DNA from: Fibrobacter succinogenes
GTDB taxonomy: Bacteria > Fibrobacterota > Fibrobacteria > Fibrobacterales > Fibrobacteraceae
Assembly: GCA_902762305.1 (NCBI GenBank)
Contig: CACWNW010000002.1
Location: 248,001 to 312,000 of the forward strand
Length of the DNA stretch: 64,000 nucleotides
Reading direction: 5' to 3'
Shown here: positions 1-64,000 of the stretch, one piece after another
Layout: each line of letters opens with the position of its first letter
Position numbering within the stretch: position 1 is the stretch's first letter
Made by a program: the position numbers and the translations under genes
Notes under the pieces: model-generated
Database searches by the model: none
Told to the model about the DNA's origin: nothing
The model's input: only the letters and a program-made list of their open reading frames with translations

Positions 1-222
1 GCGGTTCACGCAATAGGCGCAATCGTACTTGCAGGCGTTCGAAAGCAGAATCTTCAGCAGCGAAACGCACCGCCCGTCCGAAGACCACGTGTGGCATATC
101 CCCGCCGGGCAGGCATCGCCCAGGCCGCTCGGGGGCGCAGAACGCCTGGACCCGCTCGACGAGCAGGAAACGTCGTACTTGGCGGCAGCGGAAAGAATAT
201 TCAGTTTCTCTCGGACATCCAT
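1..222 (-). CDS. Radical SAM protein, putative DNA modification/repair type (5' part only)
   Basis: The gene runs off the left edge, so only the first 74 residues are seen, starting MDVREKLNILSAAAKYDVSC. The serine-rich segment SCSSSGS, the GICH segment and the cluster motif C64-x3-C68-x2-C71 (CKYDCAYC) match my recollection of the radical SAM family annotated as putative DNA modification/repair, whose members often sit beside a uracil-DNA-glycosylase-like gene. The three cysteines would hold a 4Fe-4S cluster that cleaves S-adenosylmethionine. The ATG at 222 is preferred over an internal ATG at 218, which is out of frame. The substrate is unknown. The partner gene, if present, lies outside the window. 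Confidence 0.75.
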   Translation of the reverse strand, partial: MDVREKLNILSAAAKYDVSCSSSGSRRSAPPSGLGDACPAGICHTWSSDGRCVSLLKILLSNACKYDCAYCVNR

Positions 223-454
223 AATCTACTCATTCGCTCACTTGAACTTATGTGCAGTATAAATATAACACATAGTGAACAAAAAAGCAAGTAGCACCCA
301 ATTTTTTCATAAAAAAAAAGGTTTGTAATCTTCCTTTTATAGATAATTCATCCATAGGCAAATATATTAGGGGCGCCATATCGGGCCCCTTCCGCATTAA
401 ATTATTAATGGACAAGTGTGCCCACAGGGTGCCTCAGGGCAAAAAGGAGTTTAG

Positions 455-1969
455 ATGAGCGTCAAGATGACCAATATTTTCACGGCAGGCATTCTGGCAT
501 TCTGCGGAATGGCTTCTGCTTATACTGTGTCGGGAACCGTTTCCGATGAACAGGGCAAGGCCCTCCAAGGAGCATCGGTCAGCCTCCTCAAGGAAGGCAA
601 GTTCACAACGACGGACGAGCAGGGCAAATTCACCATCCACGAAGACGAGATAGACGGAATTCACGCTTTCAAGAACGCCGTCGGCTATTTGAACGTCAAC
701 AACGGCGTGCTCACCTACTCGCAGAGCAGTTCCTCGCCGGTACACGTGACGATTTTCAACGCGCTCGGCAACCAGGTATTCAGCAAGACCCTGCAGGGTT
801 CCGGCATGTTCGACCTGAACCGCGCCATCAAGGCACGCGGCACCTACTTCGCGCAGGTGCGCGTAGGCAGCGCAATGCAAAACTTCAAGTTCGCGACCGA
901 GGGCAACTACACCAGCAGTTTCAGCACGCAGGGCGCACTCCTGAAGGATGCCGCCCAGGACGAAGCCATCCGCTTTGTGCTCGAAGGTTTCGACACACTT
1001 ACCGTGCCGCTCGGCACTCTCGACACCACGCTCGACGTGAAGCTCAAGGCAGTGGTCCCGCAGTTCAAGTTCGGCTACGCGCTCGGCAACGACCCGACCC
1101 CGAGCAAGGGCTGCGGTACAAATTCCACATTGAAAAAACTAAAGAGCGTCGAAAACGGCGACCAGTTCCAGATCAAGGTCGGCAGCGACACCCGCAACTA
1201 CTTCATCACCCTACCCAAGAACTACGACAACACCAAGCCGCACAAGGTGCTGTTCGCGCTGCACTGCTACGGCAGCAATGGCGAAGACTTCGTGCACCAC
1301 GCCGCCGACTACGACCATCCGACTCCGTACTACGGCCAGCAGGTACTCGACAAGAACGGCGACTACATCTTTGTCTCTCTCGATGCGATTGGCGGCCTGT
1401 GGAACAAGGGCCAGGCTGACCACGACTTCTTCGCCCAGACGCTTACCACCCTGAACGAGAACTACTGCATTGACACGAGCCGCGTGTTCATCACGGGCTT
1501 CAGCTACGGCGCCATGTTCAGTTACTCGCTGGCCCAGGACATGCAGGACCGCGTTCGTGCCGCTGCGACCTACGCCGTGGCCGATTACAACATCTGGCTG
1601 CCCGAAGGCAACGCCATGAAGAACCTGCCTATCGCCTGGATGAACGTGCACGGCGTAAACGACGACCGCTGCGACTACAACCGCGCCAAGAACAGCGCCC
1701 TCACGCGCATCCTCAAGCGAAACGGCAAGGCCGACGAGAACGGCGACTTCACCGACGCGAGCAGCGAAAAGCCCGAAGAAATCAGCGGCAACACCGGCCA
1801 CTTGTGCTACGACTTCAAGACCGTGGACGAACGCTTCCCCGTCAAGTGGTGCAGCTGGCCCGGAAGCCACCAGTGGACCGCCCACGATACCGGCAACATG
1901 AGCGTGGGCTGGAACTGGGAAAGCACCTGGGTTCCCGAAGAAGTCCACAAATTCTTCGAGCAGTTCTAG
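455..1969 (+). CDS. Secreted CE1-type esterase (feruloyl/acetyl-xylan esterase-like)
   Basis: A 504-residue exported protein. A signal peptide ends near residue 22 (GMASA). Residues 24-80 resemble a carboxypeptidase-regulatory-like beta domain (SGTVSDEQGKALQGASV). Residues 95-147 resemble the secretion or sorting modules usually found at protein C-termini, but here the module is internal. The catalytic part starts near residue 210: LHCYGSNG (269-276) looks like the oxyanion loop, GFSYG (348-352) holds the nucleophile S350, and a histidine lies in PGSHQW near residue 470. This is the alpha/beta-hydrolase layout of LpqC/PHB-depolymerase-like CE1 enzymes, which remove ferulate or acetate from xylan. 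The start is set by AAGGAG at 444-449, five bases before the ATG. It is monocistronic and ends in a good terminator. Substrate specificity cannot be read from the sequence. Confidence 0.8.
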   Translation: MSVKMTNIFTAGILAFCGMASAYTVSGTVSDEQGKALQGASVSLLKEGKFTTTDEQGKFTIHEDEIDGIHAFKNAVGYLNVNNGVLTYSQSSSSPVHVTIFNALGNQVFSKTLQGSGMFDLNRAIKARGTYFAQVRVGSAMQNFKFATEGNYTSSFSTQGALLKDAAQDEAIRFVLEGFDTLTVPLGTLDTTLDVKLKAVVPQFKFGYALGNDPTPSKGCGTNSTLKKLKSVENGDQFQIKVGSDTRNYFITLPKNYDNTKPHKVLFALHCYGSNGEDFVHHAADYDHPTPYYGQQVLDKNGDYIFVSLDAIGGLWNKGQADHDFFAQTLTTLNENYCIDTSRVFITGFSYGAMFSYSLAQDMQDRVRAAATYAVADYNIWLPEGNAMKNLPIAWMNVHGVNDDRCDYNRAKNSALTRILKRNGKADENGDFTDASSEKPEEISGNTGHLCYDFKTVDERFPVKWCSWPGSHQWTAHDTGNMSVGWNWESTWVPEEVHKFFEQF

Positions 1970-1995
1970 AAATTACCTCCATAACCAAACCAAAG

Positions 1996-2023
1996 GACCT
2001 GCCAGAAATGGCAGGTCTTTTTT
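1996..2023 (+). terminator. Rho-independent terminator after the esterase gene
   Basis: An 8-bp perfect stem GACCTGCC / GGCAGGTC with a 6-nt loop is followed by six T. It lies 27 bases after the stop codon. Confidence 0.9.
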
Positions 2024-2255
2024 AGACCGCTCGTTCATCGTCTCGGGTTTCGAGACCTCCGGTTCTTCACTCGCTCTCGCGCCCGCCATGTCTTAACGAG
2101 CATGGCTATGCGCTCACAGTTAGACCGCTCGTTCATCGTCTCGGATTTCGAGACCTCCGGTTCTTCGCTCGCTCTCGCGCCCGCCCCTAGTTAATACTAG
2201 GGGCTTTGTCGCTCACGGTTCGACTGCTCGTTCATCGGACCGCTCGTCTTTCCCG
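2024..2255 (+). repeat. 98/99-bp modular tandem repeat, two full units and part of a third
   Basis: Unit starts are 2024, 2122 and about 2221. Each begins AGACCGCTCGTTCATCG and has a small palindrome GTCTCG / CGAGAC (2040-2056 in unit 1), then TCCGGTTCTTC and CTCGCTCTCGCGCCCG, then a palindrome, then GCTCAC. The last palindrome differs between units: GCCATG / CATGGC (2085-2106) in unit 1 and CCCCTAGT / ACTAGGGG (2184-2203) in unit 2. The same framework, in the other orientation and with a third stem, forms the array at 57791-58099. This repeat fills the 350-bp gap between the esterase terminator and the next gene. A period of 98-99 bp and stops in all frames argue against coding. Confidence 0.85.
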
Positions 2256-2319
2256 CACATATTCTTGACACCCTATCCTATTGTTATTATTTTACGCATG
2301 TAAAAAAAGGACGCAGAAA

Positions 2320-2919
2320 ATGGCAGGCATAACTTACGAGATCGAAGACAAGGGCATTCTGGAGCAAATCCGCAGCGATGCGGCACGTGCGGCAGAGGAA
2401 CTCGTCGAGGCGGCGCACCTGGGCAAGGGCCAGATTGTCGTCATCGGTTGCAGCACAAGCGAGACACTCGGACAGAAGCTCGGGAGTCATTCCGTACCCG
2501 AAGCGGGCAAGGTCATTTTCGAAGCGCTCCATGGAGTCTTCGCACCGCGCGGCATCTATATCGCCGCACAGTGCTGCGAGCACCTGAACCGTGCCATCAT
2601 CATCGAGCACGAGGCCGTCCCGAACGCCGAAATCGTGAACGTTGTCCCGCAACCCAAGGCGGGCGGGTCGTTCGCGACCGCCTGCTACAAGGCGTTCAAG
2701 GCCCCCGTAGCCATCGAGCATATCAGGGCCGATGCGGGCCTCGACATCGGCGGCACCCTCATCGGGATGCACCTGAAAGAGGTCGCGGTCCCCCTCCGCC
2801 TTTCACAGAAAACCATCGGGCAAGCCACACTCGCCGCCGCCCGCACCCGCCCGAAATTCATCGGCGGGGAACGCGCCTTCTACGACGAGCGCCTGAAAGA
2901 CGGATACCCGAAATTCTAG
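2320..2919 (+). CDS. UPF0340 (YwlG/DUF436) family protein
   Basis: A 199-residue cytosolic protein without signal peptide or membrane segments. The order of segments is characteristic of the UPF0340 family, whose function is unknown: EELVEAAHLGKGQIVVIGCS, then LGSHSVPEAGKVIFEAL, then a GIYIAAQCCEHLNRA segment, then KAPVAIEHIRADAGLDIGGT and GMHLKEVAVPLR. The length equals the family norm. The ATG at 2320 is chosen because AAAAAGG lies 6-10 bases upstream; an upstream in-frame TTG-initiated extension adds 13 residues unlike the family. The stop codon TAG overlaps the stop codon of the convergent gene on the palindrome CTAG (2916-2919). Confidence 0.85.
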   Translation: MAGITYEIEDKGILEQIRSDAARAAEELVEAAHLGKGQIVVIGCSTSETLGQKLGSHSVPEAGKVIFEALHGVFAPRGIYIAAQCCEHLNRAIIIEHEAVPNAEIVNVVPQPKAGGSFATACYKAFKAPVAIEHIRADAGLDIGGTLIGMHLKEVAVPLRLSQKTIGQATLAAARTRPKFIGGERAFYDERLKDGYPKF

Positions 2920-3725
2920 AGTTCCTTGTGGCGGTGCATCGCCCGGATGTTCTTGGGCAGCACTTCCTTGTGCCACTTGATCCATTCGTCGTAATAGATA
3001 TACTGGCGCTCGCGCTGCCTGAATACGCGCCCGTGCACAACGCGCCTGCCGTTCTTCTCTTCGACAGGGATGACCACATGCAGGCATTCATGGTACACGA
3101 CTCCCGCAACCGCATAAAGCGGGCAGTTCGCGGCATCGTACCCCTTGCTGATGCTTATCAGGTGGAATTCCTCGCCCGTCAGCGGATCCTTGCGCTTGGA
3201 ATGGAAACTCAGTCCGCCAACGCGGTTGCTCCACGTGATGCGGCACTGCAGCGAATCCTCGAAATAGGTGTGGTTGATTGCCTCCAGCACCTCGTCGAGA
3301 TTAAAGTACTTGCCCTTCGGCCTTATGGGCGGGAGCCTTCCCCCACTCTCGAGCGGAGCGTGCCCCTTGTCCACAAGCACCTGGTCCACCACCGCCCAGA
3401 ACCGCACAACAAGGTCCTTGACAATTTCCTTGTTCTTCTTGGTCTTGCGCTTTACGGCATGTTCTGCCCACTCGGCGGCAAGCTCGCGCGCGGCGGCAAA
3501 TTCGGGGGCTTCCATGTAGCCCGGGAGCAGCACTTCCGGATGCCCGAACAAGAAGTTCGCCTTGCACCTTATGCTGCGCTTCATGCGCGGGTTGTACTTG
3601 AAATGCACGAGGCCGTTCGCGGAGCACTTCGATATCTTCCGCGCAAGCGTCGGGTCCGGACCGGCGGGTTCAACAAGCGGCAGGCCCAGCTGGTCGAAAA
3701 AATCCATCTGTCCGGATCCGCCCAT
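2916..3725 (-). CDS. SprT-like zinc metallopeptidase-like protein
   Basis: A 269-residue protein without a signal peptide. HECLH at residues 212-216 fits the HExxH zinc-binding helix (GVVYHECLHVVIP), and H231 in VVHGRVFRQRE is a candidate third ligand, as in SprT/Spartan-type minigluzincins. Upstream, a segment near residues 145-195 (FNLDEVLEAINHTYFEDSL, then ITWSNRVGGLSFHS) also resembles the SprT domain, where a beta strand with a conserved tryptophan precedes the helix. The first 130 residues are specific to this protein. The ATG at 3725 shares one base with the TGA of the YkgJ-like gene, so the two are probably translationally coupled. The substrate is unknown. A wider peptidase assignment than SprT cannot be excluded. 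Confidence 0.65.
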   Translation of the reverse strand: MGGSGQMDFFDQLGLPLVEPAGPDPTLARKISKCSANGLVHFKYNPRMKRSIRCKANFLFGHPEVLLPGYMEAPEFAAARELAAEWAEHAVKRKTKKNKEIVKDLVVRFWAVVDQVLVDKGHAPLESGGRLPPIRPKGKYFNLDEVLEAINHTYFEDSLQCRITWSNRVGGLSFHSKRKDPLTGEEFHLISISKGYDAANCPLYAVAGVVYHECLHVVIPVEEKNGRRVVHGRVFRQRERQYIYYDEWIKWHKEVLPKNIRAMHRHKEL

Positions 3726-4477
3726 CAGCCCAGCACTCCTTCAAAAGCATTCATCGAAACTAGCCCCCCGAAATAGCTTTCGGGAAGCTCGAGACCAGCA
3801 TAATGTTCCGAGATGCCGATGAGCGCCTCCTCGATATTGTCGGGAAGGTACACAATGTAGCTCTCGTTCTGCGGAGTCAGGAGCGTCTCGGGCCTGCAGA
3901 AGCACGGGTCCGTCTGGCTAAAATACATGCGGCACGACACCGGGCGGAACCCGTAGATGCCGCAATCGCCCTTCCGGTCCGAAAACGGGCACGGGGTCCA
4001 TTGCGCAAAATAGTCGTGGAGGGCTAGGTCCTCGGCTTCGTCTTCCGAGTTCACCGCCTCCAAGCGCTTTTCAAACAAGCTATTAAACATGTCCGCACGC
4101 CTGCGGCACGATTCCATGACCGTAATCAGGTTGTCATCCTTGCGCAGTTCCTGATAGAGGAATATCAGCTCGAAGGGTTCCACCGACATCGGGTAATGGT
4201 GGCAGCAGTTCCCGCAGGCCGCCCTGCACTGGATAGGCTTGTCCTGCTGCGGCAAGACCGCCTTCAGGTACGAATCGTATGCGGCATGGTATTCCCGGGA
4301 AAAGGCGACAATATTGGGAAGTTCTTCCTTAAGGTTGTCGAGCCCGATGGCGGATTCCCGTCCGAGTTTTTGGGCAATCGAGTCCAGCCTATCGCGTTCC
4401 CTGCCCAGCAGAGACGACATGCGCATCTCGGCAATCTTGTAGGCACGGGTAGGGAAATAATCGCGACAAAGTTCCAT
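3725..4477 (-). CDS. YkgJ-type cysteine-cluster protein
   Basis: A 250-residue cytosolic protein. Residues 84-92 read CRAACGNCC, the CxxxCxxCC signature of the YkgJ/UPF0153 family, which is thought to bind zinc or an iron-sulfur cluster. Further cysteines lie in TPCPFSDRKGDCGIYGFRP and CRMYF, as expected for the family. The biological role is not established. The ATG at 4477 is preferred over a TTG nine bases upstream. There is no ribosome-binding site. Instead TATATTTG (plus-strand 4484-4491) ends six bases before the ATG, so the transcript may be leaderless. It is the first gene of a pair with the SprT-like gene, overlapping it by one base. Confidence 0.8.
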   Translation of the reverse strand: MELCRDYFPTRAYKIAEMRMSSLLGRERDRLDSIAQKLGRESAIGLDNLKEELPNIVAFSREYHAAYDSYLKAVLPQQDKPIQCRAACGNCCHHYPMSVEPFELIFLYQELRKDDNLITVMESCRRRADMFNSLFEKRLEAVNSEDEAEDLALHDYFAQWTPCPFSDRKGDCGIYGFRPVSCRMYFSQTDPCFCRPETLLTPQNESYIVYLPDNIEEALIGISEHYAGLELPESYFGGLVSMNAFEGVLG

Positions 4478-4483
4478 TGGGCA

Positions 4484-4491
4484 CAAATATA
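4484..4491 (-). promoter_or_regulatory. TATATTTG -10/-7 type box, leaderless-type start
   Basis: The box reads TATATTTG on the minus strand and ends six bases before the ATG at 4477. It matches the Bacteroidota-type TAnnTTTG promoter element. At normal promoter geometry transcription would begin at or next to the start codon. Confidence 0.6.
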
Positions 4492-4648
4492 TTTTCTAAA
4501 CACCCCTTTTGTCCATTTTCGGCAAAAAAAAACGACTTTTGCACCATAAACACAGGAAAATACACAAAAAGTAAAACTTTTTGGCAGAAGAAAGTTATTT
4601 TTTGCTTATAGGCTTTCTTTTGATAACTCGTTTTTGGGGGAACGATAT

Positions 4649-5947
4649 ATGAACCGTATAAAGAGGCTATGGCTGTGCATCGCGCTCGCACTCATGACAG
4701 GCATAGCAGGATGCAATATTTTCAATCCGACAGATTCCGCCCACATCAAGTCCAACGATGCAGACGCACTGACTTACGAAGGCTACATCTATTTCCGCAA
4801 TGCCGAATACACCATGGCGAGGCACTATTTCGAAAGGGCGCTCGCAGCGGATTCCGCCACCTCGGAAGCCTGGTACGGGCTTGCAAAGAGCGTCCTGAAC
4901 CAGCAGAAGCTGAACGTTTTCGAAATGCTCAAGTACACGAAGATGAAAGACGGACAGAGCGGATACATGACCATGGACGATTCTACCGCAGCCCGCTACA
5001 AGAACGGTATTGATTCCGTACTGAAGATCCTGGACCCCTTCATCGTAAGGGATACGACCGGCAAGACAGACAAGAAGGTGACATTCAAGACCATTTCGGC
5101 CAGTTACACGATTCTCCGACTCACGAGGGCTGCACTCATCCTGCGCGCCTATTCCAAAGACCTAACCCAGATGTTCAACGCATCCCTTGACCCGCCATCC
5201 ATAGATATAAACTGGGCATCCCTGAAGGACCTGGGCAAGGAAGCAGTTGAGGTTTTCAGCACGCTTGGCGACATCGGCAGGACGGTCGCCGCCGACCCGA
5301 GCATCGCGACAGAAATCATGCGTTCCTATGTTCCCGAAGCGGCACTCTTCACCGACAGCGGACTCACGGTCGCGGCCGAGGCAATGGCATCGTATGTCAT
5401 CAACGCTAGCGAAACAGTCGAGCAGAGTTCCGACGGAATCGAAAGCTATACGGCGATGGCCGACCTCATGGACAACGACGGCGACGGATGCGTCGACGAA
5501 GAAATTGCCGACGGTCACGACAACGACGGTGACGGGCTTATAGACGAGGACCTCCGCAACAACAAGCTCCTCGTTCTCGAGTCTGACTTCCTGAAGCACA
5601 AAATCGGGCAAGTGAAAGCAGTGAATTCGAGCGAGACATACAGCATAGTCGACATCGACATGAACGGCATACCCGCCGATGCGCCCGAAAGGACATTCGT
5701 TATCGAGAATTCCAACGACCGCGAAGTCATGGACAACCACTTGTTCTCCGCATTCGCCATAAACTTCTCCTGGAGCGTATCATCAGAGCTCCCCCTTGCC
5801 GATCTTATGAAGATGGTCAAGGCAGATACAAATGCGAACAACATAAAGTACGACCTCGCATGGCGCAAAGCCTACATCGGCGGATGCTGGAACAACTACG
5901 ACGACAGGGCCTTCCGCAGGTGGTTCGAAGGGAGGAATCAGCAATGA
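4649..5947 (+). CDS. Lipoprotein with TPR-like repeats and calcium-binding-like DxDxDG motifs
   Basis: A 432-residue lipoprotein: a lipobox (GIAGC) puts the lipidated cysteine at residue 22. Residues 40-80 hold one clear TPR-like unit (TYEGYIYFRNAEYTMARHYF, then ALAADSATSEAWYGLAK), so it probably binds another protein. Residues 270-300 contain two acidic loops, DNDGDGCVDE and DNDGDGLIDED, like calcium-binding thrombospondin type-3 or dockerin loops. The start is the ATG at 4649 after GGGGGAA. The next gene begins at the ATGA overlap 5944-5947 and encodes a beta-barrel, so the two probably form an operon and an outer-membrane pair. I do not recognise the family beyond these motifs. Confidence 0.7.
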   Translation: MNRIKRLWLCIALALMTGIAGCNIFNPTDSAHIKSNDADALTYEGYIYFRNAEYTMARHYFERALAADSATSEAWYGLAKSVLNQQKLNVFEMLKYTKMKDGQSGYMTMDDSTAARYKNGIDSVLKILDPFIVRDTTGKTDKKVTFKTISASYTILRLTRAALILRAYSKDLTQMFNASLDPPSIDINWASLKDLGKEAVEVFSTLGDIGRTVAADPSIATEIMRSYVPEAALFTDSGLTVAAEAMASYVINASETVEQSSDGIESYTAMADLMDNDGDGCVDEEIADGHDNDGDGLIDEDLRNNKLLVLESDFLKHKIGQVKAVNSSETYSIVDIDMNGIPADAPERTFVIENSNDREVMDNHLFSAFAINFSWSVSSELPLADLMKMVKADTNANNIKYDLAWRKAYIGGCWNNYDDRAFRRWFEGRNQQ

Positions 5948-7197
5948 GAAAATTTATTGCAGCATTCCTCATCCTCGGATTCGTGGCCGCGGCCTTTGCG
6001 GCCAAGGCGCCGACCCACCGTTCCATGCGCGGTGAATCCATGGGTAACGCCCATGTGGCCCTCGTTGACGACAAGGAAGCCATTTACTACAACTACGCGG
6101 GCCTCACGCAGATTAACCGTCTGGGCAACTACAAGAAGCGCCCCGAACAAGGTTACTACCCGCGCAACTTCTTCGGCGATGCGCGCCTGAACCTAGGCGG
6201 TGCTGGGCCGTTCGAAAACTACTTCTCCACATACAACGTAGCGAAGGACTTGCAGAAACTCTACCAGCGCGTGCACAAGGCGGCCGAAGAAACGGGCATC
6301 AATGAAAACGACCTGCTCATGGATACGCTATCGACCCATCCCGAACTCGTTCACCAGATCAACGCATACGACCACAAGTACCTCACCATGAAACTCAAGA
6401 TGGATGCGGAACTCGCCGTACGTGGGTTCGGCGCTGCAATCTGGGTCGACGCGAGCGTGGCCCCGTACCTCGACGGAGGCCTAGTACTCCCCTTCATCGG
6501 CGTAGACACATTCTACGTGGACGCCGTGATACAGGGCGGTTTCGCAGTCGGATTCACCGACAACTTCTCCATCGGTATCGGCGCGAAGGCAGCAAAACGC
6601 CACAAGGTAGAGGTCATCACCGTAGATATCCTGAACTACTCCTCGCTGCAGGACACGCTCAATGACCGTTACCACGACGCTGCCGACCACATATTCGATT
6701 CAGAATCCTTCTCGTTCGGCCTCGATTTCGGCCTACTCTACCAGCTCACCCGCGAAATCCGCATAGGCGCATCGCTGCGCGATGTCTACTTCAAGGAACT
6801 GGCCGGAGACAAGATTACGCCGAACCTGAGCGTGGGCCTCAACTACAGCCCGCGATTCTTCAACAGGAATACGGCCTACGCCCGCAAGTTCAACTTCGCA
6901 TGCGACTATGCCGACGCCTTTAATTCCGAGAAGAACTACAAGCCGCTTTCTCACCTGAACTTCGGCCTGGAAGTGGAACAGACCCTGCTCGCCTGGCCCG
7001 GCTACAACAACGAAATCCGCGCGCTGAGCCTGCGACTTGCCGGTGGTTTCAAGGGCGGCTACCCCTCCGCGGGTGTCGGCCTCGAAATACTGCACCTCGT
7101 GACACTCGAATTCACGACATGGGCCGAAGAACTCGGATACTTCACCGGCCAAGAAGAAGAACGCATCTATATGGGAGAAATCAGTATCGGCTTCTAG
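5944..7197 (+). CDS. Outer-membrane beta-barrel protein (PorV/UPF0164-like)
   Basis: A 417-residue exported protein with a signal peptide ending near residue 19 (AAAFA). The mature N-terminus THRSMRGESMGNAHVALVDD followed by YYNYAGL resembles the start of PorV/UPF0164 and FadL-like barrels, where a small N-terminal segment precedes the first strand. The rest alternates aromatic and polar residues and ends in the strand MGEISIGF, typical of BAM substrates. The start is chosen by signal peptide and by the ATGA overlap with the lipoprotein gene. The role is not known; transport of a small hydrophobic molecule or a scaffold role are possible. Its stop codon overlaps that of the convergent gene on CTAG (7194-7197). 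Confidence 0.7.
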   Translation: MRKFIAAFLILGFVAAAFAAKAPTHRSMRGESMGNAHVALVDDKEAIYYNYAGLTQINRLGNYKKRPEQGYYPRNFFGDARLNLGGAGPFENYFSTYNVAKDLQKLYQRVHKAAEETGINENDLLMDTLSTHPELVHQINAYDHKYLTMKLKMDAELAVRGFGAAIWVDASVAPYLDGGLVLPFIGVDTFYVDAVIQGGFAVGFTDNFSIGIGAKAAKRHKVEVITVDILNYSSLQDTLNDRYHDAADHIFDSESFSFGLDFGLLYQLTREIRIGASLRDVYFKELAGDKITPNLSVGLNYSPRFFNRNTAYARKFNFACDYADAFNSEKNYKPLSHLNFGLEVEQTLLAWPGYNNEIRALSLRLAGGFKGGYPSAGVGLEILHLVTLEFTTWAEELGYFTGQEEERIYMGEISIGF

Positions 7198-7706
7198 CGG
7201 AGCGTAGGCGCGATGGCCCGCAGCCATTCGCGCATCGCATAAACGGAAACCTTCTGGGAATGCGCGGCTCGGGCAAGCTTCTTGCCGAAACTTGTCGCCA
7301 TCTTTTCGGGGTTGAGCGGAATGCCAACCCTACCCAGGTCAAGCCTATCGGCATCGTAGCAGGTATTGATAGTCGCATCGTCCGATGCTCGCTCATGCGT
7401 ATGCATCCGGCAGGCATGATATAGCTTGTCGAACTGTTCCTGCGTGATATCGAGACGTTTTTCTTCGAAGCACTGCTTTGCGAAGGCGGCACCGCGTTCC
7501 CCGTGCTCGCCATCATACGCATCATCCTGCCGCTTGCAGTCGTGGAAAAGCGCGAACAGGCGCACCACCGTGATATCGGCTCCCGTTACCGGCGCAAGCA
7601 GCAACCCGTTGAATTCCACCTGCCGCCAATGCGCAAGACCGTGGTAGTCCGAATCGAACACCCGGTTTTCAAAAACGTAATCTTGCAAGGCGGCGAAGTC
7701 AATCAT
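7194..7706 (-). CDS. HD-domain-like hydrolase
   Basis: A 170-residue cytosolic protein of the size of small HD-fold phosphohydrolases. The metal-binding pattern is visible: H22 and H26 in YHGLAHW, H55-D56 in LFALFHDCKRQDD, H68 in GEHGERGAAF, H97/H102 in YHACRMHTH, and D118/D120 in YDADRLDLGRVG. The last segment, DADRLDLGRVG, is common in HD proteins that act on small phosphorylated compounds. I cannot name the substrate. The gene is preceded by an inverted heptad repeat (7708-7810) that separates it from mutS, which is transcribed in the same direction. Confidence 0.7.
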   Translation of the reverse strand: MIDFAALQDYVFENRVFDSDYHGLAHWRQVEFNGLLLAPVTGADITVVRLFALFHDCKRQDDAYDGEHGERGAAFAKQCFEEKRLDITQEQFDKLYHACRMHTHERASDDATINTCYDADRLDLGRVGIPLNPEKMATSFGKKLARAAHSQKVSVYAMREWLRAIAPTLR

Positions 7707-7707
7707 A

Positions 7708-7810
7708 AGGTAGTCAATAGTTCCTAGTTACCAGTTCATAGTTTTTCTGTTTAAAACTGCTTCTTTACTTCTGCATTACTAAAAACTAGTAACTCAGAAC
7801 TCGTAACTCA
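7708..7810. repeat. Inverted heptanucleotide-phase repeat element between mutS and the HD gene
   Basis: The left arm (7708-7745) reads in 7-base steps such as TAGTCAA, TAGTTCC, TAGTTAC, CAGTTCA, TAGTTTT. The right arm (7774-7810), read on the other strand, gives TGAGTTA, CGAGTTC, TGAGTTA, CTAGTTT. The arms therefore form a long imperfect inverted repeat around an AT-rich centre. The right arm ends on the mutS stop codon. Confidence 0.7.
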
Positions 7811-10420
7811 TTTTCCGTAATTTTCCTTCAGTTCCATCAAGCGCTGGAGCGCCTGCATCGGGGTCATTTCCTCGGGCTTGAGCCTGCGGATTTCGTCCCT
7901 AAGGAGCTGAGTGTTTTCGTCGGGAGGCGCAAACATGTCTATTTGCGGGTGCTCCTTCTGCTTTTTCTTCACGGCGCCGTCGCTCGGGTCAATCTTCTCC
8001 TTCTCGAGTCGGAGAAGGATTTTCCTTGCCCTGCGGACAACGTTGTTCGGGAGGCCCGCCATCTCGGCCACATGGATGCCGTAGCTCGAGTCGCAGGCGC
8101 CCGCGAGAATCTTGTGGAGGAACACGAGCTTGTCGCCCTTCTCCTGCACGGCCACCTGGAAGTTGCCCGCGTGTTCGAGCCCCTCGACAAGTCCCGTAAG
8201 TTCGTGATAGTGCGTCGCGAATAGGGTAAGCGCCTGCCGTGCGGGTTCGTCGTGGAGAGTCTCCACAATCGCCCAGGCGATGGAAAGCCCGTCGAAGGTG
8301 CTCGTGCCGCGCCCGATTTCATCGAGCAGCACAAGGCTGTGCGGAGTCGCGTTCCTCAAGATATTTGCGGTCTCGATCATCTCGACCATGAAGGTACTGA
8401 GCCCGCGACTCAGGCGGTCACTCGCCCCCACGCGGGTGAATATGCGGTCCACTACCCCAATGCGGGCAGATTCCGCCGGCACAAAGCAGCCGATTTGCGC
8501 CATCAAAACGATAAGTCCGGTCTGGCGCAGGTATGTCGATTTACCCGCCATGTTCGGGCCCGTGATGAGCATCAGGCGCGTGCCATCGGGCGAAAGCGAA
8601 ACGTCGTTCGGGATGAATTCCTGGTCCGGATTCACGGCGACGATGACGGGATGAAAACCTCCCCTGATATCGATTCCGCCTTCCTCGACCACCTCGGGGC
8701 ACACGTAGTTGTACCTGCGGGCGGCGCGCGCGAAGCTGTAGAGCGCATCGACACGCGCGATGGCGTCGGCAATCTCCTGGAGTTCGGCGCGGGAGGCATT
8801 CACGCGGTCGCGCAGTTCGCAGAAAATCTTGTACTCGAGCGCATGGATGTTCACTTCGGCGTTGCTGATGACGGATTCGCATTCCTTCATCTCGGGAGTG
8901 ATGTATCGCTCGCCGTTCACCGTCGTCTGCTTGCGGATATATTCTTCGGGTATAGGCTGCGTGGCCTTCGCCATCTGCGCCTTCGTAATTTCGATGTAGT
9001 AGCCGAATACGCGGTTGTAGCCGACCTTCAGCTGCGGGATTCCGAGGCGTTCACGTTCGCGCACCTCGAGGTTCGCGAGCCATTCACGGCGTTCCTTGAT
9101 GTCCTCGTTCATGGCGTCAAGTTCGGCATTCGCGCCCGGGCGTATCATTCCGCCTTCGCGCACGGTGAGCGGCAAATCCTCGTTGAAGTTGTCGAGCAGC
9201 TGTTCGCCGCGTCCCTTCGCCTGCACGAGCTTTTCACGCAAGCCTTCGAACATCGGGGCACGCAGGCCTTCAAGCACGTCGGCAACCCGGGACGCCTGCA
9301 TGAGCGAGCGTCCCATGCCCGCGAGGTCGCGGGCGTTGGCGCGGCCCGAACCGACACGGCCCATAAGGCGTTCCATGTCGAGGATGGACGTGAGGGATTC
9401 CTTGAGCTCGTCGAGCGCCACAGGGTTGCCGACGAGTTCCCCGACAGCCTCCTCGCGCTCGCGAATGCGCGGGACCGAAATCAGCGGGTGGCTCACCCAG
9501 TCCTTGAGCGTGCGGCCACCCATCGCGGTAACCGTATTGTCGAGCACGTAGCAGAGCGTGCTGGAATAGTCGTCGGCATTGAGCGGGCGCGTGAGTTCCA
9601 GGTTCCTGAGCGTACTCGGGTCGAGTGTCATGTAGTCTTCGAGATTCAGGATCTCGAGCGTCGTAAAGTGCGAAAGTTCGGACTTCTTCTGGTCCATCAG
9701 GTAGGCCATCATGGCGCCCGTGACGCAAGTCTCGCTTTCACGGCCATCGAGCCCGAGCCCCACGAGGGATTCCACCTTGAAATGCCCATACAGCACGTCA
9801 CGGCACTGCTCTTCTGCGAACATGAACGCAGGCAGTTCCGTCACCAGCACGTTTTCGGCCTTCACCAGGTCCATCACGGGCTGCGGAATGCAGCAACCTT
9901 CCGGCACAATGATTTCCTTGGGCATGCGGCGGCTGAACTCGCATTCGAAAGCCTGCACCCCGCTCTTGCACACGGCCAGGTAACCCGTAGTCACGTCGGC
10001 TATGGCAAACGCGGAATCCTTTTCTGCAGGCATGTACGCGAAAAGGTAGTTCGCCTCCTTCGCGTTCAGGTTCGCCTCGTTCATCGCGGTACCCGCGCTG
10101 ATAATCTCAACGATATCGCGCTTCACGATACCCTTAGCGAGCTTCGGGTCTTCCACCTGTTCGCAAATCGCAATCCTGTAGCCCGCCGCCACCATCTTCG
10201 GCACGTAGCGGTCGGCGGCATGGTGCGGGAACCCGCAAAGCGGGGTCGCTCCCGAGGCGCCGTTATTGCGGCTCGTGAGCGTGATGCCTAAAATCTTGGA
10301 AGCAATAACGGCGTCGTCTTCGAAAAGCTCGAAGAAGTCGCCCATGCGGAAAAACAAAATGCAGCCCGGATTCTGTTTCTTGATCTCGTAATACTGCTGC
10401 ATCAACGGCGTTGCGGCCAT
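7808..10420 (-). CDS. mutS: DNA mismatch repair protein MutS
   Basis: 870 residues, the normal length of MutS1. The N-terminus MAATPLMQQYYEIKKQNPGC and then LFFRMGDFFELF is the mismatch-binding domain with the Phe-x-Glu (FFELF) wedge. The Walker A motif GPNMAGKST lies near residue 620, followed by ARIGVVDRIFTRVGASD, the Walker B-like LVLLDEIGRGTSTFDG and the FATHYHEL switch. It recognises mismatches and small loops and would recruit MutL, which is not in this window. The start ATG shares one base with the stop codon of scpB (TAATG), so scpB and mutS are probably co-translated. The C-terminal extension after residue 790 is short and ordinary. Confidence 0.98.
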   Translation of the reverse strand: MAATPLMQQYYEIKKQNPGCILFFRMGDFFELFEDDAVIASKILGITLTSRNNGASGATPLCGFPHHAADRYVPKMVAAGYRIAICEQVEDPKLAKGIVKRDIVEIISAGTAMNEANLNAKEANYLFAYMPAEKDSAFAIADVTTGYLAVCKSGVQAFECEFSRRMPKEIIVPEGCCIPQPVMDLVKAENVLVTELPAFMFAEEQCRDVLYGHFKVESLVGLGLDGRESETCVTGAMMAYLMDQKKSELSHFTTLEILNLEDYMTLDPSTLRNLELTRPLNADDYSSTLCYVLDNTVTAMGGRTLKDWVSHPLISVPRIREREEAVGELVGNPVALDELKESLTSILDMERLMGRVGSGRANARDLAGMGRSLMQASRVADVLEGLRAPMFEGLREKLVQAKGRGEQLLDNFNEDLPLTVREGGMIRPGANAELDAMNEDIKERREWLANLEVRERERLGIPQLKVGYNRVFGYYIEITKAQMAKATQPIPEEYIRKQTTVNGERYITPEMKECESVISNAEVNIHALEYKIFCELRDRVNASRAELQEIADAIARVDALYSFARAARRYNYVCPEVVEEGGIDIRGGFHPVIVAVNPDQEFIPNDVSLSPDGTRLMLITGPNMAGKSTYLRQTGLIVLMAQIGCFVPAESARIGVVDRIFTRVGASDRLSRGLSTFMVEMIETANILRNATPHSLVLLDEIGRGTSTFDGLSIAWAIVETLHDEPARQALTLFATHYHELTGLVEGLEHAGNFQVAVQEKGDKLVFLHKILAGACDSSYGIHVAEMAGLPNNVVRRARKILLRLEKEKIDPSDGAVKKKQKEHPQIDMFAPPDENTQLLRDEIRRLKPEEMTPMQALQRLMELKENYGK

Positions 10421-11127
10421 TACAGGTCTCCCATCGAAAGTTCAATCTGTTCGGGGTTCTCTTCCTGTTCCACCGGCTCGGTCGGGCCGGGCTCGGGCTT
10501 CGCGTACTGCGGCACGAGCGTCCCCGCTTCCAAAAGCTCGCTGAACTCGCGCAGGCGCGGCAGGTCTTCGGGAATGCGGTTGATGCCGAAATACTTCATG
10601 AATTCCTGAGTGGTAATGTACGTGTAGGGGTTGCCCACCGTCTCGGCACGGGCACCCAGCGCGATGAACCCCTTGTCGAGCAAGTTCCTGATCGGGCCGT
10701 CTACAGAAGAAACACCGCGCACCTGCTCGATAGCGGCCTTCGTAATCGGCTGCTGGTAGGCAATCACCGCGAGCGTCTCGAGGGCGGCCTGACTCAGGCG
10801 ACGGGCGTTCGCCTCGGGGAACAGCTTTCGCACCCACGGGTAGTACTTGGCACGGGTACGGAACCTGTAACCGCCGGCCTGTTCCACAATCTCGAACGGC
10901 GACTGAATCTTGTTCAGGGAATCATTCGCGGCGATAAGCGCATCCGAAACGGTGCGTGCATCCAGAAAGTCCCCCAAAATCTCGCGCAACTTCTTCAAGG
11001 TCACGATATCGGGCGATGCAAATACGATAGCCTGGATAATGCGGGCAAGGTCCTCGCTGCTCTCGACTTTCGGGAGTTCTTCGTCGACTTCCTCGGCCAG
11101 TTCGTCTAGATTCTGATTTTCTGCCAT
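10420..11127 (-). CDS. scpB: Segregation and condensation protein B
   Basis: 235 residues. Two winged-helix domains are visible: IIQAIVFASPDIVTLKKLRE near the N-terminus and LSQAALETLAVIAYQQPITK in the middle, followed by EQVRGVSSVDGPIRNLLDKG, the most conserved ScpB segment. ScpB dimerises, binds ScpA and loads SMC on chromosomes. No scpA is near. The C-terminal 50 residues are acidic and Pro/Glu-rich. The ATG at 11127 is preferred over a TTG nine bases upstream. There is no Shine-Dalgarno sequence, but TATATTTTG (plus-strand 11134-11142) ends six bases before the ATG, a leaderless-type arrangement. Confidence 0.93.
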   Translation of the reverse strand: MAENQNLDELAEEVDEELPKVESSEDLARIIQAIVFASPDIVTLKKLREILGDFLDARTVSDALIAANDSLNKIQSPFEIVEQAGGYRFRTRAKYYPWVRKLFPEANARRLSQAALETLAVIAYQQPITKAAIEQVRGVSSVDGPIRNLLDKGFIALGARAETVGNPYTYITTQEFMKYFGINRIPEDLPRLREFSELLEAGTLVPQYAKPEPGPTEPVEQEENPEQIELSMGDL

Positions 11128-11159
11128 ATGCAGCAAAATATAACAAAAACGAATAAAAA

Positions 11160-13769
11160 TTAAGGATACTCAGCGTCTTTTACACAACGGACGGGAGACC
11201 TTTGGCGTTTATCGTAGTTTTCGTGAGAAACCCCCGAACCACCATCAAAGCACAGCGAATACGCCTCTTCTGCCGACGTCTCCGTCGCACTCCAGAAGCA
11301 TAGCCAATACACCGATTCATCCGGCATCATTAGCATGGAGAATCCGAAAAGATCCAATTTCTCTCCCGAAAGATCCAATTGTTCTTGGGACATGAGAATT
11401 TTTCCAGCTTGGCTTTCTCCACCCGCAGCATCAACTAGGGTTTTCCATTCCGCCTGTGTCGGCAAATGCCATCCACTAGGACAAACGCCACGCACATTAG
11501 CAGTCAAGGAACATGTCTTGCCATAGCCACAATCCATCGGATTGTCCGCATCCGTAGCCAATGCGATTGAATCGACAAGCGCAGTCCATGTATAAACACG
11601 TCCATATACCACGGAGCTGTCCTTACGGTTTATCGGATAACCGCTTTGCCCCTGAAGAACCGGCGTTGCAATTTCATCCTCATAATTCAGATTTTCCGCC
11701 ATCCAGGTCTGCTCACCTATTTTGACAGTACGGTATACTTTACCATCGCGTTCGTCAACCAACTTGCCATAGGAAATGTCTTCTCGCCCCCTAAAGATTC
11801 TCCAGTGGTCCCCGTAGCAGAAATACTTGTTTTCCTGATTAACCTTGCCCTGAGCAATTTGGCCAAATTCCGTACATGCCGCTTTATCCACCTCGGCCGC
11901 AGCACGCCAAACATATTTATCAAATACGTACATGGAATTGGTTACGGCCCCCTTTCTAAGTTCGCCATCTTCACCATCGGACCAATCCCTGTTATTTTCA
12001 TAATCATAGGTATCTATTTGAATGGTATTTGCCTCCACCCAAAAACCTTCAATCATGGCATCATAAATAAAATAGTGCACCCCATCCAATGTCACTACGC
12101 GGATTTCGCCATCAAATGTTCCCACTCCCCCAAGCGTGACAAGATCCCACGCACTCGCTGGTATCCATCCTTTATACCCACCATCAAGATAACATATATA
12201 CCATTCGTCATTGTCGGCCCGACGCACACAAGCTCTGTCGCGGCATTTGTCCGTACAGCCACCCAGTCCCAAGGTGCACTCTTCGAGATCTCCATAGCGC
12301 CATACCCCATTTTCAAATACATAGCATACATTCTTATTCACGCTACCCCATTTGCTATCGCCATCTTTGCCATCCGGCCATTGATACGTATCGTATTCAA
12401 GTTTCGTTGCCTTGACCCATTCATCCGATTTGCAAATGTAATATGTCGAATCGACTTTTTCTACAACCGCCTCTATCGCAGCATTACACGTCTCCAATGC
12501 GAATTTACCCTCAGTCGTTTCTCGCCATTTAAGGTTATCACAAATGTACCACACCTTATCTGCACCCTCCCAAACAGAATCCTGGCGGAGAGCGGTACAC
12601 CCGCCCAGTTTCAAGGAGCAGTCACTTGTATTCCCGAGGCGCCATACACTATCTTCGTACACATAGCAATTATCCTCGACGACATTGCCATTCTTTGCAT
12701 CTCCATCTTTTCCATCATCCCACCCGAAGGTATCCTTTTCATAATCCGTAGCCTCGCGCCAGGCCTTAGATTCACAAGCATAATAGACATCGGCAAAAGA
12801 ACTCAAAGCGTTTTGATTTTTCAGGATTTCACCTTCGCGATTCTCGTCGCAAATGCCTAATCCATAATTTCTCCACCAAAAGATGTTTACGTATTTTTCA
12901 AATGCCGGGACACCTGTAGAAATACCCCAGCCTGCAATATTATCGCGAATCTTCTTGAATCCATCATCCCGACCCAAAGCACTCGCCCAGTCGGCAATCG
13001 CGGTCGCAACCTTGTCATCGTTCCACTTTCCGTCTACTTCGATGTCGGAAGCGTAATTGGCGAGGCGTTCACTAAAGCCCGCTTCAGACAAGTCTCCCTG
13101 CATCAATATAGACATGGCCAGCAGCGCCGCGCTCTGGTCGCCTTCGCCGAAGAGATTCCAGTTTTCAGCCTCGTCAAAATCGCCTTCGATTTCAAAGGAT
13201 TTCAAGACCTCGGCTTCAGCCTGTTTCTTCGCATTCGCGACCGACAGGGATTCTTCTACGGCAAGATAAATCGAGCGTTCATAGGCCATGTGCGTAAGCA
13301 AATTTACGTTTGCCTCGTCTCGTTCGGAGAGGTTGGTCAGGGCATACAACGTTACCGGTTTCTTGGACTTTTCTCCTGTAATTTCGTTTCGGTAGAATCC
13401 ATTAGCCTTGAGGAGGACATACGGCGAAACAAGCTTTGCCACCTTCACCGAAAATTCGCCCTTGTCGTTCTTGATTTTGCCCTCGTAGCTAGAACCTGTC
13501 TGTGCAAGCGATTCTTCACCAAGTTCCAGCACGGTTACGCTGGAACCATTTACAAACGGCCCCTTCTGCGAAACGCCCGAAATAGTTTTGTCTACAATGG
13601 CAAAAACGTCATGATCGCCTTCACCGGTAACATCGTCATGATTGTCTTCGCCGCCAATAACTCCGTGGTCGTCTTCGGAACCACCAGAGCATTCGGGCAC
13701 ATTGCTACAAGCCACAAAGAAGAGAACAGCGCACACAAACGCCGCAAGGGTTACTTTTTGCTGTTTCAT
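11160..13769 (-). CDS. Large FISUMP-domain lipoprotein with internal repeats
   Basis: 869 residues. The lipobox FFVAC lipidates C21 and is followed by an acidic, His-rich linker. An N-terminal domain (about residues 60-310) begins VDKTISGVSQKGPFVNGSSV. Residues 330-660 contain at least three copies of a W-x-ATxxEKDTF-type module with DGKDGD and a CYVYEDSVWR-type strand. The C-terminal 200 residues are a FISUMP domain: DGKVYRTVKIGEQTWMAENL, then GVCPSGWHLPTQAEWKTL, then SATE and RCVKD. FISUMP proteins are abundant in Fibrobacter, but their function is unknown. The gene is clearly AT-richer than its neighbours. AGGAGGG lies directly before the ATG. Confidence 0.85.
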   Translation of the reverse strand: MKQQKVTLAAFVCAVLFFVACSNVPECSGGSEDDHGVIGGEDNHDDVTGEGDHDVFAIVDKTISGVSQKGPFVNGSSVTVLELGEESLAQTGSSYEGKIKNDKGEFSVKVAKLVSPYVLLKANGFYRNEITGEKSKKPVTLYALTNLSERDEANVNLLTHMAYERSIYLAVEESLSVANAKKQAEAEVLKSFEIEGDFDEAENWNLFGEGDQSAALLAMSILMQGDLSEAGFSERLANYASDIEVDGKWNDDKVATAIADWASALGRDDGFKKIRDNIAGWGISTGVPAFEKYVNIFWWRNYGLGICDENREGEILKNQNALSSFADVYYACESKAWREATDYEKDTFGWDDGKDGDAKNGNVVEDNCYVYEDSVWRLGNTSDCSLKLGGCTALRQDSVWEGADKVWYICDNLKWRETTEGKFALETCNAAIEAVVEKVDSTYYICKSDEWVKATKLEYDTYQWPDGKDGDSKWGSVNKNVCYVFENGVWRYGDLEECTLGLGGCTDKCRDRACVRRADNDEWYICYLDGGYKGWIPASAWDLVTLGGVGTFDGEIRVVTLDGVHYFIYDAMIEGFWVEANTIQIDTYDYENNRDWSDGEDGELRKGAVTNSMYVFDKYVWRAAAEVDKAACTEFGQIAQGKVNQENKYFCYGDHWRIFRGREDISYGKLVDERDGKVYRTVKIGEQTWMAENLNYEDEIATPVLQGQSGYPINRKDSSVVYGRVYTWTALVDSIALATDADNPMDCGYGKTCSLTANVRGVCPSGWHLPTQAEWKTLVDAAGGESQAGKILMSQEQLDLSGEKLDLFGFSMLMMPDESVYWLCFWSATETSAEEAYSLCFDGGSGVSHENYDKRQRSPVRCVKDAEYP

Positions 13770-13810
13770 TGTACCCTCCTTTCTGGAGAATATATATTTT
13801 CTTTTGTTTC

Positions 13811-13904
13811 ACCGACATCGGTCAGCGAAAAAAACAGCAAATTGAGGTTGGATATCACAAAATTTGGCTAGAAATCGCAAGATTTCATGCTTGTTTCGTG
13901 ATAT
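13811..13904. promoter_or_regulatory. Nested palindromes upstream of the FISUMP lipoprotein gene
   Basis: ACCGACATCGGT (13811-13822) is a 12-bp palindrome with a 2-bp centre. Further up, ATATCAC (13852-13858) pairs with GTGATAT (13898-13904) and encloses a second perfect hairpin, GAAATC-GCAA-GATTTC (13871-13886), placed almost centrally. They lie between the MBOAT gene end and the FISUMP gene start. They could be operators or a structured leader; which one is not clear. Confidence 0.5.
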
Positions 13905-13942
13905 AAAACAGCGATTACGGAAAGACGAACAGCCGTTTTTCC

Positions 13943-15361
13943 CTAGAACTGGAAATACAGGAACGGGTTGTAGCTCTGGGTAAACAGCGCAAGTGTCGCG
14001 AGTACAAAGAGCCCGAGCGCGACAACCGCCTTCCAGGTCTTTACCTCGTTGCACCAGTCGAAACTGCGGAACTTCCAGAACGAAAGCAGGGCTGCCACGG
14101 CCATGAACACGATGCACGTGGGCGTGAAGATTTCGGCCGTAAGGATGGCGTCGGCAGCACTCACCGGCATAAGCCCGAGCATTGCCTTCCACATGCGCCA
14201 CGCCTCGCCGATGTTATCGGCACGGAACAGCACCCAGCCGAACAGCACAATCACCTGCGTAATGAGAATCTGCACCACGCGGGGCGCCTTGTAGTAAAGC
14301 GCGTTCTTGTTGTTCGCACGTTCCACAATCATGAAGAAGGCATGGTACAGGCCCCAGCAAACGAACGTCCAGTTCGCACCGTGCCACACGCCGCTCAGGA
14401 ACATGACCATGAACAAATTAAAATACAGGCGCTTCTTGCCCACGCGGTTTCCACCGAGGGCGATGTAGAGGTAATCGCGGAACCAGCTCGTGAGCGAAAT
14501 GTGCCAGCGCTTCCAGAATTCGGTGATGCTCCCCGAGCGGTACGGGCCGTTGAAGTTGCGCGGGAAATGGAACCCGAGCATCAGGCCAAGGCCAATCGCC
14601 ATGTTGCTGTACGCCGAGAAGTCGAAGTAAATCTGGAACATGTACGCAAGGCTGCCCCACCACGTGTTTAGCACGCCCGGAGCGTCCGCCGCAAACACGC
14701 GGTCGGCGATGATGCCCACCTGGTTCGCGAGGAAAATCTTCTCCGCAAACCCGAAACTGAAGAACATGATGCCGCGGACGAAATTCTCGAGCGTATGCGT
14801 GCGGGTCGCAAGTTCTTCTGCGACCGTATTGTAACGCACAATCGGGCCCGCCACGAGCTGCGGGAAGAGCGCCACGTAACAGGCGAACGTCACGAAGTCC
14901 TTGACCGGAGGGGCAGTACCGCGCCACACATCAATCGCGTAGCTCATGGACTGGAACGTATAGAACGAGATGCCCACAGGCAAAAGCACCGTCATCACGG
15001 AGAACGGCTCGCAGCCGAGCTTCGCCACCACATCGTTGATGACGCCCATGCCGAACATGTAGTACTTGAAGAACCCGAGCGCACCGAGGTTCACGACAAT
15101 CGCCGCAAGGAGCGCCAGATTACGCTGCCGCTTGCTCGCACCAGGCGCAGAGATGAACCGCCCGCTCACGTAAACCACGAGCGTCGAGCCGAACATCAGG
15201 AATACGAGCCACGGTTCGAGCCAGCCGTAAAAGATGTAGCTGAAAATCGTGATGAAGAAGTTCAGGCCGGAATGCTTGACACCGGCACGGAACAGCACAA
15301 AGTAGCCGACCAAAAAAGTCGGCAGAAAGTAGAACAGAAAAATCTGGGAAGAAAAAACCAT
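13943..15361 (-). CDS. MBOAT-family O-acyltransferase (AlgI-like)
   Basis: 472 residues with about ten hydrophobic segments. The N-terminus MVFSSQIFLFYFLPTFLVGY is typical of AlgI-like MBOAT proteins (usual length 460-520). The conserved GVWHGANWTFVCWGLYHAFF segment near residue 330 carries the two histidines of the family; the second is the presumed catalytic one. Also typical are LPVGISFYTFQSMSYAIDVW and the FPRNFNGPYRSGSITEFWKRWH stretch of which I cite the parts FNGPYRS and FWKRWH. Such proteins move acyl groups across the inner membrane for O-acetylation of a polysaccharide or another cell-surface polymer. No AlgJ/DltD-type partner is adjacent in this window, so the acceptor is unknown. 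Confidence 0.9.
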   Translation of the reverse strand: MVFSSQIFLFYFLPTFLVGYFVLFRAGVKHSGLNFFITIFSYIFYGWLEPWLVFLMFGSTLVVYVSGRFISAPGASKRQRNLALLAAIVVNLGALGFFKYYMFGMGVINDVVAKLGCEPFSVMTVLLPVGISFYTFQSMSYAIDVWRGTAPPVKDFVTFACYVALFPQLVAGPIVRYNTVAEELATRTHTLENFVRGIMFFSFGFAEKIFLANQVGIIADRVFAADAPGVLNTWWGSLAYMFQIYFDFSAYSNMAIGLGLMLGFHFPRNFNGPYRSGSITEFWKRWHISLTSWFRDYLYIALGGNRVGKKRLYFNLFMVMFLSGVWHGANWTFVCWGLYHAFFMIVERANNKNALYYKAPRVVQILITQVIVLFGWVLFRADNIGEAWRMWKAMLGLMPVSAADAILTAEIFTPTCIVFMAVAALLSFWKFRSFDWCNEVKTWKAVVALGLFVLATLALFTQSYNPFLYFQF

Positions 15362-15363
15362 AA

Positions 15364-15460
15364 GTAGTTGTTAGTCACTAGTCATTAGTTGTTGGTTAAA
15401 GTTAGGCGGCATAGCCGCGATTATAAGAACCAATGACCATTGACCAATGACTATTGACCC
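15364..15460. repeat. Inverted heptad element with GC-rich core hairpin
   Basis: The left arm (15364-15399) is made of 7-base steps of the GTCATTA/GTTGTTA type. The core GGCGGCATAGCCGCG (15405-15419) is a small hairpin. The right arm (15427-15460) is made of steps AACCAAT, GACCATT, GACCAAT, GACTATT. The arms are inverted relative to each other. The element separates two minus-strand genes. Confidence 0.75.
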
Positions 15461-15464
15461 CTAT

Positions 15465-15866
15465 TTATTCATTCACCTCTATAGCGAGATAGCGCGGGGA
15501 TTCGTCATCGAAATACTCGTCTTCCACGGCGCCGTCCCAATTACCCTCGAGCGGCACAATCTTGAGCGTGTGCTTGGCCTTCGCCTTGAACTCGCCCACG
15601 TTGCCCTTGCTCTTGTCGGCCATCTTGTCCTTGACCTTGCCACGCGCGATAAGCGGATTATACACGCCCACCAGCACTTCCTTGGCATCGAGCTTGCCAG
15701 AGACAACCTTCAGCACCTTGTACTTGAACACATACACGTAGCTGTAGAGGTCATTGCTCGGCATCTTGCCCGGAATTTCGGTCAGGCGGCCTTCAATCGT
15801 GACAGGGTCAGCCGCCAGCGCGAATGCAGCCGCAGCGAGAATAGCAATAAGCAGGTTCTTAATCAT
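15465..15866 (-). CDS. Small secreted protein, unknown family
   Basis: 133 residues with a clear signal peptide (MIKNLLIAILAAAAFALA) ending near residue 18. The mature part begins DPVTIEGRLTEIPGKMPSND and looks like a single beta-rich domain (YVFKYKVLKVVSGKLDAKEV). I do not recognise it with certainty. The start at 15866 is set by the signal peptide. An in-frame upstream extension of 20 residues has no signal character. TATATTGT on the minus strand (15872-15879) ends five bases before the ATG and no ribosome-binding site is present between them, so the gene is another leaderless-type candidate. Confidence 0.6.
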   Translation of the reverse strand: MIKNLLIAILAAAAFALAADPVTIEGRLTEIPGKMPSNDLYSYVYVFKYKVLKVVSGKLDAKEVLVGVYNPLIARGKVKDKMADKSKGNVGEFKAKAKHTLKIVPLEGNWDGAVEDEYFDDESPRYLAIEVNE

Positions 15867-15891
15867 AACATACAATATATAAAAAAGGAGA

Positions 15892-15957
15892 TCCCCACCA
15901 TGGTGGCCACGCGCACTAAAGAGCATAGCTCTAAGTGCTGTCCGCCCGACTAAATCG
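15892..15957. repeat. Palindromic intergenic element, GATCCCC...GGGGATGACA type
   Basis: Outer arms ATCCCC and GGGGAT enclose an inner hairpin GCACTAAAGAGC / GCTCTAAGTGC. The outer sequence resembles the widespread bacterial intergenic palindromes that read TCATCCCCG...CGGGGATCTCC. It lies between the secreted-protein gene and the tRNA-Asn terminator. Confidence 0.6.
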
Positions 15958-15988
15958 GGGATGACAAGAAAAAGCGCAAGAATACAAA

Positions 15989-16014
15989 GAACCCCGCTCT
16001 TTCGAACGGGGTTC
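15989..16014 (-). terminator. Terminator of tRNA-Asn
   Basis: The stem GAACCCCG / CGGGGTTC with a 10-nt loop lies just after the tRNA 3' end on the minus strand and is followed by a T-rich stretch (TCTTTGTATTCTT). Confidence 0.8.
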
Positions 16015-16018
16015 TAAG

Positions 16019-16091
16019 CTGCTTCACTTGGACTCGAACCAAGGACAACGCGATTAACAGTCGCGGGCTCTACCAACTGAGCTATGAAGCA
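16019..16091 (-). tRNA. tRNA-Asn (GTT)
   Basis: 73 nt read from 16091 down to 16019. The acceptor stem is TGCTTCA / TGAAGCA. The D arm contains AGCTCAGTTGGTAGAGC. The anticodon loop CTGTTAA gives anticodon GTT. The T arm reads CCTTGGTTCGAGTCCAAG, and the discriminator base is G. CCA is not encoded. Confidence 0.97.
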
Positions 16092-16197
16092 TCGTCTGTT
16101 GGACGCACCCAAATATAGATAAACAACGTCCGTTGTCAAGGGGAATTTTGAAAATTTTTCAAAAAAACGCTTTTTTTAAGAAAAAAGAGGACAACGG

Positions 16198-17025
16198 CTA
16201 AAGGGCATGCTTACGCATAAGCGCAATTTCGGCGGCATATCCAGGCAATTCGTTCGGGGTTTCAAGGTAGAAAGGCAGGTCACGAAGCGCCGGATGGTTC
16301 ACCACGCGCACCAGGGCCTCGAGCCCGATGAATCCCGCACCGATGACCTCGTGGCGGTCCTTGTGGCTTGCCAACGGGTTCTTGCTGTCGTTCAGGTGGA
16401 TCGCATGCAGCCGCTTGAGCCCGATGACCTTGTCGAACTGTTCCAGCACCCAGTCCAGGCGGTTCACGATGTCGTAGCCGCCGTCATGCACGTGGCAGGT
16501 ATCGAGGCACACCCCGACCTTGTCCGAGAGTTCCACGCGGTCGATAATCGCGCGCAGTTCCTCGAAGGTTCTGCCTACTTCGCTCCCCTTCCCCGCCATC
16601 GTTTCCAGGAGCACGAGAGTCTTCAAATCCGGGCGCAAAATCGCATTCAGGTGGTCCGCAATCAGCTCGATGCCCCTTTCGGCCCCCTGCTTCACGTGGC
16701 TCCCAGGGTGAAAGTTGTACATCGCCCCCGGGAAGTGGTCCATGCGCCACAAGTCGTCCTTCATCACGTCGCGGGCATAGTCGCGCAGCCCCGGGTCCGC
16801 CGCACACGGGTTCAGCGTATAGGGCGCATGCGCGAGCGCGGGCCCGAACTTGTTTTCGCGCATCAGGTCCACCAGCGCCATCGCATCTTGCTTATCGAAA
16901 GGCTTCGCGGTCCCGCCGCGCGGGTTACGGGTAAAGAACTGGAACACATTGGCCCCTATGGAGAGGGCGTCCTCGCCCATCGCCTTGAAGCCAGCCGCAG
17001 AAGAAAGATGACAACCTATAAGCAT
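16198..17025 (-). CDS. nfo: Endonuclease IV (deoxyribonuclease IV)
   Basis: 275 residues, the normal length. It is an AP endonuclease of base-excision repair with a TIM barrel and three metal ions. Family ligands are visible in order: HAPYTLN near residue 66, FHPGSH near 106, LLETMAG (Glu) near 141, [11 protein letters not shown] (Asp and His) near 175, HLND near 213, DRHE near 227 and YLETP (Glu) near 257. The start is MLIGCHLSS at 17025, preceded by GGGAAT; a TTG four codons upstream is less likely. Upstream is the terminator of the adhesin gene, so the gene probably has its own promoter. Confidence 0.95.
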
Positions 17026-17041
17026 AACGATTCCCAATAAT

Positions 17042-17066
17042 AAAAAATCCCCGCGCGGTGGCGGGG
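17042..17066 (-). terminator. Terminator of the giant adhesin gene
   Basis: Read on the minus strand, the stem CCCCGC / GCGGGG with a 6-nt loop is followed by ATTTTTTATT. It lies about 90 bases after the adhesin stop codon. Confidence 0.8.
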
Positions 17067-17074
17067 AGCATTAA

Positions 17075-17150
17075 TGATGGTCTGCGATTGCCTCGCCTGA
17101 TTCTATCGCCCTATCGCTACGCTCCAGGGCTCCAGAAAGACAAGGCTCGC
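17075..17150 (-). repeat. Partial copy of the TCTGGAGC...GCGATAGAATC repeat
   Basis: On the minus strand the region contains TTGTCTTTCTGGAGC and further down GGAGCGTAGCGATAGGGCG and ATAGAATC. The same words occur in the same order in the repeat inside hrpB (61352-61433). This copy lies between the adhesin stop codon and its terminator. Confidence 0.55.
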
Positions 17151-17155
17151 AATGG

Positions 17156-20100
17156 TTACCTCTTTTCGGGGCGCTTGTAACCGAAGTTCTTCAGCAGGTC
17201 TTCCTTGACCTTGCGAGTATCGCCCTTCTTCAAAGAAGACGCGGTTTCGTTCTTCACAGGCGGAAGCGTACACTGCAGTTCCGACTTCATGTCGACTTCG
17301 GTCTTGTAGATGTAGGCACCCGTAGCCATGAGGCGGCCATTCTGCGTACGGACGTTTCCGTCCCTATCCGGCTTGAGCTCGAAGTAGAGCGTCAGGAGAC
17401 CGGCATCGTTCACGTAGTCCGGATCGTTCAGTTCCTGCGTAAAGGAATAGTAATCAACGAACTGGCCGATAGTCGTGTAGATCCAGATCTTCACGTGCAT
17501 CTCGGTGTTGTACAGATTCGCGCGGCTCAGGTCGCCATACGCCTTTCTGGCAAAGTCAGCCGTGCAGTACTTTTCCACATATTCCGCAACAGGCATCTTC
17601 TCGCTCTTGGCGGCGTTGACACCGTCCAGCATCACGAGACCTTCCTTGCTGACGAGGTCGTCGAGCGTGGCAAGGCCACCCACTTCGTTGTACGTAGGCG
17701 CCTTCGCATCGATGGCAAGCGTCGGCCCGAGGTGCCCTTCAAGGCCCTCATACGGTTCGCCGCCGTTACCTTCCTTGGTTTCAAAGTCGCCACCCACGAG
17801 GGTCTCGATTTCCTTCTTCGTCTTCGTATTGTAGATGGTCACAGCGAAGGTCTCGCCTTCTTCGGGTTCGTTCTTCGCATAGTATTCAGCCACCTTGTCC
17901 TTCGAAATTTCGGTAACCGGCTGTTCGACGGAGATTGCGACTTCCTTCGCATTCTTCATGATGACACGTACCGTATCGCTCGCAATGTTGCCCGCCCTGT
18001 CGCGGTACATGCGCACGATAATGTTTCCACCCTTCTTGAGGCTCTGCGTCACGAGCGTATCCTGGGTATCCGGGCCATTGCCGTCACCGAGGTCCACGGT
18101 CCACTTCACATCAACAAAGTTGGAGTAGATGACTTCGCCATTGCTCGGGAACAAAATCTTGACCTTGGGCGGAACCTCGTCGAGCACGACGAACACGGAC
18201 TGCTTCGCAGTATTGCCGTACTTGTCCGTGTAGATGTACGTAAGTTCGTAACCGATACTGCCGCATTCGTTTCTAACGATATTGCCCTTGGCATCCACAC
18301 CGTAAGAGATATGCATGACGTTGCCGTCCTTGTCCACAGTCTCGTAAGAAACCGTGTACACGACCTGATTTTCGCTAGACTTATCCTTCGAATCCTTTGT
18401 TTTCACGTATCCGCCAGACGTCTTGATGATAGCGCCGGTAACGGCATCGGCCTGGTAGGAGAACGTCACATCGATACCGTTTATGTTCTCGGTGTAGGAG
18501 ATGGTCATTTCCACCACGCCGTCAGCATTTTCAAGCAGTTCGCCATTCTTGTCGGTGTAGTAGGTAATCAGGATTTCCTTCCCGTTCACCTTCTCCGTGT
18601 AGCTCACGGCAATCTTATCGCCATTGATCGACGAATGCGTCACCTTCGAAGACGGCTTGTCGTTCAGGGCAATGCTGAAGTCCGCAATATCGTCAAGGGT
18701 TTTGTACGTCTTGGCTGGAATCTTCAACGTATCCAGATTGAGTTTCATCGTGAAGGTTTCCTTGGTCTTTGCGACCGGATCCTTGACAGACACGACAATC
18801 TCGTTGTTCGGGTCATTCACGTAGAACGCCGTATCGCCCTGCGCGTATTCTTCCACCACGGTAAAGATGTTCGGGTCATCCAGTTCGTCTTCCACCTTGC
18901 GGATGGTAACCACAGGAGACTTCGTATTCACGTACACAACGAGCGTGTCGACACCCGGAGTATCCATCGTCGGGTCTTCGAACTTGCGGATGATGATGTT
19001 CTCGCCTTCCTCGAGTCCGATACCGCATTCCGTAGAATCCTGCAGCACTTGCTCGGACGTGCGGTTCATAGCCACCCATTCGATGCACAGGGTCTTCTGG
19101 TTGATGTAGAGGGTATCAGGAGAATGCCACGTCGAATCAATCGTCTCGGCGATGATGATATCGACCTTGGGCTGTTCAAAGACATTCTTGACCTTGATGG
19201 TGACGGTCGCCGTGTCGCTGAACTCGCCGTCGGTGACTTCGACAATGAGCTTGTATTCCGTTCTCTTCTCGTAATCGAGAGTATCCTTCAGGATAACCTC
19301 TCCCGTCTTCGGGTCGACACGGAACACCGTGGAATCGCCGCCGATAACTTCGTACGTGATGTCACTGAACTTCGGATCCTTATCCGGGTCCCTGGCCTCG
19401 ACCGTATCGATAACAGAACCGATCGGTTCGTCTTCATCCACATAGATGGTCTGGTCGTCGATTTCCGGAGCCTCGTTCACGTCCGTAATCTTCACGATAA
19501 CCGTCTTTGTATCAGAGCCGCCCTTGGTGTCGGTCACCTTCACCGTAATCGGGAGCTGCGGGTTCTTTTCGTAATCCAGGTTCTTGCAATGGTCGACCTT
19601 CACCGTAACAACGCCGCTCTTGGAGACATCGAAGCAACCGCTCGTGTCCTTGACAAGAGTGAAGGTCAACACGGTATCGTAGAGGTCCAGATCCTTGGCT
19701 TCGAGAGTATCGATGATCGCACCCTTGTCCGCATTCTCCTTGACGCGCACGGAATCCGTAAGGAGCGTCGGGTTTTCATTTATGTCAAGGAGCGTAATGT
19801 GAATCGTATCGGTCTCGACGAGTTCCGGCATCAACGTATCCATCAGGGAAATGTAGATGACATACTCGTGCGGGTCCGTCTCGTAGTCAAACGTCTTGAG
19901 GGCAACCAGGTCACCATTCTTCAAAAGCTTGAACAAGGTATCCGCGCCATCGGCACCGCCCGTCATTTCAAACTTGTCATTTTCATAGTTCGCAGGAATG
20001 CTGATTCCCGAAATGGCAGTCGTATCGACATCGACACCATGTTCGACATGGCCGACAACGGCACCCGGCTGATTATGCTCAGCGAATTCAAACGGCCAGG

Positions 20101-23100
20101 ATTCGAAGGTCGGCGGTTCGTTCACATCAATCACTTCGATAATGCGCACGAGCGAATCCGCAAGGCCATCCGGGTCGGTAAGGACAATCGTCACCTCGTG
20201 CCTCGGGTTGATCGTCTCGTAATCGAGCTTGGAGCTGTCCAGCACGGTAATGACAAGTTTCTTCTTGCCGGTCTGCGTATCCTTCACGAAACCGACCGTG
20301 AAGAGGGAATCGACACCCGTATTCTTGTTGTCAAGCAACTTGACCTTAAGGCCGTTGATATCTCCGACATCCTGGTCGTCAACAACGTACGAAAGCACGA
20401 CAGTCGCCTGCGGCACATTTTCCTTGACACCCACGGTAAGGGTTTTCTTGCCCTGAGGGTCGACACCGCGGCTAGTCGTATCGCAGTACGCAATGCAGAG
20501 CGAATCGGTGTCGTCCTGACCGTCAGGACCTTCGTCGACGATAATTATCGGTTTTTCGTTCACGTCGGAAAGCTTGACCGTCACATCGGCTGTATCCGTG
20601 AGGCAGCCCTCGGTGAACTTGCCCGTAGAAGAGTTCTTCGTGCAGTTCTTGACTTCCACCTTGAACTTGAAGGTCGGAGTCGTCTCAAAGTCGAGCTTCG
20701 AGGGGTCAAGAACCTTCACCTTGTTCGAATCCATCCAGAACGGCATGTTCGGCGTGATGACGGAGTAATCCAGGTGGCCGAATTCAGCAACGTGTTTCGT
20801 ATCCGGGTCGGTCGCCGTAAGGGTTGCAACAAGCGTGTTCTTCGGGCTGTTTTCAGCCAACGAAACCGTCTTGTCCGAAATCGTCGGGCGTTCGTTCACG
20901 TCAATCACCTTGATGGTACGGACAAGCGTATCGGCAGCACCGAGCGCATCCTTCACGATCAGGTACACCACATACTGGGCATCAACGGTTTCGTAGTCGA
21001 GCTTGGACTTATCCTTCACAACTACGCTCATTTCCGTATTCGCGGTATTCGTCTTCACGTCGAAAAGCGTCTTCGCATTGCGGCCATTCTTATCGACAAG
21101 GTCGACCGTCAGCTGGCCAGCATCGTCCGCATCCACGTCAGAGATGGCGAAGGTGTGGATGACCGTTCCCGTAGCGGAATTTTCGGCAATCTCGAACGGG
21201 CCGTTGCACTTGGTATCGCCAGAGACGCACTTGATTTCCGGGTTCTCGTTCACATTCGAGAGCCTAACCGTCACGGCAGCGGTATCCGTAAGGCAGCCCT
21301 CGGTGAACTTGCCCGTAGAGGAGTTCTTGGTGCAGTTCCTGACTTCCACGTTGAACTTGAAAATCGGGGTCGTCTCGTAGTCGAGCATCGTGGAATCGGC
21401 AACCCTCACCTTGTTCGAATCCATCCAGAACGGCATGTTCGGCGTGATGACGGAGTATTCCAGGTGACCGAATTCAGCCACATGCTTCGTATCCGGGTCG
21501 GTCGCCGTAAGGGTTGCAACAAGCGTGTTCTTCGGGCTGTTTTCAGCCAACGAAATCGTCTTGCCCGCAATTGTCGGGCGTTCGTTCACGTCCTTCACCT
21601 TGATAGTACGGATAAGCGTATCGGCGGCACCGGCGGCATCCTTCACAATCAGGTACACCACGTATTCGGGATCCACGGCTTCGTAGTTGAGCTTGGACTT
21701 GTCCTTCACGGACACAATCATTTCCGTATTCGCAGCATTCGTCTTCACTTCGAAAAGCGTCTTCGCATCGCGACCGTTCGTATCGACGAGGTCGACAATC
21801 AGCAAGCCAGCATCGTTCGCGTCCACATCAGAAATCGCGAAGGTGTGGATGACCGTTCCCGTAGCGGAATTTTCAGCAATCTCGAACGGGCCGTTGCACT
21901 TGGTATCGCCCGTAATGCACGTGAGCTCCGGGCCCTCGTTCGTGTTGGTAATGGTAATCACGATAGTCGCAATACGCGACGAGAGGCCGCTTCCGTTCTT
22001 GTCGGTAACCTTGACCTTGATGGTATCCTTGTGGTTCGGAGTCGTTTCGTAGTCAATTACCGCATTCTGCTTCACCGTAATCTTACCGGTCGAAGCAGCA
22101 ACCGCATAACGGCTAGAAGAACCGACAAGCGTATACTTGAGCTTGCTGTAAGTCGCGTTATAGGTATCCGGGTCAGACGCGCTGACCGTACCCACAAGTT
22201 TCTCTGCAGGAGCGTTCTCGGCAATGGTAAACGCACCATCCTTAGCATCCGGAGCTTCGTTTTCGTCCGTCACGAAAATCTTCGTATCTGCAGAAACGAC
22301 GCTGTTGCCGCCATCCTTTATGGACACGGTCACGTTGTAGCTGACCGTATCGGCCTTGAACAGAGCCTCGTAGTCCAGCAAGGCGCTATCCTTTACAAGA
22401 ATATTAACATACACCGTATCGCCTTTGTATGCCGTAACAGTTGCATCGAAAAGCTGGTCGGCAGTAACGGAACCCGAAACCGGATTCTTGTCCGTTACGG
22501 TGGCGCTCAGGGTATTGCTACCATCGGCAGCATCCACGTCGACAACCTTGAATTTTGCAAAAACAGTCCCGGTCTTGGTGTTTTCAACAACATTGTAGTT
22601 GTCCTTCACGTCGACGATGATAGGCGGATCATTTTCGTCTGTAAGCTTGATTGTAACAACGGCGGTATCCTTCAGGTTCGTAAAGCCCTTGTCCGCACCG
22701 TTATCCGTCACGATGGCATAGAGCTTGTATTCCTTCTTCGTCTCGTAATCGAGCTTGGCGCCCGTCGCCACCTTGATTACGCCGTTTCCATCTATCGTAA
22801 ACAGGGTCGCCACATTCGCGTTCCCCGGCATATCGGCAAGCGTGTAAGAGAGCACTTTCCAGATATCCTCGTCCTCCGCGGTAACCTCGCCCACTTCGGT
22901 ACCCGCCGCAGAATTTTCAGCAACCGTCAAGGTCGTGTCGTAAATGACCGGCTTGTCGTTGTCGTCGAGAATCTTGAGGGTCACTGTGGACTTGACCGTA
23001 ATCTTCCCCGTACCGGAAGTCGAAGAGGCTGCATCTGTGACGTTCACCTTGATTTTCAGAAGGCTGTCCGGTGTTTCGTAGTTCAGCAGCACGCCGCTCT

Positions 23101-25225
23101 TCACGGAAATCGTGCCGCTCGTCGAATTGATGGTATACAGGGAGGATACCTTGGTATAATTCGCATCCCCGGTATCGAACGCATAGGTAAACTTGGTGTC
23201 ATCCACGTCGTTCACGGTAATCTTGCCGTTCACCGTATTGGGGGTAGACTCGCCGACAACGTTTTCCTTGACCTTGATAGTCGGGTTGTTCACCGTCGGG
23301 GCGTCGTTCACCGGATTGAGGTTAATACGGACAAGATTGCTGCTGACAGCGGGGACTCCCTTGTTGATAATCCTGAAGATGAACGAGGCGACATCCGTTC
23401 CGTACGCATTCGGGTTTCCGCGATACGTGAGCTTACCGAGGTCGGCGCTTGGAATCACGAGACCCGCAGAAATTGCATCGGCATCCACGACGTTGCCATT
23501 ATAAGTCAACGTACCGGAGACACTGCTGTTGTGCATCGGCAGCGATTCAATCTTCACTTCATATTCCGTCAAGGGCAAGCCGTTACCCGTAAAGGCAGGG
23601 AAACTGACAAAAGCATTGTCTTCATCTTCAAGACCGACAAATACGATATCCTTGCTGAGCGGAGCCTTGTCGTCGTCCTCAATTTCGATTAGGAACTCGC
23701 CTTCACGGCTCTTGTTCGGGAGCACGGCGCCCACCATGTCGAACACGCGAATCGTGAACATTTCACCCCATTCCTCGACAAGCTCATCCTTGACAGTCAC
23801 CCCAACCGGACTTGTCGGAACGAGAGAACCCTTGCGAATAGTCACCGTCTTATAATCGGTCGAATTAGCTCCGTTACAAATGGGCAAGTCCGATGTGACG
23901 ACGTCATCCAAGCTGGCAAACGCATGCAACGAGTCTGGGTCCGTATCCCTGTTGTTCGCCTGGTCGCCTGAGAAAATAAAGCAATACTTGAAAGTAACAT
24001 CAGTCGTCGGGGCTTCGTTCAAGCGAATAGTAAGCGTCTGCTTGCCGGAGAGGCCTTCGTAGAGGGTTCCCCAGGTACGCGCTTCCGGGTTGATGTCAAT
24101 CCAAGGAGGGTCAAACGGCATGTACTTGAAATCGCCCGTGATATCGGCAAAGAAACGAACATACTTGGCAACAAGCTGGCCAGCCAGCTTGAAGTGGCCG
24201 CCGACTCCTATAGTGTCCTTCGTAATCCACGTACCCTGGAAAGATGCATTCTGCCAATAATTCCAGTTAATAGGCCTATCCGTATAGAAAAGCAGGTTGC
24301 CGGAATATTCGGCATTGCTCAAATACTTAAACTCTTCGCTATGCGTCAGATCCCATTTGCCATTTTCAAATTTGGTGCCCTCTTTAACATACGCAACCTG
24401 GATTTTGAAATTGTTCACGGCATTGTTTAAATTGAACCCTTGCTTTGCAAAAATTCGGGTCAACTTGCCGTTGGGCGGCATCAACACATAAAGAGTCTTG
24501 TTCAATGTGCCACTAACTTCGAAGCGGTCATAATACTTGTCATACGTTCCATACGAATTCGTTTCGACAGAATCAGGAGGCACATGGATATATCCAGTCT
24601 CCGCAACAGTCGCTGTCATCAGGAAGTTTTCAGAAACGCTCGGCCACGAGCCCAAGTAAGGGACATCCAAATCCTCCAGCGGCGGAACATCGGACGGGCA
24701 AGAAGTGTAGCCCCCCGCTTTCTTTGTATAAATACCGTTCGTCTCATTCGTATACAGGGAGCCAATTAAATTGTTCCATTGAATAGCAAAATTATTGGTA
24801 TAATGGGCAGTAATGCTATTCTTTACACACCACACTGGCGGCAGCTTATTCCCGTCTTGCTTATCAAGCACAAGGGAATCCTCTACACGCACCGGTCCGG
24901 CAATCAGAACATCAGAACCTGTATTATTAAACACTAAGTTCTTGCCCACAAGGATCGGGCCGCCAAGAGTGTGTGCAGGGTTCTCAAATCTGAGCTTTCC
25001 CTTAGTTCCGGTATAGCCGATGGAATCTGGGATATGGACATTGTCGTAAATAGCGACAGAGTCCGTTCCCCAAATCTTGTATTTCATCAGGGAATCCCAA
25101 CGGGCCTGGTTCTCCTGAAGAGTAGCACCCGAGGAAAACTGGAATGGAGCTACGCTAGCCTTAGCGAAAGCGAACGTCGGAACAAGGCCAACGAGCAATA
25201 TTGCCAAACACTTCAAATTTTTCAT
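17156..25225 (-). CDS. Giant cadherin-repeat surface protein
   Basis: 2,689 residues. The signal peptide is MKNLKCLAILLVGLVPTFAFA. Residues 22-380 are a unique N-terminal part. Residues 385-530 resemble a Calx-beta domain ending EIEDDD. After a further beta domain come about twelve cadherin repeats of about 110 residues joined by calcium-binding linkers such as DDNDKP, DENDPP, DVNERP, DVNEPP and DINENP (residues about 650-2090). The last 600 residues hold Ig-like segments and finish with GAYIYKTEVDMKSELQC and FGYKRPEKR, a C-terminal module I recall from Fibrobacter secreted proteins. It is probably a calcium-stiffened adhesin exposed on the cell surface. GGTGGAG precedes the ATG at 25225. A 690-bp internal tandem duplication is described separately. 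It is transcribed alone. Confidence 0.85.
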   Translation of the reverse strand: MKNLKCLAILLVGLVPTFAFAKASVAPFQFSSGATLQENQARWDSLMKYKIWGTDSVAIYDNVHIPDSIGYTGTKGKLRFENPAHTLGGPILVGKNLVFNNTGSDVLIAGPVRVEDSLVLDKQDGNKLPPVWCVKNSITAHYTNNFAIQWNNLIGSLYTNETNGIYTKKAGGYTSCPSDVPPLEDLDVPYLGSWPSVSENFLMTATVAETGYIHVPPDSVETNSYGTYDKYYDRFEVSGTLNKTLYVLMPPNGKLTRIFAKQGFNLNNAVNNFKIQVAYVKEGTKFENGKWDLTHSEEFKYLSNAEYSGNLLFYTDRPINWNYWQNASFQGTWITKDTIGVGGHFKLAGQLVAKYVRFFADITGDFKYMPFDPPWIDINPEARTWGTLYEGLSGKQTLTIRLNEAPTTDVTFKYCFIFSGDQANNRDTDPDSLHAFASLDDVVTSDLPICNGANSTDYKTVTIRKGSLVPTSPVGVTVKDELVEEWGEMFTIRVFDMVGAVLPNKSREGEFLIEIEDDDKAPLSKDIVFVGLEDEDNAFVSFPAFTGNGLPLTEYEVKIESLPMHNSSVSGTLTYNGNVVDADAISAGLVIPSADLGKLTYRGNPNAYGTDVASFIFRIINKGVPAVSSNLVRINLNPVNDAPTVNNPTIKVKENVVGESTPNTVNGKITVNDVDDTKFTYAFDTGDANYTKVSSLYTINSTSGTISVKSGVLLNYETPDSLLKIKVNVTDAASSTSGTGKITVKSTVTLKILDDNDKPVIYDTTLTVAENSAAGTEVGEVTAEDEDIWKVLSYTLADMPGNANVATLFTIDGNGVIKVATGAKLDYETKKEYKLYAIVTDNGADKGFTNLKDTAVVTIKLTDENDPPIIVDVKDNYNVVENTKTGTVFAKFKVVDVDAADGSNTLSATVTDKNPVSGSVTADQLFDATVTAYKGDTVYVNILVKDSALLDYEALFKADTVSYNVTVSIKDGGNSVVSADTKIFVTDENEAPDAKDGAFTIAENAPAEKLVGTVSASDPDTYNATYSKLKYTLVGSSSRYAVAASTGKITVKQNAVIDYETTPNHKDTIKVKVTDKNGSGLSSRIATIVITITNTNEGPELTCITGDTKCNGPFEIAENSATGTVIHTFAISDVDANDAGLLIVDLVDTNGRDAKTLFEVKTNAANTEMIVSVKDKSKLNYEAVDPEYVVYLIVKDAAGAADTLIRTIKVKDVNERPTIAGKTISLAENSPKNTLVATLTATDPDTKHVAEFGHLEYSVITPNMPFWMDSNKVRVADSTMLDYETTPIFKFNVEVRNCTKNSSTGKFTEGCLTDTAAVTVRLSNVNENPEIKCVSGDTKCNGPFEIAENSATGTVIHTFAISDVDADDAGQLTVDLVDKNGRNAKTLFDVKTNTANTEMSVVVKDKSKLDYETVDAQYVVYLIVKDALGAADTLVRTIKVIDVNERPTISDKTVSLAENSPKNTLVATLTATDPDTKHVAEFGHLDYSVITPNMPFWMDSNKVKVLDPSKLDFETTPTFKFKVEVKNCTKNSSTGKFTEGCLTDTADVTVKLSDVNEKPIIIVDEGPDGQDDTDSLCIAYCDTTSRGVDPQGKKTLTVGVKENVPQATVVLSYVVDDQDVGDINGLKVKLLDNKNTGVDSLFTVGFVKDTQTGKKKLVITVLDSSKLDYETINPRHEVTIVLTDPDGLADSLVRIIEVIDVNEPPTFESWPFEFAEHNQPGAVVGHVEHGVDVDTTAISGISIPANYENDKFEMTGGADGADTLFKLLKNGDLVALKTFDYETDPHEYVIYISLMDTLMPELVETDTIHITLLDINENPTLLTDSVRVKENADKGAIIDTLEAKDLDLYDTVLTFTLVKDTSGCFDVSKSGVVTVKVDHCKNLDYEKNPQLPITVKVTDTKGGSDTKTVIVKITDVNEAPEIDDQTIYVDEDEPIGSVIDTVEARDPDKDPKFSDITYEVIGGDSTVFRVDPKTGEVILKDTLDYEKRTEYKLIVEVTDGEFSDTATVTIKVKNVFEQPKVDIIIAETIDSTWHSPDTLYINQKTLCIEWVAMNRTSEQVLQDSTECGIGLEEGENIIIRKFEDPTMDTPGVDTLVVYVNTKSPVVTIRKVEDELDDPNIFTVVEEYAQGDTAFYVNDPNNEIVVSVKDPVAKTKETFTMKLNLDTLKIPAKTYKTLDDIADFSIALNDKPSSKVTHSSINGDKIAVSYTEKVNGKEILITYYTDKNGELLENADGVVEMTISYTENINGIDVTFSYQADAVTGAIIKTSGGYVKTKDSKDKSSENQVVYTVSYETVDKDGNVMHISYGVDAKGNIVRNECGSIGYELTYIYTDKYGNTAKQSVFVVLDEVPPKVKILFPSNGEVIYSNFVDVKWTVDLGDGNGPDTQDTLVTQSLKKGGNIIVRMYRDRAGNIASDTVRVIMKNAKEVAISVEQPVTEISKDKVAEYYAKNEPEEGETFAVTIYNTKTKKEIETLVGGDFETKEGNGGEPYEGLEGHLGPTLAIDAKAPTYNEVGGLATLDDLVSKEGLVMLDGVNAAKSEKMPVAEYVEKYCTADFARKAYGDLSRANLYNTEMHVKIWIYTTIGQFVDYYSFTQELNDPDYVNDAGLLTLYFELKPDRDGNVRTQNGRLMATGAYIYKTEVDMKSELQCTLPPVKNETASSLKKGDTRKVKEDLLKNFGYKRPEKR
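20560..21930 (-). repeat. 690-bp tandem duplication inside the adhesin gene
   Basis: Two neighbouring blocks of two cadherin repeats each (230 residues) are nearly identical. Matching words are exactly 690 bases apart, for example AGGTGTGGATGACCGTTCCC at 21151 and 21841, and GGGTTGCAAC at 20821 and 21511. Both blocks share the peptides CNGPFEIAENSATGTVIHTF and AENSPKNTLVATLTATDPDT. Confidence 0.9.
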
Positions 25226-25364
25226 TTTCTCCACCACACGGAAAAATGGTTGACTCCAACCCATTTCACACCGACCCCAAAAATACTAAAAAATTATTAC
25301 ATTCCAAGGTTGTTTTCGAAGAAGCGGGGCAAAATTTCCCAATTCTTCGAATTCTACCTTTTAG

Positions 25365-25380
25365 TGTGAGCAGCGTCACA
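25365..25380. promoter_or_regulatory. CRP-type palindrome TGTGA-N6-TCACA
   Basis: TGTGAGCAGCGTCACA is an exact match to the Crp/Fnr-family TGTGA-N6-TCACA pattern. It is followed directly by TATAAT (25381-25386) on the plus strand and lies 140 bases upstream of the adhesin start on the minus strand. A 10-bp palindrome GTGTCGACAC follows at 25425-25434. The remainder of 25226-25600 holds no gene that I can see. Confidence 0.55.
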
Positions 25381-25603
25381 TATAATGAAAAACCCCTTTT
25401 TTCGAACAAAAACCCAAACAAACAGTGTCGACACCCCGTCGACGACCCAAATATATACAAAATTTTACAAACGTGCCAGTGTTATTTCGCTTACCCGCAA
25501 AGTCGGCAAATTTCCGTGCAAAAAAGAGCCCTTTTTTGCATGAAAAGCCCAAATTTCTTGTAAAAAGCAGGCCAGAATCCCTTGTAAATTGTCGAATTGT
25601 ATC

Positions 25604-25611
25604 TATATTTA
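25604..25611 (+). promoter_or_regulatory. TATATTTA box of the SRP RNA promoter
   Basis: TATATTTA ends about five bases before the first paired base of the SRP RNA, the same geometry seen upstream of leaderless-type genes in this window. Confidence 0.55.
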
Positions 25612-25615
25612 AGGG

Positions 25616-25710
25616 TCCTAGGCCCTGCGCAATGACTATTTGCGGGCAACTCGCCAGGGCGAAAGCAGCAACGGACTTGTGAATTTTTATGTGCTCAGGT
25701 CGCCTAGGAT
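25616..25710 (+). ncRNA. ffs: Small bacterial signal recognition particle RNA (4.5S)
   Basis: About 95 nt, closed by TCCTAGGC (25616-25623) and GCCTAGGA (25702-25709). The apical part reads CCAGGGCGAAAGCAGCA (25654-25670), which fits SRP domain IV: a GNRA-type GAAA tetraloop on a GC/GC stem, flanked by the asymmetric internal-loop sequences CAGG and AGCA that bind Ffh. Between the closing stem and domain IV, CAA/TTG and neighbouring pairs extend the rod. A T-rich stretch follows at once. The call rests on motif and fold by eye; a covariance-model search would settle it. Confidence 0.8.
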
Positions 25711-25720
25711 TTTTCTTTTT

Positions 25721-25740
25721 GCCCCAAAAGGGCTTTTTTT
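25721..25740 (+). terminator. Terminator downstream of the SRP RNA
   Basis: The stem GCCC / GGGC with loop CAAAA is followed by TTTTTTT. Confidence 0.7.
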
Positions 25741-25783
25741 ATTTGCAGACACCAGCGTTCCCATTTTCTATTCCGAATCGACC

Positions 25784-26401
25784 ATGATCCTCTGGACAAT
25801 CCGCCATACCAAGCCCTACAACCCGAAAGACGTCTGCTACGGCAGGCTGGATTTTGATGTCTCCGACACGTTTCCGGAGGAATCCTCCAGCGCCATCGCG
25901 GATTTCCTGAAAGCAGGACCCAAGCCGAGCCGCCTGTTCAGCAGCCCACTATTGCGCTGCCTCAGGCTTGCCGAAAAGGTCTCCGTGGCGACAGGGCTCC
26001 CTATCGAGAAAGAGGACCGCATCATCGAACTCAACTTCGGGTCGTGGGAAGGGCAGAAGCTCACCGCCGCCCCGAGAACGGAAATGGCAGCATGGATGAA
26101 GGACTGGCGCGGATTCAGGTTCCCGCAGGGCGAAAGCTTCCACGACGTGGACCGCAGGGTGGAAGAATTCCTCGACTCGCTCGACGACGACGGCGAATTC
26201 CTGTGGGTCACGCATGCAGGCGTCATCGCGGCGCTCCAGCACTTTGCCTGCGGGCTTGCCGACGACATTTTCGTCGAGGGCATGTTCAGCTACACGATGG
26301 TGAACCGCTTCGAATTCAAGCGCAACAGCGAAGGGCACTTCCGCGGGACATTCACGACAGTGCACGAGGGCCTCAAGATGCCCCCGCTGGTGATGGAGTA
26401 A
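25784..26401 (+). CDS. Histidine phosphatase, CobC (alpha-ribazole phosphatase)-like
   Basis: 205 residues. The phosphohistidine motif is RHTKP near residue 7, where RHG is more usual, followed by CYGRLDFDVSDTF (the Y-x-G-x-x-D pattern of CobC-like enzymes). SSPLLRCLRLAEKV holds the second arginine, ELNFGSWEGQ holds the acid residue, and VTHAGVI near residue 148 carries the second histidine. In CobC the reaction removes phosphate from alpha-ribazole-5'-phosphate in cobalamin assembly. No other cobalamin gene lies nearby, so a general phosphatase role is also possible. The ATG at 25784 is preferred because the 48 residues upstream in frame are translated SRP RNA and terminator. Confidence 0.75.
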   Translation: MILWTIRHTKPYNPKDVCYGRLDFDVSDTFPEESSSAIADFLKAGPKPSRLFSSPLLRCLRLAEKVSVATGLPIEKEDRIIELNFGSWEGQKLTAAPRTEMAAWMKDWRGFRFPQGESFHDVDRRVEEFLDSLDDDGEFLWVTHAGVIAALQHFACGLADDIFVEGMFSYTMVNRFEFKRNSEGHFRGTFTTVHEGLKMPPLVME

Positions 26402-26416
26402 TTTCGCTTCGCAATT

Positions 26417-26545
26417 CGGGGATGCCGCGCGGGGATGCCGCGAGCCGCGGGTTGTAAATGCGAACCGCAATTTCGGGGAAATTCGGGCCGCGGGGTATAG
26501 AATGCGGGCCGCGGGCTGTAAATCTGGGTCGCGGGGACCGAGTTC
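26417..26545. repeat. GC-rich degenerate direct repeats
   Basis: CGGGGATGCCGCG is repeated head to tail (26417-26442). It is followed by units of about 21 bp starting GCCGCGGG at 26444, 26487 and 26508 and GTCGCGGG at 26528, with a weak unit between the first two. Repeats 2-4 share a following TGTAAAT/TATAGAAT stretch. No coding potential is evident. Confidence 0.65.
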
Positions 26546-26585
26546 AGGCCGATTTTACGCAATTCGCGGGGGATTTTCGCGATTT

Positions 26586-26816
26586 TGGCTGACTAAAGCG
26601 CCATTTTCGGGGATTTAGTCCGCCAAAAATTAGTTTGTTCGCAAGCACATTTGTTTTTTCGGCAGACCAAAATGCGGTTTTTCGCAATTTAGTCAGCCAG
26701 AACCGACACCGGCCACCCCCAAAAAACGCCAACAAGCCCGACAACAGCCCCAAAATTCGTTACTTTGTTCAAAAAGTGGCTGACTAAAATCAGTTTTTTC
26801 GCGAATTGGTCAGCCA
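26586..26816. repeat. Three 40-nt hairpins with identical geometry
   Basis: Copies lie at 26586-26625, 26660-26699 and 26777-26816. Each has a 12-nt left arm related to TGGCTGACTAAA, a 16-nt loop and a 12-nt right arm related to TTTAGTCAGCCA. All three loops contain TTTTCG. The set occupies the gap between two convergent genes. The remainder of the gap (26817-26896) shows nothing recognisable. Confidence 0.85.
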
Positions 26817-26896
26817 AAATCGCAATTTCGACATGCAAAATGCCCGCAGGCAGAAGTCAAAACGCCAACAGGCCCGCGACACGCCCCATGTTGCTA

Positions 26897-28018
26897 TCAG
26901 AAGTCAAGCGAGAACACCGCCTGCGCGCCGCCCGAGAAATTCGGCATCAGCGCGAAATGCACCGGATTATCGAAGTCGCTCAAAAGCGCGTCGACCGCGG
27001 CATCGCCAAGCGAATAAAGGTAAATCAGCGCAAGCCCCCATATATACTGGTTGCGGTTCTTGCGATAATAGGTAACCCGCTCGGTCACGCGCTCCAGCTC
27101 CTTGGGGCTCGACGCTTCCCTTTCCAAGAAATGCTTGCGGTCGAGGTAATATTCCACCATATTCTGCGAAGTGTGGATACTGGCGGCAGCACCAATCATT
27201 CCCATATAAAGCAGGCCCGCCTTGCCGAACTCGCCATTGTACATCTGCCCGAACCCAGGCAGTATCGCCCACAGCAGTGCGGTCCTCATGCTACGGAGTT
27301 CTACGCTCCGGTGATTATTATTATACCATATGCCAAAGGCATCGAGCATTCCATACAAATGAAGACCGAACAGCCATGCGTTTTCGGCGTAGCGCAGGTC
27401 CTCCTGCTCCATCTTCTTGTCGCTCTTCTCGCGCACGCGGGACGCATATTCGTTGCGCTTGTCCTGGAGTGCCCTCAGGGAATCGCGGTCAGTCGCCTCC
27501 ATGATGTACTTCGTGTACATCGAGACGGAGTCCTGGAACGGGCGCGCCTGTTCGAGCACGCGATCCTTCTGGAAAGACTTGTTGAAATACACTTCGTACA
27601 CGAGCAGCAGTTCGATGCCCGTGATAAAACCGCCTCGCACATAGTGTTCGGTGTAGTAATGCCCACCGCCGGGCAAAATACTCAGGAGCATCGTCAAAGG
27701 CAGGGAATTGTGCGTCGTCGGGATATCCCATTCATTCACGGTGAGGGTATCTATGGCTTCGATGCCCGTCTTGCCCTTCACCAGCGGGTCGCCCTTGAAG
27801 CCCGAAGTATCGGCGGCCTGAGCCACCTCGCCATCAGCCGATTCCGCCTGGTCGGGAACCGCAGATTCCTGCTGCGAAGCCTGCGACGAGTCGGCCACCG
27901 AAGATGCCGGCTGCGCACCGACCTGCCTGGCCCCCGTCTGTAGAACCGTCTGCGCACCAGCAACACCCGCAAGGGCGAGGCAAATAAACAGCATTATGGC
28001 AAACAGACGATTTGGCAT
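26897..28018 (-). CDS. DUF5683-like membrane-associated protein
   Basis: 373 residues. A signal peptide or anchor (MPNRLFAIMLFICLALAGVAGA) is followed by a 70-residue low-complexity linker rich in Ala, Ser, Gln and Asp. Two copies of a short hydrophobic motif follow: LLSILPGGGHYYTEHYVRGG near residue 115 and LLWAILPGFGQMYNGEFGKA near 255. This pairing of LPGxGxxY-x6-G motifs before membrane-spanning helices resembles DUF5683-like proteins. Function is unknown. The ATG at 28018 is preferred over the GTG just before it; TATATTTC (plus-strand 28025-28032) ends six bases upstream and there is no ribosome-binding site. Confidence 0.6.
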   Translation of the reverse strand: MPNRLFAIMLFICLALAGVAGAQTVLQTGARQVGAQPASSVADSSQASQQESAVPDQAESADGEVAQAADTSGFKGDPLVKGKTGIEAIDTLTVNEWDIPTTHNSLPLTMLLSILPGGGHYYTEHYVRGGFITGIELLLVYEVYFNKSFQKDRVLEQARPFQDSVSMYTKYIMEATDRDSLRALQDKRNEYASRVREKSDKKMEQEDLRYAENAWLFGLHLYGMLDAFGIWYNNNHRSVELRSMRTALLWAILPGFGQMYNGEFGKAGLLYMGMIGAAASIHTSQNMVEYYLDRKHFLEREASSPKELERVTERVTYYRKNRNQYIWGLALIYLYSLGDAAVDALLSDFDNPVHFALMPNFSGGAQAVFSLDF

Positions 28019-28168
28019 CACATAGAAATATAGAAATAATTCATTTATACGCCCTACTCGTCCTATTCAATAATTGCACAGGCAGAACAAGCACATCCCC
28101 CATCCTAGAACTGCATACCGCAGTCCCAAAAGGTATATTTTTCAAAAAAATTACGCCTTTTGTTCAAA

Positions 28169-28185
28169 ATGTCATTTTATGACAT
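28169..28185. promoter_or_regulatory. 17-bp palindrome upstream of pncC-recA
   Basis: ATGTCATTTTATGACAT is an uninterrupted palindrome with a TTT centre, 30 bases before the pncC start codon. It is a candidate operator; the regulator is unknown. Confidence 0.45.
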
Positions 28186-28214
28186 AAAAGAATTCTAAAT
28201 TACGGAGTATGAAA

Positions 28215-28805
28215 ATGAGCAACGAACAGACCATCACCGACGAGAACATCGAACGCTTGGAAATCGAGGCCAGCGTCCTCGAAGAAAAGATCGCCGAGCG
28301 GGTGCACGCCATCAAGGAAGCACTTATCGCACGCGGCGAGATGATGGCCACCGCGGAATCGTGTACGGGCGGGCTTGTCGCATCGAGCATCGTGAACGAA
28401 GCCGGTTCTTCGGCCGTACTCGCCGGCGGTATCGTTGCCTACCAGAACGAAATCAAGGAAAAGCTCCTGGGCGTAAGCCACGAGACCCTCGAGCAGTTCG
28501 GGGCTGTAAGCGAACAGACCGTAAAGGAAATGTCCAAAGGCGCTCTCGAAAAGTTCGGCTGCCAGTGGGCGGTATCCACCTCGGGCATCGCAGGCCCCGG
28601 CGGCGCAGTCCCAGGCAAGCCCGTAGGCACCGTCTGGATGTCGATTTCCTGGATTTCTGGTAACAACTGTTTGCAAAACGAATCCTTTTGTAAAATTTTT
28701 GCAGGGGATAGGCTCAAAATCAGGCTCAAAACCGTTTATATAGTGCTGGGCAAGCTACTTTTTTTGCTGAATAAACAAAAAAGCACTTGCACAAGTGAAC
28801 ACTAA
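28215..28805 (+). CDS. pncC: CinA-like nicotinamide-nucleotide amidase
   Basis: 196 residues, single CinA C-terminal domain with a 30-residue helical N-terminal extension. Family motifs are [17 protein letters not shown] (the Ser/Lys amidase signature), then [40 protein letters not shown] and TVW. The enzyme deamidates nicotinamide mononucleotide in pyridine nucleotide salvage. GGAG at 28204-28207 is seven bases from the ATG at 28215 and only one base from the ATG at 28209, so the former is chosen. It sits directly before recA, a common bacterial gene order. The last ten codons overlap the putative recA control region. Confidence 0.88.
28784..28797. promoter_or_regulatory. Palindrome at the recA promoter, possible SOS operator
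   Basis: CACTTG-CA-CAAGTG lies inside the last codons of pncC and 12 bases before the TATATTTA box (28810-28817) that probably drives recA. The overlapping TGCACAAGTGAACA is close to, but does not match, the LexA box TGCNC-N4-GTGCA that I recall for Fibrobacter succinogenes. Confidence 0.5.
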
Positions 28806-28846
28806 ATAGTATATTTAGACAAGAAAAACAAAAAATGGAGTCCAAT

Positions 28847-29947
28847 ATGGCAAAGAAGAACACGACACCCACTAGCAACCTTTCCGCCGACAAGGCAAAA
28901 GCGGTCGAAGCCGCAATTGCGCAGATCGAAAAGAATTATGGTAAAGGTTCCATCATGGCTCTCGGTAGCCAGCCTGTCGAAGAAATCCCCGTCATCCCGA
29001 CCGGCTGCATCCAGCTCGACATGGCGCTCGGCGTTGGAGGTTTCCCCCGCGGCCGCATCATCGAAATCTACGGCCCCGAATCCTCCGGCAAGACGACGCT
29101 CACCCTGCATGCCATTGCCGAAGCCCAGAAGCTCGGCGGTGTCGCAGCCTTCATCGATGCCGAACACGCCTTCGACGCGGTCTATGCCCGCAAGCTCGGT
29201 GTCGATATCGAATCCCTCCTCGTTTCCCAGCCCGATACGGGCGAGCAGGCCCTCGACATCGCCGAGACCCTCGTCCGTTCCGGCGCCATCGATATCATCG
29301 TGATTGACTCTGTGGCAGCACTTGTGCCGCAGGCCGAAATCAACGGCGAAATGGGCGACAACCACGTCGGACTGCAGGCCCGCCTCATGAGCCAGGCCCT
29401 CCGCAAGCTCACCGGCATCCTTTCTAAGTCCAATACCTGCATGCTGTTCATCAACCAGCTCCGCATGAAGATCGGCGTGATGTTCGGCAACCCCGAAACC
29501 ACTACCGGCGGCAACGCCCTCAAGTTCTACGCCACGCAACGTATCGACATCCGCCGCATCGCTGCAATCAAGGACGGCGAAGAGGTCATCGGTAACCGTA
29601 CCCGCGTGAAGGTCGTGAAGAACAAGGTTGCGGCTCCGTTCACCCAGTGCGAATTCGACATTCTCTATGGTTGCGGCATTTCCCGTGAAGCCTCCATCCT
29701 CGACCTCGCCACCGAACTTGATATCATCCAGAAGAGCGGCTCTTGGTTCAGCTACAACAACGAGCGCATCGGCCAGGGCCGCGAGAACACGCGCCTCTTC
29801 CTGAAGGACAATCCGGAACTCTGCTCCGAAATCGAGCAGAAAATCCGCGAGAGTATGAAGGACGTGGAACTGTTCAAGCTCGGCGAGAACGAAGCCCTCG
29901 AGATTGAAGACGACGGCGAAGGCGCTGCGGTCGAAGCCGACGCCTAA
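28847..29947 (+). CDS. recA: Recombinase RecA
   Basis: 366 residues, a normal RecA. Walker [10 protein letters not shown] starts at residue 76, the DNA-binding loop L1 contains [20 protein letters not shown], and [20 protein letters not shown] contains loop L2. The acidic C-terminal tail ([16 protein letters not shown]) is also typical. It forms the filament for homologous recombination and stimulates LexA self-cleavage. The start is set by GGAG at 28837-28840, which favours the ATG at 28847 over the one at 28835 that overlaps it. It has its own promoter-like box at 28810-28817 and a palindrome upstream. The gene is followed by a long heptad array, not by recX. Confidence 0.99.
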
Positions 29948-30035
29948 TAGCCCAGTCAAAAGATGCGGCATAGGTAGCGGACGGAAGCCTGCCAGCGGTC
30001 AACAATCACTGGCAAGCAGTCCTTGCGCAGTCAAT

Positions 30036-30378
30036 AGCCAGAAGTTAACAGCCCGATGCTAAAGGCTAAAGTCCAGAAGCTAAGGGCCAAAAGTCAGAGA
30101 CCAGAAGCCAACAGCTATAAGCCTGCGGTCAATAGCCAGAAGTTAACGACGAGAAGCCAAAGACCAAAAGCCAGTGGCCAACAACCAAGAATTGACGTCA
30201 GGGAGCCATTGACCAAAAGCCAACGGCCAGAAGCCAAAAGCTGACGCCCGAAAGCCAAAGACCAAAAGCCAACGGCCAGAAGCCAAAAGCTGACGCCCGG
30301 AAGCTAATGACCAGAAGCTACAGACTAATGACTAATGACCAATGACCAATGACCATTGACCAATGACCAACAACTAAT
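30036..30378 (+). repeat. 343-bp array of 49 degenerate heptanucleotides
   Basis: From 30036 the sequence can be cut into 49 consecutive 7-mers with no phase slip. Typical units are AGCCAGA, AGCCAAA, GACCAAA, GGCCAGA and, at the right end, GACCAAT. The consensus is RRCYARA, with C or T nearly fixed at position 4. Units 26-32 (30211-30259) are repeated as a 49-bp block at 30260-30308 with few changes. Looser heptads continue to the left to about 29994. The array fills most of the 504-bp gap between recA and the next gene. An open frame within it is a by-product of the repeat. Confidence 0.9.
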
Positions 30379-30451
30379 TCTTCCTTAAAAACGAACTCCG
30401 TTCTTTCTTTTCAGCCATTGGGAAGGAGCGGAGTTTTTTATTTTTCCTCGC

Positions 30452-31174
30452 ATGAAGTTTGTTCACACCCTCATCCAGTCCGCACTGATGGCCGCAACAT
30501 TTGCGGTCACGACGCATGCGCAGGAACTCTGCACGCATTCTCTGCTGGACCAGGACATGATCGTGAACATGGAGGGATGGTTCATCAATGCGCAGCATTC
30601 CCGCGCAAGGATAGACATCGAATGGCGTCACCACGAAGCAGCCAAGCGGGACACATTCTTCATTCACCTGCCGAACACACCCTCGTACAAGTACATCACC
30701 GACTCGACAAGCCGCTACATCGAGAAGGATTCCCCGCGCATCCGCAGGCAAATGGCGATGCATCACCTGAAAGAAGAAATTGGCAACACGCCCGTCAGGT
30801 ACGACGACCTCGAACTTCTCGCCCACGGGCTTTTCATGTGCAAGGATTCCTCGATCCAGAAGCCGACGATATTCTCCACGGCGTTTTCCCAGATGTGGTG
30901 GAGCATCGCAAGCGATTCACTCCCGCAGCCGCATCTCGTGACTATGCGCGGAGCCTTCAAGGAAAAACGCGAAATGCGAATTGACACCTGGAAGGAACTT
31001 TCGGGAACACTCCTCCCTACGCTCGTAACGGTCGCAGGCATGGACTACCGCGGCAAATTCTGGATCCGCTCGGCCTACCCCATGGAAGACCTGAGCCGCG
31101 ATCCTTTACGCGAACACTTGCTGAAATTCGGGCACGACTACGGCGCGTCCTTGTGGATCGGGAACGAGAAATAA
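30452..31174 (+). CDS. Secreted protein of unknown family
   Basis: 240 residues with a signal peptide (MKFVHTLIQSALMAATFAVTTHA) and mature start QELCTHSLLDQDMIVNMEGW. Hydrophobic/polar alternation and scattered tryptophans suggest a soluble alpha/beta or beta domain. I do not recognise it. The ATG at 30452 follows TATTTTTC (30439-30446) by five bases and no ribosome-binding site is near, so it is a leaderless-type candidate. An imperfect hairpin AACTCCG / CGGAGTT followed by six T lies directly upstream and could end recA transcription. Its 3' end overlaps the convergent gene by 37 bases. Confidence 0.55.
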   Translation: MKFVHTLIQSALMAATFAVTTHAQELCTHSLLDQDMIVNMEGWFINAQHSRARIDIEWRHHEAAKRDTFFIHLPNTPSYKYITDSTSRYIEKDSPRIRRQMAMHHLKEEIGNTPVRYDDLELLAHGLFMCKDSSIQKPTIFSTAFSQMWWSIASDSLPQPHLVTMRGAFKEKREMRIDTWKELSGTLLPTLVTVAGMDYRGKFWIRSAYPMEDLSRDPLREHLLKFGHDYGASLWIGNEK

Positions 31175-32112
31175 CCCTGATACTGCAACTGCACGATAAA
31201 CTGCTGCGCCAGGTTTCCGTCATAGAACCTGTCCTTCAGACGGTTCCAGAAGCCAAATTCCAGCGTTACGCTGCGTAGGCCTTCTGTCCAGGAAATATGC
31301 GGGCCAAGCCTGACCATCATATAGCTGAGTGCTTCCTTCTGGACAACATCGCCATCACGCAAGACGCCTGTTCTGAACAGGGAGGTTTCCACCAGCATGG
31401 CGACGTGCTTGCCGATAGGTGCGCGCCCAAAGAACTCAAAGTCCAAGATGAAATCGCGGCTGAACACGGGCATGTTCAGTTTATAGTCGTAACTCTTGCC
31501 CGAGAAATCGGTGCTGATGTCCGTAAGGATGTAATGCATGTTGAGGCCGATGAGCGCGGACTTCGGGAGGAAATACTCTATCTTGACCGCGACATCGAAC
31601 TGCTGGGCGTAATCAAACTCATCGCTATCCCATGCGTTATCGACAATGTAATCCGCGTTCCACGTTTCGGCGATACGTCCCTCGCCCAGCACGTCGGACG
31701 TAACCATTTCGAGGTTGCTCATCAGGTAGAAAAAGCTCTCGTATGTCACCGAGACCTCCACCTGCGGATTAGTCTTGAACGGACGCAGTCCAAACCCCAC
31801 CTGGTAGCCCGCATAGAACGGGGAAACCTCAACGGCACCTTCCATTTTAAGGAACGTGGGAGTACGGCCCATCCTCTCGCCATAGTTCAGCGGTTCGATG
31901 GGTTCGAGCCAGGTGTAGTGAAGATCGGCGGTAAACTGCGGCAGCCACTGGCCCCATACAAACGGCCCATTAGCCATGAAGCTCCAAGAGAGGTTCGGCC
32001 CATAGCGCAAGCCGAACTGTGCACTCTGGTCGAAGCCGTCACCCAAGGACAGGGCGAACGCAAGGAGCACAGAAACGAGCGAAAACTTTATTTGGCGACA
32101 GAAAAACCGCAT
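31138..32112 (-). CDS. Outer-membrane beta-barrel protein
   Basis: 324 residues. A signal peptide (VSVLLAFALSLGDG) is followed by a mature chain dominated by amphipathic strands rich in Tyr, Phe and Trp (FGLRYGPNLSWSFMANGPF, PQVEVSVTYESFFYLMSNLE) and by a terminal strand region near FIVQLQYQGYFSF. The pattern is that of a 10-14-strand barrel. It does not match a named porin family by eye. It ends convergently with the secreted-protein gene with a 37-bp coding overlap (31138-31174). Substrate or partner is unknown. Confidence 0.6.
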   Translation of the reverse strand: MRFFCRQIKFSLVSVLLAFALSLGDGFDQSAQFGLRYGPNLSWSFMANGPFVWGQWLPQFTADLHYTWLEPIEPLNYGERMGRTPTFLKMEGAVEVSPFYAGYQVGFGLRPFKTNPQVEVSVTYESFFYLMSNLEMVTSDVLGEGRIAETWNADYIVDNAWDSDEFDYAQQFDVAVKIEYFLPKSALIGLNMHYILTDISTDFSGKSYDYKLNMPVFSRDFILDFEFFGRAPIGKHVAMLVETSLFRTGVLRDGDVVQKEALSYMMVRLGPHISWTEGLRSVTLEFGFWNRLKDRFYDGNLAQQFIVQLQYQGYFSFPIHKDAP

Positions 32113-32194
32113 TTCAATGTAAAATCTAAAAAATATTTAATCTATTTGCCCGATAAATTCTTATTTTGTGAACACAAAATCTTAAGGAGATTCT

Positions 32195-32638
32195 ATGAAA
32201 CTGTCTCATCTTTGCCTACTTGCGCTCGGCTCGGTGCTGATGTTGGGTTGCGCAAACAAAGCATCTTCCCCCATTCTTATCGAACGCGGCGTCGGCCAGA
32301 ATGAATACGAACGCGAATACTTCGTCACCAAGGAAAGCATGGGTATCGAAAAGCGCCTCAAGGACGTGTTCAAGCAGGGCTATATCGAAGAAGGCATGAC
32401 CAATGACATGGTGAACCTGCTGTGGGGACCTCCCGACCACGAAACGGAGACCGATACCTCCAGCGTGTGGGAATACTACACCGAAGAAGGCAAGCTCATT
32501 ACCCGCCTCTTCTGGAAGCACCCCGACCAGGCCCGCCTGAAGGGTTACGAAAACGAATGGATCCTCGAAAAGATCGAAGGCGACCGCTACGGTGGCTCCC
32601 CTGCTCCGACTTCGAGCCGTTCCAGCAACTACAACTAA
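32195..32638 (+). CDS. Small lipoprotein with SmpA/OmlA (BamE)-like segment
   Basis: 147 residues. The lipobox LMLGC gives a lipidated cysteine at residue 19. The segment EEGMTNDMVNLLWGPPDHET near residue 72 followed by SVWEYY resembles the GMT-xxxVxxLLGxPxxxxxxxxWxY pattern of SmpA/OmlA domains, which occur in BamE and other small outer-membrane lipoproteins. A Ser/Pro/Asn-rich tail follows. It may act in outer-membrane assembly, but it could also be an unrelated lipoprotein of the same fold. AAGGAG precedes the ATG. A strong terminator ends the gene. Confidence 0.65.
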   Translation: MKLSHLCLLALGSVLMLGCANKASSPILIERGVGQNEYEREYFVTKESMGIEKRLKDVFKQGYIEEGMTNDMVNLLWGPPDHETETDTSSVWEYYTEEGKLITRLFWKHPDQARLKGYENEWILEKIEGDRYGGSPAPTSSRSSNYN

Positions 32639-32662
32639 CCTTTTTTACGGCCTTAGTTTAAA

Positions 32663-32691
32663 AAGTCGCCTTTCAAAAGGCGGCTTTTTTT
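32663..32691 (+). terminator. Terminator between the lipoprotein gene and tpiA
   Basis: The stem AAGTCGCC / GGCGGCTT (one G-T pair) is followed by TTTTTTT. Confidence 0.85.
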
Positions 32692-32737
32692 ACTAAATTT
32701 AGGCGCGTTAAATTTTAAACCTTTCAAGGAGTTAATT

Positions 32738-33499
32738 ATGCGTCAGTATATCATTGCTGGTAACTGGAAGATGAACAAGACCGTTAGCGAATCCGTTCAG
32801 CTCGCTAAGGATATCGTGGAAGCCGTCAAGGACGTGAAGAAGACCGAAGTGGTCATCGCCCCGACGTACCTCGCTGCCGCCAAGGTCGCCGACGTCATCA
32901 AGGGTACCAACGTGAAGCTCGCCATCCAGGACATCCACTGGAAGGACCAGGGCGCATTCACCGGAAAGGTCTCCGTTGACATGGTCAAGGAAATCGGTGC
33001 CGAATACATCATCATCGGCCACTCCGAACAGCGCCAGTACTTCCACGAAACCGACGAAACGGTGAACCTCAAGGTCAAGAAGACCCTCGAAGCCGGCATC
33101 AAGCCGATCATCTGCATCGGTGAAACTCTCGACGAACGCAACGGCGGCAAGCTCGAAGCCGTGCTCAGCACCCAGGTCAAGGGCGCTTTCAAGGACGTTT
33201 CCGCCGAAGACGCAGCCAAGTGCGTGCTCGCCTACGAACCGGTCTGGGCGATTGGTACCGGCGTGACCGCTACCGACGAACAGGCTGAAGAAACTCAGGC
33301 ATTCGTCCGCTCCGTCGTGAAGGAAATCTACGGCGAAGCCGTTGCCGAAGGCATGCGCATCCAGTACGGTGGCTCCATGAAGGGCGCCAACGCTGCCGGC
33401 CTCCTCGCCCAGAAGGACATCGACGGTGGCCTCATCGGCGGTGCAGGTCTCAAGGCCAACACCTTCAAGGAAATCATCGACGCTGCCGAAGCCAAGTAA
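32738..33499 (+). CDS. tpiA: Triosephosphate isomerase
   Basis: 253 residues, the family length. It begins MRQYIIAGNWKMNK with the substrate-binding N and K. HSEQRQYF (catalytic His near residue 97), AYEPVWAIGTGVTATDEQAE (catalytic Glu near 169 and the flexible loop) and IQYGGSMKGANAAGLL with the phosphate-binding GG are all present. It interconverts dihydroxyacetone phosphate and glyceraldehyde-3-phosphate in glycolysis. CAAGGAG precedes the ATG. secG follows 36 bases later, a gene order seen in many bacteria (tpiA-secG). Confidence 0.98.
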   Translation: MRQYIIAGNWKMNKTVSESVQLAKDIVEAVKDVKKTEVVIAPTYLAAAKVADVIKGTNVKLAIQDIHWKDQGAFTGKVSVDMVKEIGAEYIIIGHSEQRQYFHETDETVNLKVKKTLEAGIKPIICIGETLDERNGGKLEAVLSTQVKGAFKDVSAEDAAKCVLAYEPVWAIGTGVTATDEQAEETQAFVRSVVKEIYGEAVAEGMRIQYGGSMKGANAAGLLAQKDIDGGLIGGAGLKANTFKEIIDAAEAK

Positions 33500-33535
33500 T
33501 TTCGCGGCTAGAAACTTAAACCAAGGAATCGTCTC

Positions 33536-33943
33536 ATGACAACTCTTTTTTGGATTCTGATTGTCGTCCACGTCTTTCTCTGCCTGTTCCTCTCTCTGCT
33601 CGTTCTCGTGCAGAACGACAAGATGGGCGGCCTCGCAGGGCTCGGCGGAATGACGTCCCAGTCCGCATTCTCCACCGCTGGTGCAGCCACCTTCATCCAG
33701 AAGCTGACCCGCGTCGTAGCCCTCATCTTCTTCATCGTCGTGTTCGCCCTCGGCCTCATCACCGCCAAGAAGAACGTCACGGTCGAAGAATCTGCAATGC
33801 AGAAGGCAACCCGTGAGAATGCCGAACAGCAGGCTCCCGTCCCGGCTCTCCCGGGCGATTTCGCAGCTCCGGCTGCCGAGGCTCCTGCAGCACCCGCTGC
33901 CGAAGTTCCGGCCGCACCGGCTGAAGCTCCTGCTGCCGAGTAA
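33536..33943 (+). CDS. secG: Protein-export membrane protein SecG with Pro/Ala-rich tail
   Basis: 135 residues. Two membrane segments (residues 4-22 and 60-80) enclose the conserved loop LVLVQNDKMGGLAGLGG and the FIQKLTRVVALIFF segment, as in SecG. It is an accessory subunit of the SecYEG channel. The cytoplasmic or periplasmic tail after residue 82 is unusually long and is rich in Ala, Pro and Glu, with repeats of the AAEAPAAP type. Most SecG proteins end near residue 75-110. It is probably co-transcribed with tpiA. Confidence 0.9.
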   Translation: MTTLFWILIVVHVFLCLFLSLLVLVQNDKMGGLAGLGGMTSQSAFSTAGAATFIQKLTRVVALIFFIVVFALGLITAKKNVTVEESAMQKATRENAEQQAPVPALPGDFAAPAAEAPAAPAAEVPAAPAEAPAAE

Positions 33944-34006
33944 CACGCCAAAGGGATTTGTCATCGCGTAAACCGGCTCCTGCCGGCGTATGCATGTGAC
34001 GAACCT

Positions 34007-34090
34007 GCGGTCGTGGTGGAATTGGTAGACACGCTAGCTTGAGGTGCTAGTGGGAGCGATCCCATGACAGTTCAAGTCTGTCCGACCGCA
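34007..34090 (+). tRNA. tRNA-Leu (GAG), copy 1
   Basis: 84 nt with acceptor GCGGTCG / CGACCGC and discriminator A. The anticodon loop CTTGAGG gives anticodon GAG. A long variable arm (class II) and the T-arm TTCAAGTC are present. The sequence is identical to the second copy at 36845-36928. Confidence 0.97.
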
Positions 34091-34100
34091 TTACGAAGTC

Positions 34101-34131
34101 CGCTCTCGCGAAAAGCGAGGGCGTTTTTTTT
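34101..34131 (+). terminator. Terminator of tRNA-Leu copy 1
   Basis: The 9-bp stem CGCTCTCGC / GCGAGGGCG is followed by eight T. Confidence 0.9.
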
Positions 34132-34161
34132 AGAAAGAGGAAAATTGTAGTTTTGTTCACA

Positions 34162-35316
34162 ATGATTCGTTCCATCGTAACATTCATTCTGCTCATTATC
34201 TGCATTTCTATCGCGGCCCCGAAAAACCGCGACATCGAAGGCATGCTCGACCGTATCGGAAGGCAGCCACAAATGCTGGATGCACGCAACAACCTGATGT
34301 TAGCTTTGGAACAGAAAAACATCCAGGCAGTAGATTCCCTAATAGAGGTTTTGTCCAAAGAAGCATTAGAGTCTTACGCCCTAGACCGTTACGAACTCCT
34401 GCAAATCAACTTGCTATTGGAGCGCTACGACAAGGCTCTTGATATTTGGTTTGACGAATACGCCAATGCAGGGAACCTAGAACGTTATTCCTTTGCAAGA
34501 ACTGACACATTACAGAAATACCTCACTTCCCTTATGGACTTGACCGACAGCAATAACGTCAAGAGAGAATCGGAAAAAATCAAGACAAGAATAGAATCCC
34601 AAGAAAAGAAAGACCTACATTCTTTACTGGACACATTATCGAAAGCTCTTACCTTTTACAATAGATTTTACCCTGATATAGATAGATGCGATGATTCCCT
34701 GCTTTACGTTCGAGTAGGCGCAAAATTTCATTCAGGTAATTACGAGGACAACGTTAATTGGGATTGGGAAGCAGCCATGGCGAACGCACTAAAAGTCCTA
34801 TCGGATTTCAGCACAAAATATCCAAGCCCCCGAACTGTCCAGTTTTCCGATTATTTAATAAAATATTTTAAAGAATCCGCTGTTACTTTTCAAGTGGTAA
34901 AAGACCCTGTACTAAGCAGGCGATACACAGGATGCTTCGGTATAGAAGCGTTCTTAAACATTTCAAATAGGCCGGGAATAATATTTGGCCTTCCACTTCA
35001 AATATGGCGAATCATCTTCATCCCCGCTTTTCAATTCTCTAAAGATTACTCCGGACCAAGCGCGACTGCCGGATTTGTCGTTTTTGATTCTCGCCACGTA
35101 AAAGTTTTTCCCCTCGTAAACATGAGCACAGGACTTGGTTTCGGTGGAGAAATCGACTATAGATTTTACATCAGTAAAGAGTCTTATGGGTTATTCGGTG
35201 TATGGTCATTTAACTTCAGATATATCGGAGGATGGTACGAGACCGAGACTAAAAACTCCATAGAAAGTCGATTCCAAAACAGATTTATGTTGGGGGTCAG
35301 TGGCTACTTGTGGTAA
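34162..35316 (+). CDS. AT-rich exported protein of unknown function
   Basis: 384 residues. The signal peptide MIRSIVTFILLIICISIAA is followed by a helical region (residues 25-190) with TPR-like spacing (SYALDRYELLQINLLLERYD and KALDIWFDEYANAGNLERYS). The C-terminal 130 residues look like membrane beta strands ending FMLGVSGYLW. The combination of periplasmic helices and a small barrel suggests an outer-membrane protein. Base composition is much more AT-rich than murD next door. TAGTTTTG (34148-34155) ends six bases before the ATG, without a ribosome-binding site. The gene sits between two identical tRNA-Leu genes, which may mark an insertion. I recognise no family. Confidence 0.55.
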   Translation: MIRSIVTFILLIICISIAAPKNRDIEGMLDRIGRQPQMLDARNNLMLALEQKNIQAVDSLIEVLSKEALESYALDRYELLQINLLLERYDKALDIWFDEYANAGNLERYSFARTDTLQKYLTSLMDLTDSNNVKRESEKIKTRIESQEKKDLHSLLDTLSKALTFYNRFYPDIDRCDDSLLYVRVGAKFHSGNYEDNVNWDWEAAMANALKVLSDFSTKYPSPRTVQFSDYLIKYFKESAVTFQVVKDPVLSRRYTGCFGIEAFLNISNRPGIIFGLPLQIWRIIFIPAFQFSKDYSGPSATAGFVVFDSRHVKVFPLVNMSTGLGFGGEIDYRFYISKESYGLFGVWSFNFRYIGGWYETETKNSIESRFQNRFMLGVSGYLW

Positions 35317-35394
35317 CAGGTTGCTAAATTTTCCGCATCGATAAGGCGGACCAATCTGCACGTCGCAGAACGGTACCACGCAAAAAGGTTTGAT

Positions 35395-36756
35395 ATGAGC
35401 AGCAATCTTGTAGCGCCGGTTGGCGTTCTCGGTTTTGGCGTCGAAGGCCAGAGCACGTTTAATTACCTTGTACGTAATTGTGTCAAGGAAATCGTAGTGA
35501 TGGACAAGAACCCGGTGAAGTTGCCGGAAACGCCCGCAGGCGTAAACGTGAAGGTTTTCAGTGGCGAAAGCTACCTGGACGGTCTCAAGGACTGCGTGAC
35601 CGTAGTGCGCTCCGCAGGCGTGTACCCGATGAGCCAGGACCTGTTCAAGTTCCAGATGAACGGCGGAATCATGACGAGCCAGATTCAGCTGTTTTTAGAA
35701 CAAACTAAATCCAAGAAGGTCGTAGGCGTCACGGGAACGCTCGGCAAGGGTTCTACTGTGAGCATGATCAGCCACATCTTGACCAAGTGCGGCGTAGAGA
35801 ACGAAATTGGCGGGAACTTCGGCGTGCCCGCGCTCGACCTGCTCGAGACAGAGACGCCCGACCGCATCAGCATTCTCGAACTTTCCAGTTTCCAGCTGAT
35901 GACGCTTTCGCTCTCGCCCGACGTGGGCGTGGTACTGCGTGTTTCGACCGAACACCTGGACTGGCACAAGAGCGTCGAGGAATACCGGGACGCGAAGGCC
36001 AACCTCGTCCGCTGGCAGAAGCGCTCCGGTACCTGCGTGTACCTGAAGGATGCAGAGCCCTCGGCAAAGATTGCAGGGGAAAGCCCTGCCGGAACGAAGT
36101 ATGCCGTATGCCACGCCGATGGCGACGGTGCCGGTAACGGGGATGCCGTAATTGAAGGCGCCACCCTCGCCATCGACAGCGAGAAGCTGTACCTTGCGGA
36201 CTGCAAGGTGCGTGGCATCTACCAGCTGGAGAACATGGCGGCGGCGACCCTCGCCGTGAAGGCCTTGGGAATCAAGGTGGCCGACGCATTCGAGGCACTG
36301 AAGAGCTACGAGACCCTCCCCTTCCGCATGGAATTCAAGGGCGAGAAGAACGGGATAGAATTCTTCAACGACAGTTACGCCACCCGCCCCGACGCGACAA
36401 TCGCCGCGACAGCCAGCATGACGCGCCCCTTCGCGCTCATCCTCGGCGGCTCCGAGAAGAACGCGGACTTCACCGAACTTTCAAACATCCTCGTAAAGGA
36501 ACGCCCGAACCTCAAGCGCATCGCGCTCATCGGCGCCACAGCAGAACGCATGCTCGAATCGCTGAAGCAGGCTGGGCTGGAATCCGCGGACATCGAGGCC
36601 AAGATTTTCCCCACACTCGAGGAAGCCTTCGCCGACAGCCTCGCCATCGGCAAGGGCGGTACCGTCATCATGAGCCCCGCCTGCGCAAGTTTCGGCCTGT
36701 TCAAGAACTACAAGGTACGCGGGCAGGTGTTCGACAAATTGGTTGCCGCGATTTAA
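35395..36756 (+). CDS. murD: UDP-N-acetylmuramoylalanine--D-glutamate ligase
   Basis: 453 residues. The N-terminal Rossmann part is GVLGFGVEGQSTFNYL. The ATP-binding loop is GVTGTLGKGST (residues 111-121), followed by LELSSFQL, STEHLDWH and, in the C-terminal domain, FNDSYATRPDATIAA and LILGGSEKNADF, all characteristic of MurD. It adds D-glutamate to UDP-MurNAc-L-Ala in peptidoglycan synthesis. The loop differs from the usual GTNGK[ST]T of MurD and looks like the GKGST of folylpolyglutamate synthases. The gene stands alone, outside a dcw cluster. AAAAAGG lies upstream of the ATG. Confidence 0.93.
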   Translation: MSSNLVAPVGVLGFGVEGQSTFNYLVRNCVKEIVVMDKNPVKLPETPAGVNVKVFSGESYLDGLKDCVTVVRSAGVYPMSQDLFKFQMNGGIMTSQIQLFLEQTKSKKVVGVTGTLGKGSTVSMISHILTKCGVENEIGGNFGVPALDLLETETPDRISILELSSFQLMTLSLSPDVGVVLRVSTEHLDWHKSVEEYRDAKANLVRWQKRSGTCVYLKDAEPSAKIAGESPAGTKYAVCHADGDGAGNGDAVIEGATLAIDSEKLYLADCKVRGIYQLENMAAATLAVKALGIKVADAFEALKSYETLPFRMEFKGEKNGIEFFNDSYATRPDATIAATASMTRPFALILGGSEKNADFTELSNILVKERPNLKRIALIGATAERMLESLKQAGLESADIEAKIFPTLEEAFADSLAIGKGGTVIMSPACASFGLFKNYKVRGQVFDKLVAAI

Positions 36757-36844
36757 TTTTGATTTTTTTCAAAAAAATTCGCCCTTACCCCTTTACAAAC
36801 GGCGCAAATCAATCTAAATTTGTTGCCGTTCCGCTAAGGACCAC

Positions 36845-36928
36845 GCGGTCGTGGTGGAATTGGTAGACACGCTAGCTTGAGGTGCTAGTGGGAGCGATCC
36901 CATGACAGTTCAAGTCTGTCCGACCGCA
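36845..36928 (+). tRNA. tRNA-Leu (GAG), copy 2
   Basis: 84 nt, identical to copy 1 at 34007-34090, with anticodon GAG and a class II variable arm. Confidence 0.97.
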
Positions 36929-36933
36929 GAAAG

Positions 36934-36966
36934 AAACCCAGTCGCAAGACTGGGTTTTCTTTTTTT
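36934..36966 (+). terminator. Terminator of tRNA-Leu copy 2
   Basis: The stem AAACCCAGTC / GACTGGGTTT with loop GCAA is followed by a T-rich run. Confidence 0.9.
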
Positions 36967-37098
36967 CGCAATTTTCCCTTCATTTGATACAAAAAAGATA
37001 CATAATCAGGCCTTTTTCAAAAAAAAAAAGGTCCGAACGGGGACAACCCAAGTTAAATTTACAAAAGACAAACAATAAACCCCTCACAGGAGTATCAA

Positions 37099-39820
<2,722 letters not shown>

Positions 39821-39849
39821 TCATTAACATCTGGGAAAGGAGGGTGTTA

Positions 39850-39901
39850 GGGAGGGCGGAGCCTTCCCTTGTCTAAGATGCCTTGCGATAAGCAAGGCAT
39901 C
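39850..39901. repeat. Palindromic intergenic elements downstream of tgt
   Basis: An imperfect hairpin GGGAGGGC / GCCTTCCC is followed by a perfect one, GATGCCTTGC-GATAA-GCAAGGCATC (39877-39901), without a T-run. The first resembles the GGGGAACGCCTTCCCC palindrome at 60026-60041. They lie between the convergent tgt and groL genes. Confidence 0.6.
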
Positions 39902-39965
39902 AAACAGAGCGTGCAAGCCATATCCGTAGCCAACTTATATAAAAGACTTTAAAAAGCACAATACG

Positions 39966-39998
39966 CAAAAACACCCGGCTCATTGCTGAACCGAGTGC
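39966..39998 (-). terminator. Terminator of groESL
   Basis: Read on the minus strand, CACTCGG / CCGGGTG is followed by TTTTTG. CCTCCTAACAAAAG lies just before the stem, as in the terminator at 46265. Confidence 0.8.
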
Positions 39999-40036
39999 TT
40001 TTGTTAGGAGGAGAATCTTGTTAGCAAGATGCTAGA

Positions 40037-41792
<1,756 letters not shown>

Positions 41793-41794
<2 letters not shown>

Positions 41795-42074
41795 AAAGAG
41801 TAGCGATGACGTCCGGTTCCTTCACGATGAGGTAGTTTTCGCCGTCGACGGTGACTTCGGTGCCGCTGTACTTGCCATAGAGCACCACGTCGCCCACCTT
41901 GACTTCCATCGGGACGATTTCGCCCTTGTCATTCTTGCGGCCCGGGCCCACGGCCACGACCTTACCCTGCATCGGCTTTTCCTTGGCGTTATCCGGGATG
42001 AAGAGACCCGAAGAGGTCTTCTGTTCGGCTTCAGCCGGCTTGACAACGATTCGATCTGCTAAAGGCTTGATCAT
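41793..42074 (-). CDS. groS: Co-chaperonin GroES
   Basis: 93 residues. It begins [20 protein letters not shown] and has the mobile-loop sequence [20 protein letters not shown], then [17 protein letters not shown] and a final [12 protein letters not shown], all as in GroES. It caps the GroEL ring. GAGGA precedes the ATG at 42074; the in-frame extension upstream lacks any support. groL follows on the same strand. Confidence 0.99.
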
Positions 42075-42134
42075 TTTACTTTTCCTCTTTTTTGCGGGTA
42101 ATCGCATTCGCATTACCCTTTTGTTTAAACTTTG

Positions 42135-42197
42135 GTCCAAATTGGACTATTTTCGCCCTATTATTAGCAAAAGACGTGCCAAACCCTATTCGGCACG
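42135..42197. promoter_or_regulatory. Two palindromes upstream of groES
   Basis: GTCCAAATTGGAC (42135-42147) is a 13-bp palindrome 60 bases before groES. CGTGCC-N11-GGCACG (42175-42197) lies further up. I see no CIRCE (TTAGCACTC-N9-GAGTGCTAA) in the region. One of these may be the operator that replaces it. Confidence 0.45.
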
Positions 42198-42318
42198 AAT
42201 TTTGCGTTTATTGTGTAAAACAGGACGAAAACACAGCAAATCCGCCAAAAAGAATGTTTAAAAATAAAACACTCTAACAAAGCGTTTCAAAATTAAACGG
42301 TTTAACGAAGTGAAACTG

Positions 42319-42669
42319 TCACATTTTTTCGTCCGGATTCCCGCCCTGGGCACGCAGGTTCACGATATACTCCATCGCCTTGTTTCTTGACTCGACCTTC
42401 CCTTGACGGGCGAGCGACTCCGCCTCGCAAATGCGCACGAACCGACGCATCAGCTCAACCGGCGAAATACCGAAGCCCTGCGCCAGCACGCAGAATGTCT
42501 GGAACGATGCCACCCGCTTGCCACTCTCCATCATCGAGATGGACTGGCGTGTAAGTCCTGCAGACTTAGACAACTCCGTCTGCGTCACCAGCGTATTGCG
42601 CCGTACTCCTATGAGCAATTTCTGAAAAGCCGTCGCAAAGACGGCCGAATCTTTGAAGTCCATTCCCAT
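42319..42669 (-). CDS. XRE-family helix-turn-helix regulator
   Basis: 116 residues. Residues 14-75 form a Cro/C1-type HTH: FQKLLIGVRRNTLVTQTELS, then KSAGLTRQSISMMESGKRVA with the recognition helix, then FGISPVELMRRF. The last 35 residues are a short charged extension without a recognisable effector domain. It may start at 42669 or 42663 (MGM), which the sequence does not decide. It lies upstream of groES on the same strand and could regulate itself or neighbouring genes; no target is identified. Confidence 0.85.
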   Translation of the reverse strand: MGMDFKDSAVFATAFQKLLIGVRRNTLVTQTELSKSAGLTRQSISMMESGKRVASFQTFCVLAQGFGISPVELMRRFVRICEAESLARQGKVESRNKAMEYIVNLRAQGGNPDEKM

Positions 42670-42835
42670 ATGTATAAATTAACAATTGTAATACAGATTG
42701 GTGAACACTTATGACAACAAAACTCTGATTATATTATTTTTTACATACGTAAAATGTAAAACCTCCTTTTTTAGACGCCCCGATTCCCACGCATTTGCGA
42801 GACGAACACCGACAAATTTTCCTATCGTTTAGCGC

Positions 42836-43399
42836 ATGAATTTCCACCCGGTAAGGCACTTCATCACCATCACGAAACACCGCCACGAAGTCGTTCGCCT
42901 CTGCTTCAAGGCCGGCATCGGGTTCCAGGGATTTTTCCACGACCTCTCGAAGTATTCGCCCACCGAATTCTTGCCGGGAGCAAGGTACTACAGCGGCAAG
43001 GAATCGCCGAACAACGGGGAACGCCGCGACACGGGAATGAGCCTCGCATGGATGCACCACAAAGGGCGGAACAAGCACCACTTCGAATTCTGGTACGACT
43101 ACGAAATGGCGACCAAGAAGATCGTGCCGATGGACATGCCCGACCGCTACATCAAGGAAATGTTCTGCGACCGCATCGCAGCCTCCAAGACGTACAACAA
43201 GGAATCCTACTCGCAGGAATCTCCCCTGCTCTACCTCACGAAGAGCACCGCGAAGGAGAAGATGACGGAGACCACCTACAAAAAGCTCCTGTTCCTGCTC
43301 AAGATGCTGGCCGAAAAAGGCGAGAAGGAGACGCTAAAGTTCGTGCGCCACTGCAAGGACCTCCCCCTCGCCGAAACCGGTGACAAGGCCTCTCCCTAA
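42836..43399 (+). CDS. DUF5662 family protein
   Basis: 187 residues. HFITITKHRHEVVRLCFKAG, then FHDLSKYSPTEF, GARYY and AWMHHKGRNKHHFEFW match the histidine-rich order of DUF5662 proteins; HDLSKYS and the HHKGRNKHH block suggest a metal-binding helical fold related to HD domains. The last third, with SPLLYLTKSTAKEKMTETTY, is also typical. Function is unknown. TATCGTTT (42823-42830) ends five bases before the ATG and no ribosome-binding site is present. Confidence 0.75.
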   Translation: MNFHPVRHFITITKHRHEVVRLCFKAGIGFQGFFHDLSKYSPTEFLPGARYYSGKESPNNGERRDTGMSLAWMHHKGRNKHHFEFWYDYEMATKKIVPMDMPDRYIKEMFCDRIAASKTYNKESYSQESPLLYLTKSTAKEKMTETTYKKLLFLLKMLAEKGEKETLKFVRHCKDLPLAETGDKASP

Positions 43400-43459
43400 A
43401 ATTCTATATTTTGCCTGTCGCGGATGGTCGCGGCAAATTACCAGGACGGAAGGACCAAT

Positions 43460-44293
43460 ATGGAAATCGGAAAAATCAACCGCGCGCGCGTCGACGCCGT
43501 AATGCCCCAGGGCTTCTACCTCGAACTCGAGACAGGCGGCCGCGTGCTGCTCCCCGGCAACAAGAACCAGTTCTCGCTCGAAGAGGGCGAAATCATCGAC
43601 GTATTCGTTTATATGGATTCCGAGGACCGCCCCATAGCGACCCTCGACAAGCCCTTCGCACAGGTGGGCGAATTCGCCGTCCTCACCGTGAAGGACGTCA
43701 ACCGCGTGGGCGCATTCCTGGACTGGGGCCTCAACAAGGACCTGTTCCTCCCCTACAAGCAGCAGCTCGGGGAACTGCGCAAGGGCGATCGCTGCGTCGT
43801 CTACATTCTCGAAGACGAGAAGAGCGGGCGTCTCGTGGCGACGGAAAAAATCAAGAGCTTCCTGGACATGGACACGAGCGAACTGCACGTGGGGCAACGC
43901 GTGCAGCTTGCAGCCTACGAAGTTACGCCCGACTATGTGGAATGCCTCGTCGACTACCGCTACACCGGAAGGCTGCAAGTGACCCCGGGCATGGAGCGCA
44001 TCTACATCGGCGACACAATGCCGGGATTCATCCAGCGGTTCACGAGCGACGGGAAAATCACCCTGAACCTCACGCCCGTCGGCTACAAGGGAATCATGCA
44101 GAGCGACAGCCCGAGCGCCATCATGCACAAACTCGAGGAAGCCGGCGGATTCCTGCCATACGGGGACCACAGCGATCCCGAAGCAATCCGCCAGGAATTC
44201 GGCATTTCGAAAAAGACTTTCAAGAAGATTATCGGCGGCCTCTTCCGCGACGGGAAGATTGCCATCGAAGAAGACGGCATCCGCGCCGTCTAA
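43460..44293 (+). CDS. CvfB-like S1 RNA-binding protein
   Basis: 277 residues. It begins MEIGKINRARVDAVMPQGFY and contains two or three S1-type OB folds (LLPGNKNQFSLEEGEIIDVF and FLDWGLNKDLFLPYKQQ). The C-terminal winged-helix region is HKLEEAGGFLPYGDHSDPEA, then IRQEFGISKKTFKKIIGGLF, matching the CvfB/YitL family. These proteins bind RNA and affect gene expression in Gram-positive bacteria. AAGGA before the ATG at 43460 sets the start; a 12-residue upstream extension is not conserved-looking. The convergent OmpA gene ends seven bases downstream. Confidence 0.88.
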   Translation: MEIGKINRARVDAVMPQGFYLELETGGRVLLPGNKNQFSLEEGEIIDVFVYMDSEDRPIATLDKPFAQVGEFAVLTVKDVNRVGAFLDWGLNKDLFLPYKQQLGELRKGDRCVVYILEDEKSGRLVATEKIKSFLDMDTSELHVGQRVQLAAYEVTPDYVECLVDYRYTGRLQVTPGMERIYIGDTMPGFIQRFTSDGKITLNLTPVGYKGIMQSDSPSAIMHKLEEAGGFLPYGDHSDPEAIRQEFGISKKTFKKIIGGLFRDGKIAIEEDGIRAV

Positions 44294-44299
44294 CGCCTG

Positions 44300-45016
44300 C
44301 TATTCCGCAGAGATAGTCACCTCGTCCTTGTTCACGACACGAATTTCGATGCGGCGGTTCTGCTTGCGACCCGCCTCGGAACCGTTATCCGCCTTCGGGC
44401 GGCTAGAACCGTAGCCCACGGCAGTCACGCGGTCCTTGGAAATTCCCTTGCGGATCATGTATTCCATCACGCTGTTCGCGCGGTCTTCGGAAAGCTTCTG
44501 ATTCAGCTGATCACTGCCTTCGCTGCTCGTGTGGCCCTCGATTTCGACCTTGGCCTTCGCGTTCCTCTTGAGGCCGGCGATAGCGTTATCAAGCGTCCTA
44601 AGCGAGTTCGGAATGAGTTCCGCACTGCCCGCCTTGAAATTCACGCCCGTGAGTTCCGCACGCGTATCGTCGAACAGCACCGTAATGCCACCCGTGCTCG
44701 CCGTGTTCGACACGTAGGGAGTCTCGCCGCACTCGTAGGGACCGGTAAGGCTCTCGCAGAGAATGGTGTACGTGTCCTCGCGCGGAATAAGGAAAGCGGT
44801 TTCGCCGTACATGTCGGTGGTGACCGCAATCTTGTTCTTCGGCTTCCTCTGTCCCACGAAGACGAGCTTCTTCTTGGCCTGGGGAACATCGTCGTAGTTC
44901 GTGTAGGTCACATTCAGCACGGCATGGGTCTTGTTAGGCGCAAGTTCTGCGGCGAAGGGGGCCGCACACACGGTGCCAAGCACGGAGAAAGCGACGACCG
45001 CGGACAGATTTTTCAT
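44300..45016 (-). CDS. OmpA-family peptidoglycan-binding protein
   Basis: 238 residues with a signal peptide ending near AAPFA. Residues 20-120 are an unassigned beta domain (TYTNYDDVPQAKKKLVFVGQ). Residues 125-238 are an OmpA/MotB C-terminal domain: ITVLFDDTRAELTGVNFKAG, then ELIPNSLRTLDNAIAGLKRN, VEIEGHTSSEG, LSEDRANSVMEYMIRKGI, and VGYGSSRPKADNGSEAGRKQ followed by NRRIEIRV. The segment EGHTSSEG and the NRRIEI arginine hold diaminopimelate. It would anchor the outer membrane or a periplasmic complex to peptidoglycan. GAGG precedes the ATG. It is divergent from the porin-like gene at 45218. Confidence 0.93.
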   Translation of the reverse strand: MKNLSAVVAFSVLGTVCAAPFAAELAPNKTHAVLNVTYTNYDDVPQAKKKLVFVGQRKPKNKIAVTTDMYGETAFLIPREDTYTILCESLTGPYECGETPYVSNTASTGGITVLFDDTRAELTGVNFKAGSAELIPNSLRTLDNAIAGLKRNAKAKVEIEGHTSSEGSDQLNQKLSEDRANSVMEYMIRKGISKDRVTAVGYGSSRPKADNGSEAGRKQNRRIEIRVVNKDEVTISAE

Positions 45017-45217
45017 ATTTACCTCGAAAGAGATCCCCGGAACGTTTTCGGGGCGATTCAACACATCCGCGCCCAAAAATATATAATCTCGGCATAAAAT
45101 GACACAAAAAAAGTAGAAAAGAAGTTTTTTTCATTTCCAAAAACGGCATATAATTCTATTTTTTACGCCAAATTTACAGCATTCCGATGCTAAAGGGTTC
45201 AATTTTTAGGAGAGTTC

Positions 45218-46258
45218 ATGAAATACTGCAAGATCGCTGCCGCCCTGGTACTGGGCATGGCCACGTTCGCCTCCGCCATTGACGGAGACTTCAACCTGAA
45301 AGGCAACATCCAGACCCAAGTCACCAAGTCCATCGCCGACGACGAGCACAACTTCAGCAGCGGCTGGATCCGCGCCAACGTGGGCGGACAGTACAAGGGC
45401 GAAAACCTCGAAGCCCTTATCATGCTGCGCATCTTCGCGCCGGAATTCGGCAACAAGATCGACGGCAAGATGTACGACAAGATTCTCGCCGACCTCTACT
45501 GGGCGAACTACAAGTGGAAACTCAGCGAAAAAGACATGCTGAACCTCAAGATCGGTCACTGGAAGACGGACTGGTCGCAGTCCACCCACTTCGGTACCTA
45601 CGTGGACAAGGAACTCACCAAGCGCGGCCTCTGGATGCGCGACTACAGCCACAACGCTGTGGAACTCGGATGGAAGCACGGCCTGAGCCAGTTGAATGCC
45701 ATGCTCGCCACGCAAGACGGTAACGCGAACCGCGGCTACGTGCGCATCGAAGAAGACATGAAGTTCACCTTCCCGCTCGAGATGAAGGTGGCATACCGCT
45801 CCAACGTGGTCGACGTGCTGCAGAACACCGCCTACCTCACGCACCGCCTGGCCGCTTACGCCAGCTACAACATCATTCCCGAACTGCGTGCCTACGGTGA
45901 ATACTCCTGCGTCTACACCCAGGACGACGACCTCGACAAGAACGCGAACAACTACATCGCTCCGGAAACCAAGTACTACCTGCCGGGCATCTACTTCCAG
46001 CCGTTCTACCTGGGCCTCGACTTCGCGCCGAAGAGCGGCATCCTGAACGTGCTCATGAGCAACCTCATGGTGGAATGGGAATTCATCGACAAGCGCGACA
46101 ACCTGAGCGCCGAATCGAAGCACACCTACGACGACTGGGCATGGACCGTCGCCTGGGTCAAGAAAATCGCTTCCACGAAGTTGCAGTTCAGCGTCTACAG
46201 CGAAAAAGAGATTAGCGATGTCGCCTTCGCTTTCCGCCTGACCACGACGATAAAGTAA
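45218..46258 (+). CDS. Porin-like outer-membrane protein
   Basis: 346 residues. The signal peptide is MKYCKIAAALVLGMATFASA. The mature chain starts IDGDFNLKGNIQTQVTKSIA and is made of alternating strands with many Trp/Tyr (DLYWANYKWKLSEKDMLNLK, LEMKVAYRSN) and ends FAFRLTTTIK. This is a porin-type barrel of about 16 strands. The solute is unknown. AGGAG lies eight bases before the ATG. It shares a bidirectional terminator with the convergent CAP gene. Confidence 0.7.
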   Translation: MKYCKIAAALVLGMATFASAIDGDFNLKGNIQTQVTKSIADDEHNFSSGWIRANVGGQYKGENLEALIMLRIFAPEFGNKIDGKMYDKILADLYWANYKWKLSEKDMLNLKIGHWKTDWSQSTHFGTYVDKELTKRGLWMRDYSHNAVELGWKHGLSQLNAMLATQDGNANRGYVRIEEDMKFTFPLEMKVAYRSNVVDVLQNTAYLTHRLAAYASYNIIPELRAYGEYSCVYTQDDDLDKNANNYIAPETKYYLPGIYFQPFYLGLDFAPKSGILNVLMSNLMVEWEFIDKRDNLSAESKHTYDDWAWTVAWVKKIASTKLQFSVYSEKEISDVAFAFRLTTTIK

Positions 46259-46264
46259 CAGATT

Positions 46265-46323
46265 CCCCTCCTAACAAAAAGCCGCCGGCAACAAATGCCG
46301 ACGGCTCTTTTTGTTAGGAGGGG
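46265..46323. terminator. Bidirectional terminator with very long stem
   Basis: CCCCTCCTAACAAAAAGCC pairs with the mirrored GGC..TTTTTGTTAGGAGGGG over about 25 bp with one 2-nt bulge and one mismatch. A/T runs on both sides make it work in both directions. It lies between the convergent genes at 45218-46258 and 46333-47094. Confidence 0.9.
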
Positions 46324-46332
46324 ACTTCTAAA

Positions 46333-47094
46333 TTAGTAAAAATTCATGTTGAACCAGGCCTTGGTGCCGTCTTCGCTGTATGCGATTCCGCAGGCGAGCG
46401 ACTTGTAAGACGTGTTCTTCATGTTCAGGTAATGCCCGATATAACTATAATCGCTGTCCTTGTTCGGGTCGCGTTCACCGCTAGTCACAAGCTTTTTCTC
46501 GTCGTCCCACATCATCTTCACGTAGGTATCGACAATCTTCTCGGGAGTGCCGTATCTCGATGTCGCCACATTCGGGCCGGTATTCTGCGCGAACTCGCCA
46601 CAGTCACCGAAGTTTCCATGCCCCTTGTTCATGGCCATGTCGGCGGCAGCCTGCGACTCCACGCACTTTTCGCGTTCTTCGCTCGCACGCACCAGGGGCG
46701 GCAGGTTTTCCGTCGCACGCTTCGCGTTCACCACCTCAAGGCAGTAGTCACGCCAGTCTGCCGAAGCGGCCTCCGAACTTGCAGGCTTGCTATCGCTCGA
46801 AGCGGGTTCTTCCGCACTCGAAACCGCAGCCTCCACCTTCGCAGAGGAACTGCTAGCATCGGTCTCCGAATCGAACGTAGTCTTCGTTTCGGTACGTACC
46901 GTCACGGAATCACCGGAGTTTCCCTCCGTCTTGCCGCCCGAATCTTCTTCGCCCGGAATCTTGATTTCGATAGTATCGCCGCTATCGACACAGCTGCCGC
47001 AGTTTGCCGACGAATTGTCGGAACAACCGGAAAGCCCTGCCATGGCGGCAAGCGACAAGGCAACCAGTATCGGAATGTTCTTTTGCTTATTCAT
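46333..47094 (-). CDS. CAP/SCP-domain lipoprotein
   Basis: 253 residues. The lipobox GLSGC lipidates C24. A 90-residue low-complexity linker rich in Ser, Glu, Asp and Thr follows. The C-terminal domain is a CAP (SCP/PR1) fold: YCLEVVNAKRATENLPPLV, KCVESQAAADMAMNKGHGNF, GECGEF-like GDCGEFAQNTGPNVA, then YVKMMWDDEK and YIGHYLNMKNTSYKSLACGI. The function of bacterial CAP proteins is mostly unknown. The ATG shares one base with the stop codon of the FISUMP gene (TGATG), so the two are coupled and probably work together at the cell surface. Confidence 0.85.
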   Translation of the reverse strand: MNKQKNIPILVALSLAAMAGLSGCSDNSSANCGSCVDSGDTIEIKIPGEEDSGGKTEGNSGDSVTVRTETKTTFDSETDASSSSAKVEAAVSSAEEPASSDSKPASSEAASADWRDYCLEVVNAKRATENLPPLVRASEEREKCVESQAAADMAMNKGHGNFGDCGEFAQNTGPNVATSRYGTPEKIVDTYVKMMWDDEKKLVTSGERDPNKDSDYSYIGHYLNMKNTSYKSLACGIAYSEDGTKAWFNMNFY

Positions 47095-48098
47095 CAGTTC
47101 AACTCCGCTACACAACGTACATAAAGACCTTTCTGCACATTCTGGTCGGTGCGATCAATGCTTTTCGCTTGGCGCCGGAACTCCCAGGAGCGTCCGGTGT
47201 TCTTCATGATGGACGTCGAGGACCAGTAATGCCCGGTCGCCTCGCTATTGCAAAAGCCGTCCCAATCCCTGCAGCCGCCACGCCCGAGATTGTCCCAATT
47301 GAGTTTTGCACGGTCCTTCTGGAAGTCGCGCCATTCGCCGTCGTCGGGCAGGTGCCAGCCCACGGGGCACGCCTTCTTCGCCTCGTTGTAGGTATAGAAG
47401 CGACCAAACTTCTTGCAGTACGTAGAATCTTCGAGCAGGCACTGCTTGGCGCTAGAAAGGCTGTACTTGAGGTTCGCCAGCATCCACAGTTTGCCTTCGC
47501 GCTGTTCCACCTTGTACTTTTGGTTGTCGCGCGGATCGGTAAGCTTCATCTCCTTGCGGTCGACGAACTTTTCCGCATACAGGTCACGTTCCGAGACGCA
47601 ACGCAGAGTCACCACGGCCTGGGGAGGGAGATTCACGACCTTCGCGTTGCCGCGCTTGATATCAAGCATCATGGCACGCACGCCGTTGGGGTCGTTCACC
47701 GCGAAATACGCGGCATCCTTGCCCTGAATTTTGTGCTTGGAATCGGCAAGGTCGTAGAATCCGCGAGTCTTGCCGGCAAAGGACTTCACATTCGACACCT
47801 TGCGCGGGCCGGTAAAGCGGTCCTTGGCGAAGGCTGTCCATTCAAGGATATCGGGAACACGGGTGCCTACAGGGCACGAAGCAGACCAGTCCGCCTGGCG
47901 GTAATAGGAATTTTTTCCGCCATCCTTGAAAGAAACATTTTTTTGAAAAGAAACGTTGTCAGTAAACCAGTTCAAATTGCCCGACGGCATCGAGTTGTAT
48001 ATTTTTCCGTCGCGACTATCACGGATTGAAAAATCCGCATAAGACACTTCTACAACAAAAAGCAAGGCCACTGCCAAACGGCCGACAAAACTTAACAT
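47094..48098 (-). CDS. FISUMP-domain secreted protein with two domain copies
   Basis: 334 residues. A signal peptide ends near residue 21 (EVSYA). The chain carries two FISUMP-like halves. The first is FSIRDSRDGKIYNSM, then SCPVGTRVPDILEWTAFAK. The second is DPRDNQKYKVEQREGKLWML, ANLKYSL, ACPVGWHLPDDGEWRDFQKD, HYWSSTS and LYVRCVAELN. The pattern of GKxY, W-x-A-x-NL, CPxGWHLP and W-x-F is that of the Fibrobacter major paralogous domain, whose role is unknown. It is the first gene of a two-gene unit with the CAP lipoprotein. Confidence 0.85.
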   Translation of the reverse strand: MLSFVGRLAVALLFVVEVSYADFSIRDSRDGKIYNSMPSGNLNWFTDNVSFQKNVSFKDGGKNSYYRQADWSASCPVGTRVPDILEWTAFAKDRFTGPRKVSNVKSFAGKTRGFYDLADSKHKIQGKDAAYFAVNDPNGVRAMMLDIKRGNAKVVNLPPQAVVTLRCVSERDLYAEKFVDRKEMKLTDPRDNQKYKVEQREGKLWMLANLKYSLSSAKQCLLEDSTYCKKFGRFYTYNEAKKACPVGWHLPDDGEWRDFQKDRAKLNWDNLGRGGCRDWDGFCNSEATGHYWSSTSIMKNTGRSWEFRRQAKSIDRTDQNVQKGLYVRCVAELN

Positions 48099-48210
48099 TC
48101 CGCACCTCTAAGGGTTCAACTTTCCTGTAATATATATACGCGAATCGAAAAAGGAACATGCAAAAAAATTTTTATGATTTGCATCAAATTAGCGTTTTTA
48201 CGCCTATTTG

Positions 48211-49050
48211 CTAGAAAGCGAAAGCCAGCGACGCGCTACCGGGACCGGCCCAGATGCCAGCGAGGGAAACCGGGCCAATTCGTACCGATTTTTTATGAAT
48301 CTTGATGACCGCAAGGCTGATTCCCGCGCCTGCGAGGGCCCCCACGGCCACATCGGTCGGGAAATGCCTGCCTGCGGCGATGCGGAGCATTCCGACAACG
48401 CCTGCCAACGAGAGTGATGTCGCCCACACGAGCGATTTGTACCTGGAATTCGGGTAGAACTCGGAGAACCATTCGCCGGTAAAGACTGCGATTGCAAACG
48501 CGGCGGAAGCATGCCCGCTGTAGAAACTCCCATACGCCTCGCCCTCCGCGGCGGAAGCCGCGTCCGCGCCGTCGCCGTCGGTCGCGTACATGTAGGGGCG
48601 CGGCCAGAACGAGAGGGTGCGAACAAGCAGGTTCACACCGTTCTGGAGGGCGAGCGTCTGCGCAAGCATCAAGGTGTATGCGGCAAGATCTGCGCCCAAG
48701 GCATCGCCCTTGAACCACGAATACGCGCCCAGCGCGAGGGGCGCCACCCCGAAGGCGGCCGACCAGGCGCTCACATCCGCGCAGGCCTTGCAGTAACGGC
48801 CGGCAACAGGACGGTCCCACGGCAGCAAGTCGGAGGCATCCCTCATTTCGGCACCCACACGCATCTTGTGCAGCCTGTAGTCGCCGTAAACGCTAGCGAA
48901 AGCCGAAAGGAACGTAAGCGGGAGATCCCTTTCGAGCGAAAGGTCGTAATGCCTCACGGGCACCGAGTCCGCAGACAAAGTTCCGGGAACCTGCGCCCAC
49001 GCCGCACCCGCGAGGAGGGCGACAAAAAAACACCATTTCAGATTCCGCAT
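48211..49050 (-). CDS. PAP2-family membrane phosphatase
   Basis: 279 residues. A signal peptide or first membrane segment (CFFVALLAGAAWA) is followed by a typical PAP2 core: RPYMYATD (motif 1 lysine replaced by a related pattern), YGSFYSGHASAAFA (SGH with the catalytic His) and RIAAGRHFPTDVAVGA (R-x6-H-x3-D). The enzymes remove phosphate from lipid phosphates such as undecaprenyl pyrophosphate or phosphatidic acid, on the outer face of the inner membrane. The start may be this ATG or a GTG two codons upstream, since TAACTTTG (plus-strand 49061-49068) lies four bases before the GTG. Confidence 0.85.
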   Translation of the reverse strand: MRNLKWCFFVALLAGAAWAQVPGTLSADSVPVRHYDLSLERDLPLTFLSAFASVYGDYRLHKMRVGAEMRDASDLLPWDRPVAGRYCKACADVSAWSAAFGVAPLALGAYSWFKGDALGADLAAYTLMLAQTLALQNGVNLLVRTLSFWPRPYMYATDGDGADAASAAEGEAYGSFYSGHASAAFAIAVFTGEWFSEFYPNSRYKSLVWATSLSLAGVVGMLRIAAGRHFPTDVAVGALAGAGISLAVIKIHKKSVRIGPVSLAGIWAGPGSASLAFAF

Positions 49051-49090
49051 GAACACCCGACAAAGTTAATTAATTATATTGAATGGCACT

Positions 49091-50023
49091 ATGCAACGTG
49101 AACCGATTACATCGACGATGGATTTCTTCAACGCTGTATCCGACGAGATGCGGCTCAAGATACTGATGCTCCTCGACCTCGCGGAATTCACCGTGAACGA
49201 GATCAAGGACATCCTGGACATCCACCAGAGCAACGCCAGCCGCCACCTCGCCAAGCTTTCTGCCTGCGGGCTCCTGAAAGACCGCCGCGACGGCATCAAG
49301 GCCTACTACAGGCTGAGCGAAGAGCTCCTGATGAGCAACCGAATCCTTTCCGTAATCCGCGATGCTTACGGGGAACTGCCCGACAAGGACGTGCTGCGTT
49401 GCCGCGCCGACCAGGTATTGCAGGAACGTACCGACAAGACCAAGGGGCAAATCCACAAGCTCGACCAGGCCGGCGGAAGCCTCAAGGCCCAAATCAGCCT
49501 CTTCAGCAAGCTCATGCAGCCCTTCGGGAATGCCGTGGATATCGGCTGCGGCGAAGGCGGAGACCTGTCGCTGATGCTTGCGAACCGCTGCAAGGAAGTC
49601 ACCTCGCTCGACTGCGACCCGAAAGTCATCAGCGGCCTGCAGAAGATAGTGAAGCAGAAGAACATCAAGAACATCACGCCCAAGGTAGCCGACATGACGA
49701 AGACGGGACTTCCCGAGAACTTCGCCGACCTCGTGCTCATGAGCCAGGTGCTCCACCACGCGACCGACCCGCGGCTCGCCCTCAAGGAAGCCATCCGCAT
49801 CATGAAACCGGGCGGAACGCTCGCGCTACTCGACCTCGCGCAGCACAAGGAAGAATCATTCCGTACCACGCACGGGCACATCTGGCTCGGATTCGACCAG
49901 AGCCAGCTCGAATTCTTCGTGAAGGAATTCAACTGTAGGGTACTCGAGAGCGAAATCATCCCGAGCGAAAACGAGGTAGACAAGAAGCTCCCCGTCATCT
50001 GCATGATTCTTACAAAAAATTAA
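49091..50023 (+). CDS. ArsR-type wHTH fused to a SAM methyltransferase
   Basis: 310 residues. Residues 8-90 are an ArsR-family winged helix (FFNAVSDEMRLKILMLLDLA, NEIKDILDIHQSNASRHLAK, GIKAYYRLSEELL). Residues 135-300 are a class I methyltransferase: VDIGCGEGGDLS near 149-160 for SAM binding, SLDCD, MSQVLHHATDP and MKPGGTLALLDL. Fused proteins of this type occur widely and are often near methionine or arsenic genes; a truncated metF lies 5.5 kb downstream. The target of regulation and the methyl acceptor are unknown. TATATTGA (49075-49082) lies eight bases upstream. Confidence 0.88.
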   Translation: MQREPITSTMDFFNAVSDEMRLKILMLLDLAEFTVNEIKDILDIHQSNASRHLAKLSACGLLKDRRDGIKAYYRLSEELLMSNRILSVIRDAYGELPDKDVLRCRADQVLQERTDKTKGQIHKLDQAGGSLKAQISLFSKLMQPFGNAVDIGCGEGGDLSLMLANRCKEVTSLDCDPKVISGLQKIVKQKNIKNITPKVADMTKTGLPENFADLVLMSQVLHHATDPRLALKEAIRIMKPGGTLALLDLAQHKEESFRTTHGHIWLGFDQSQLEFFVKEFNCRVLESEIIPSENEVDKKLPVICMILTKN

Positions 50024-50098
50024 CAACAAATGCAAAAAAGACTTGTTTTTTCAGAAAAAAACAGATATCTTTAGAAAAGACGATTTAAGGAGTTTACA

Positions 50099-50209
50099 AT
50101 GGGCAAGATTATCAAGTTTATCGTGATCGCTGCCGTGTGCATCATCTCGGCATTCGGCATCTACAGCCTCATCCAGTACAACAAGGCCGACGAGAACACC
50201 GCCGACTAA
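50099..50209 (+). CDS. 36-residue single-pass membrane protein
   Basis: A short gene with all signals of a real one: AAGGAG (50087-50092) six bases before the ATG, 36 codons, and a strong terminator 20 bases after the stop. The product starts MGKIIKFIVIAAVCIISAFG and continues IYSLIQYNKADENTAD: one membrane helix (residues 5-25) and a short acidic tail. I do not recognise it. It is transcribed alone between the wHTH-methyltransferase and the YfhO-like gene. It could be a small regulator or subunit of a membrane complex. Confidence 0.75.
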   Translation: MGKIIKFIVIAAVCIISAFGIYSLIQYNKADENTAD

Positions 50210-50230
50210 CGCCTGCTGTTTCCGCGCCGT

Positions 50231-50260
50231 AAAAACCGGACCCCAGATCCGGTTTTTGTT
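50231..50260 (+). terminator. Terminator after the 36-residue gene
   Basis: The 10-bp stem AAAAACCGGA / TCCGGTTTTT with a 7-nt loop is followed by GTT. Confidence 0.9.
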
Positions 50261-50274
50261 GTTTAATGTTTTTT

Positions 50275-50305
50275 GCGGCTACTACTAGCTACAAACTAGT
50301 AACTA
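50275..50305. repeat. Short heptad-like repeat upstream of the YfhO-like gene
   Basis: GGCTACTACTAGC, TACAAAC, TAGTAAC and TATATTT run in 7-base steps up to the promoter-like box. This is the smallest member of the heptad family and the least certain one. Confidence 0.4.
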
Positions 50306-50316
50306 TATTTCTTCAC

Positions 50317-53079
50317 ATGAATTTCCTGAACAAGAAGCCCGTTTTCTTCGCGGCTATGGCCGCGCTTTTCTTCGCAATCCTCCTCATCGTTTTCCGCGGG
50401 TTCGCCTTTGACGACTCGCAGCTCATGCTCAACAGCGACCAGCTCAACGGCATCGGCAGCCGCATACTGCGAGCCGAGAACGCCATCGTCACCGAATGGG
50501 ACGACAGCCGCCTAGGCGGCGTGCCCACCATCGACGCGCTGTTCGCCGACGCCTACCACCCGCTCGTGTGGACGCAGTTCCTGATGGACCCGGCCCGAGC
50601 CGTGGGCTTCAAGTTCATCCTTACCGTGTGGGTCGCCTTCATGAGCGCGATGCTTTTGGCCTGGAACCTCACGGGCAACCGCTGGTGGGGCGCCCTCCTC
50701 GGGTTCCTCTACGCGTTCTCTCCGGAATACTTCACTTACATCTACGGTGGCCACGACGGCAAGATGATGGTTTTCGCCATCGCACCGCTCGCCCTCCTCG
50801 CCATCCGCAAGGTTGTCCGCAATGGCAGCCTTCCCTACCTGATTGTGCTTGCGGCAAGCATCGCGTGGATGATCCTCGGAAGCCACCTGCAGCTCACGTA
50901 CCTATTCTTGTGGGGCGCGGGTTTCTACACGCTGTACGAGGCCGCTTTCCACTGCGAAACATTCAAGACCCGCGGGAAGCGCGTCGGGCTCGCCGCCGCG
51001 GGCCTCGCCTTCGGGCTTGCGCTCGCCTGCTTCCAACTGGTGCCGCCCTACCTGTACACCACCACGCAGTCCGTGCGCGGTGAAGGCGACCACACCAACA
51101 TCGGGCACGCCGTAAGCTGGTCCCTGCACCAGGAAGAACTCGCGCAGATGCTCCTGCCCGGATTCATCGGCGTGGACGTCTACGAGCAGGACGCTCAGAG
51201 CGGCGACCTGAAGGGCAGTTCGTTCGTGAACGTCACGATGGACGAATACCGCAAGATGGCCGAATCCGGCAGCCAGGGCAGCCCGTTCTACTGGGGCCAC
51301 AACAGCTTCAAGCTCGACCACAACAATGCGGGCGCGCTCCTCACCTTCCTCGGGTTCCTCTGCCTGTTCCTGCCCGGCAAGCGCCGCTGGGCAACGTTCT
51401 GGGCCGTTGGCGCCGTCGTCGCCCTCAGTTACGGCATGGGGGCACATTCCCCGCTGTTCAAGCTCTGGTACGCAATCCTCCCGGGCGTCAAGAATTTCCG
51501 CGCACCGGGCATGGCGATGTTCTGGCTCCCGCTCCTGCTCGTGATGATGGCCGGCCCCGTGCTCCGCGCAATCTCCGATAAAGCAGCCGACCGCGTTCGC
51601 AACATGCGCGCACTCACGCACGGTACAGCAATGTTCGCCATCCTCCTGCTGCTCGCCGTCATCGCCCGCTACAACTGGACGACATTCATCGGGCCTGTCG
51701 GGCTTGTCGCCTGCATTCTGTACGGCATCGCCTGCATCGGCGTGATGAACCTCGACGACCAGGGCAAGGAGTTCTCGTTTGCCAACCTGATGGATGCCTA
51801 CAAAGCCAAACTGCCCGGTTCTAGCCGCACCGTACAGGCCTGCGTCGTCCTCGGGTTCACTGCCATCGGAGCCTTCCTCATGAGCGGGCAGAACCTGCTC
51901 GACGACCCGGTCATCGCACCGTACTTCAAGCCTCTGAACGAAATCGTGATGAACGCGACCGCAGGTTCCGTGATTCCGGGATTCATCCTCATTCTCGCCA
52001 TTGCAGCACTCACGCTGTTCATTTTCCGCTGGAAGGGCGCCACCGCATACAAGGCCGGCATCCTCGCCGTCGCCGCCGCGGTAGACCTCTTCTTCATCAA
52101 CGCGGCGTTCATCCAGAACGTTCCCGCAAACGAATACCTCCAGCCGAAAAATGCCGTCGTGAACGCGTTCAAGGCGCCCTACAAGGCAGATTCCCTCAAC
52201 ACGCCGCGCGTGCTTTCGCTTTCCCGCAACAAGGCTCTCGCGGGCAACATCTTCCCGCAGTACAACCTGCGCAACGCAGACGGTTTCCACGACAACGAGC
52301 TTGCCAGCTACCGCGAGTTCCGCGGCAGACAGCAGAATGCGAACTACCTGCTGAACATCAACAACCCCGAAGCGGCGCACCCGTTCCTCGACCTCATGAA
52401 CATCGGCGCCATCATCTTCGACAGCCGCCAGGGGACGACCTTCATGCCTATCCAGACGGCGATGGGCGAAGCCTACATCTACGGGCAGTCCGTCACGATG
52501 GACGATGCAAGCGCCATCAAGACCCTCCGCGAGAAGGCGGCCATCCGCAAGCCCAAGGCCGAGGAGAGCGCTCCTGCCGCCACGGATGATTCCACGGCCG
52601 CCGCGACCGACTCGACAGCCGCAGACAGTTCTGCAAACGAGGCCGCCGCGGAACAGGCAGCCGCTGCGCAACCGCAGGCAGAACCCGAAGACGACAACTT
52701 CTACTACCGCGAGACGGTAATCCTTTCCGAAAAGCCCGAACACGCGGGCGAAGGCGGAGTCGCGAACGGGCACGCAAAGCTTGTCGCAAGCCCCAAGATG
52801 GATACGCAGGTGTTCGAGGTGGAAAGCGACCGCGCAGGCTTCATGGTCGTCGCAGGCAACTACCACCCCTACTGGCACGCGACCGTCAATGGCGCTCCCG
52901 CGAAGGTCTACAAGGCTTTCGGCACGCTGCGCGCCGTCGAAATCCCGAAGGGCAAATCCGAAGTCCGCATGGAATACCGGAGCAAGCCGCTACACGTTTG
53001 CATCAAGGTGAGTGCGCTTGCGGCAGTGCTGCTCATTGCGCTCGGGGCATTCGCCGCCATCAGGCGTAAAAAGTCTTAA
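50317..53079 (+). CDS. YfhO-like integral membrane protein
   Basis: 920 residues with about 12 hydrophobic helices and an N-terminal segment MNFLNKKPVFFAAMAALFFA. Motifs such as WNLTGNRWWGALLGFLYAFS, YIYGGHDGKMM, LRNADGFHDNELASYREF and the C-terminal HPYWHATVNG segment (GNYHPYWHATVNGAPAKVYK) are found in YfhO-type proteins, which act in glycosylation of cell-wall polymers or lipids in other bacteria. An Ala/Asp-rich linker (residues 750-810) is inserted before the last domain. TATATTTC (50304-50311) ends five bases before the ATG. The molecule it modifies here is unknown. Confidence 0.75.
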   Translation: MNFLNKKPVFFAAMAALFFAILLIVFRGFAFDDSQLMLNSDQLNGIGSRILRAENAIVTEWDDSRLGGVPTIDALFADAYHPLVWTQFLMDPARAVGFKFILTVWVAFMSAMLLAWNLTGNRWWGALLGFLYAFSPEYFTYIYGGHDGKMMVFAIAPLALLAIRKVVRNGSLPYLIVLAASIAWMILGSHLQLTYLFLWGAGFYTLYEAAFHCETFKTRGKRVGLAAAGLAFGLALACFQLVPPYLYTTTQSVRGEGDHTNIGHAVSWSLHQEELAQMLLPGFIGVDVYEQDAQSGDLKGSSFVNVTMDEYRKMAESGSQGSPFYWGHNSFKLDHNNAGALLTFLGFLCLFLPGKRRWATFWAVGAVVALSYGMGAHSPLFKLWYAILPGVKNFRAPGMAMFWLPLLLVMMAGPVLRAISDKAADRVRNMRALTHGTAMFAILLLLAVIARYNWTTFIGPVGLVACILYGIACIGVMNLDDQGKEFSFANLMDAYKAKLPGSSRTVQACVVLGFTAIGAFLMSGQNLLDDPVIAPYFKPLNEIVMNATAGSVIPGFILILAIAALTLFIFRWKGATAYKAGILAVAAAVDLFFINAAFIQNVPANEYLQPKNAVVNAFKAPYKADSLNTPRVLSLSRNKALAGNIFPQYNLRNADGFHDNELASYREFRGRQQNANYLLNINNPEAAHPFLDLMNIGAIIFDSRQGTTFMPIQTAMGEAYIYGQSVTMDDASAIKTLREKAAIRKPKAEESAPAATDDSTAAATDSTAADSSANEAAAEQAAAAQPQAEPEDDNFYYRETVILSEKPEHAGEGGVANGHAKLVASPKMDTQVFEVESDRAGFMVVAGNYHPYWHATVNGAPAKVYKAFGTLRAVEIPKGKSEVRMEYRSKPLHVCIKVSALAAVLLIALGAFAAIRRKKS

Positions 53080-53137
53080 TGGATGCCCTTGCACGCTTGC
53101 GCTTACAGCGCTGCGGTGCTGCGGCATGACGATTTGG

Positions 53138-53935
53138 TTAAATCTTCCCAGCGAAGAAGCTATCGAAATCAATATCCTTGACGCTTTCTACGATAAACTC
53201 GGGCTTGGTCTCGAGTTTTTTTACATCTTCGAGCTTGGTCTCGCCGCATAGCGGGAGCACGAACCTGCAGCCGGCGCGCTTCGCGAGTTCGAAGTCCGTA
53301 TAGAGACGGTCGCCCACGAACAGGATTTCTTCGGGAGCGAAATTTTTCAGCACGCCCGCAAGCATCGCCGGGTTGGGTTTTCCGAAACTGCGTTCCGGTT
53401 CAACACCGTATGCCGTCTTGAGTAGCGCCATGAAGCTCCCGATATCGGGCACGGGACCGTTCGCATCGGGGCACACGAAATCGGTATGCGTCACCCAGAA
53501 CGGGATTCCACGCTGAACGCGGAAACTGAGTTCGCAGAGTTCACGGTAATCAAAACTGTTGTGGTAGGCGACGAGCACAAGTTCGGTATCTTCTACCGAC
53601 GGGTTCAGGTTCAAGCTCGGATCCTGCGCCGCAAACCACTCGTACACTTCGGGGTTCGCGAAAAAGTAGACGTTCTTGATGCCCTTCTCGTGGATGGCAT
53701 CGAGCGAGAGGTACAAGGCCGAGATGATGGAATCGTCGCGCAACGGGAGCCCCATCACCTTCAGGCGGTTCTCGTAAAAGACAGGCGACTTGCTCGTATT
53801 GTTGCTCAGGTAATAGACCGGTACACGTGATGCCACGCGCTTTACCGCCTCGACGGCACCCGGGTAAGGGCGGCCGCTCAGGTACAGCGTCCCGTCCAAA
53901 TCGAATACTACGGCTTTTACCGACTTGTGATCCAT
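53138..53935 (-). CDS. HAD-IIA family phosphatase (NagD-like)
   Basis: 265 residues. VVFDLDGTLY (residues 9-18) holds the nucleophile Asp. YYLSNNTSKS provides motif II, and FGKPNPAMLAGVLKNFAPEE then ILFVGDRLYTDFELAKRAG give motifs III and IV. The C2-type cap between residues 80 and 180 places it with NagD/phosphoglycolate-type HAD-IIA enzymes, which dephosphorylate small sugar phosphates or nucleotides. Substrate is unknown. The frame stays open upstream through the antisense of rsmE, but the ATG at 53935 fits the family. It is divergent from rsmE across only 36 bases. Confidence 0.88.
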   Translation of the reverse strand: MDHKSVKAVVFDLDGTLYLSGRPYPGAVEAVKRVASRVPVYYLSNNTSKSPVFYENRLKVMGLPLRDDSIISALYLSLDAIHEKGIKNVYFFANPEVYEWFAAQDPSLNLNPSVEDTELVLVAYHNSFDYRELCELSFRVQRGIPFWVTHTDFVCPDANGPVPDIGSFMALLKTAYGVEPERSFGKPNPAMLAGVLKNFAPEEILFVGDRLYTDFELAKRAGCRFVLPLCGETKLEDVKKLETKPEFIVESVKDIDFDSFFAGKI

Positions 53936-53971
53936 GTGCACCAATGTAGAAAAATTTCTACCTTGTACTGC
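53936..53971. promoter_or_regulatory. 36-bp divergent promoter of the HAD gene and rsmE
   Basis: TACATTGG on the minus strand (53941-53948) ends five bases before the HAD ATG, and TACCTTG on the plus strand (53959-53965) ends six bases before the rsmE ATG. Neither side has room for a ribosome-binding site. A short inverted repeat TAGAAATTTTTCTA (53947-53960) lies between and overlaps both boxes. Confidence 0.6.
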
Positions 53972-54673
53972 ATGAAAACACCCGACAGCCGTTTCTACTG
54001 CCCGCAGATTGCAGTGGGCGAATTCGACCTCGACGAAAACGAGAGCAGCCACGCCGTGCGCGTATGCCGTGCCGCCGCGGGCGACACCTTGCAGCTCTCC
54101 GACGGGAACGGACACTTCGCGGATGCAACCATCGTGAAAGCCGACCCCAAGCAATGCAGGGTCCGCATCGACAACTTCGAGACCGTAGGTACGGAACGCC
54201 CGCGGCTCAGTCTCGCCATCGCCTGCCTCAAGGACGATGCGCTCGAAGAAGTCGTCTTCCATGCTGCACAGACAGAAATTGACACAATCTTTTTCCTGCG
54301 AACGGATTTTTCGCAGGAACCGAAGAACTCCGACCTGCACAAGCTCGTGCGCCGCGCTGAACTCAAGAGCCTGGTGAGCCTCAAGCAATCCAGGAAACCG
54401 TGGCTCACGCGAATCGAAGGTCCCGTGGAATTCGACAAGTGGCTTTCGGCATACGAAGGCGACCTCGTACTCTGCGACATCGGCGGCCAGAAGGCAGCCC
54501 CTACCATAGAGCGTCCCACGGCTCTCCTCATCGGGCCGGAAGGCGGTTTCTCGCCCCGGGAAATCGAAGCCGTAAAGAACTACAATCGCGGGAAATCGAC
54601 GCCCATCAGTCTCGGGAATACCCGCCTGAGGGCAAGGACCGCGGCAATCGTCGCACTCGGAAAATTCTTCTAG
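53972..54673 (+). CDS. rsmE: 16S rRNA m3U1498 methyltransferase
   Basis: 233 residues. The N-terminal PUA-like part has ESSHAVRVCRAAAGDTLQLS and DGNGHFADATIV. The SPOUT domain carries the knot: LLIGPEGGFSPREIEAVKN and ISLGNTRLRARTAAIVALG, as in RsmE. LAIACLKDDALEEVVFHAAQ and the RRAELKSLVSLKQSRKPWLT segment are also family features. It methylates U1498 of 16S rRNA after 30S assembly. It starts at 53972 without a ribosome-binding site, six bases after TACCTTG. Confidence 0.95.
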   Translation: MKTPDSRFYCPQIAVGEFDLDENESSHAVRVCRAAAGDTLQLSDGNGHFADATIVKADPKQCRVRIDNFETVGTERPRLSLAIACLKDDALEEVVFHAAQTEIDTIFFLRTDFSQEPKNSDLHKLVRRAELKSLVSLKQSRKPWLTRIEGPVEFDKWLSAYEGDLVLCDIGGQKAAPTIERPTALLIGPEGGFSPREIEAVKNYNRGKSTPISLGNTRLRARTAAIVALGKFF

Positions 54674-54824
54674 CCTCCCAATTTGCGATTCATCCGACAA
54701 AAAGCTCCTTCAATAGCGAAAAAACAGGATTTTTCCATTTACGGCTTGACTTTGCCTCCTGTTTAAAATATTTTTCTAGAGACTTCACACAGCCCCAAGA
54801 AGGGAAAACGAAAAGGAGTTATAT

Positions 54825-55364
54825 ATGAAGAAGTTGGTTGTTGCCATTGTTGCGGCATTCCTCATGATCGGCTGTAGCTCTACCCCGCAAGAAAAATCTG
54901 CAAACAAGCTCATCGAAATGCAGATGCTCAAGAAGAAATACATCAAGGACCACATTCCCGCCGGCATGGGCATCGGAGTCTCCACCGACGAACAGCAAGC
55001 CCTCGAAAAGGCCGACCAGAACGCCCGCGTTGACCTCGCCAGGGAAATAAACGCGCAGACGAAGGCTCTCGTCAAGAACTTCAAGGAAGACGTGAACGAC
55101 CAGGTCGCCGAACACTTCCAGAGCACCTCCAAGACCATCGTGGACGCCCACCTGAGTGGAGCCACGCTCACCGACGTGCAGGTCGAAACCGACAAAGACG
55201 GCCACTTCAAGGTTTACGGCGTCATGGCCCTCAACTCAACCCTCGTCGAAGAACTCGTCAAGAGCCTCCAGGCCGCCGGAATCTACGACGAAGCAGTCGC
55301 CGGCAAGATCCGTGCAGCCGCCGGCAAGGCCTATGCCGAACTCGACGGAGAAGCCGCAAAATAG
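54825..55364 (+). CDS. LPP20-like lipoprotein
   Basis: 179 residues. The lipobox LMIGC lipidates C17. The mature part KSANKLIEMQMLKKKYIKDH, then GMGIGVSTDEQQALEKADQN, ARVDLAREINAQTKALVKNF and KVYGVMALN resembles the LPP20 family, where a conserved AxxxAxxNARxDLA helix follows a G-x-G strand. LPP20 is an outer-membrane lipoprotein of Helicobacter; the general role is unknown. AAAGGAG lies seven bases before the ATG. The gene is monocistronic and ends in a terminator. Confidence 0.75.
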   Translation: MKKLVVAIVAAFLMIGCSSTPQEKSANKLIEMQMLKKKYIKDHIPAGMGIGVSTDEQQALEKADQNARVDLAREINAQTKALVKNFKEDVNDQVAEHFQSTSKTIVDAHLSGATLTDVQVETDKDGHFKVYGVMALNSTLVEELVKSLQAAGIYDEAVAGKIRAAAGKAYAELDGEAAK

Positions 55365-55395
55365 CGGCAAATTCCTTTTTTCGCAGAATTTTAAA

Positions 55396-55425
55396 GGGTC
55401 CGGCCGCGCCGGGCTCTTCTTTTTT
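55396..55425 (+). terminator. Terminator after the LPP20-like gene
   Basis: The 9-bp stem GGGTCCGGC / GCCGGGCTC with loop CGC is followed by TTCTTTTTT. Confidence 0.85.
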
Positions 55426-55544
55426 GCAGTTTTGCGAAAAAAAAGCCCCCTTTCCACGACGATTTTGTTATATTTGCATATATCAAAATATTTGCATAAA
55501 CCAAATGTGGTGGACCGGGCCACAAAAAACAACCGCGAGGTGAC

Positions 55545-56404
55545 ATGAAAATCGTTGATATCCTGAAGCAAGACAAGATGAGCCTTTCGTTCGAGGTGTT
55601 CCCTCCCAAGAAGGAAACCAGCTTCGAAAGCGTCAGGACGGCAACAGAAGCCATCGCGGCTCTCGGGCCCGCATTCATGAGCGTCACGTACGGTGCAGGC
55701 GGCGGCGTGAGCCACTACACCCTCGACATCGCGAAGAACCTCAAGCAGAAGTTCGGCATCCCGATGCTCGCCCACCTCACCTGCGTCTCGAGCAGCAAGG
55801 AGACCATCCACCAGCGCATCGAAGACATGAAGGCTGCGGGCATCAAGAACGTGATGGCACTCCGCGGCGACCTCACCCCGGAACTCATCGCGAACGGCCG
55901 CGACAACTGCGACTACCACTACGCCGTGGAACTCATCCGCGAACTCAAGGAAAGCGATTCCGACAGCATCCCGAAAGCCCGAACCAGGCCGAAGATATCA
56001 AGCACCTCAAGGAGAAGGTCGAAGCAGGCGCAGACTTCCTCACCACGCAGATGGTGTTCGACAACAACCTCTTCTTCAGCTTCCTCTACAAGCTGCGCGA
56101 CGCGGGCGTGAACTGCCCCGTGCTCCCCGGCATCATGCCCATCACGAACGCAAACCAGGTGGAACGCGCCATCAAGCTTTCCGGCTCGTTCATGCCGCAG
56201 CGCTTCAAGTCGCTCGTCGACAAGTTCGGCAGCGATCCCGATGCCATGAAGCAGGCCGGCATCATCTATGCGACCGACCAGATTATCGACCTGTACGCGA
56301 ACGGCATCACGAACGTGCACGTGTATTCCATGAACAAGCCCGACGTTGCAGAAGGCATCTTGAAGAATGTCTCCGCGATTCTCGGGAAGAATTTCGCGAA
56401 TTAA
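55545..56404 (+). pseudogene. metF: metF (5,10-methylenetetrahydrofolate reductase), frameshifted by an internal deletion
   Basis: The first frame gives a good MetF N-terminus (LSFEVFPPKKETSFESV, MSVTYGAGGG, LAHLTCVSSSKE, GIKNVMALRGD) up to ELKESDSDS near 55964. The family then continues in another frame from 55967: HPESPNQAEDIKHLKEKVEA, GADFLTTQMVFDN and so on to the stop at 56404. The conserved stretch expected in between (of the F-x-I-G-x-A-x-YPE type) is missing. The gap fits a deletion of 3n+1 bases, about 31. The enzyme makes methyl-tetrahydrofolate for methionine synthesis. The CDS has normal codon use on both sides, so the break is recent or an assembly error. Confidence 0.85.
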
Positions 56405-56436
56405 GCGAACGGAGCCAAACCTCCGACAAGAAATAC

Positions 56437-56462
56437 GGCGGCTCACGGGTCGCCTTTTTTTT
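56437..56462 (+). terminator. Terminator after metF
   Basis: GGCGGC / GTCGCC with a 6-nt loop is followed by TTTTTTTT. Confidence 0.8.
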
Positions 56463-56511
56463 ACGATTTGAACAAGCTAAGTTCACCAATAAACTAAACA
56501 GTGCAAGCCAC

Positions 56512-56544
56512 AAAAAAAACGCTTTCCCGCAAACAGGGAAAGCG
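56512..56544 (-). terminator. Terminator of the small Arg/Pro-rich secreted protein gene
   Basis: Read on the minus strand, CGCTTTCCC / GGGAAAGCG with a 7-nt loop is followed by TTTTTTTT. Confidence 0.9.
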
Positions 56545-56569
56545 CTAATTGTCTTAAATCCAGACTAGA

Positions 56570-56977
56570 CTAACGGTCGTGGATGTCGGCGCATTCACGC
56601 ACGCTACGTGCATTGAACATGCGGCCACGACGCGGGTCGAGGCAGTCCACGCGGCCCGGATGGTTGCGGTGGAAGTCAACAATCATCCAACGGGTACCGT
56701 CGTTGCAGTAGTAATCCCAGCGGCCTTCGGCATCGCCATGATCGCAACGGCCTTCAATCATCGTACGACGATTACGGTATTCGACGCGGTACTGACGTTC
56801 GCGCGGACGGCAGTCCGGCTTTTCGAAGCGGCACTCGAGGCGCTCACGCGGAGGAGGCGGAGGAGGCGGATTGTGGTGACGCGGACGATCGTTGTCAACA
56901 CGAACAGAGAACCCGGCCCAAGCACCGGAAGAGAGCAACAGAGTTGCTGCAAGAACTGCTAAAAGGGATCGTTTCAT
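56570..56977 (-). CDS. Small secreted Arg/Pro/Cys-rich protein
   Basis: 135 residues. The signal peptide ends near SSGAWA (residue 21). The mature part starts GFSVRVDNDRPRHHNPPPPP, a polyproline stretch, and continues with six cysteines (CRFEKPDC, CDHGDAEG, YYCNDG, DCLDPRRG, ECADIHD), which probably form disulfides. There are many arginines and aromatic residues. I recognise no family. AAGGAG lies shortly before the ATG. A strong terminator ends it, and it stands alone between metF and ppa. Confidence 0.6.
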   Translation of the reverse strand: MKRSLLAVLAATLLLSSGAWAGFSVRVDNDRPRHHNPPPPPPPRERLECRFEKPDCRPRERQYRVEYRNRRTMIEGRCDHGDAEGRWDYYCNDGTRWMIVDFHRNHPGRVDCLDPRRGRMFNARSVRECADIHDR

Positions 56978-57088
56978 TGTTTCTCCTTGATAGTAAAAAG
57001 CGAAAAAACGTTGTTATTCAAATATAAGTTTAAAACCTACAAAAAGACAAGCGCCCGCAAAAAAAACACGGCAAAAAAGGCGCTAAGG

Positions 57089-57679
57089 TCAGATCAGTTC
57101 CTCGGGCGGGAGGTGTTCCGCGCTCTCCGGTTCCTGGTAGAACGACTCGGGCACCTGCACCTGGTTCTGGAAATAGGCCCTATGGGCTGCAATCACGCGC
57201 TCGCGGGCAAACTGAGCATCCTTCCATTCGCCAATCTGCACATCCTTGCCTTCCAGTTCCTTATAGTTCTGGAAGAAGTTCTTCGTAATGCGCAGGAACA
57301 TCTGGTCAACATCGCCTATGTCCTTGATGGGCCTAGGGTTAAACACAGGCACGCCCAGGACCTTGTAGTCCTTCTTGCCGCCATCGGTCATATCGAGAGC
57401 GCCGATAACGCGGCAGGTGCAGACCGAACCAGTCATCATGGAAGCGGGGCTATAGATGAGCATATCAAGAGCATCGCCGTCATCGGCCTTGGTGCTCGGG
57501 ATAAATCCGTAAGTGCAGGGATAGCTCATGGAACTGAGCAGGCAGCGGTCCAGGCGGAATACGTGCAAGCGTTCATCGTATTCGTACTTGAGGTTCGTGT
57601 CCTTGCCGATTTCCACCACGCAATCGACTTCGTAGGGGTATCTGCGACCGATGGGGAGATCCAAGTAGTTAATTGCCAT
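57089..57679 (-). CDS. ppa: Inorganic pyrophosphatase (family I)
   Basis: 196 residues. EIGKDTNLKYEYDERLHVFR, then SYPCTYGFIPSTKADDGDAL followed by DMLI hold the catalytic residues; DDGDALD is the D-x-D-x-x-D-type metal site of family I enzymes. VCTCRVIGALDMTDGGKKDY and KVLGVP are also diagnostic. It hydrolyses pyrophosphate made in biosynthetic reactions. The C-terminal 30 residues (PESFYQEPESAEHLPPEELI) are a family extension. A ribosome-binding site is weak (TTTTGGAG a few bases before the ATG). Confidence 0.97.
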   Translation of the reverse strand: MAINYLDLPIGRRYPYEVDCVVEIGKDTNLKYEYDERLHVFRLDRCLLSSMSYPCTYGFIPSTKADDGDALDMLIYSPASMMTGSVCTCRVIGALDMTDGGKKDYKVLGVPVFNPRPIKDIGDVDQMFLRITKNFFQNYKELEGKDVQIGEWKDAQFARERVIAAHRAYFQNQVQVPESFYQEPESAEHLPPEELI

Positions 57680-57790
57680 TTATACTCCAAAAGGCCACCT
57701 TTGGCCTAAGTCTTTATTTTTCAATATGTTAACGTAAATTTAATATTAATGTATCAAATAGTCAAGGCAACGCGGTCCCTGCAAGCCAGA

Positions 57791-58099
57791 GACGACGAAC
57801 GAGCGGTCTCTGTGAGCCGTAGGCGACTCGTATTGACGAGTCGTCGAAGGCGAAAGCGAGTGAGAATCCGGAAGTTTCAATGCCCGAGACGACGAACGAG
57901 CGGTCTCCGTGAGCCGTAGGCGACTCGTATTGACGAGTCGTCGAAGGCGAGAGCGAGTGAGAAACCGGAAGTTTCAACGCCAGGAACGTCGAACGAGCGG
58001 TCTCCGTGAGCCGTAGGCGACTCGTATTGACGAGTCGTCGAAGGCGAGAGCGAGTGAGAATCCGGAAGTTTCAATGCCCGAGACGACGAACGAGCGGTC
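57791..58099 (-). repeat. Three 97-bp tandem repeats plus a partial unit
   Basis: Units are 57791-57887, 57888-57984, 57985-58081 and a partial 58082-58099; the word CGAACGAG recurs at 57796, 57893, 57990 and 58087, exactly 97 bases apart. Each unit has the palindrome CGACTCGT-ATTG-ACGAGTCG (57824-57843 in unit 1). On the minus strand the units read AGACCGCTCGTTCGTCG, like the array at 2024-2255, but with a different stem. The array begins right after the stop codon of the minus-strand barrel gene. The remainder of the gap (57680-57790) shows only an AT-rich promoter-like region. 97 is not a multiple of three, so the open frames inside are not genes. Confidence 0.93.
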
Positions 58100-58100
58100 G

Positions 58101-59429
58101 CTATCTACTACGCCATCTAGACGAGATCACCTTGTCGAACAGCCCGAAGTAGAACACCGGCTCCCCCCTGTCGGGGCTATACCCCACCTCGAAGCGGATG
58201 CGGTCCAGCGCCGGAATCACGAGGTGGATACCGCCATAGACGGCACCTTCGTAGTTATCCCAGCCGGGGCGGCCCTTATCCCAGAGCAGGCTCCCGTCGA
58301 GACCGGCCACCAGCTGAACCCCGTAGAAGAAGTTGATACCCCAGACACTCGCGGCACGGCGCTCCAGCAGAACGAAGCGTTCCTCGAGCGTGAGCAGGGC
58401 CTCGTGGACCCCGAGAGAGCCCGAATCGGCCTCGTGCCCGCGAAACGTATTGGCACCGCCATGGTAGTAGTAGTCGTAAAATTTTACGTCGCCCGGACGG
58501 TAACGCACCAGCGCGGTCGCACCCGTTACAAAGCGCCCGAAAGTCTTGTAGGCGCGCGCATCCGTGAGGAGTTCCCAGTAGTTCTCGCCCATCCCGACAT
58601 TCGAGCACTCCTTGCCCTCCGCGCAATCACTATCATTATACACCAGAAAGTTCGAGCCCCCCCCCACATGCGTGAGCATATACTCGAAGTACACGCCATC
58701 GCGCGTATCGAGCTTGCTGTCGCGATAGTCCAAGGCGACACCCGCACCAATTTCGGGCAAAACAGCACCACCCCACGTAGAAATCATGCGCAAGGCCATC
58801 GTGCCGAGCAGCGAGAGATGCTCCTTCACTTCGTAGTCCAGGTCCAAATCCCACAGCAAACTCCTTTCCGGAAAGTTCCTAATTTCATCGTAGCTGTCCG
58901 TCATGAGGAATTCGAGATTCCACCCCAGCGGAAGCCCGAACAGGTAAGGGGAACTGGCATAGAAGGCGACCTCGTTCTTGTCGAAAAACGGGTCGACCGT
59001 CGTGCGGTACTGGACTTCGAGCCGGATATCTTCGCCGAGCACATTGATGTTCGCGAGCGCTGCCCCGAGCATCAGGCCGTCACGGTCGGTCTTCTTGCCC
59101 GCGGGAGCCGGAATCCAGCGGAAAATTTCCTTGAAATGGTAGGTAAGCTTCGTTCCCTCGCACGAAACCGAGATTTCGGTGAACAGGTCAAGGTCCTGCA
59201 GGCGGGCTTTTTCCATCTCGAACTTTTCCTGCGAAAACGGCTCCCCCGCACGGTTCAGGAGTTCGCGTTCCACCACACGGGGCTTCGTATGCTTGAGCCC
59301 CTCAAAAGAGACCGACGAAACCGAGGCACCTTCGGGACAGGCCGCGGGCGCAGCGGGTTCGGCAAAGGCTCCCCCCGCCAAGCAAATCGTCACCATAATC
59401 CAGGCATTTCTTTTCAAAAGGCGAAACAT
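58101..59429 (-). CDS. BamA/TamA-like outer-membrane protein with one POTRA domain
   Basis: 442 residues. A signal peptide (WIMVTICLAGGAFA) is followed by a single POTRA-like domain (residues 33-95: SVSSVSFEGLKHTKPRVVER and GEPFSQEKFEMEKARLQDLD, then LFTEISVSCEG). A 16-strand Omp85 barrel follows, with YHGGANTFRGHEADSGSLG, where FRGH corresponds to the conserved (V/I)RG(F/Y) tip of loop 6. BamA itself has five POTRA domains, so this is a shorter Omp85 member with an unknown client. The start at 59429 is set by the signal peptide; TATATTCG (plus-strand 59435-59442) ends five bases upstream. Confidence 0.8.
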   Translation of the reverse strand: MFRLLKRNAWIMVTICLAGGAFAEPAAPAACPEGASVSSVSFEGLKHTKPRVVERELLNRAGEPFSQEKFEMEKARLQDLDLFTEISVSCEGTKLTYHFKEIFRWIPAPAGKKTDRDGLMLGAALANINVLGEDIRLEVQYRTTVDPFFDKNEVAFYASSPYLFGLPLGWNLEFLMTDSYDEIRNFPERSLLWDLDLDYEVKEHLSLLGTMALRMISTWGGAVLPEIGAGVALDYRDSKLDTRDGVYFEYMLTHVGGGSNFLVYNDSDCAEGKECSNVGMGENYWELLTDARAYKTFGRFVTGATALVRYRPGDVKFYDYYYHGGANTFRGHEADSGSLGVHEALLTLEERFVLLERRAASVWGINFFYGVQLVAGLDGSLLWDKGRPGWDNYEGAVYGGIHLVIPALDRIRFEVGYSPDRGEPVFYFGLFDKVISSRWRSR

Positions 59430-59553
59430 AGAACCGAATATAGAAAATAAGACCTTATTCAAAAGAAAAACACGGCTTCGCAGGCCACGAACCGGCATCC
59501 GATTTTCTATATTTAGTCGCGTAAAAAATTAGCCCCGCAAAAAAGAGGTGAAC

Positions 59554-60018
59554 ATGTTAGAATTTCTTGCAAACTACTGGCCCTGGATTATCGCCGTCGT
59601 TGTCGTCGTCCTGGCCGTCTTCGCATTCCGCGGGCTCCGCAAGGCCCTCAAGGAAGGCGGTGGCGCATTCAATCTCGAGACCATCAAGAAGAACACGGAC
59701 CCGAACTTCGCCGCCCTGAAGCAGAAGTCCAAGGCCCTCCTCGCCGATGCCGACATGATCTGCGAAACCAAGGAAGGCAGCAACATCGTCATGCCCAAGA
59801 AGGAGGACATGATGTTCTTCCGTCGCGCCGTGAAGCAGAAATACAAGCTCGCCATGTTCCTCGTGCCAGGCACCAACAAGGTCGTGTACTTCTTCTGCAA
59901 GACGGAACAGGGCCTGCGCCGCCGTATCGAGAACCTAGTCATCAACCAGAAGTTCCGCGAAGGCAAGCCGCCTTACATGGACGCGGCCACCGGCGAAAAG
60001 CTGAAGTACCCGAGGTAG
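59554..60018 (+). CDS. Membrane-anchored protein of unknown function
   Basis: 154 residues. One N-terminal membrane helix (YWPWIIAVVVVVLAVFAFRG) is followed by a soluble, lysine-rich part (FNLETIKKNTDPNFAALKQK and VMPKKEDMMFFRRAVKQKYK). No family is recognised. GAGG at 59545-59548 is five bases before the ATG at 59554, which is therefore preferred over the GTG two codons upstream. It is the first gene after the divergent barrel gene. A cluster of palindromes separates it from hrpB. Confidence 0.6.
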   Translation: MLEFLANYWPWIIAVVVVVLAVFAFRGLRKALKEGGGAFNLETIKKNTDPNFAALKQKSKALLADADMICETKEGSNIVMPKKEDMMFFRRAVKQKYKLAMFLVPGTNKVVYFFCKTEQGLRRRIENLVINQKFREGKPPYMDAATGEKLKYPR

Positions 60019-60025
60019 TAGTAGG

Positions 60026-60110
60026 GGAACGCCTTCCCCTGCCTCGCACAGCGCTAGCGCTGTTGCTCGCCACCCCTTCTAGCGGGGACACCCCGCAACT
60101 CCCCGGTTCC
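60026..60110. repeat. Cluster of palindromes upstream of hrpB
   Basis: Three adjacent palindromes: GGGGAACGCCTTCCCC (60026-60041), CAGCGCTAGCGCTG (60049-60062) and AGCGGGGACACCCCGC (60080-60095). They fill most of the 97-bp gap between the membrane protein gene and hrpB. No T-run follows, so a simple terminator is unlikely. Confidence 0.75.
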
Positions 60111-60115
60111 ATATA

Positions 60116-62893
60116 ATGACTTACGGTGAATTAGCCCTCGCGGAAGAAGAAGACAAGCTGGAGGCTGCGATTGCGCAGTCCAGCAATCTGCTTATCGAGG
60201 CGCCCACGGGGTCGGGCAAGTCGCTATTCATACCCTACTTTTTGAGCAAGCACTGCAAGGGGCGCGTCGTCGTATTGCAGCCCCGCCGTATTGCGGCACT
60301 TGCACTTGCCCAGTTCTCTGCAAAACTCCACAACGAGCCCTGCGGCAAGACCGTCGGTTACCAGTTCAGGCAGGACAGCTGCAAGAGCGCCGGCACGCGC
60401 ATCCTCTTCCAGACATACGGAAACTTTCTGCAGGAACTTTTGCACGGCAAATGCGATGTCGACTGGATTGTGTTCGATGAATACCACGAGCGCAAGGCCG
60501 ACATGGATTTGCTTTTCGCATTTTTTAAGGGTGCCGAATGGCCGCGTGTGAGCCGCAGCGACCAAGCGCAAGCTGGTCGTAGAGGCGAGAGTGAGGCGAT
60601 GCCGGAGGTTCTTCTTTACGATAGAGCCGAACGGCCTCGTATCGCGGTGATGTCGGCGGCGCTGAACCGTTCCGAACTCGAAACGGTTCTCGGCGTCAAG
60701 TGCCTTGAACTCGGCCACCCGCTGTACCCCGTCCAGATTATCAACCAGACTCCCGCCACGGGCAACTCGCTCGTTTCGGGCGTGGGCCTTGACGCCGAAG
60801 TGGTGCGGGCGCTAAAGACGCTCTACCGCAACAACATCTGGCAGACGACACTGGTATTCCTGCCGGGCAAGGCCGAAATCGCCCGCTGCCACAGCGCCGC
60901 CTCCGAAGCGCTGGGAGCAAACTGCGCCGAATTCCTGGAACTCTACGGCGGGCAGGACCGCGAAACGCAGGACCGCATCTTTGAAGTTACCGAACGCCCG
61001 CGGGTCATATTCACCACGAACATCGCGGAAACCTCGATTACCGTCCCGAACGTTACGGGCGTGGTCGACAGCGGCATCGAGCGCGTGAGCCTCTACGACG
61101 ACAGCGAGAAGGTGAACGTGTTGCGCACACTCCCCATCTCGATGCAGAACGCCATCCAGCGCAGCGGCCGTAGCGGCCGTACGCAGAACGGCTGTGCCAT
61201 CCGCCTCTGGAGCGAAGAATCCGAAAAGCGCATGCCGCAAGGAATCGTCCCCGAAGTATTGCAGATAGAGCCGTCGGAACTGCTGCTGCAGAAGGCGGCA
61301 CTGGAACAGGAGATGCACGCGAGGACGACCGCCGGAATGATTCACACGGCATGTCATTCTGGAGCGGAACAGCGTGGAGCGATAGAATCCATGGACCCTA
61401 TCAGTCGTCCTGCGGACTCCTTCCAGGGCGACATTAAACTGCCGACAGCGATTCCGGAAGCACGCGAGCAGGCCGCCACCAAATTACTTGAGGGATTCGG
61501 AATGCTCAATGGCGGCGCCATTACGGAACTTGGCATCAGGGCCATACGCACTCCGGTTTCGAGCATCCCGCTCGCGCTGCTCCTCGCCACGGCAAACGGC
61601 CCGCAAGACCTCCCCGACCTGCTCCTCGCAGCGCTCGCGTGGATTCACTCCGGCACGGAATTTTTGCAAAAGGCGAAGGTCGCCTACGACATCCTGACGC
61701 TTGCCGCCGACACGCTTTCGAAAAACATCAATGTCCCGCGCGAAGTGAGCTTCACCCTCCGGCAGTTGCGGGATTACCGCGAGAAGGATTTGCAAGTGGA
61801 CACACTTGCCGCTTCGCAGCTGCGGTGTGACGAATCCATGGACCCTATCAGTCGTCCTACGGACTCCTTCCAGGGTGACAATCCAACCTCCCCTGCCCTT
61901 AAAAATTTCGTTTGCAGGCAACTCCTTAAGGCGTTCCCGGACAGGCTCGCCACCCCGAGCGGAAGTGCATACAAACTCGCAAACCAGAACGTCATCCGCC
62001 TGCAGGTCGCCGAACCGCCCTATGCGATTCTCGCGCTCTCGATGCTGCGCACCGGCACCACGAAATCGGAACTCAAGGTAAACCTCTACGCCGCAATCGC
62101 ACAAGAAATGCTTGCAGGCGAAAACGCCGCTACCCGCTACGAACTGCTGTGGCGCAGCGGGCAGGAACGGTTTATCGGCGTAGAAATCCGCGAAAGCAAA
62201 AACGCAGACGGCACCGCAACCGAACTTTCGCGCAAGGAAATCCTCACGCAGGAGGCTCCCCCGAAGGTTCTCGAAGAACTGAAGAAGTTGACCGTCGATG
62301 CATGGCGCGAAAAGATAGAGAAGGAAAACTGGAGCGGGCGCTACCTTACCGAACAGATGCAGACGCTCCTTACCAAGATGCGCCTTGCCGCAATGCTCTA
62401 CCCTGAATACGGGCTCCCCGAATTCAACGACGAGGATATGGAAATCATCTTCGACGATTTTGCAGACGGCAAGTTCCTGCTCCGCGACATCAACGAGGAC
62501 CGTTACCGGAATATCGTGGAGGACTTTTTCGGCAAGTCCATGCTTGCCTGGCTGAACAAGACCTTCCCCGACCACTATGTGCTCCCCAACGGCAAGCGCG
62601 CCCGCTACAGCTACCAGGCCGTAGCAAATAGCGACGACGACAAGTCGGTACAGAGCGCCGAAGGCGTACTTGTCGAAATATCTGCCCGCATCGAAGATTT
62701 TATGCAGTTGCGCGGCGAACACAAAATCGCAGACGGCAAGCTAAAAGTCCGCTACGACATCCTCGCCCCGAACTTCCGCACCATCCAGAAGACGTGGGAC
62801 CTGACCGGATTTTGGCAGAACACCTACGCCGAAGTGCGCAAGGAACTGCGCGGGCGCTACCCCAAGCATCCGTGGCCCGAAAAGGTGGAATAG
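60116..62893 (+). CDS. hrpB: ATP-dependent helicase HrpB with three repeat-derived insertions
   Basis: 925 residues, a DEAH helicase: Walker A APTGSGKS (residues 29-36), DEYH (121-124), MSAAL (179-183), TNIAETSITVPNV near 302-314 and QRSGRSGRTQNG near 346. The HrpB C-terminal domain ends TWDLTGFWQNTYAEVRKELR and GRYPKHPWPE, the family signature. HrpB usually has 810-850 residues. The excess is explained by segments at residues 145-167, about 412-440 and about 566-589, which are translations of intergenic repeat families. They lie between helicase motifs II and III, after the second RecA domain, and in the C-terminal half. The function in RNA metabolism is uncertain. The frame is intact. Confidence 0.9.
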   Translation: MTYGELALAEEEDKLEAAIAQSSNLLIEAPTGSGKSLFIPYFLSKHCKGRVVVLQPRRIAALALAQFSAKLHNEPCGKTVGYQFRQDSCKSAGTRILFQTYGNFLQELLHGKCDVDWIVFDEYHERKADMDLLFAFFKGAEWPRVSRSDQAQAGRRGESEAMPEVLLYDRAERPRIAVMSAALNRSELETVLGVKCLELGHPLYPVQIINQTPATGNSLVSGVGLDAEVVRALKTLYRNNIWQTTLVFLPGKAEIARCHSAASEALGANCAEFLELYGGQDRETQDRIFEVTERPRVIFTTNIAETSITVPNVTGVVDSGIERVSLYDDSEKVNVLRTLPISMQNAIQRSGRSGRTQNGCAIRLWSEESEKRMPQGIVPEVLQIEPSELLLQKAALEQEMHARTTAGMIHTACHSGAEQRGAIESMDPISRPADSFQGDIKLPTAIPEAREQAATKLLEGFGMLNGGAITELGIRAIRTPVSSIPLALLLATANGPQDLPDLLLAALAWIHSGTEFLQKAKVAYDILTLAADTLSKNINVPREVSFTLRQLRDYREKDLQVDTLAASQLRCDESMDPISRPTDSFQGDNPTSPALKNFVCRQLLKAFPDRLATPSGSAYKLANQNVIRLQVAEPPYAILALSMLRTGTTKSELKVNLYAAIAQEMLAGENAATRYELLWRSGQERFIGVEIRESKNADGTATELSRKEILTQEAPPKVLEELKKLTVDAWREKIEKENWSGRYLTEQMQTLLTKMRLAAMLYPEYGLPEFNDEDMEIIFDDFADGKFLLRDINEDRYRNIVEDFFGKSMLAWLNKTFPDHYVLPNGKRARYSYQAVANSDDDKSVQSAEGVLVEISARIEDFMQLRGEHKIADGKLKVRYDILAPNFRTIQKTWDLTGFWQNTYAEVRKELRGRYPKHPWPEKVE
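60548..60613 (+). repeat. In-frame copy of the 97-bp modular repeat inside hrpB
   Basis: GTGAGCCGCAGCGACC and, after the stem, GAGGCGAGAGTGAGGCG and CCGGAGGTTCTTC follow the order of the intergenic 97-bp repeat (GTGAGCCGTAGGCGAC, GAAGGCGAGAGCGAG, CCGGAAGTTTC). The palindrome here is CGACCA / TGGTCG, a fourth stem variant. It encodes VSRSDQAQAGRRGESEAMPE. Confidence 0.75.
61352..61433 (+). repeat. In-frame copy of an 82-bp palindromic repeat inside hrpB
   Basis: Starts TGTCATTCTGGAG and ends CTTCCAGGGCGACA, which are inverted to each other. It contains GGAGCGATAGAATCC and CCATGGACCCTATCAG. It encodes HSGAEQRGAIESMDPISRPA followed by DSFQGD. A related partial copy is intergenic at 17075-17150. 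Confidence 0.85.
61832..61880 (+). repeat. Second, 5'-truncated copy of the palindromic repeat in hrpB
   Basis: 49 bp matching 61385-61433 with two differences, in the same reading frame (447 bases apart). It encodes ESMDPISRPTDSFQGD. Confidence 0.9.
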
Positions 62894-62910
62894 CACTCAA
62901 GCCCGCATAC

Positions 62911-62943
62911 AAAAACAGGCGAGGTCCCGAAGGTCCACGCCTG
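62911..62943 (-). terminator. Terminator of the small lipoprotein gene
   Basis: Read on the minus strand, CAGGCG-T-GGACC-TTCG-GGACC-T-CGCCTG is followed by TTTTTG. A-rich flanks may let it act for hrpB as well. Confidence 0.85.
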
Positions 62944-62967
62944 CTGCACACAAAGAAACTCTGAATT

Positions 62968-63327
62968 CTAGCGGAAGGTCGCCGTAAGGGTCGAGACTTC
63001 AGAGAAAATCACCGGGAAGTTGCCCAAGTAGGTGAGCGGAGTATCGACTGGGACCATTTGCGGGTCCTCGCCAGGGAGCGGTCCATCGTGCCCGTCACTC
63101 TTCGAAGAAGAGGACTGCAAAGTCCGCGAATACGGTACGCCACCAATCGAAGAACTAGAACCGAACACGCAATCGCTGCCTGGAACAATGGTACCGCTGC
63201 TCAATTGCCCTTCCATACCGATATCGGAGCCATCCGGTTCAACGCCGGAGTCCCCAGAACAAGCGGACATGCCGCAAACAAGGCCGAAACCGGCCACCCC
63301 CAATATTGAGATCTTCCTGATATTCAT
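62968..63327 (-). CDS. Small lipoprotein, low complexity
   Basis: 119 residues. The lipobox GMSAC follows MNIRKISILGVAGFGLVCG. The mature part is rich in Ser, Gly, Asp and Pro (SGDSGVEPDGSDIGMEGQLS, SSSSSKSDGHDGPLPG) and ends VIFSEVSTLTATFR. Such Ser/Gly linkers are common in lipoproteins of this genome, for example the FISUMP and CAP proteins. I recognise no domain. The start is set by the signal peptide; the 11 residues upstream in frame are not plausible as a signal. Confidence 0.6.
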   Translation of the reverse strand: MNIRKISILGVAGFGLVCGMSACSGDSGVEPDGSDIGMEGQLSSGTIVPGSDCVFGSSSSIGGVPYSRTLQSSSSKSDGHDGPLPGEDPQMVPVDTPLTYLGNFPVIFSEVSTLTATFR

Positions 63328-63467
63328 GTTCCAAAATAAGCAAAAATCACCTTTTTTCAATAAAAAAATGCGGTTTACACGGGTTCTAGGGCATAGGAAA
63401 TCGGGACAAAACAGCCCTTATTGGCCAATGCGGGACCATTCGCCCCAAAAAAGGATATATTAAAAAC

Positions 63468-64000
63468 ATGAAGGCCATTTTTCTCTCTTTTTTGACACTC
63501 GCGGGCCTTTGCGCCGCATGGGCAGAGCCCCTGTTTATCGGCTATTACCCCGACTGGGGCAAGTGGCACAAGCCCGCCTACACGGTAGACAAGGTCCCGT
63601 ACGAAAAGTTGACGCACGTGCTGTGGAGCTTTATCACTCCGGGCACCGACGGTTCGCTCAAGGGCGATGCCGCAGACGACCCCAGAGCATTAGATGAAAT
63701 GGTCTCGCTCGCGCACGCCGTAGGCACGAAGGTCATCGTCTCGCTCGGCGGTGGCGGACAGAGCGAAAACTTCGTGCCCGTCGCATCGGACGACGCACTC
63801 CGCGGCAGGTTTATCGCAAACCTCATGCAGTTCGTCGCCGACCACAACCTGGACGGCCTCGACATGGACTGGGAATGGGAATACAACCCCGTACCCGATG
63901 CCGACACCATCGCCTACAACAAGCTACTCTCCGAACTCCGCGCTGCGTTGCCTGAAGGCAAGACACTCTCGGCTGCGCTTCCCTGCTCGCCCTATTACGG
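63468..64000 (+). CDS. Secreted GH18 chitinase-like glycosidase (5' part only)
   Basis: The right edge cuts the gene after 177 codons. A signal peptide ends near residue 19 (GLCAAWA). FIGYYPDWGKWHK, VLWSFITPGTDG, KVIVSLGGGGQSENF and DGLDMDWEWE (residues 129-138) are the GH18 core; D129-x2-D132-x-D134-x-E136 is the catalytic motif, with E136 the acid. LPEGKTLSAALPCSPYYG continues the barrel. GH18 enzymes cut chitin or related beta-1,4-GlcNAc polymers. AAGGAT lies 12-17 bases before the ATG, with TATATTAA between. The C-terminus, where binding or anchoring modules would be, is not visible. Confidence 0.9.
   Translation, partial: MKAIFLSFLTLAGLCAAWAEPLFIGYYPDWGKWHKPAYTVDKVPYEKLTHVLWSFITPGTDGSLKGDAADDPRALDEMVSLAHAVGTKVIVSLGGGGQSENFVPVASDDALRGRFIANLMQFVADHNLDGLDMDWEWEYNPVPDADTIAYNKLLSELRAALPEGKTLSAALPCSPYY

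Follow-up and report, generated by a model that had tools for sequence, protein, structure and literature searches.

Operators of the AraC and LacI type consist of helically phased dimer sites with DNA looping near the regulator's own gene, and the res site of the serine resolvases has a direction and contains three dimer sites that are phased. Co-evolution of REP palindromes with TnpA-REP has been described (PMC8266576), and among the EDxHD homing endonucleases I-Bth0305I works as a dimer whose target spans nearly 60 bp (reviewed in PMC3943268). The arrays reported here resemble the REP/BIME elements and their RAYT (TnpA-REP): they consist of palindromes that are specific to a species, are scattered over intergenic DNA, often where two genes converge, and co-evolve with a putative cognate protein. 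We found no description of such arrays or of such a system in the open-access literature.

The window is the whole stretch of 64,000 nucleotides analysed here, taken from Fibrobacter succinogenes (GCA_902762305.1, contig CACWNW010000002.1, positions 248,001 to 312,000). An earlier note on this DNA had described three 40-nt hairpins between two convergent genes. All three palindromes were found again at the same positions, each with a 12-16-12 layout; their start-to-start distances, re-measured, were 74 and 117 bp as claimed, and the neighbours, a His_Phos gene (+) and a DUF5683 gene (-), are indeed convergent. What the note had overlooked is a TTAsTTTGT motif, fixed at +5/+6 of site A and at -17 of site C. 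The features of the locus are as follows.

26402..26896, no strand: entire intergenic insert of about 495 bp between the convergent neighbours
26586..26625, + strand: site A, TGGCTGACTAAA-N16-TTTAGTCCGCCA, 40 bp
26630..26644, + strand: motif 1, TTAGTTTGTTCGCAA, at +5 from site A; found at +5/+6 in 20/21 arrays
26660..26699, + strand: site B, CGGCAGACCAAA-N16-TTTAGTCAGCCA, 40 bp; A to B 74 bp, or 7 turns
26760..26776, + strand: motif 2, TTACTTTGTTCAAAAAG, abutting site C; offset -17 in 21/21 arrays
26777..26816, + strand: site C, TGGCTGACTAAA-N16-ATTGGTCAGCCA, 40 bp; B to C 117 bp, or 11 turns

The left flank of the insert is G/T-rich and the right flank C/A-rich, matching the other arrays. The gap between the same two genes measures 2-120 bp in nearly all congeners examined, against about 500 bp in the window, and one congener carries an unrelated 509-bp insert there. 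Because the gap is short or empty of an array in nearly all congeners examined, the window array is an addition in the source lineage. Adjoining the locus, at 17156-25264 (-), is a gene for a predicted surface protein of 2702 aa with many repeated cadherin-like segments, as judged by eye.

The source genome (G000) is a draft of 3.6 Mb in 57 contigs, in which genes were called by codon scoring. The genome-wide search that the earlier note had proposed was run with TGGCTGACTAAA-N16-TTTAGTCAGCCA; allowing at most 3 mismatches, it found 47 matches per strand, and the reversed control pattern gave none in the same genome at the same limit. A looser scan around the matches recovered 59 sites at 21 loci, in clusters of 2-3. 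Nearly all of these loci have three sites, each exactly 40 bp long (12-bp arms, 16-bp centre); the middle site of L021 has a 17-bp centre and was not counted by the scan. The pattern is thus not unique to one place, as the note had allowed it might be, and its geometry is kept in the genus and beyond. The arrays have a polarity: site A is followed by the motif at +5/+6, then comes site B, then the motif again, at -17 from site C, and finally site C itself. Eleven of the loci lie between convergent, 8 between tandem and 2 between divergent gene pairs, so that convergent placement (11/21, with locus orientations reassigned by hand) compares with 12% of similar-sized gaps (p ~1e-5). In 8/17 arrays the right arm of site B has AA where TT is expected, and site B may therefore be functionally distinct. 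Between the near-duplicate arrays L021 and L022, by alaS, there is an island whose ORFs are lipoprotein-like and atypical in codon usage (C8:65980-72030; L021 3605-6301, L022 170-2947).

We considered TTAsTTTGT as a promoter and rejected it, since it is not enriched upstream of genes; the genus motif enriched there is CTATATTTG-like. The -7 element of the genus promoter is apparently of this CTATATTTG-like, TAnnTTTG type in the upstream regions of the window and of L101-L120. The search for sigma-70 promoters found none, and the one terminator-like match was within chance.

From one site to the next the distance is a whole number of helical turns, between 7 and 16. The start-to-start spacings in G000 were 74/75, 85, 96, 106, 115-117, 126/127, 137 and 168/169 bp, together with one of 109 bp, and a period scan of them (n=39, including two assumed for L021) gave a best period of 10.59 bp at zero phase with a mean cosine of 0.898. 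In other species the best period was 10.55 bp with a mean cosine of 0.940 (n=70), counts that are not fully independent because some loci are orthologous between species; the G000 spacings by themselves suffice to establish the phasing. None of the 2000 jittered control sets matched either observed score, and gene-adjacent arrays in several phyla showed a spacing period of 10.57-10.58 bp. The spacings in the window are not arbitrary, being quantised to whole helical turns. T and A tracts in the array flanks also recur, every 10.25-10.5 bp, and the power of this periodicity is about 2x (left) and 1.5x (right) that of ordinary intergenic DNA. The arrays are like res sites in being directional, with three phased putative dimer sites, but differ from them in that the three sites are of equal length, the spacing varies by whole turns and no resolvase is adjacent.

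The earlier note left the choice between protein-binding sites, a structured RNA and REP-like elements, and suggested a covariance test of the arms. Over the 59 sites, 590 Watson-Crick pairs were observed, compared to 600.1 +/- 5.7 under independence; pairing is no better than when the arms are re-matched at random, and the changes in the second copy, which had been taken as partly compensated, are no compensation, as the two arms vary independently. Positions 2, 4, 6, 8 and 10 of the arm are invariant, and at positions 1, 5 and 9 each side varies on its own. Because there is no covariation between the left arm and the right, the arms are DNA half-sites and not RNA hairpins, and such independent variation is the behaviour of protein half-sites. 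Three conserved hairpins within a transcript could be imagined from 12-bp arms that are able to pair and from palindromes that sit in intergenic DNA. However, besides the lack of covariation, the Rfam search of the array gave no match, the spacing follows the helical repeat, which is a property of DNA, and TTAsTTTGT differs from the genus promoter motif. A structured RNA is thus contradicted and in our view extremely improbable. A cluster of protein-binding sites is strongly supported by the phasing, by the independent half-sites and by a candidate cognate protein family.

The REP-like reading holds only loosely, in so far as dispersed palindromes go with a cognate gene, and does not hold in other respects. 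The putative cognate is PD-(D/E)XK-like, whereas RAYT is an HUH transposase. The sites here would be pairs of duplex half-sites flanking a 16-bp centre that is free; 2-8 such sites make up a phased array, and their arms are not maintained as pairs. No GTAG/CGTC-type tag was seen in the flanks of the 21 arrays, which have A/T tracts and TTAsTTTGT instead.

In G029 and in G000, arrays flank a gene for a protein of about 290-350 aa that had no match above the curated cut-off in Pfam or NCBIfam. The putative cognate gene of the window dialect lies at G000:C20, ~18180-19240, on the minus strand, with an array of this dialect directly adjacent. Homologues are multi-copy in 8/9 array-bearing genomes tested (G029 has one copy) and were absent from 3 tested genomes that showed neither searched arm pattern. 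Most gene copies examined have adjacent phased palindromes, and paralogs differ in dialect, by which we mean the arm type. A 1.7-kb repeat in G029 was considered as a transposon and proved to be a tandem array duplication around the nuclease gene. In public genomes, at least 579 loci encode relatives, in Fibrobacter, Treponema, Lachnospiraceae, Butyrivibrio and Clostridiaceae. Upstream arrays, with a separate dialect for each, were seen at family members from Fibrobacter, Treponema, Lachnospiraceae and Clostridiaceae. Three or more phased sites were found upstream in 41/71 gene loci, compared to 7/71 in the downstream control; the other 30/71 gave fewer than 3 upstream sites with the detector used. 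Outside the genus, the site centres of gene-adjacent arrays vary by about 1 base. Treponema locus L317 has eight TTACGGACGAAA sites at a spacing of exactly 95 bp, and Clostridiaceae locus L260 has seven at 74/75 bp. Integral-turn spacing between putative dimer sites near the own gene is shared with AraC and LacI operators; the differences are the nuclease fold, the 40-bp sites, up to 8 of them per array, and the tens of orphan arrays off promoters.

The AlphaFold model of the protein (pLDDT 92.8) has two long helices with a connecting beta-hairpin, followed by a C-terminal nuclease-like domain. Foldseek gave no significant match to the model (best E 0.13). The VIA-align neighbours of the nuclease domain, at moderate Z, were I-Bth0305I (3r3p, 8.2), TnsA (1f1z, 7.8) and Vsr (1cw0, 6.5), and also Bax1. 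The C-terminal ~115 residues match PDC-S68, a PADLOC candidate for phage defence, in 16/16 members (E down to 7e-30); the PDC-S68 models are of about 1200 aa, however, and the match is limited to model positions ~1100-1220, that is, to the nuclease domain only. Three putative cognate proteins of widely dispersed dialects (L323, L324 and L331) have in common a low-complexity insertion inside this domain.

Among the 80 congeneric genomes searched, no other has the arms of the window. An exact search with these arms suggested that the arrays were a curiosity of one species, a view that we rejected, as relatives carry the same geometry with other arms. Orthologous gaps hold same-geometry arrays with TTACGGACTAAA arms in G029 and GCAGACC-type arms in G033, and further arm types among congeners include TGATGGACCAAA, CAAAGGACTAAA and TGGCGGTGAAAT. 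The GGACYAAA form is confined to this genus among the 167 genomes of the phylum searched. The window arm pattern had no match in public contigs and viral contigs, a search that is uninformative because the arms are species-specific. At L024 the spacer can be aligned across G000, G029 and G033, and the arms differ by species; since the spacer still aligns, the arms have been rewritten in place. In G029 and G091 many site centres consist of a G-tract, against an A/T-tract in other species, and the centre thus shifts with dialect too. G000 itself has four dialects: TGGCTGACTAAA (C20), GGGCGTATAAAT (C8), TGGGTACCAAAA and a TGGGGAT-type (C13). The second of these has dispersed arrays of its own, with 18 sites in G000:

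G000:C1:305795, C4:87760, C4:126192, C5:123890, C8:62484, C16:73754 and C34:14451: dispersed GGGCGTATAAAT arrays; putative cognate paralog at C8:97245

Sixteen sites of a GGTGAAA dialect were seen in G033, in which no cognate gene was detected, and these arrays seem to outlive their gene or to be separated from it.

The more alike two proteins are, the more alike their arms tend to be (Mantel r=0.364, 0/5000 permutations), which alone does not prove recognition because gene and array descend together. More can be learned from natural chimeras. The proteins of L225 and L226 are 87% identical in the C-terminal and 33% in the N-terminal part, those of L245 and L246 97% and 36%, and in both pairs the arms differ. 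In the chimera clade, arm similarity correlates with the N-terminal beta-hairpin region at r=0.83, compared to r=0.09 for the C-terminal part. These sequence comparisons show that the dialect follows the N-terminal beta-hairpin domain without tracking the nuclease domain. They also bear on the idea that the reader of the arrays is a different DNA-binding protein of the host, with the PD-(D/E)XK gene as only one of the targets that it regulates. The co-conserved TTAsTTTGT hints at a second factor, and the G033 dialect that is retained with no gene detected would fit such a factor. However, paralogs in one genome each have a different dialect, and in the chimeras the dialect goes with the N-terminal domain of that same protein. 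A single host factor is therefore insufficient, and we regard this idea as improbable.

A further explanation is selfish or homing-like: an active endonuclease for which the palindromes are signals to cleave or copy, with orphan arrays as non-autonomous copies or remnants that break repair has spread over the chromosome. The nuclease-domain fold resembles that of I-Bth0305I (Z 8.2, rmsd 2.8 over 90 residues) and, like the match to Vsr, this structural match is weak. R174, K176, E178, D217, E232 and H233 are invariant in 51/51 members; as candidates for the E, D, H, D active-site residues of EDxHD, counted within the family, E178, D217 and H233 are invariant and D238 is present in 43/51. The empty orthologous gaps at the window locus, the near-duplicate L021/L022 and a truncated gene remnant beside one array (G060:C39) could all be left by such spreading. 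On the other hand, the family has a different N-terminal reading domain and is multi-copy and chromosomal, and its gene lies next to palindromic arrays that are intact and does not interrupt the target. About 60 intact sites would leave the chromosome open to cleavage, the spacers of most arrays are unrelated, and L024 was vertically inherited while its arms were rewritten. The plasmid, phage and viral contig collections held no full-length relatives, one partial match (71% covered) in a short phage record aside. We consider this explanation possible but unlikely.

We lean toward the view that the array in the window is an orphan, bound by a sequence-specific PD-(D/E)XK-like protein as dimers on phased sites; arrays of this kind would act as an operator at the protein's own gene and in anchoring or insulation at the orphans. 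Each 40-bp palindrome would take one dimer, with the outer arms read by the N-terminal coiled-coil/beta-hairpin domains and the nuclease-fold domains positioned above the 16-bp centre. With whole-turn spacing all dimers would be on the same side of the helix, making cooperative binding possible, and the aligned dimers may wrap or loop several hundred bp, including the phased A-tracts. The gene-adjacent array would then work as an operator for autoregulation, through which a nuclease that might do damage is most likely repressed, and the orphan arrays, often between convergent genes, may be chromosomal anchoring or insulating sites that carry the wrapped complex. Some observations count against this explanation. 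The arrays of one dialect in G033 are without a detected cognate gene; TTAsTTTGT has no role in the model and was not seen in Treponema arrays; and an upstream operator leaves G006 and G060 unexplained, because there the adjacent array lies downstream of the gene.

Taken more widely, it is likely that this is an undescribed bipartite system in at least three phyla of gut and rumen bacteria. In it, diversifying PD-(D/E)XK-like proteins would be bound to phased arrays of 40-bp palindromes at their own gene and at dozens of orphan sites (the latter part shown in Fibrobacter only). Each protein would have a dialect private to it, determined by an N-terminal beta-hairpin module that can be exchanged, with several orthogonal dialects in one genome. 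Natural arrays that obey the DNA helical repeat so strictly, at many loci and with changing sequence, are rare. A fixed geometry with freely changing arms offers a ready-made code of protein-DNA recognition, with tens of natural pairs of protein and dialect, natural domain swaps included. It also raises the questions of why a nuclease-like protein should mark its own chromosome at dozens of intergenic places and how the entire set of sites switches dialect together.

Follow-up and report, generated by a model that had tools for sequence, protein, structure and literature searches.

Short dispersed palindromes such as REP, BIME and MITE elements are intergenic, often lie between co-directional genes and carry no heptad arms. 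The heptanucleotide STRR of the cyanobacterium Calothrix are reportedly tandem, degenerate intergenic heptads in the form of direct repeats. Two other heptamer systems have been described. GGGAATC heptamers of Xanthomonas are mostly intergenic, with 70 and 75 cases of close convergent array pairs, lie 28 nt from the upstream ORF, compared to 160 nt from the downstream one, and form arrays whose length differs between close species (Rehm et al. 2015, PMC4692102). TAACTGA direct repeats occur in Beggiatoaceae, cyanobacteria and Bacteroidetes, scattered over phyla, and show indels in 7-nt steps between close strains (MacGregor 2015, PMC4679880). Both reports quote heptamers as over-represented among bacterial SSRs together with a polymerase-slippage idea for the unit size of seven, for which an accepted reason is lacking (PMC4692102; PMC4679880).

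We analyzed a stretch of 64,000 nucleotides of Fibrobacter succinogenes DNA (the window) from contig 2 of a 3.6-Mb draft genome (57 contigs, 95% complete, 3.8% contamination; G000), in which a long heptanucleotide array stands behind recA. The genus assignment agrees with the Fib_succ_major domain, a family typical of Fibrobacter that all 80 genomes of the genus group carry in multiple copies. The combined evidence indicates that the recA array probably belongs to a population of heptanucleotide STRR or heptameric-SSR arrays spread through the genus, as an oversized example with a single arm and diverged units. Many arrays of this population are imperfect palindromes. The population resembles the cyanobacterial STRR in its degenerate tandem heptads in intergenic DNA, and GACYAAT is frequent in cyanobacterial genomes among the matches listed; whereas the STRR are said to be direct repeats, mirrored arms, a core and anchoring to stop codons were measured here. 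With the Xanthomonas repeats it shares the heptads, the intergenic location, a G-rich arm that comes first, the upstream-ORF side and length variation; however, the Xanthomonas repeat is a single G-rich heptad able to form G-quadruplexes (PMC4692102), compared to about nine heptad families here, with replacement at the same site. The TAACTGA repeats are likewise 7-bp, intergenic and stop-containing units, scattered over phyla and with 7-nt indels, but they are described as one heptad, mostly just 5' of start codons in the main genome, with one inverted set reported (PMC4679880). Judged from the sequences compared, the record in Fibrobacter, the several families per genome or genus, the family replacement at fixed sites and the common polarity rule would be new. 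The initial annotation had known of no report from this phylum, and nothing found in open PMC papers contradicted it; the literal heptad strings had no match in that literature, and in the F. succinogenes genome paper (PMC3079729) the word "repeat" occurs in the reference list only.

The array behind recA

The array falls in the 3' UTR of recA, ahead of the terminator (Table 1), and by eye no intrinsic terminator (GC stem plus T run) was seen inside it. The initial description of the locus was confirmed in part, having overlooked the purer RACYAAT end (77 bp), the 79-bp head that is absent in sister species and three more elements in the window, at approximately 7.7, 15.4 and 41.7 kb.

Table 1. 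Features of the recA locus and of the other heptad elements in the window (G078 and G124 are the two nearest sister species).
Feature	Coordinates	Strand	Basis or remark
recA, upstream of the array	28835..29947	+	Pfam RecA (9.6e-139) and RecA_C
79-bp insert head, no clear heptad phase	29957..30035	+	lag-7 identity 0.278; missing in the G078 and G124 alignment
Heptanucleotide array	30036..30378	+	34 different units among 49, all in the same phase; A/C-rich when read on the recA sense strand
Nested 49-bp (7 x 7) blocks, three copies	30155..30301	+	block identity 35/49 and 46/49; TRF
Purer RACYAAT part (last 77 bp)	30302..30378	+	heptad family is that of the dispersed family-A elements
Intrinsic terminator-like hairpin with T run	30394..30439	+	sequence; kept 3' of recA in relatives
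Family-A inverted heptad element	15363..15455	.	arms at 15363-15397 (left) and 15428-15455 (right), core at 15405-15424
Family-A inverted heptad element between groES and groEL	41698..41790	.	neighbors are Cpn10 and Cpn60
Inverted heptad element of family-B type (AACTNRT), flanked by mutS and an HD-domain-like gene	7709..7812	.	

Column information per degree of freedom was 19.45 at period 7 and, over periods 2 to 24 other than multiples of 7, no higher than 1.03. Lag-7 identity reached 0.527, compared to 0.293 ± 0.024 in 2000 dinucleotide shuffles (maximum 0.375), and was still 0.468 without the duplicated block (shuffles 0.287 ± 0.031; maximum 0.394). The array thus consists of tandem degenerate 7-bp units in phase, as do STRR and heptameric SSRs. 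The proposal that phase is kept despite sequence drift was borne out by a constant phase and a consensus fit of 83-97% in 42-bp intervals inside the array. The statement that 49 consecutive 7-mers fit RRCYARA holds for the number of units and their common phase, but the exact consensus is found in only 15/49 units and a fit with at most one mismatch in 37/49, the worst unit scoring 3/7. Units differ from one another at 3.2 of 7 bases on average, and the sense strand is 40% A and 27% C. One ORF of 62 aa (30056-30244) falls wholly inside the repeat. A structured recA 3' UTR was rejected as a candidate, with a folding z of -0.5 for the sense strand (-4.4 for the antisense strand).

A 49-bp (7 x 7) duplication had also been proposed, and the blocks at 30204 and 30253 are indeed identical at 46/49 positions. 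Two further pairs, 30155/30204 (35/49) and 30029/30127 (37/49, 98 bp apart), exceed the control of in-phase pairs at other distances (mean 25.7, maximum 34, n = 288), and TRF reported a 49-bp repeat of 3.4 copies at 30154-30318. The pairs 30057/30106, 30106/30155 and 30253/30302 match at only 30, 31 and 26 positions, so the block layer spans just part of the array.

RecA was found in 77 of the 80 genomes of the genus, and the DNA downstream of recA was viewed at 30 loci, 29 of them from other species. By eye, none of these 29 carries a comparable array 3' of recA, while 28 have a terminator with the loop GCCATTG, like that of the window. In G078 and G124, whose RecA is 99% identical, only a few bases separate the recA stop codon from the terminator; the terminator is kept, and both the array and the 79 bp ahead of it are absent. 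By hand count from the sister alignment the whole insert amounts to ~419 bp net, which is not divisible by 7, and the idea that its full length is a multiple of seven was rejected. Given this distribution, the array would be either recent in G000 or lost in its near relatives. Other palindromic repeats, of the types CTGGAT...GGATGAC and CTTCGAC...CAGGATAAC, lie between recA and the terminator at L099 (G061), L092 (G098) and L088 (G118). The repeats gathered at this junction seem to differ from species to species.

Heptad arrays in the genome, the genus and the sister species

Heptad arrays are intergenic and dispersed through G000, again as STRR and heptameric SSRs are. GACCAATx3 with up to 3 mismatches gave 28+18 sites in this genome against 0+2 for the reversed pattern, overlapping matches in one array being counted separately. 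When up to 2 mismatches were allowed, GACYAATx3 occurred in 37/167 genomes of the phylum, 34 of which belong to the genus (80 genomes), at 0 to 156 matches per genome. The reversed control TAAYCAG stayed near zero except in G153, from another family of the phylum, where its 28+14 matches make other heptad arrays of that genome's own probable. Dispersal of the recA unit GCCARAA was rejected, since five of its six matches in the own genome are the recA array itself and those in other genomes are few, several genomes having no more of them than of the reversed-pattern control.

Lag-specific self-similarity was scored in 400 kb each of G000 and G098 and in 374 kb of G105 (segment score 13+; an N run in G105 adds one false segment at each lag). 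Lag-7 segments numbered 2.0, 7.8 and 3.5 per 100 kb, respectively, compared to 0 to 0.8 at lags 5, 8, 10, 11 and 13. The period-7 signal sought in other intergenic regions is therefore present. G098, which has no GACYAAT array, had been taken as an array-poor negative control and was rejected as such, because its period-7 signal, carried by other heptads (AACCACT, TCCGAAT/TTCTGAA, CCACATT, CTACTGC, AGTTCTA and others), exceeded that of G000 and G105; this result changed our reading. Small samples of other genera and classes of the phylum and of E. coli K-12, scanned at a slightly lower threshold, gave 0/40 kb, 0/40 kb, 1/52 kb (a pyrimidine run), 0/80 kb, 2/38 kb and 0/100 kb.

The likening to the cyanobacterial heptanucleotide STRR made in the initial annotation agrees with the many period-7 arrays of G000 and with the exact matches to GACYAATx3 in other organisms, 71/80 of which are cyanobacterial by record title among the matches listed. 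At 117 loci recruited by the GACYAAT pattern, with the matched arrays masked, lag-7 segments reached 23.1 per 100 kb, compared to 0.1 at lag 5 and 3.1 at lag 8, in a set that is biased by selection on GACYAAT and mostly cyanobacterial among the 80 titles listed.

To follow single sites, the flanks of 22 sites from the picked set and of two window sites were sought in G078 and G124, giving 48 site-by-species cells with 6 unmapped. Classed by eye, the 42 mapped cells comprised 15 with the same family, 9 with another family or several families combined, and 18 with no heptad element. Sites L039 and L041 have family A in G000 and family B in both sisters; at L055 and L075, G000 and G078 share family A, while G124 carries a TCACATT palindrome and AGACGAA/TTTCGTC, respectively. 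Within the window, the element at 7.7 kb is common to the three species at unchanged length. The groES-groEL element is 7 bp shorter in G078, a total that the aligner splits as -1 and -6, and is absent in G124. At the 15361 site G000 and G078 have the core in opposite orientations, with the order of the outer units unchanged and a total length difference of +1, and only 2 bp remain in G124. Other homologous elements differ by -7, -14, -21, -8 and -1, by -7 between the two sisters, and by zero in the other aligned ones. Sister-species arrays thus mostly agree with the expectation that strain differences come in multiples of 7 (also -8 and -1), while the recA array, absent from both sisters, offers no such comparison. 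These results show that the arrays gain and lose whole heptads; at recA, whole 49-bp blocks would be gained or lost too.

Arms, cores and pairing

Architecture was viewed in 40 further stretches chosen from pattern matches. Arrays often form inverted-repeat elements of ~100 bp, in which a hairpin core separates a G-rich heptad arm just behind a stop codon from a C-rich heptad arm ahead of the next start. In many elements of the 40 stretches, TTGGTCA-like heptads make up the arm left of the core and TGACCAA-like heptads the arm right of it; others are one-armed. Family-A copies share the core TTA-GGCGGC-NNN-GCCGC-GATTAT in either orientation, with variants such as GGCGCC-TAC-GGTGC. In the G000 cores of this family, that at 15405-15424 being one example, the loop varies with the stems still paired, as GGCGGC-NNN-GCCGC compared to GGCGCC-TAC-GGTGC shows. 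Family B is built of AACTAGT heptads, and several copies have a TCAAGAAGCTTCTTGA core. The initial interpretation was partly supported; it did not include the pairing of arrays as inverted arms, the presence of more than one heptad family or the anchoring to stop codons.

Among neighboring mixed GACYAAT-type arms, the left type (TTGGTCA) came first in 14/14 pairs of the G000 set, and in other organisms in 14/15 mixed pairs among the matches listed (80 loci), the exception overlapping itself; the cyanobacterial order rests on a locus set biased by choice. When any heptad was admitted, 54/329 arrays had a clear mirrored partner, with the G-type arm first in 51/54, and 275/329 had no clear partner. 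Convergent paired arrays are thus present in other elements of G000, and the recA array is one-armed.

All 14 elements folded below the mean energy of 100 mononucleotide shuffles (z -1.8 to -7.7). In the oriented family-A elements (n = 12), own arms paired at -24.2 kcal/mol, compared to -30.3 kcal/mol for arms taken from different elements with the same core orientation, and 20000/20000 permutations fell at or below the within-element mean. A looser arm definition gave the same direction more weakly (n = 11, 61/20000 permutations at or above the within-element mean; n = 14, 541/20000), and G064 and G067 yielded 4 usable elements from 20 stretches. A conserved RNA hairpin kept by compensatory change was rejected, since own arms match each other less well than re-paired arms do. 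Such weak own-arm pairing would be explained by selection or mutation against perfect palindromes, or by their loss in assembly, but not by compensatory evolution of an RNA stem.

Gene junctions and competing explanations

The arrays occupy the junction from a stop codon to the next start or terminator. Their polarity there is fixed, and they appear and disappear between sister species. With genes called by a simple gene caller, they lie between co-directional genes in 10/14 cases of the unbiased G000 set, 22/39 in G098 and 6/17 in G105, the rest being convergent, divergent, coding or at an edge; this is roughly alike to all intergenic gaps of 40-600 bp (112/167, 92/147 and 92/151 co-directional, respectively). 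The median distance from array edge to stop codon was 1.5, 3 and 12 bp in these three sets, and that to the start codon 62.5, 70.5 and 64 bp. On the strand of the gene, arrays beside a stop were G-type in 48, C-type in 8 and neither in 2 (n = 58), and arrays beside a start were C-type in 31, G-type in 5 and neither in 2 (n = 38), counts in which 24/58 stop-side and 19/38 start-side arrays come from loci picked by the family-A and family-B patterns. Being C-rich behind a stop, the recA array has the minority orientation. Stop codons per 100 nt per strand were more frequent in arrays than in their own dinucleotide shuffles (8.7 vs 7.0, 7.0 vs 5.7 and 13.9 vs 10.3), the significance being overstated because the shuffles ignore that units are copies, while other intergenic DNA fell below its shuffles (ratio 0.86-0.90). 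In 34% of 58 array genes, all three frames contained additional stops no more than 42 nt past the stop, compared to 9% of 954 gene ends.

If the recA array belongs to a genus-wide population of heptad arrays, its members would change by slipped-strand mispairing and unequal exchange. Mirror arms and reversed cores could arise from arm-to-arm pairing in replication or from recombination between arms. Most copies might then be near-neutral DNA that gene junctions tolerate, affecting the RNA only mildly if at all, perhaps through a hairpin between co-transcribed genes or stops in three frames. Three observations at recA count against this account. The orientation is that of only 8/58 arrays, the GCCARAA units are not enriched elsewhere, and the units are diverged where a young slippage array is expected to be more uniform. 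Since units that differ at 3.2 of 7 bases are missing from sisters with 99% RecA identity, the array either was diverged on arrival, disappeared from the sisters or mutates quickly. In addition, neutral slippage leaves the polarity rule, the stop-rich heptads and the recurrence of the same sites with different heptads unexplained.

These features could fit a class of gene-junction elements found across several phyla, a possible but tentative generalization, defined by period 7, a 5'-G-rich and 3'-C-rich polarity, stop-rich units and a conserved post-stop position. In such a class the heptad sequence would be replaceable, sisters would carry different palindromes at the same junction, and the arms would be kept imperfectly complementary. 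We regard it as rather unlikely that the elements are selected devices, with a stop-dense G-rich arm behind the stop and a C/A-rich arm before the start forming an imperfect hairpin that ends stray translation in all frames, separates cistrons and keeps the next start accessible, the structure and not the heptad sequence being selected. The polarity relative to genes (48/58 and 31/38), the all-frame stops, the stop enrichment over shuffles and the different heptad families at the same sister sites (9/42 cells) speak for such devices. However, 18/42 cells have no heptad element at all, including groES-groEL in G124, own arms pair less well than arms of different elements, and the stop enrichment comes from few independent heptad families and could be produced by seeding at stop codons.

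It is improbable that the elements are small mobile palindromes, MITE- or REP-like, with heptad arrays as arms and with the recA array as the expanded arm of one insertion. The shared cores (family A in either orientation, family B with TCAAGAAGCTTCTTGA) and the clean presence or absence between sisters at 15361 and 41697 would suit mobility; however, target-site duplications were not seen by eye at the sister-compared sites, many arrays are one-armed and coreless, and at 15361 the outer units kept their order while the core reversed. The elements resemble REP, BIME and MITE sequences as short dispersed intergenic palindromes, but differ in their heptad arms and in that a matching transposase does not track the arrays. 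A mobile REP/RAYT system was rejected on this ground, the Y1 transposase (PF01797) being present in 27/80 genomes of the genus and in 5/13 of those with at least 40 heptad matches. That the recA array is merely a local microsatellite, or a product of chance or assembly, is very hard to sustain: its absence behind recA in the 29 other species examined would agree with a local origin, but the period-7 statistics far above shuffles refute chance, many arrays exist elsewhere in the genome and genus, and the array is internal to its contig with 34/49 distinct units.

The comparisons made here used a single genome per species. With tens of assembled species, the genus allows the origin, growth, mirroring and loss of such arrays to be measured directly. 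Family replacement at fixed junctions likewise offers a way to ask whether selection sees the junction or the sequence.

An Rfam search of the window at gathering score gave no match for the array and returned only three tRNAs and a small SRP RNA. Two tRNA-Leu genes (34006-34091 and 36845-36928) have the same GAG anticodon and equal covariance scores and lie less than 3 kb apart. The window also holds two tandem repeats of other unit length. One, of 97 bp (57785-58099; 3.2 copies, 93% match), is GC-rich and ends at or just inside a long ORF. The other is a coding repeat of 36 bp (18 bp) at 37205-37403, which encodes an Ala/Glu/Lys-rich stretch in a 491-aa protein without a Pfam match.

Follow-up and report, generated by a model that had tools for sequence, protein, structure and literature searches.

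In-frame insertion of palindromic repeats into protein-coding genes is known for two groups of bacterial elements (PMC2229807, PMC3733652). Rickettsia palindromic elements (RPE) are hairpin repeats of 105-146 bp that lie in frame in many unrelated protein genes (PMC2229807), and they have been judged neutral or slightly detrimental in effect (PMC2229807, PMC10969869). The CGTC REPs, which include RPE-4 and RPE-6 of R. conorii and dRS3 of Neisseria, have no known dedicated transposase, and some of them are located inside repair and RNA genes (PMC3733652). Intragenic REPs occur in several phyla, again with many in repair and RNA genes, and recB of two Xanthomonas species is the only case reported there in which roughly one position holds different REPs (PMC3733652). 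Further afield, arrays of the heptanucleotide TAACTGA have been described in Beggiatoaceae (PMC4679880), and palindromes within coding sequence are also found in nematomorph mitochondria (PMC6649704).

The repeats described here lie in and around hrpB of the rumen bacterium Fibrobacter. Compared by architecture alone, they resemble RPE in being hairpin-forming intergenic repeats that also sit in frame in conserved genes, with several families per genome. They differ from RPE in phylum, in unit size (mostly 24-97 bp, with 7-bp arrays as well) and in that unrelated families take over the same sites from one member of the genus to another. Like CGTC REPs, the short Fibrobacter palindromes have a TGTC/CGTC tag, a stem of ~8 bp that starts with A-T and a loop of 4-6 nt, and they are found near 3′ ends, where the adjoining genes are unidirectional or convergent; the account of CGTC REPs does not name Fibrobacter (PMC3733652). 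With the RAYT-associated GTAG REPs they share small size, palindromic structure, high copy number and an occasional location in genes, whereas the GTAG tag is missing from the Fibrobacter family examined and a Y1 transposase (Y1_Tnp, PF01797) is found in just 12 of 41 Fibrobacter genomes. The 7-bp tandem arrays, of GAGACGA type, are scattered through the genome as in Beggiatoaceae but also occur inside genes. No report of such repeats in Fibrobacter was found in searchable papers, and as far as these show, what is new is the phylum, the combination of repeat classes that are unrelated to each other, and the fixed landing sites that have been overwritten many times across the genus.

HrpB varies in length at three sites

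In the 64-kb stretch of DNA analysed (hereafter the window), hrpB is an intact open reading frame at 60116..62893 on the forward strand. It encodes the DEAH-box RNA helicase HrpB (925 aa), as identified by the Pfam domains DEAD, Helicase_C and HrpB_C in a profile search and by the best PDB match, E. coli-type HrpB (6eud). HrpB structures in the PDB contain 809-812 aa and the 66 distinct hrpB sequences of the genus encode 818-968 aa, such that an earlier note on this DNA, which put the excess at 80-100 residues, gave a fair figure relative to the shortest relatives. A protein search matched hrpB in 59 of 61 Fibrobacterota genomes, nearly all Fibrobacter members among them. The alignment of the 66 sequences included loci from a public collection titled Fibrobacter succinogenes and Fibrobacter sp.; the genomes are mostly metagenome assemblies, several of them 99-100% complete in 10-20 pieces, and genes were called with a simple codon-usage script rather than a standard annotator.

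Insertions and deletions in this alignment cluster at residues 140-171, 400-437 and 558-593 (window HrpB numbering; sites 1, 2 and 3), where the standard deviation of length is 16.8, 14.6 and 11.9 aa, respectively, compared with 4.1 aa for the next largest value elsewhere. Inserts range from 0 to 77 aa across the genus. These sites are the three extra segments that had been singled out before, and they do fall between helicase motifs. The segments are also cleanly absent from relatives, for example in G035 (YLLKKGPRIAVMSA) and at site 1 in G010 and G003, and in several relatives the sites are short or empty. At site 1, other Fibrobacterota families have an ordinary linker that hardly varies, and the idea that the repeats are an old trait of hrpB throughout the phylum was rejected on this ground; at sites 2 and 3 these families have linkers that are variable and of low complexity. 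When the synteny of the 46 genes in the window was traced in five relatives, gene order proved mostly lost outside the hrpB neighbourhood, and controls were therefore taken from 28 gene families near hrpB (at least 6 orthologues each). Among these neighbours hrpB has the largest indel variance and ppa (pyrophosphatase) has none.

AlphaFold yields a generally weak model of HrpB (mean pLDDT 64.9). Its longest stretches of low confidence coincide with the three sites (pLDDT <50 at residues 142-171, 410-438 and 564-589), a prediction consistent with disorder. An Rfam scan of the window returned tRNAs and SRP RNA only. Two tRNA genes, at 34007-34097 and 36845-36935, are 97% identical over 91 bp and lie 2.8 kb apart. 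Two further repeats were noted in the window: three close 43-bp copies of a different, apparently intergenic repeat (TGGCTGACTAAA..TTTAGTCCGCCAAAA type) at 26586-26819, and an in-gene 18-bp tandem repeat at 37166-37470 that encodes a repetitive stretch resembling an 11-residue sequence.

Elements occupying the sites in the window

Site 1 holds element A, ~96 bp at 60545..60640 on the forward strand (residues ~144-171), between the DEYHER and SAA motifs; it was delimited by matches within its own genome and by its clean absence in G010 and G003. Its layout is GTGAGCC..CGACC-loop-GGTCG..GAGCCGAACGGCCTCGT and its translation is RVSRSDQAQAGRRGESEAMPEVLLYDRAERPR. Sixteen own-genome matches were found including itself, the best others at E=2e-13 and 9e-11. 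A 17-bp direct repeat (GAGCCGAACGGCCTCGT) bounds the element and is present as a single copy in G010 and G003. This repeat could be a target duplication or, because G022 carries tandem units, a unit boundary.

The site 1 segment had been equated with a 97-bp repeat at 57791-58099, and here the earlier note was not borne out, as no direct match was found within the window. That repeat, module M, occurs in tandem arrays bracketed by a 20-bp repeat; the one at 57785..58102 (forward strand) is intergenic and has three units and a terminal repeat of 20 bp. A second, more diverged intergenic array lies at 2013..2237 (reverse strand; C2:250024-250237); both were recognized by own-genome matches, of which M has 60. 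A and M are sister subfamilies: several own-genome matches of element A overlap members of the 97-bp family (C24:32618, C11:129451 and C14:1573).

Element B occupies site 2, after the second RecA domain, at 61352..61433 on the forward strand (residues ~400-437), as defined by own-genome matches and the alignment. It is laid out as TGTCATTCTGGAGC..GATAGAATCCATGGACCCTATC..CTTCCAGGGCGACA and translates as CHSGAEQRGAIESMDPISRPADSFQGD. Its strongest own-genome matches lie inside hemA (E=3e-9), in a region called intergenic (E=9e-7, 75% over the full length) and at a third locus (E=3e-6). The insert at site 3 (61784..61880, forward strand, residues ~558-593) contains a second copy of the 3′ core of B, recognized by the alignment and by core identity; the 49-bp core common to sites 2 and 3 (61385-61433 and 61832-61880) had been reported previously and proved 96% identical. 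A proposed intergenic copy at 17075-17150 (reverse strand) fared less well: a stretch like the 5′ half of B is visible there by eye, but its match to B is not significant, none being obtained at E<=1.

A genome-wide count of copies inside genes, which the earlier note had proposed, gave 10 of 22 matches for B including itself (as called, with hrpA and hemA among them), 2 of 16 for A and 0 of 30 inspected loci for M. Stop codons were ruled out as the cause of the absence of M from the genes at these loci, since M, like A and B, has 3 of 6 open frames.

Inserts match repeats elsewhere and remain translatable

To set the inserts against chance, 161 of them, pooled from all species, were compared with a 1.43-Mb corpus that was not picked for repeats and in which hrpB was masked; 161 dinucleotide-based shuffles and 161 equal-length segments from other parts of hrpB served as controls. 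Matches at E<1e-3 were obtained for 77/161 inserts, 1/161 shuffles and 1/161 control segments, and against all loci for 89 inserts, one shuffle and one control. A named repeat family could be assigned to 83 of the 159 inserts of at least 36 nt and to 0 control segments. About half of the inserts had no recognizable match, which would be expected from decay or from unsampled families.

All hrpB inserts are in frame across the Fibrobacter species. The frame could be followed most closely in the REP palindromes, whose ATGAC end contains TGA in one of its three frames: the 33 forward REPs in hrpB comprise 29 in the ATG-AC frame, 4 in AAT-GAC and 0 in the TGA frame. Inserts are therefore selected to stay translatable, unlike introns or bypassed elements. 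Translationally bypassed elements and inteins were ruled out, given the 0/33 REPs in the stop frame and insert lengths far below intein size. One REP family of G029 has seven copies in genes, that of hrpB included, and all seven share one orientation. Together with clean absence, own-genome copies and the excess of matches over chance, these results uphold the central proposal that intergenic repeats have inserted in frame in hrpB.

Repeat families of Fibrobacter

Across 41 Fibrobacter genomes, REP palindromes of the form GATCCCCG-n3-9-CGGGGATGAC and relatives are present at 0-90 copies per genome, and the reversed pattern gave zero matches. Examples are TGTC-ATCCCCGC-GAAG-GCGGGGAT and TGTC-ATCCCCGG-CTTGA-CCGGGGAT. 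The units are 24-30 bp long with the TGTC/CGTC tag at one end, A-T first pairs, a stem of 8-9 bp and a loop of 4-5 nt, or 6 nt in some variants; judged on these features and on genomic position, they agree with most of the published CGTC REP definition (PMC3733652). In G029, 16 lie between unidirectional genes, 12 between convergent and 0 between divergent genes, many of them <60 bp from a 3′ end.

A second class consists of nested hairpins with conserved outer arms, represented by B (GTCATTCTGGAG..GATAGAATCC; 0-26 copies per genome) and SEAKQ (GTCATTGCGAGC..GAAGCAATC; 0-35 copies), with a reversed-pattern control of zero. In these hairpins (L390-L419 among others) the arms are fixed and the inner stem is variable yet self-complementary, as if template switching within a strand had copied it or selection had maintained its pairing.

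The third class comprises GAGACGA heptamer arrays, for which exact matches to three units number 0-49 per genome (control 0). Lag-7 identity is 0.308 in the inserts versus 0.248 in the rest of hrpB. Within genes the arrays read DERRETR or SSLVSRL, often with palindromes attached. A POTRA/Omp85-like neighbour of hrpB (58104-59498; orthologues L191, L197, L207 and L222) contains runs like SSLVSRLSSN, in which the heptamer array that hrpB reads as DERRETR is read from the reverse strand. The ~96-97 bp modules, A and M, make up a fourth class.

The same sites change occupants in hrpB and in other genes

In other species the hrpB sites that hold A and B in the window are filled by CGTC-tagged REPs, nested hairpins, heptamer arrays or ~96-bp modules. 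Unrelated repeats occupy the same site between flanks that are 95-96% identical, at site 1 in L187 and L223 and at site 3 in L047 and L199. On a tree of the hrpB core with 65 tips, the minimum number of content changes is 28 at site 1, 25 at site 2 and 22 at site 3, or at least 75 in total; these counts depend on family labels, so that gain or decay of a recognizable motif could register as a change, and they are low because unassigned inserts share one label. This re-occupation of the three sites by different families was overlooked in the earlier note, as was the like behaviour of HrpA, RsmG and topoisomerase III.

In HrpA, the loop between motif I and motif Ia is swapped from species to species while its flanks are almost constant. 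RsmG, the 16S rRNA methyltransferase, has exactly one variable site among 30 orthologues (L316-L345), spanning 0-73 residues just before the methyltransferase fold and filled by the same repeat families as hrpB; outside it there is a one-residue gap only. Topoisomerase III (TopB) has at least 2 variable insertion sites, and empty sites were seen in orthologues of hrpB, HrpA, RsmG and TopB alike. In-frame copies are not confined to these proteins, and hosts named by NCBIfam are RsmG, RsmB (rsmB), RsgA (rsgA), TilS (tilS), DNA topoisomerase III, a UvrA-like protein, a ModF-like ABC protein, glutamyl-tRNA reductase (hemA) and a DegT-type aminotransferase.

The repeats are found both inside and between genes: one REP family of G029 has 32 intergenic copies and 7 of 39 in genes, hrpB included, and among loci sampled elsewhere 4/30 REP, 4/30 B, 8/30 SEAKQ and 11/30 heptamer loci lie in genes. 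In the hrpB-centred corpus, hrpB contains 38 of 69 REP palindromes and all other genes together contain 9 (reversed control 1), numbers which compare density and not genome-wide share because the corpus was chosen around hrpB; several of the 9 are probably there by chance.

A model for the origin of the inserts

The positions of the repeats, their open frame, their identity with repeats elsewhere and their turnover can be read from the sequences themselves. The likely explanation, which we hold with good though not full confidence, is that intergenic selfish repeats are filtered for frame and tolerated in loops, where fixed sites are repeatedly overwritten by unrelated families. The repeats would spread as non-autonomous DNA, mainly to intergenic space just 3′ of genes, and copies in genes would persist only if they keep the frame open and add their peptide to a surface linker that tolerates it. 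HrpB would have three such linkers, HrpA at least one, RsmG one and topoisomerase III at least 2. In each lineage these loops would be overwritten by whichever family is active, hence the unrelated repeats at one site in sister sequences with hrpB flanks ~95% identical. An occupied loop may favour further insertion through homology between repeats. The insert peptides would be translated passengers that leave the helicase core unaffected, with a near-neutral effect on HrpB.

A RAYT/Y1 transposase was considered as the mover and rejected as unlikely because the most repeat-rich genomes lack any Y1 transposase (none was found in G033, G029, G016 or G022). Among IS200-type Y1 transposases (L174-L185), one is present in the window's genome (C18:886-1242), and their presence does not track repeat abundance.

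There is a small chance that loops of RNA- and DNA-handling proteins are true hot spots, where some activity repeatedly swaps cassettes at precisely these positions and yields inherited loop diversity, as opposed to mere sparing by selection. Somewhat less likely again is adaptive diversification, in which the loops are selected to change, for RNA substrates or escape from phage proteins, and the repeats supply ready in-frame sequence. The very fast turnover at fixed sites between flanks ~95% identical and the RNA- or DNA-handling function of several hosts fit such selection, but the same families also occur in unrelated proteins and in intergenic space, and about half of the inserts are recognizable repeats and not tuned sequence.

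It is improbable that the cassettes are simply hrpB alleles of long standing that homologous recombination has passed between Fibrobacter species, with few new insertions. Near-identical site 3 alleles do occur in differently related hrpB genes (L199, L197 and L026), and one cassette is found at site 3 in G000 and at site 2 in G029. Some site alleles are thus common to several species and homologous exchange contributes; however, inserts match intergenic DNA and other genes, so exchange of hrpB alleles alone cannot explain them.

A regulatory role at the RNA level, with hairpins in hrpB and hrpA mRNA kept for autoregulation as sensors or brakes that are unwound by their own helicases, appears more improbable by a shade. 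Both RHA helicases bear elements, and the inner stems self-pair beyond chance, since 19/29 of the variable inner segments of B form at least 3 outer pairs versus 3% of shuffles. Heptamer arrays and element-free sites at the same positions argue against this role, as do the elements in RsmG, TopB and a sugar aminotransferase. Finally, that fast-evolving disordered linkers resemble repeats merely through composition or slippage is very improbable: sites 2 and 3 are variable and of low complexity in other Fibrobacterota families, but the excess of matches over both controls and the exact palindromes with zero reversed-pattern matches refute it for about half of the inserts, although it could hold for the unassigned rest.

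The movement of CGTC-type repeats, for which no transposase is known, is an open question (PMC3733652), and on this Fibrobacter offers a natural experiment: many relatives have been sequenced, filled and empty sites occur between flanks ~95% identical, and a single gene has undergone at least 75 changes. The loop sequences of Fibrobacter proteins are poor phylogenetic markers and are easily misread as domains, and in this genus non-coding repeats would steadily be becoming protein sequence in conserved housekeeping enzymes.
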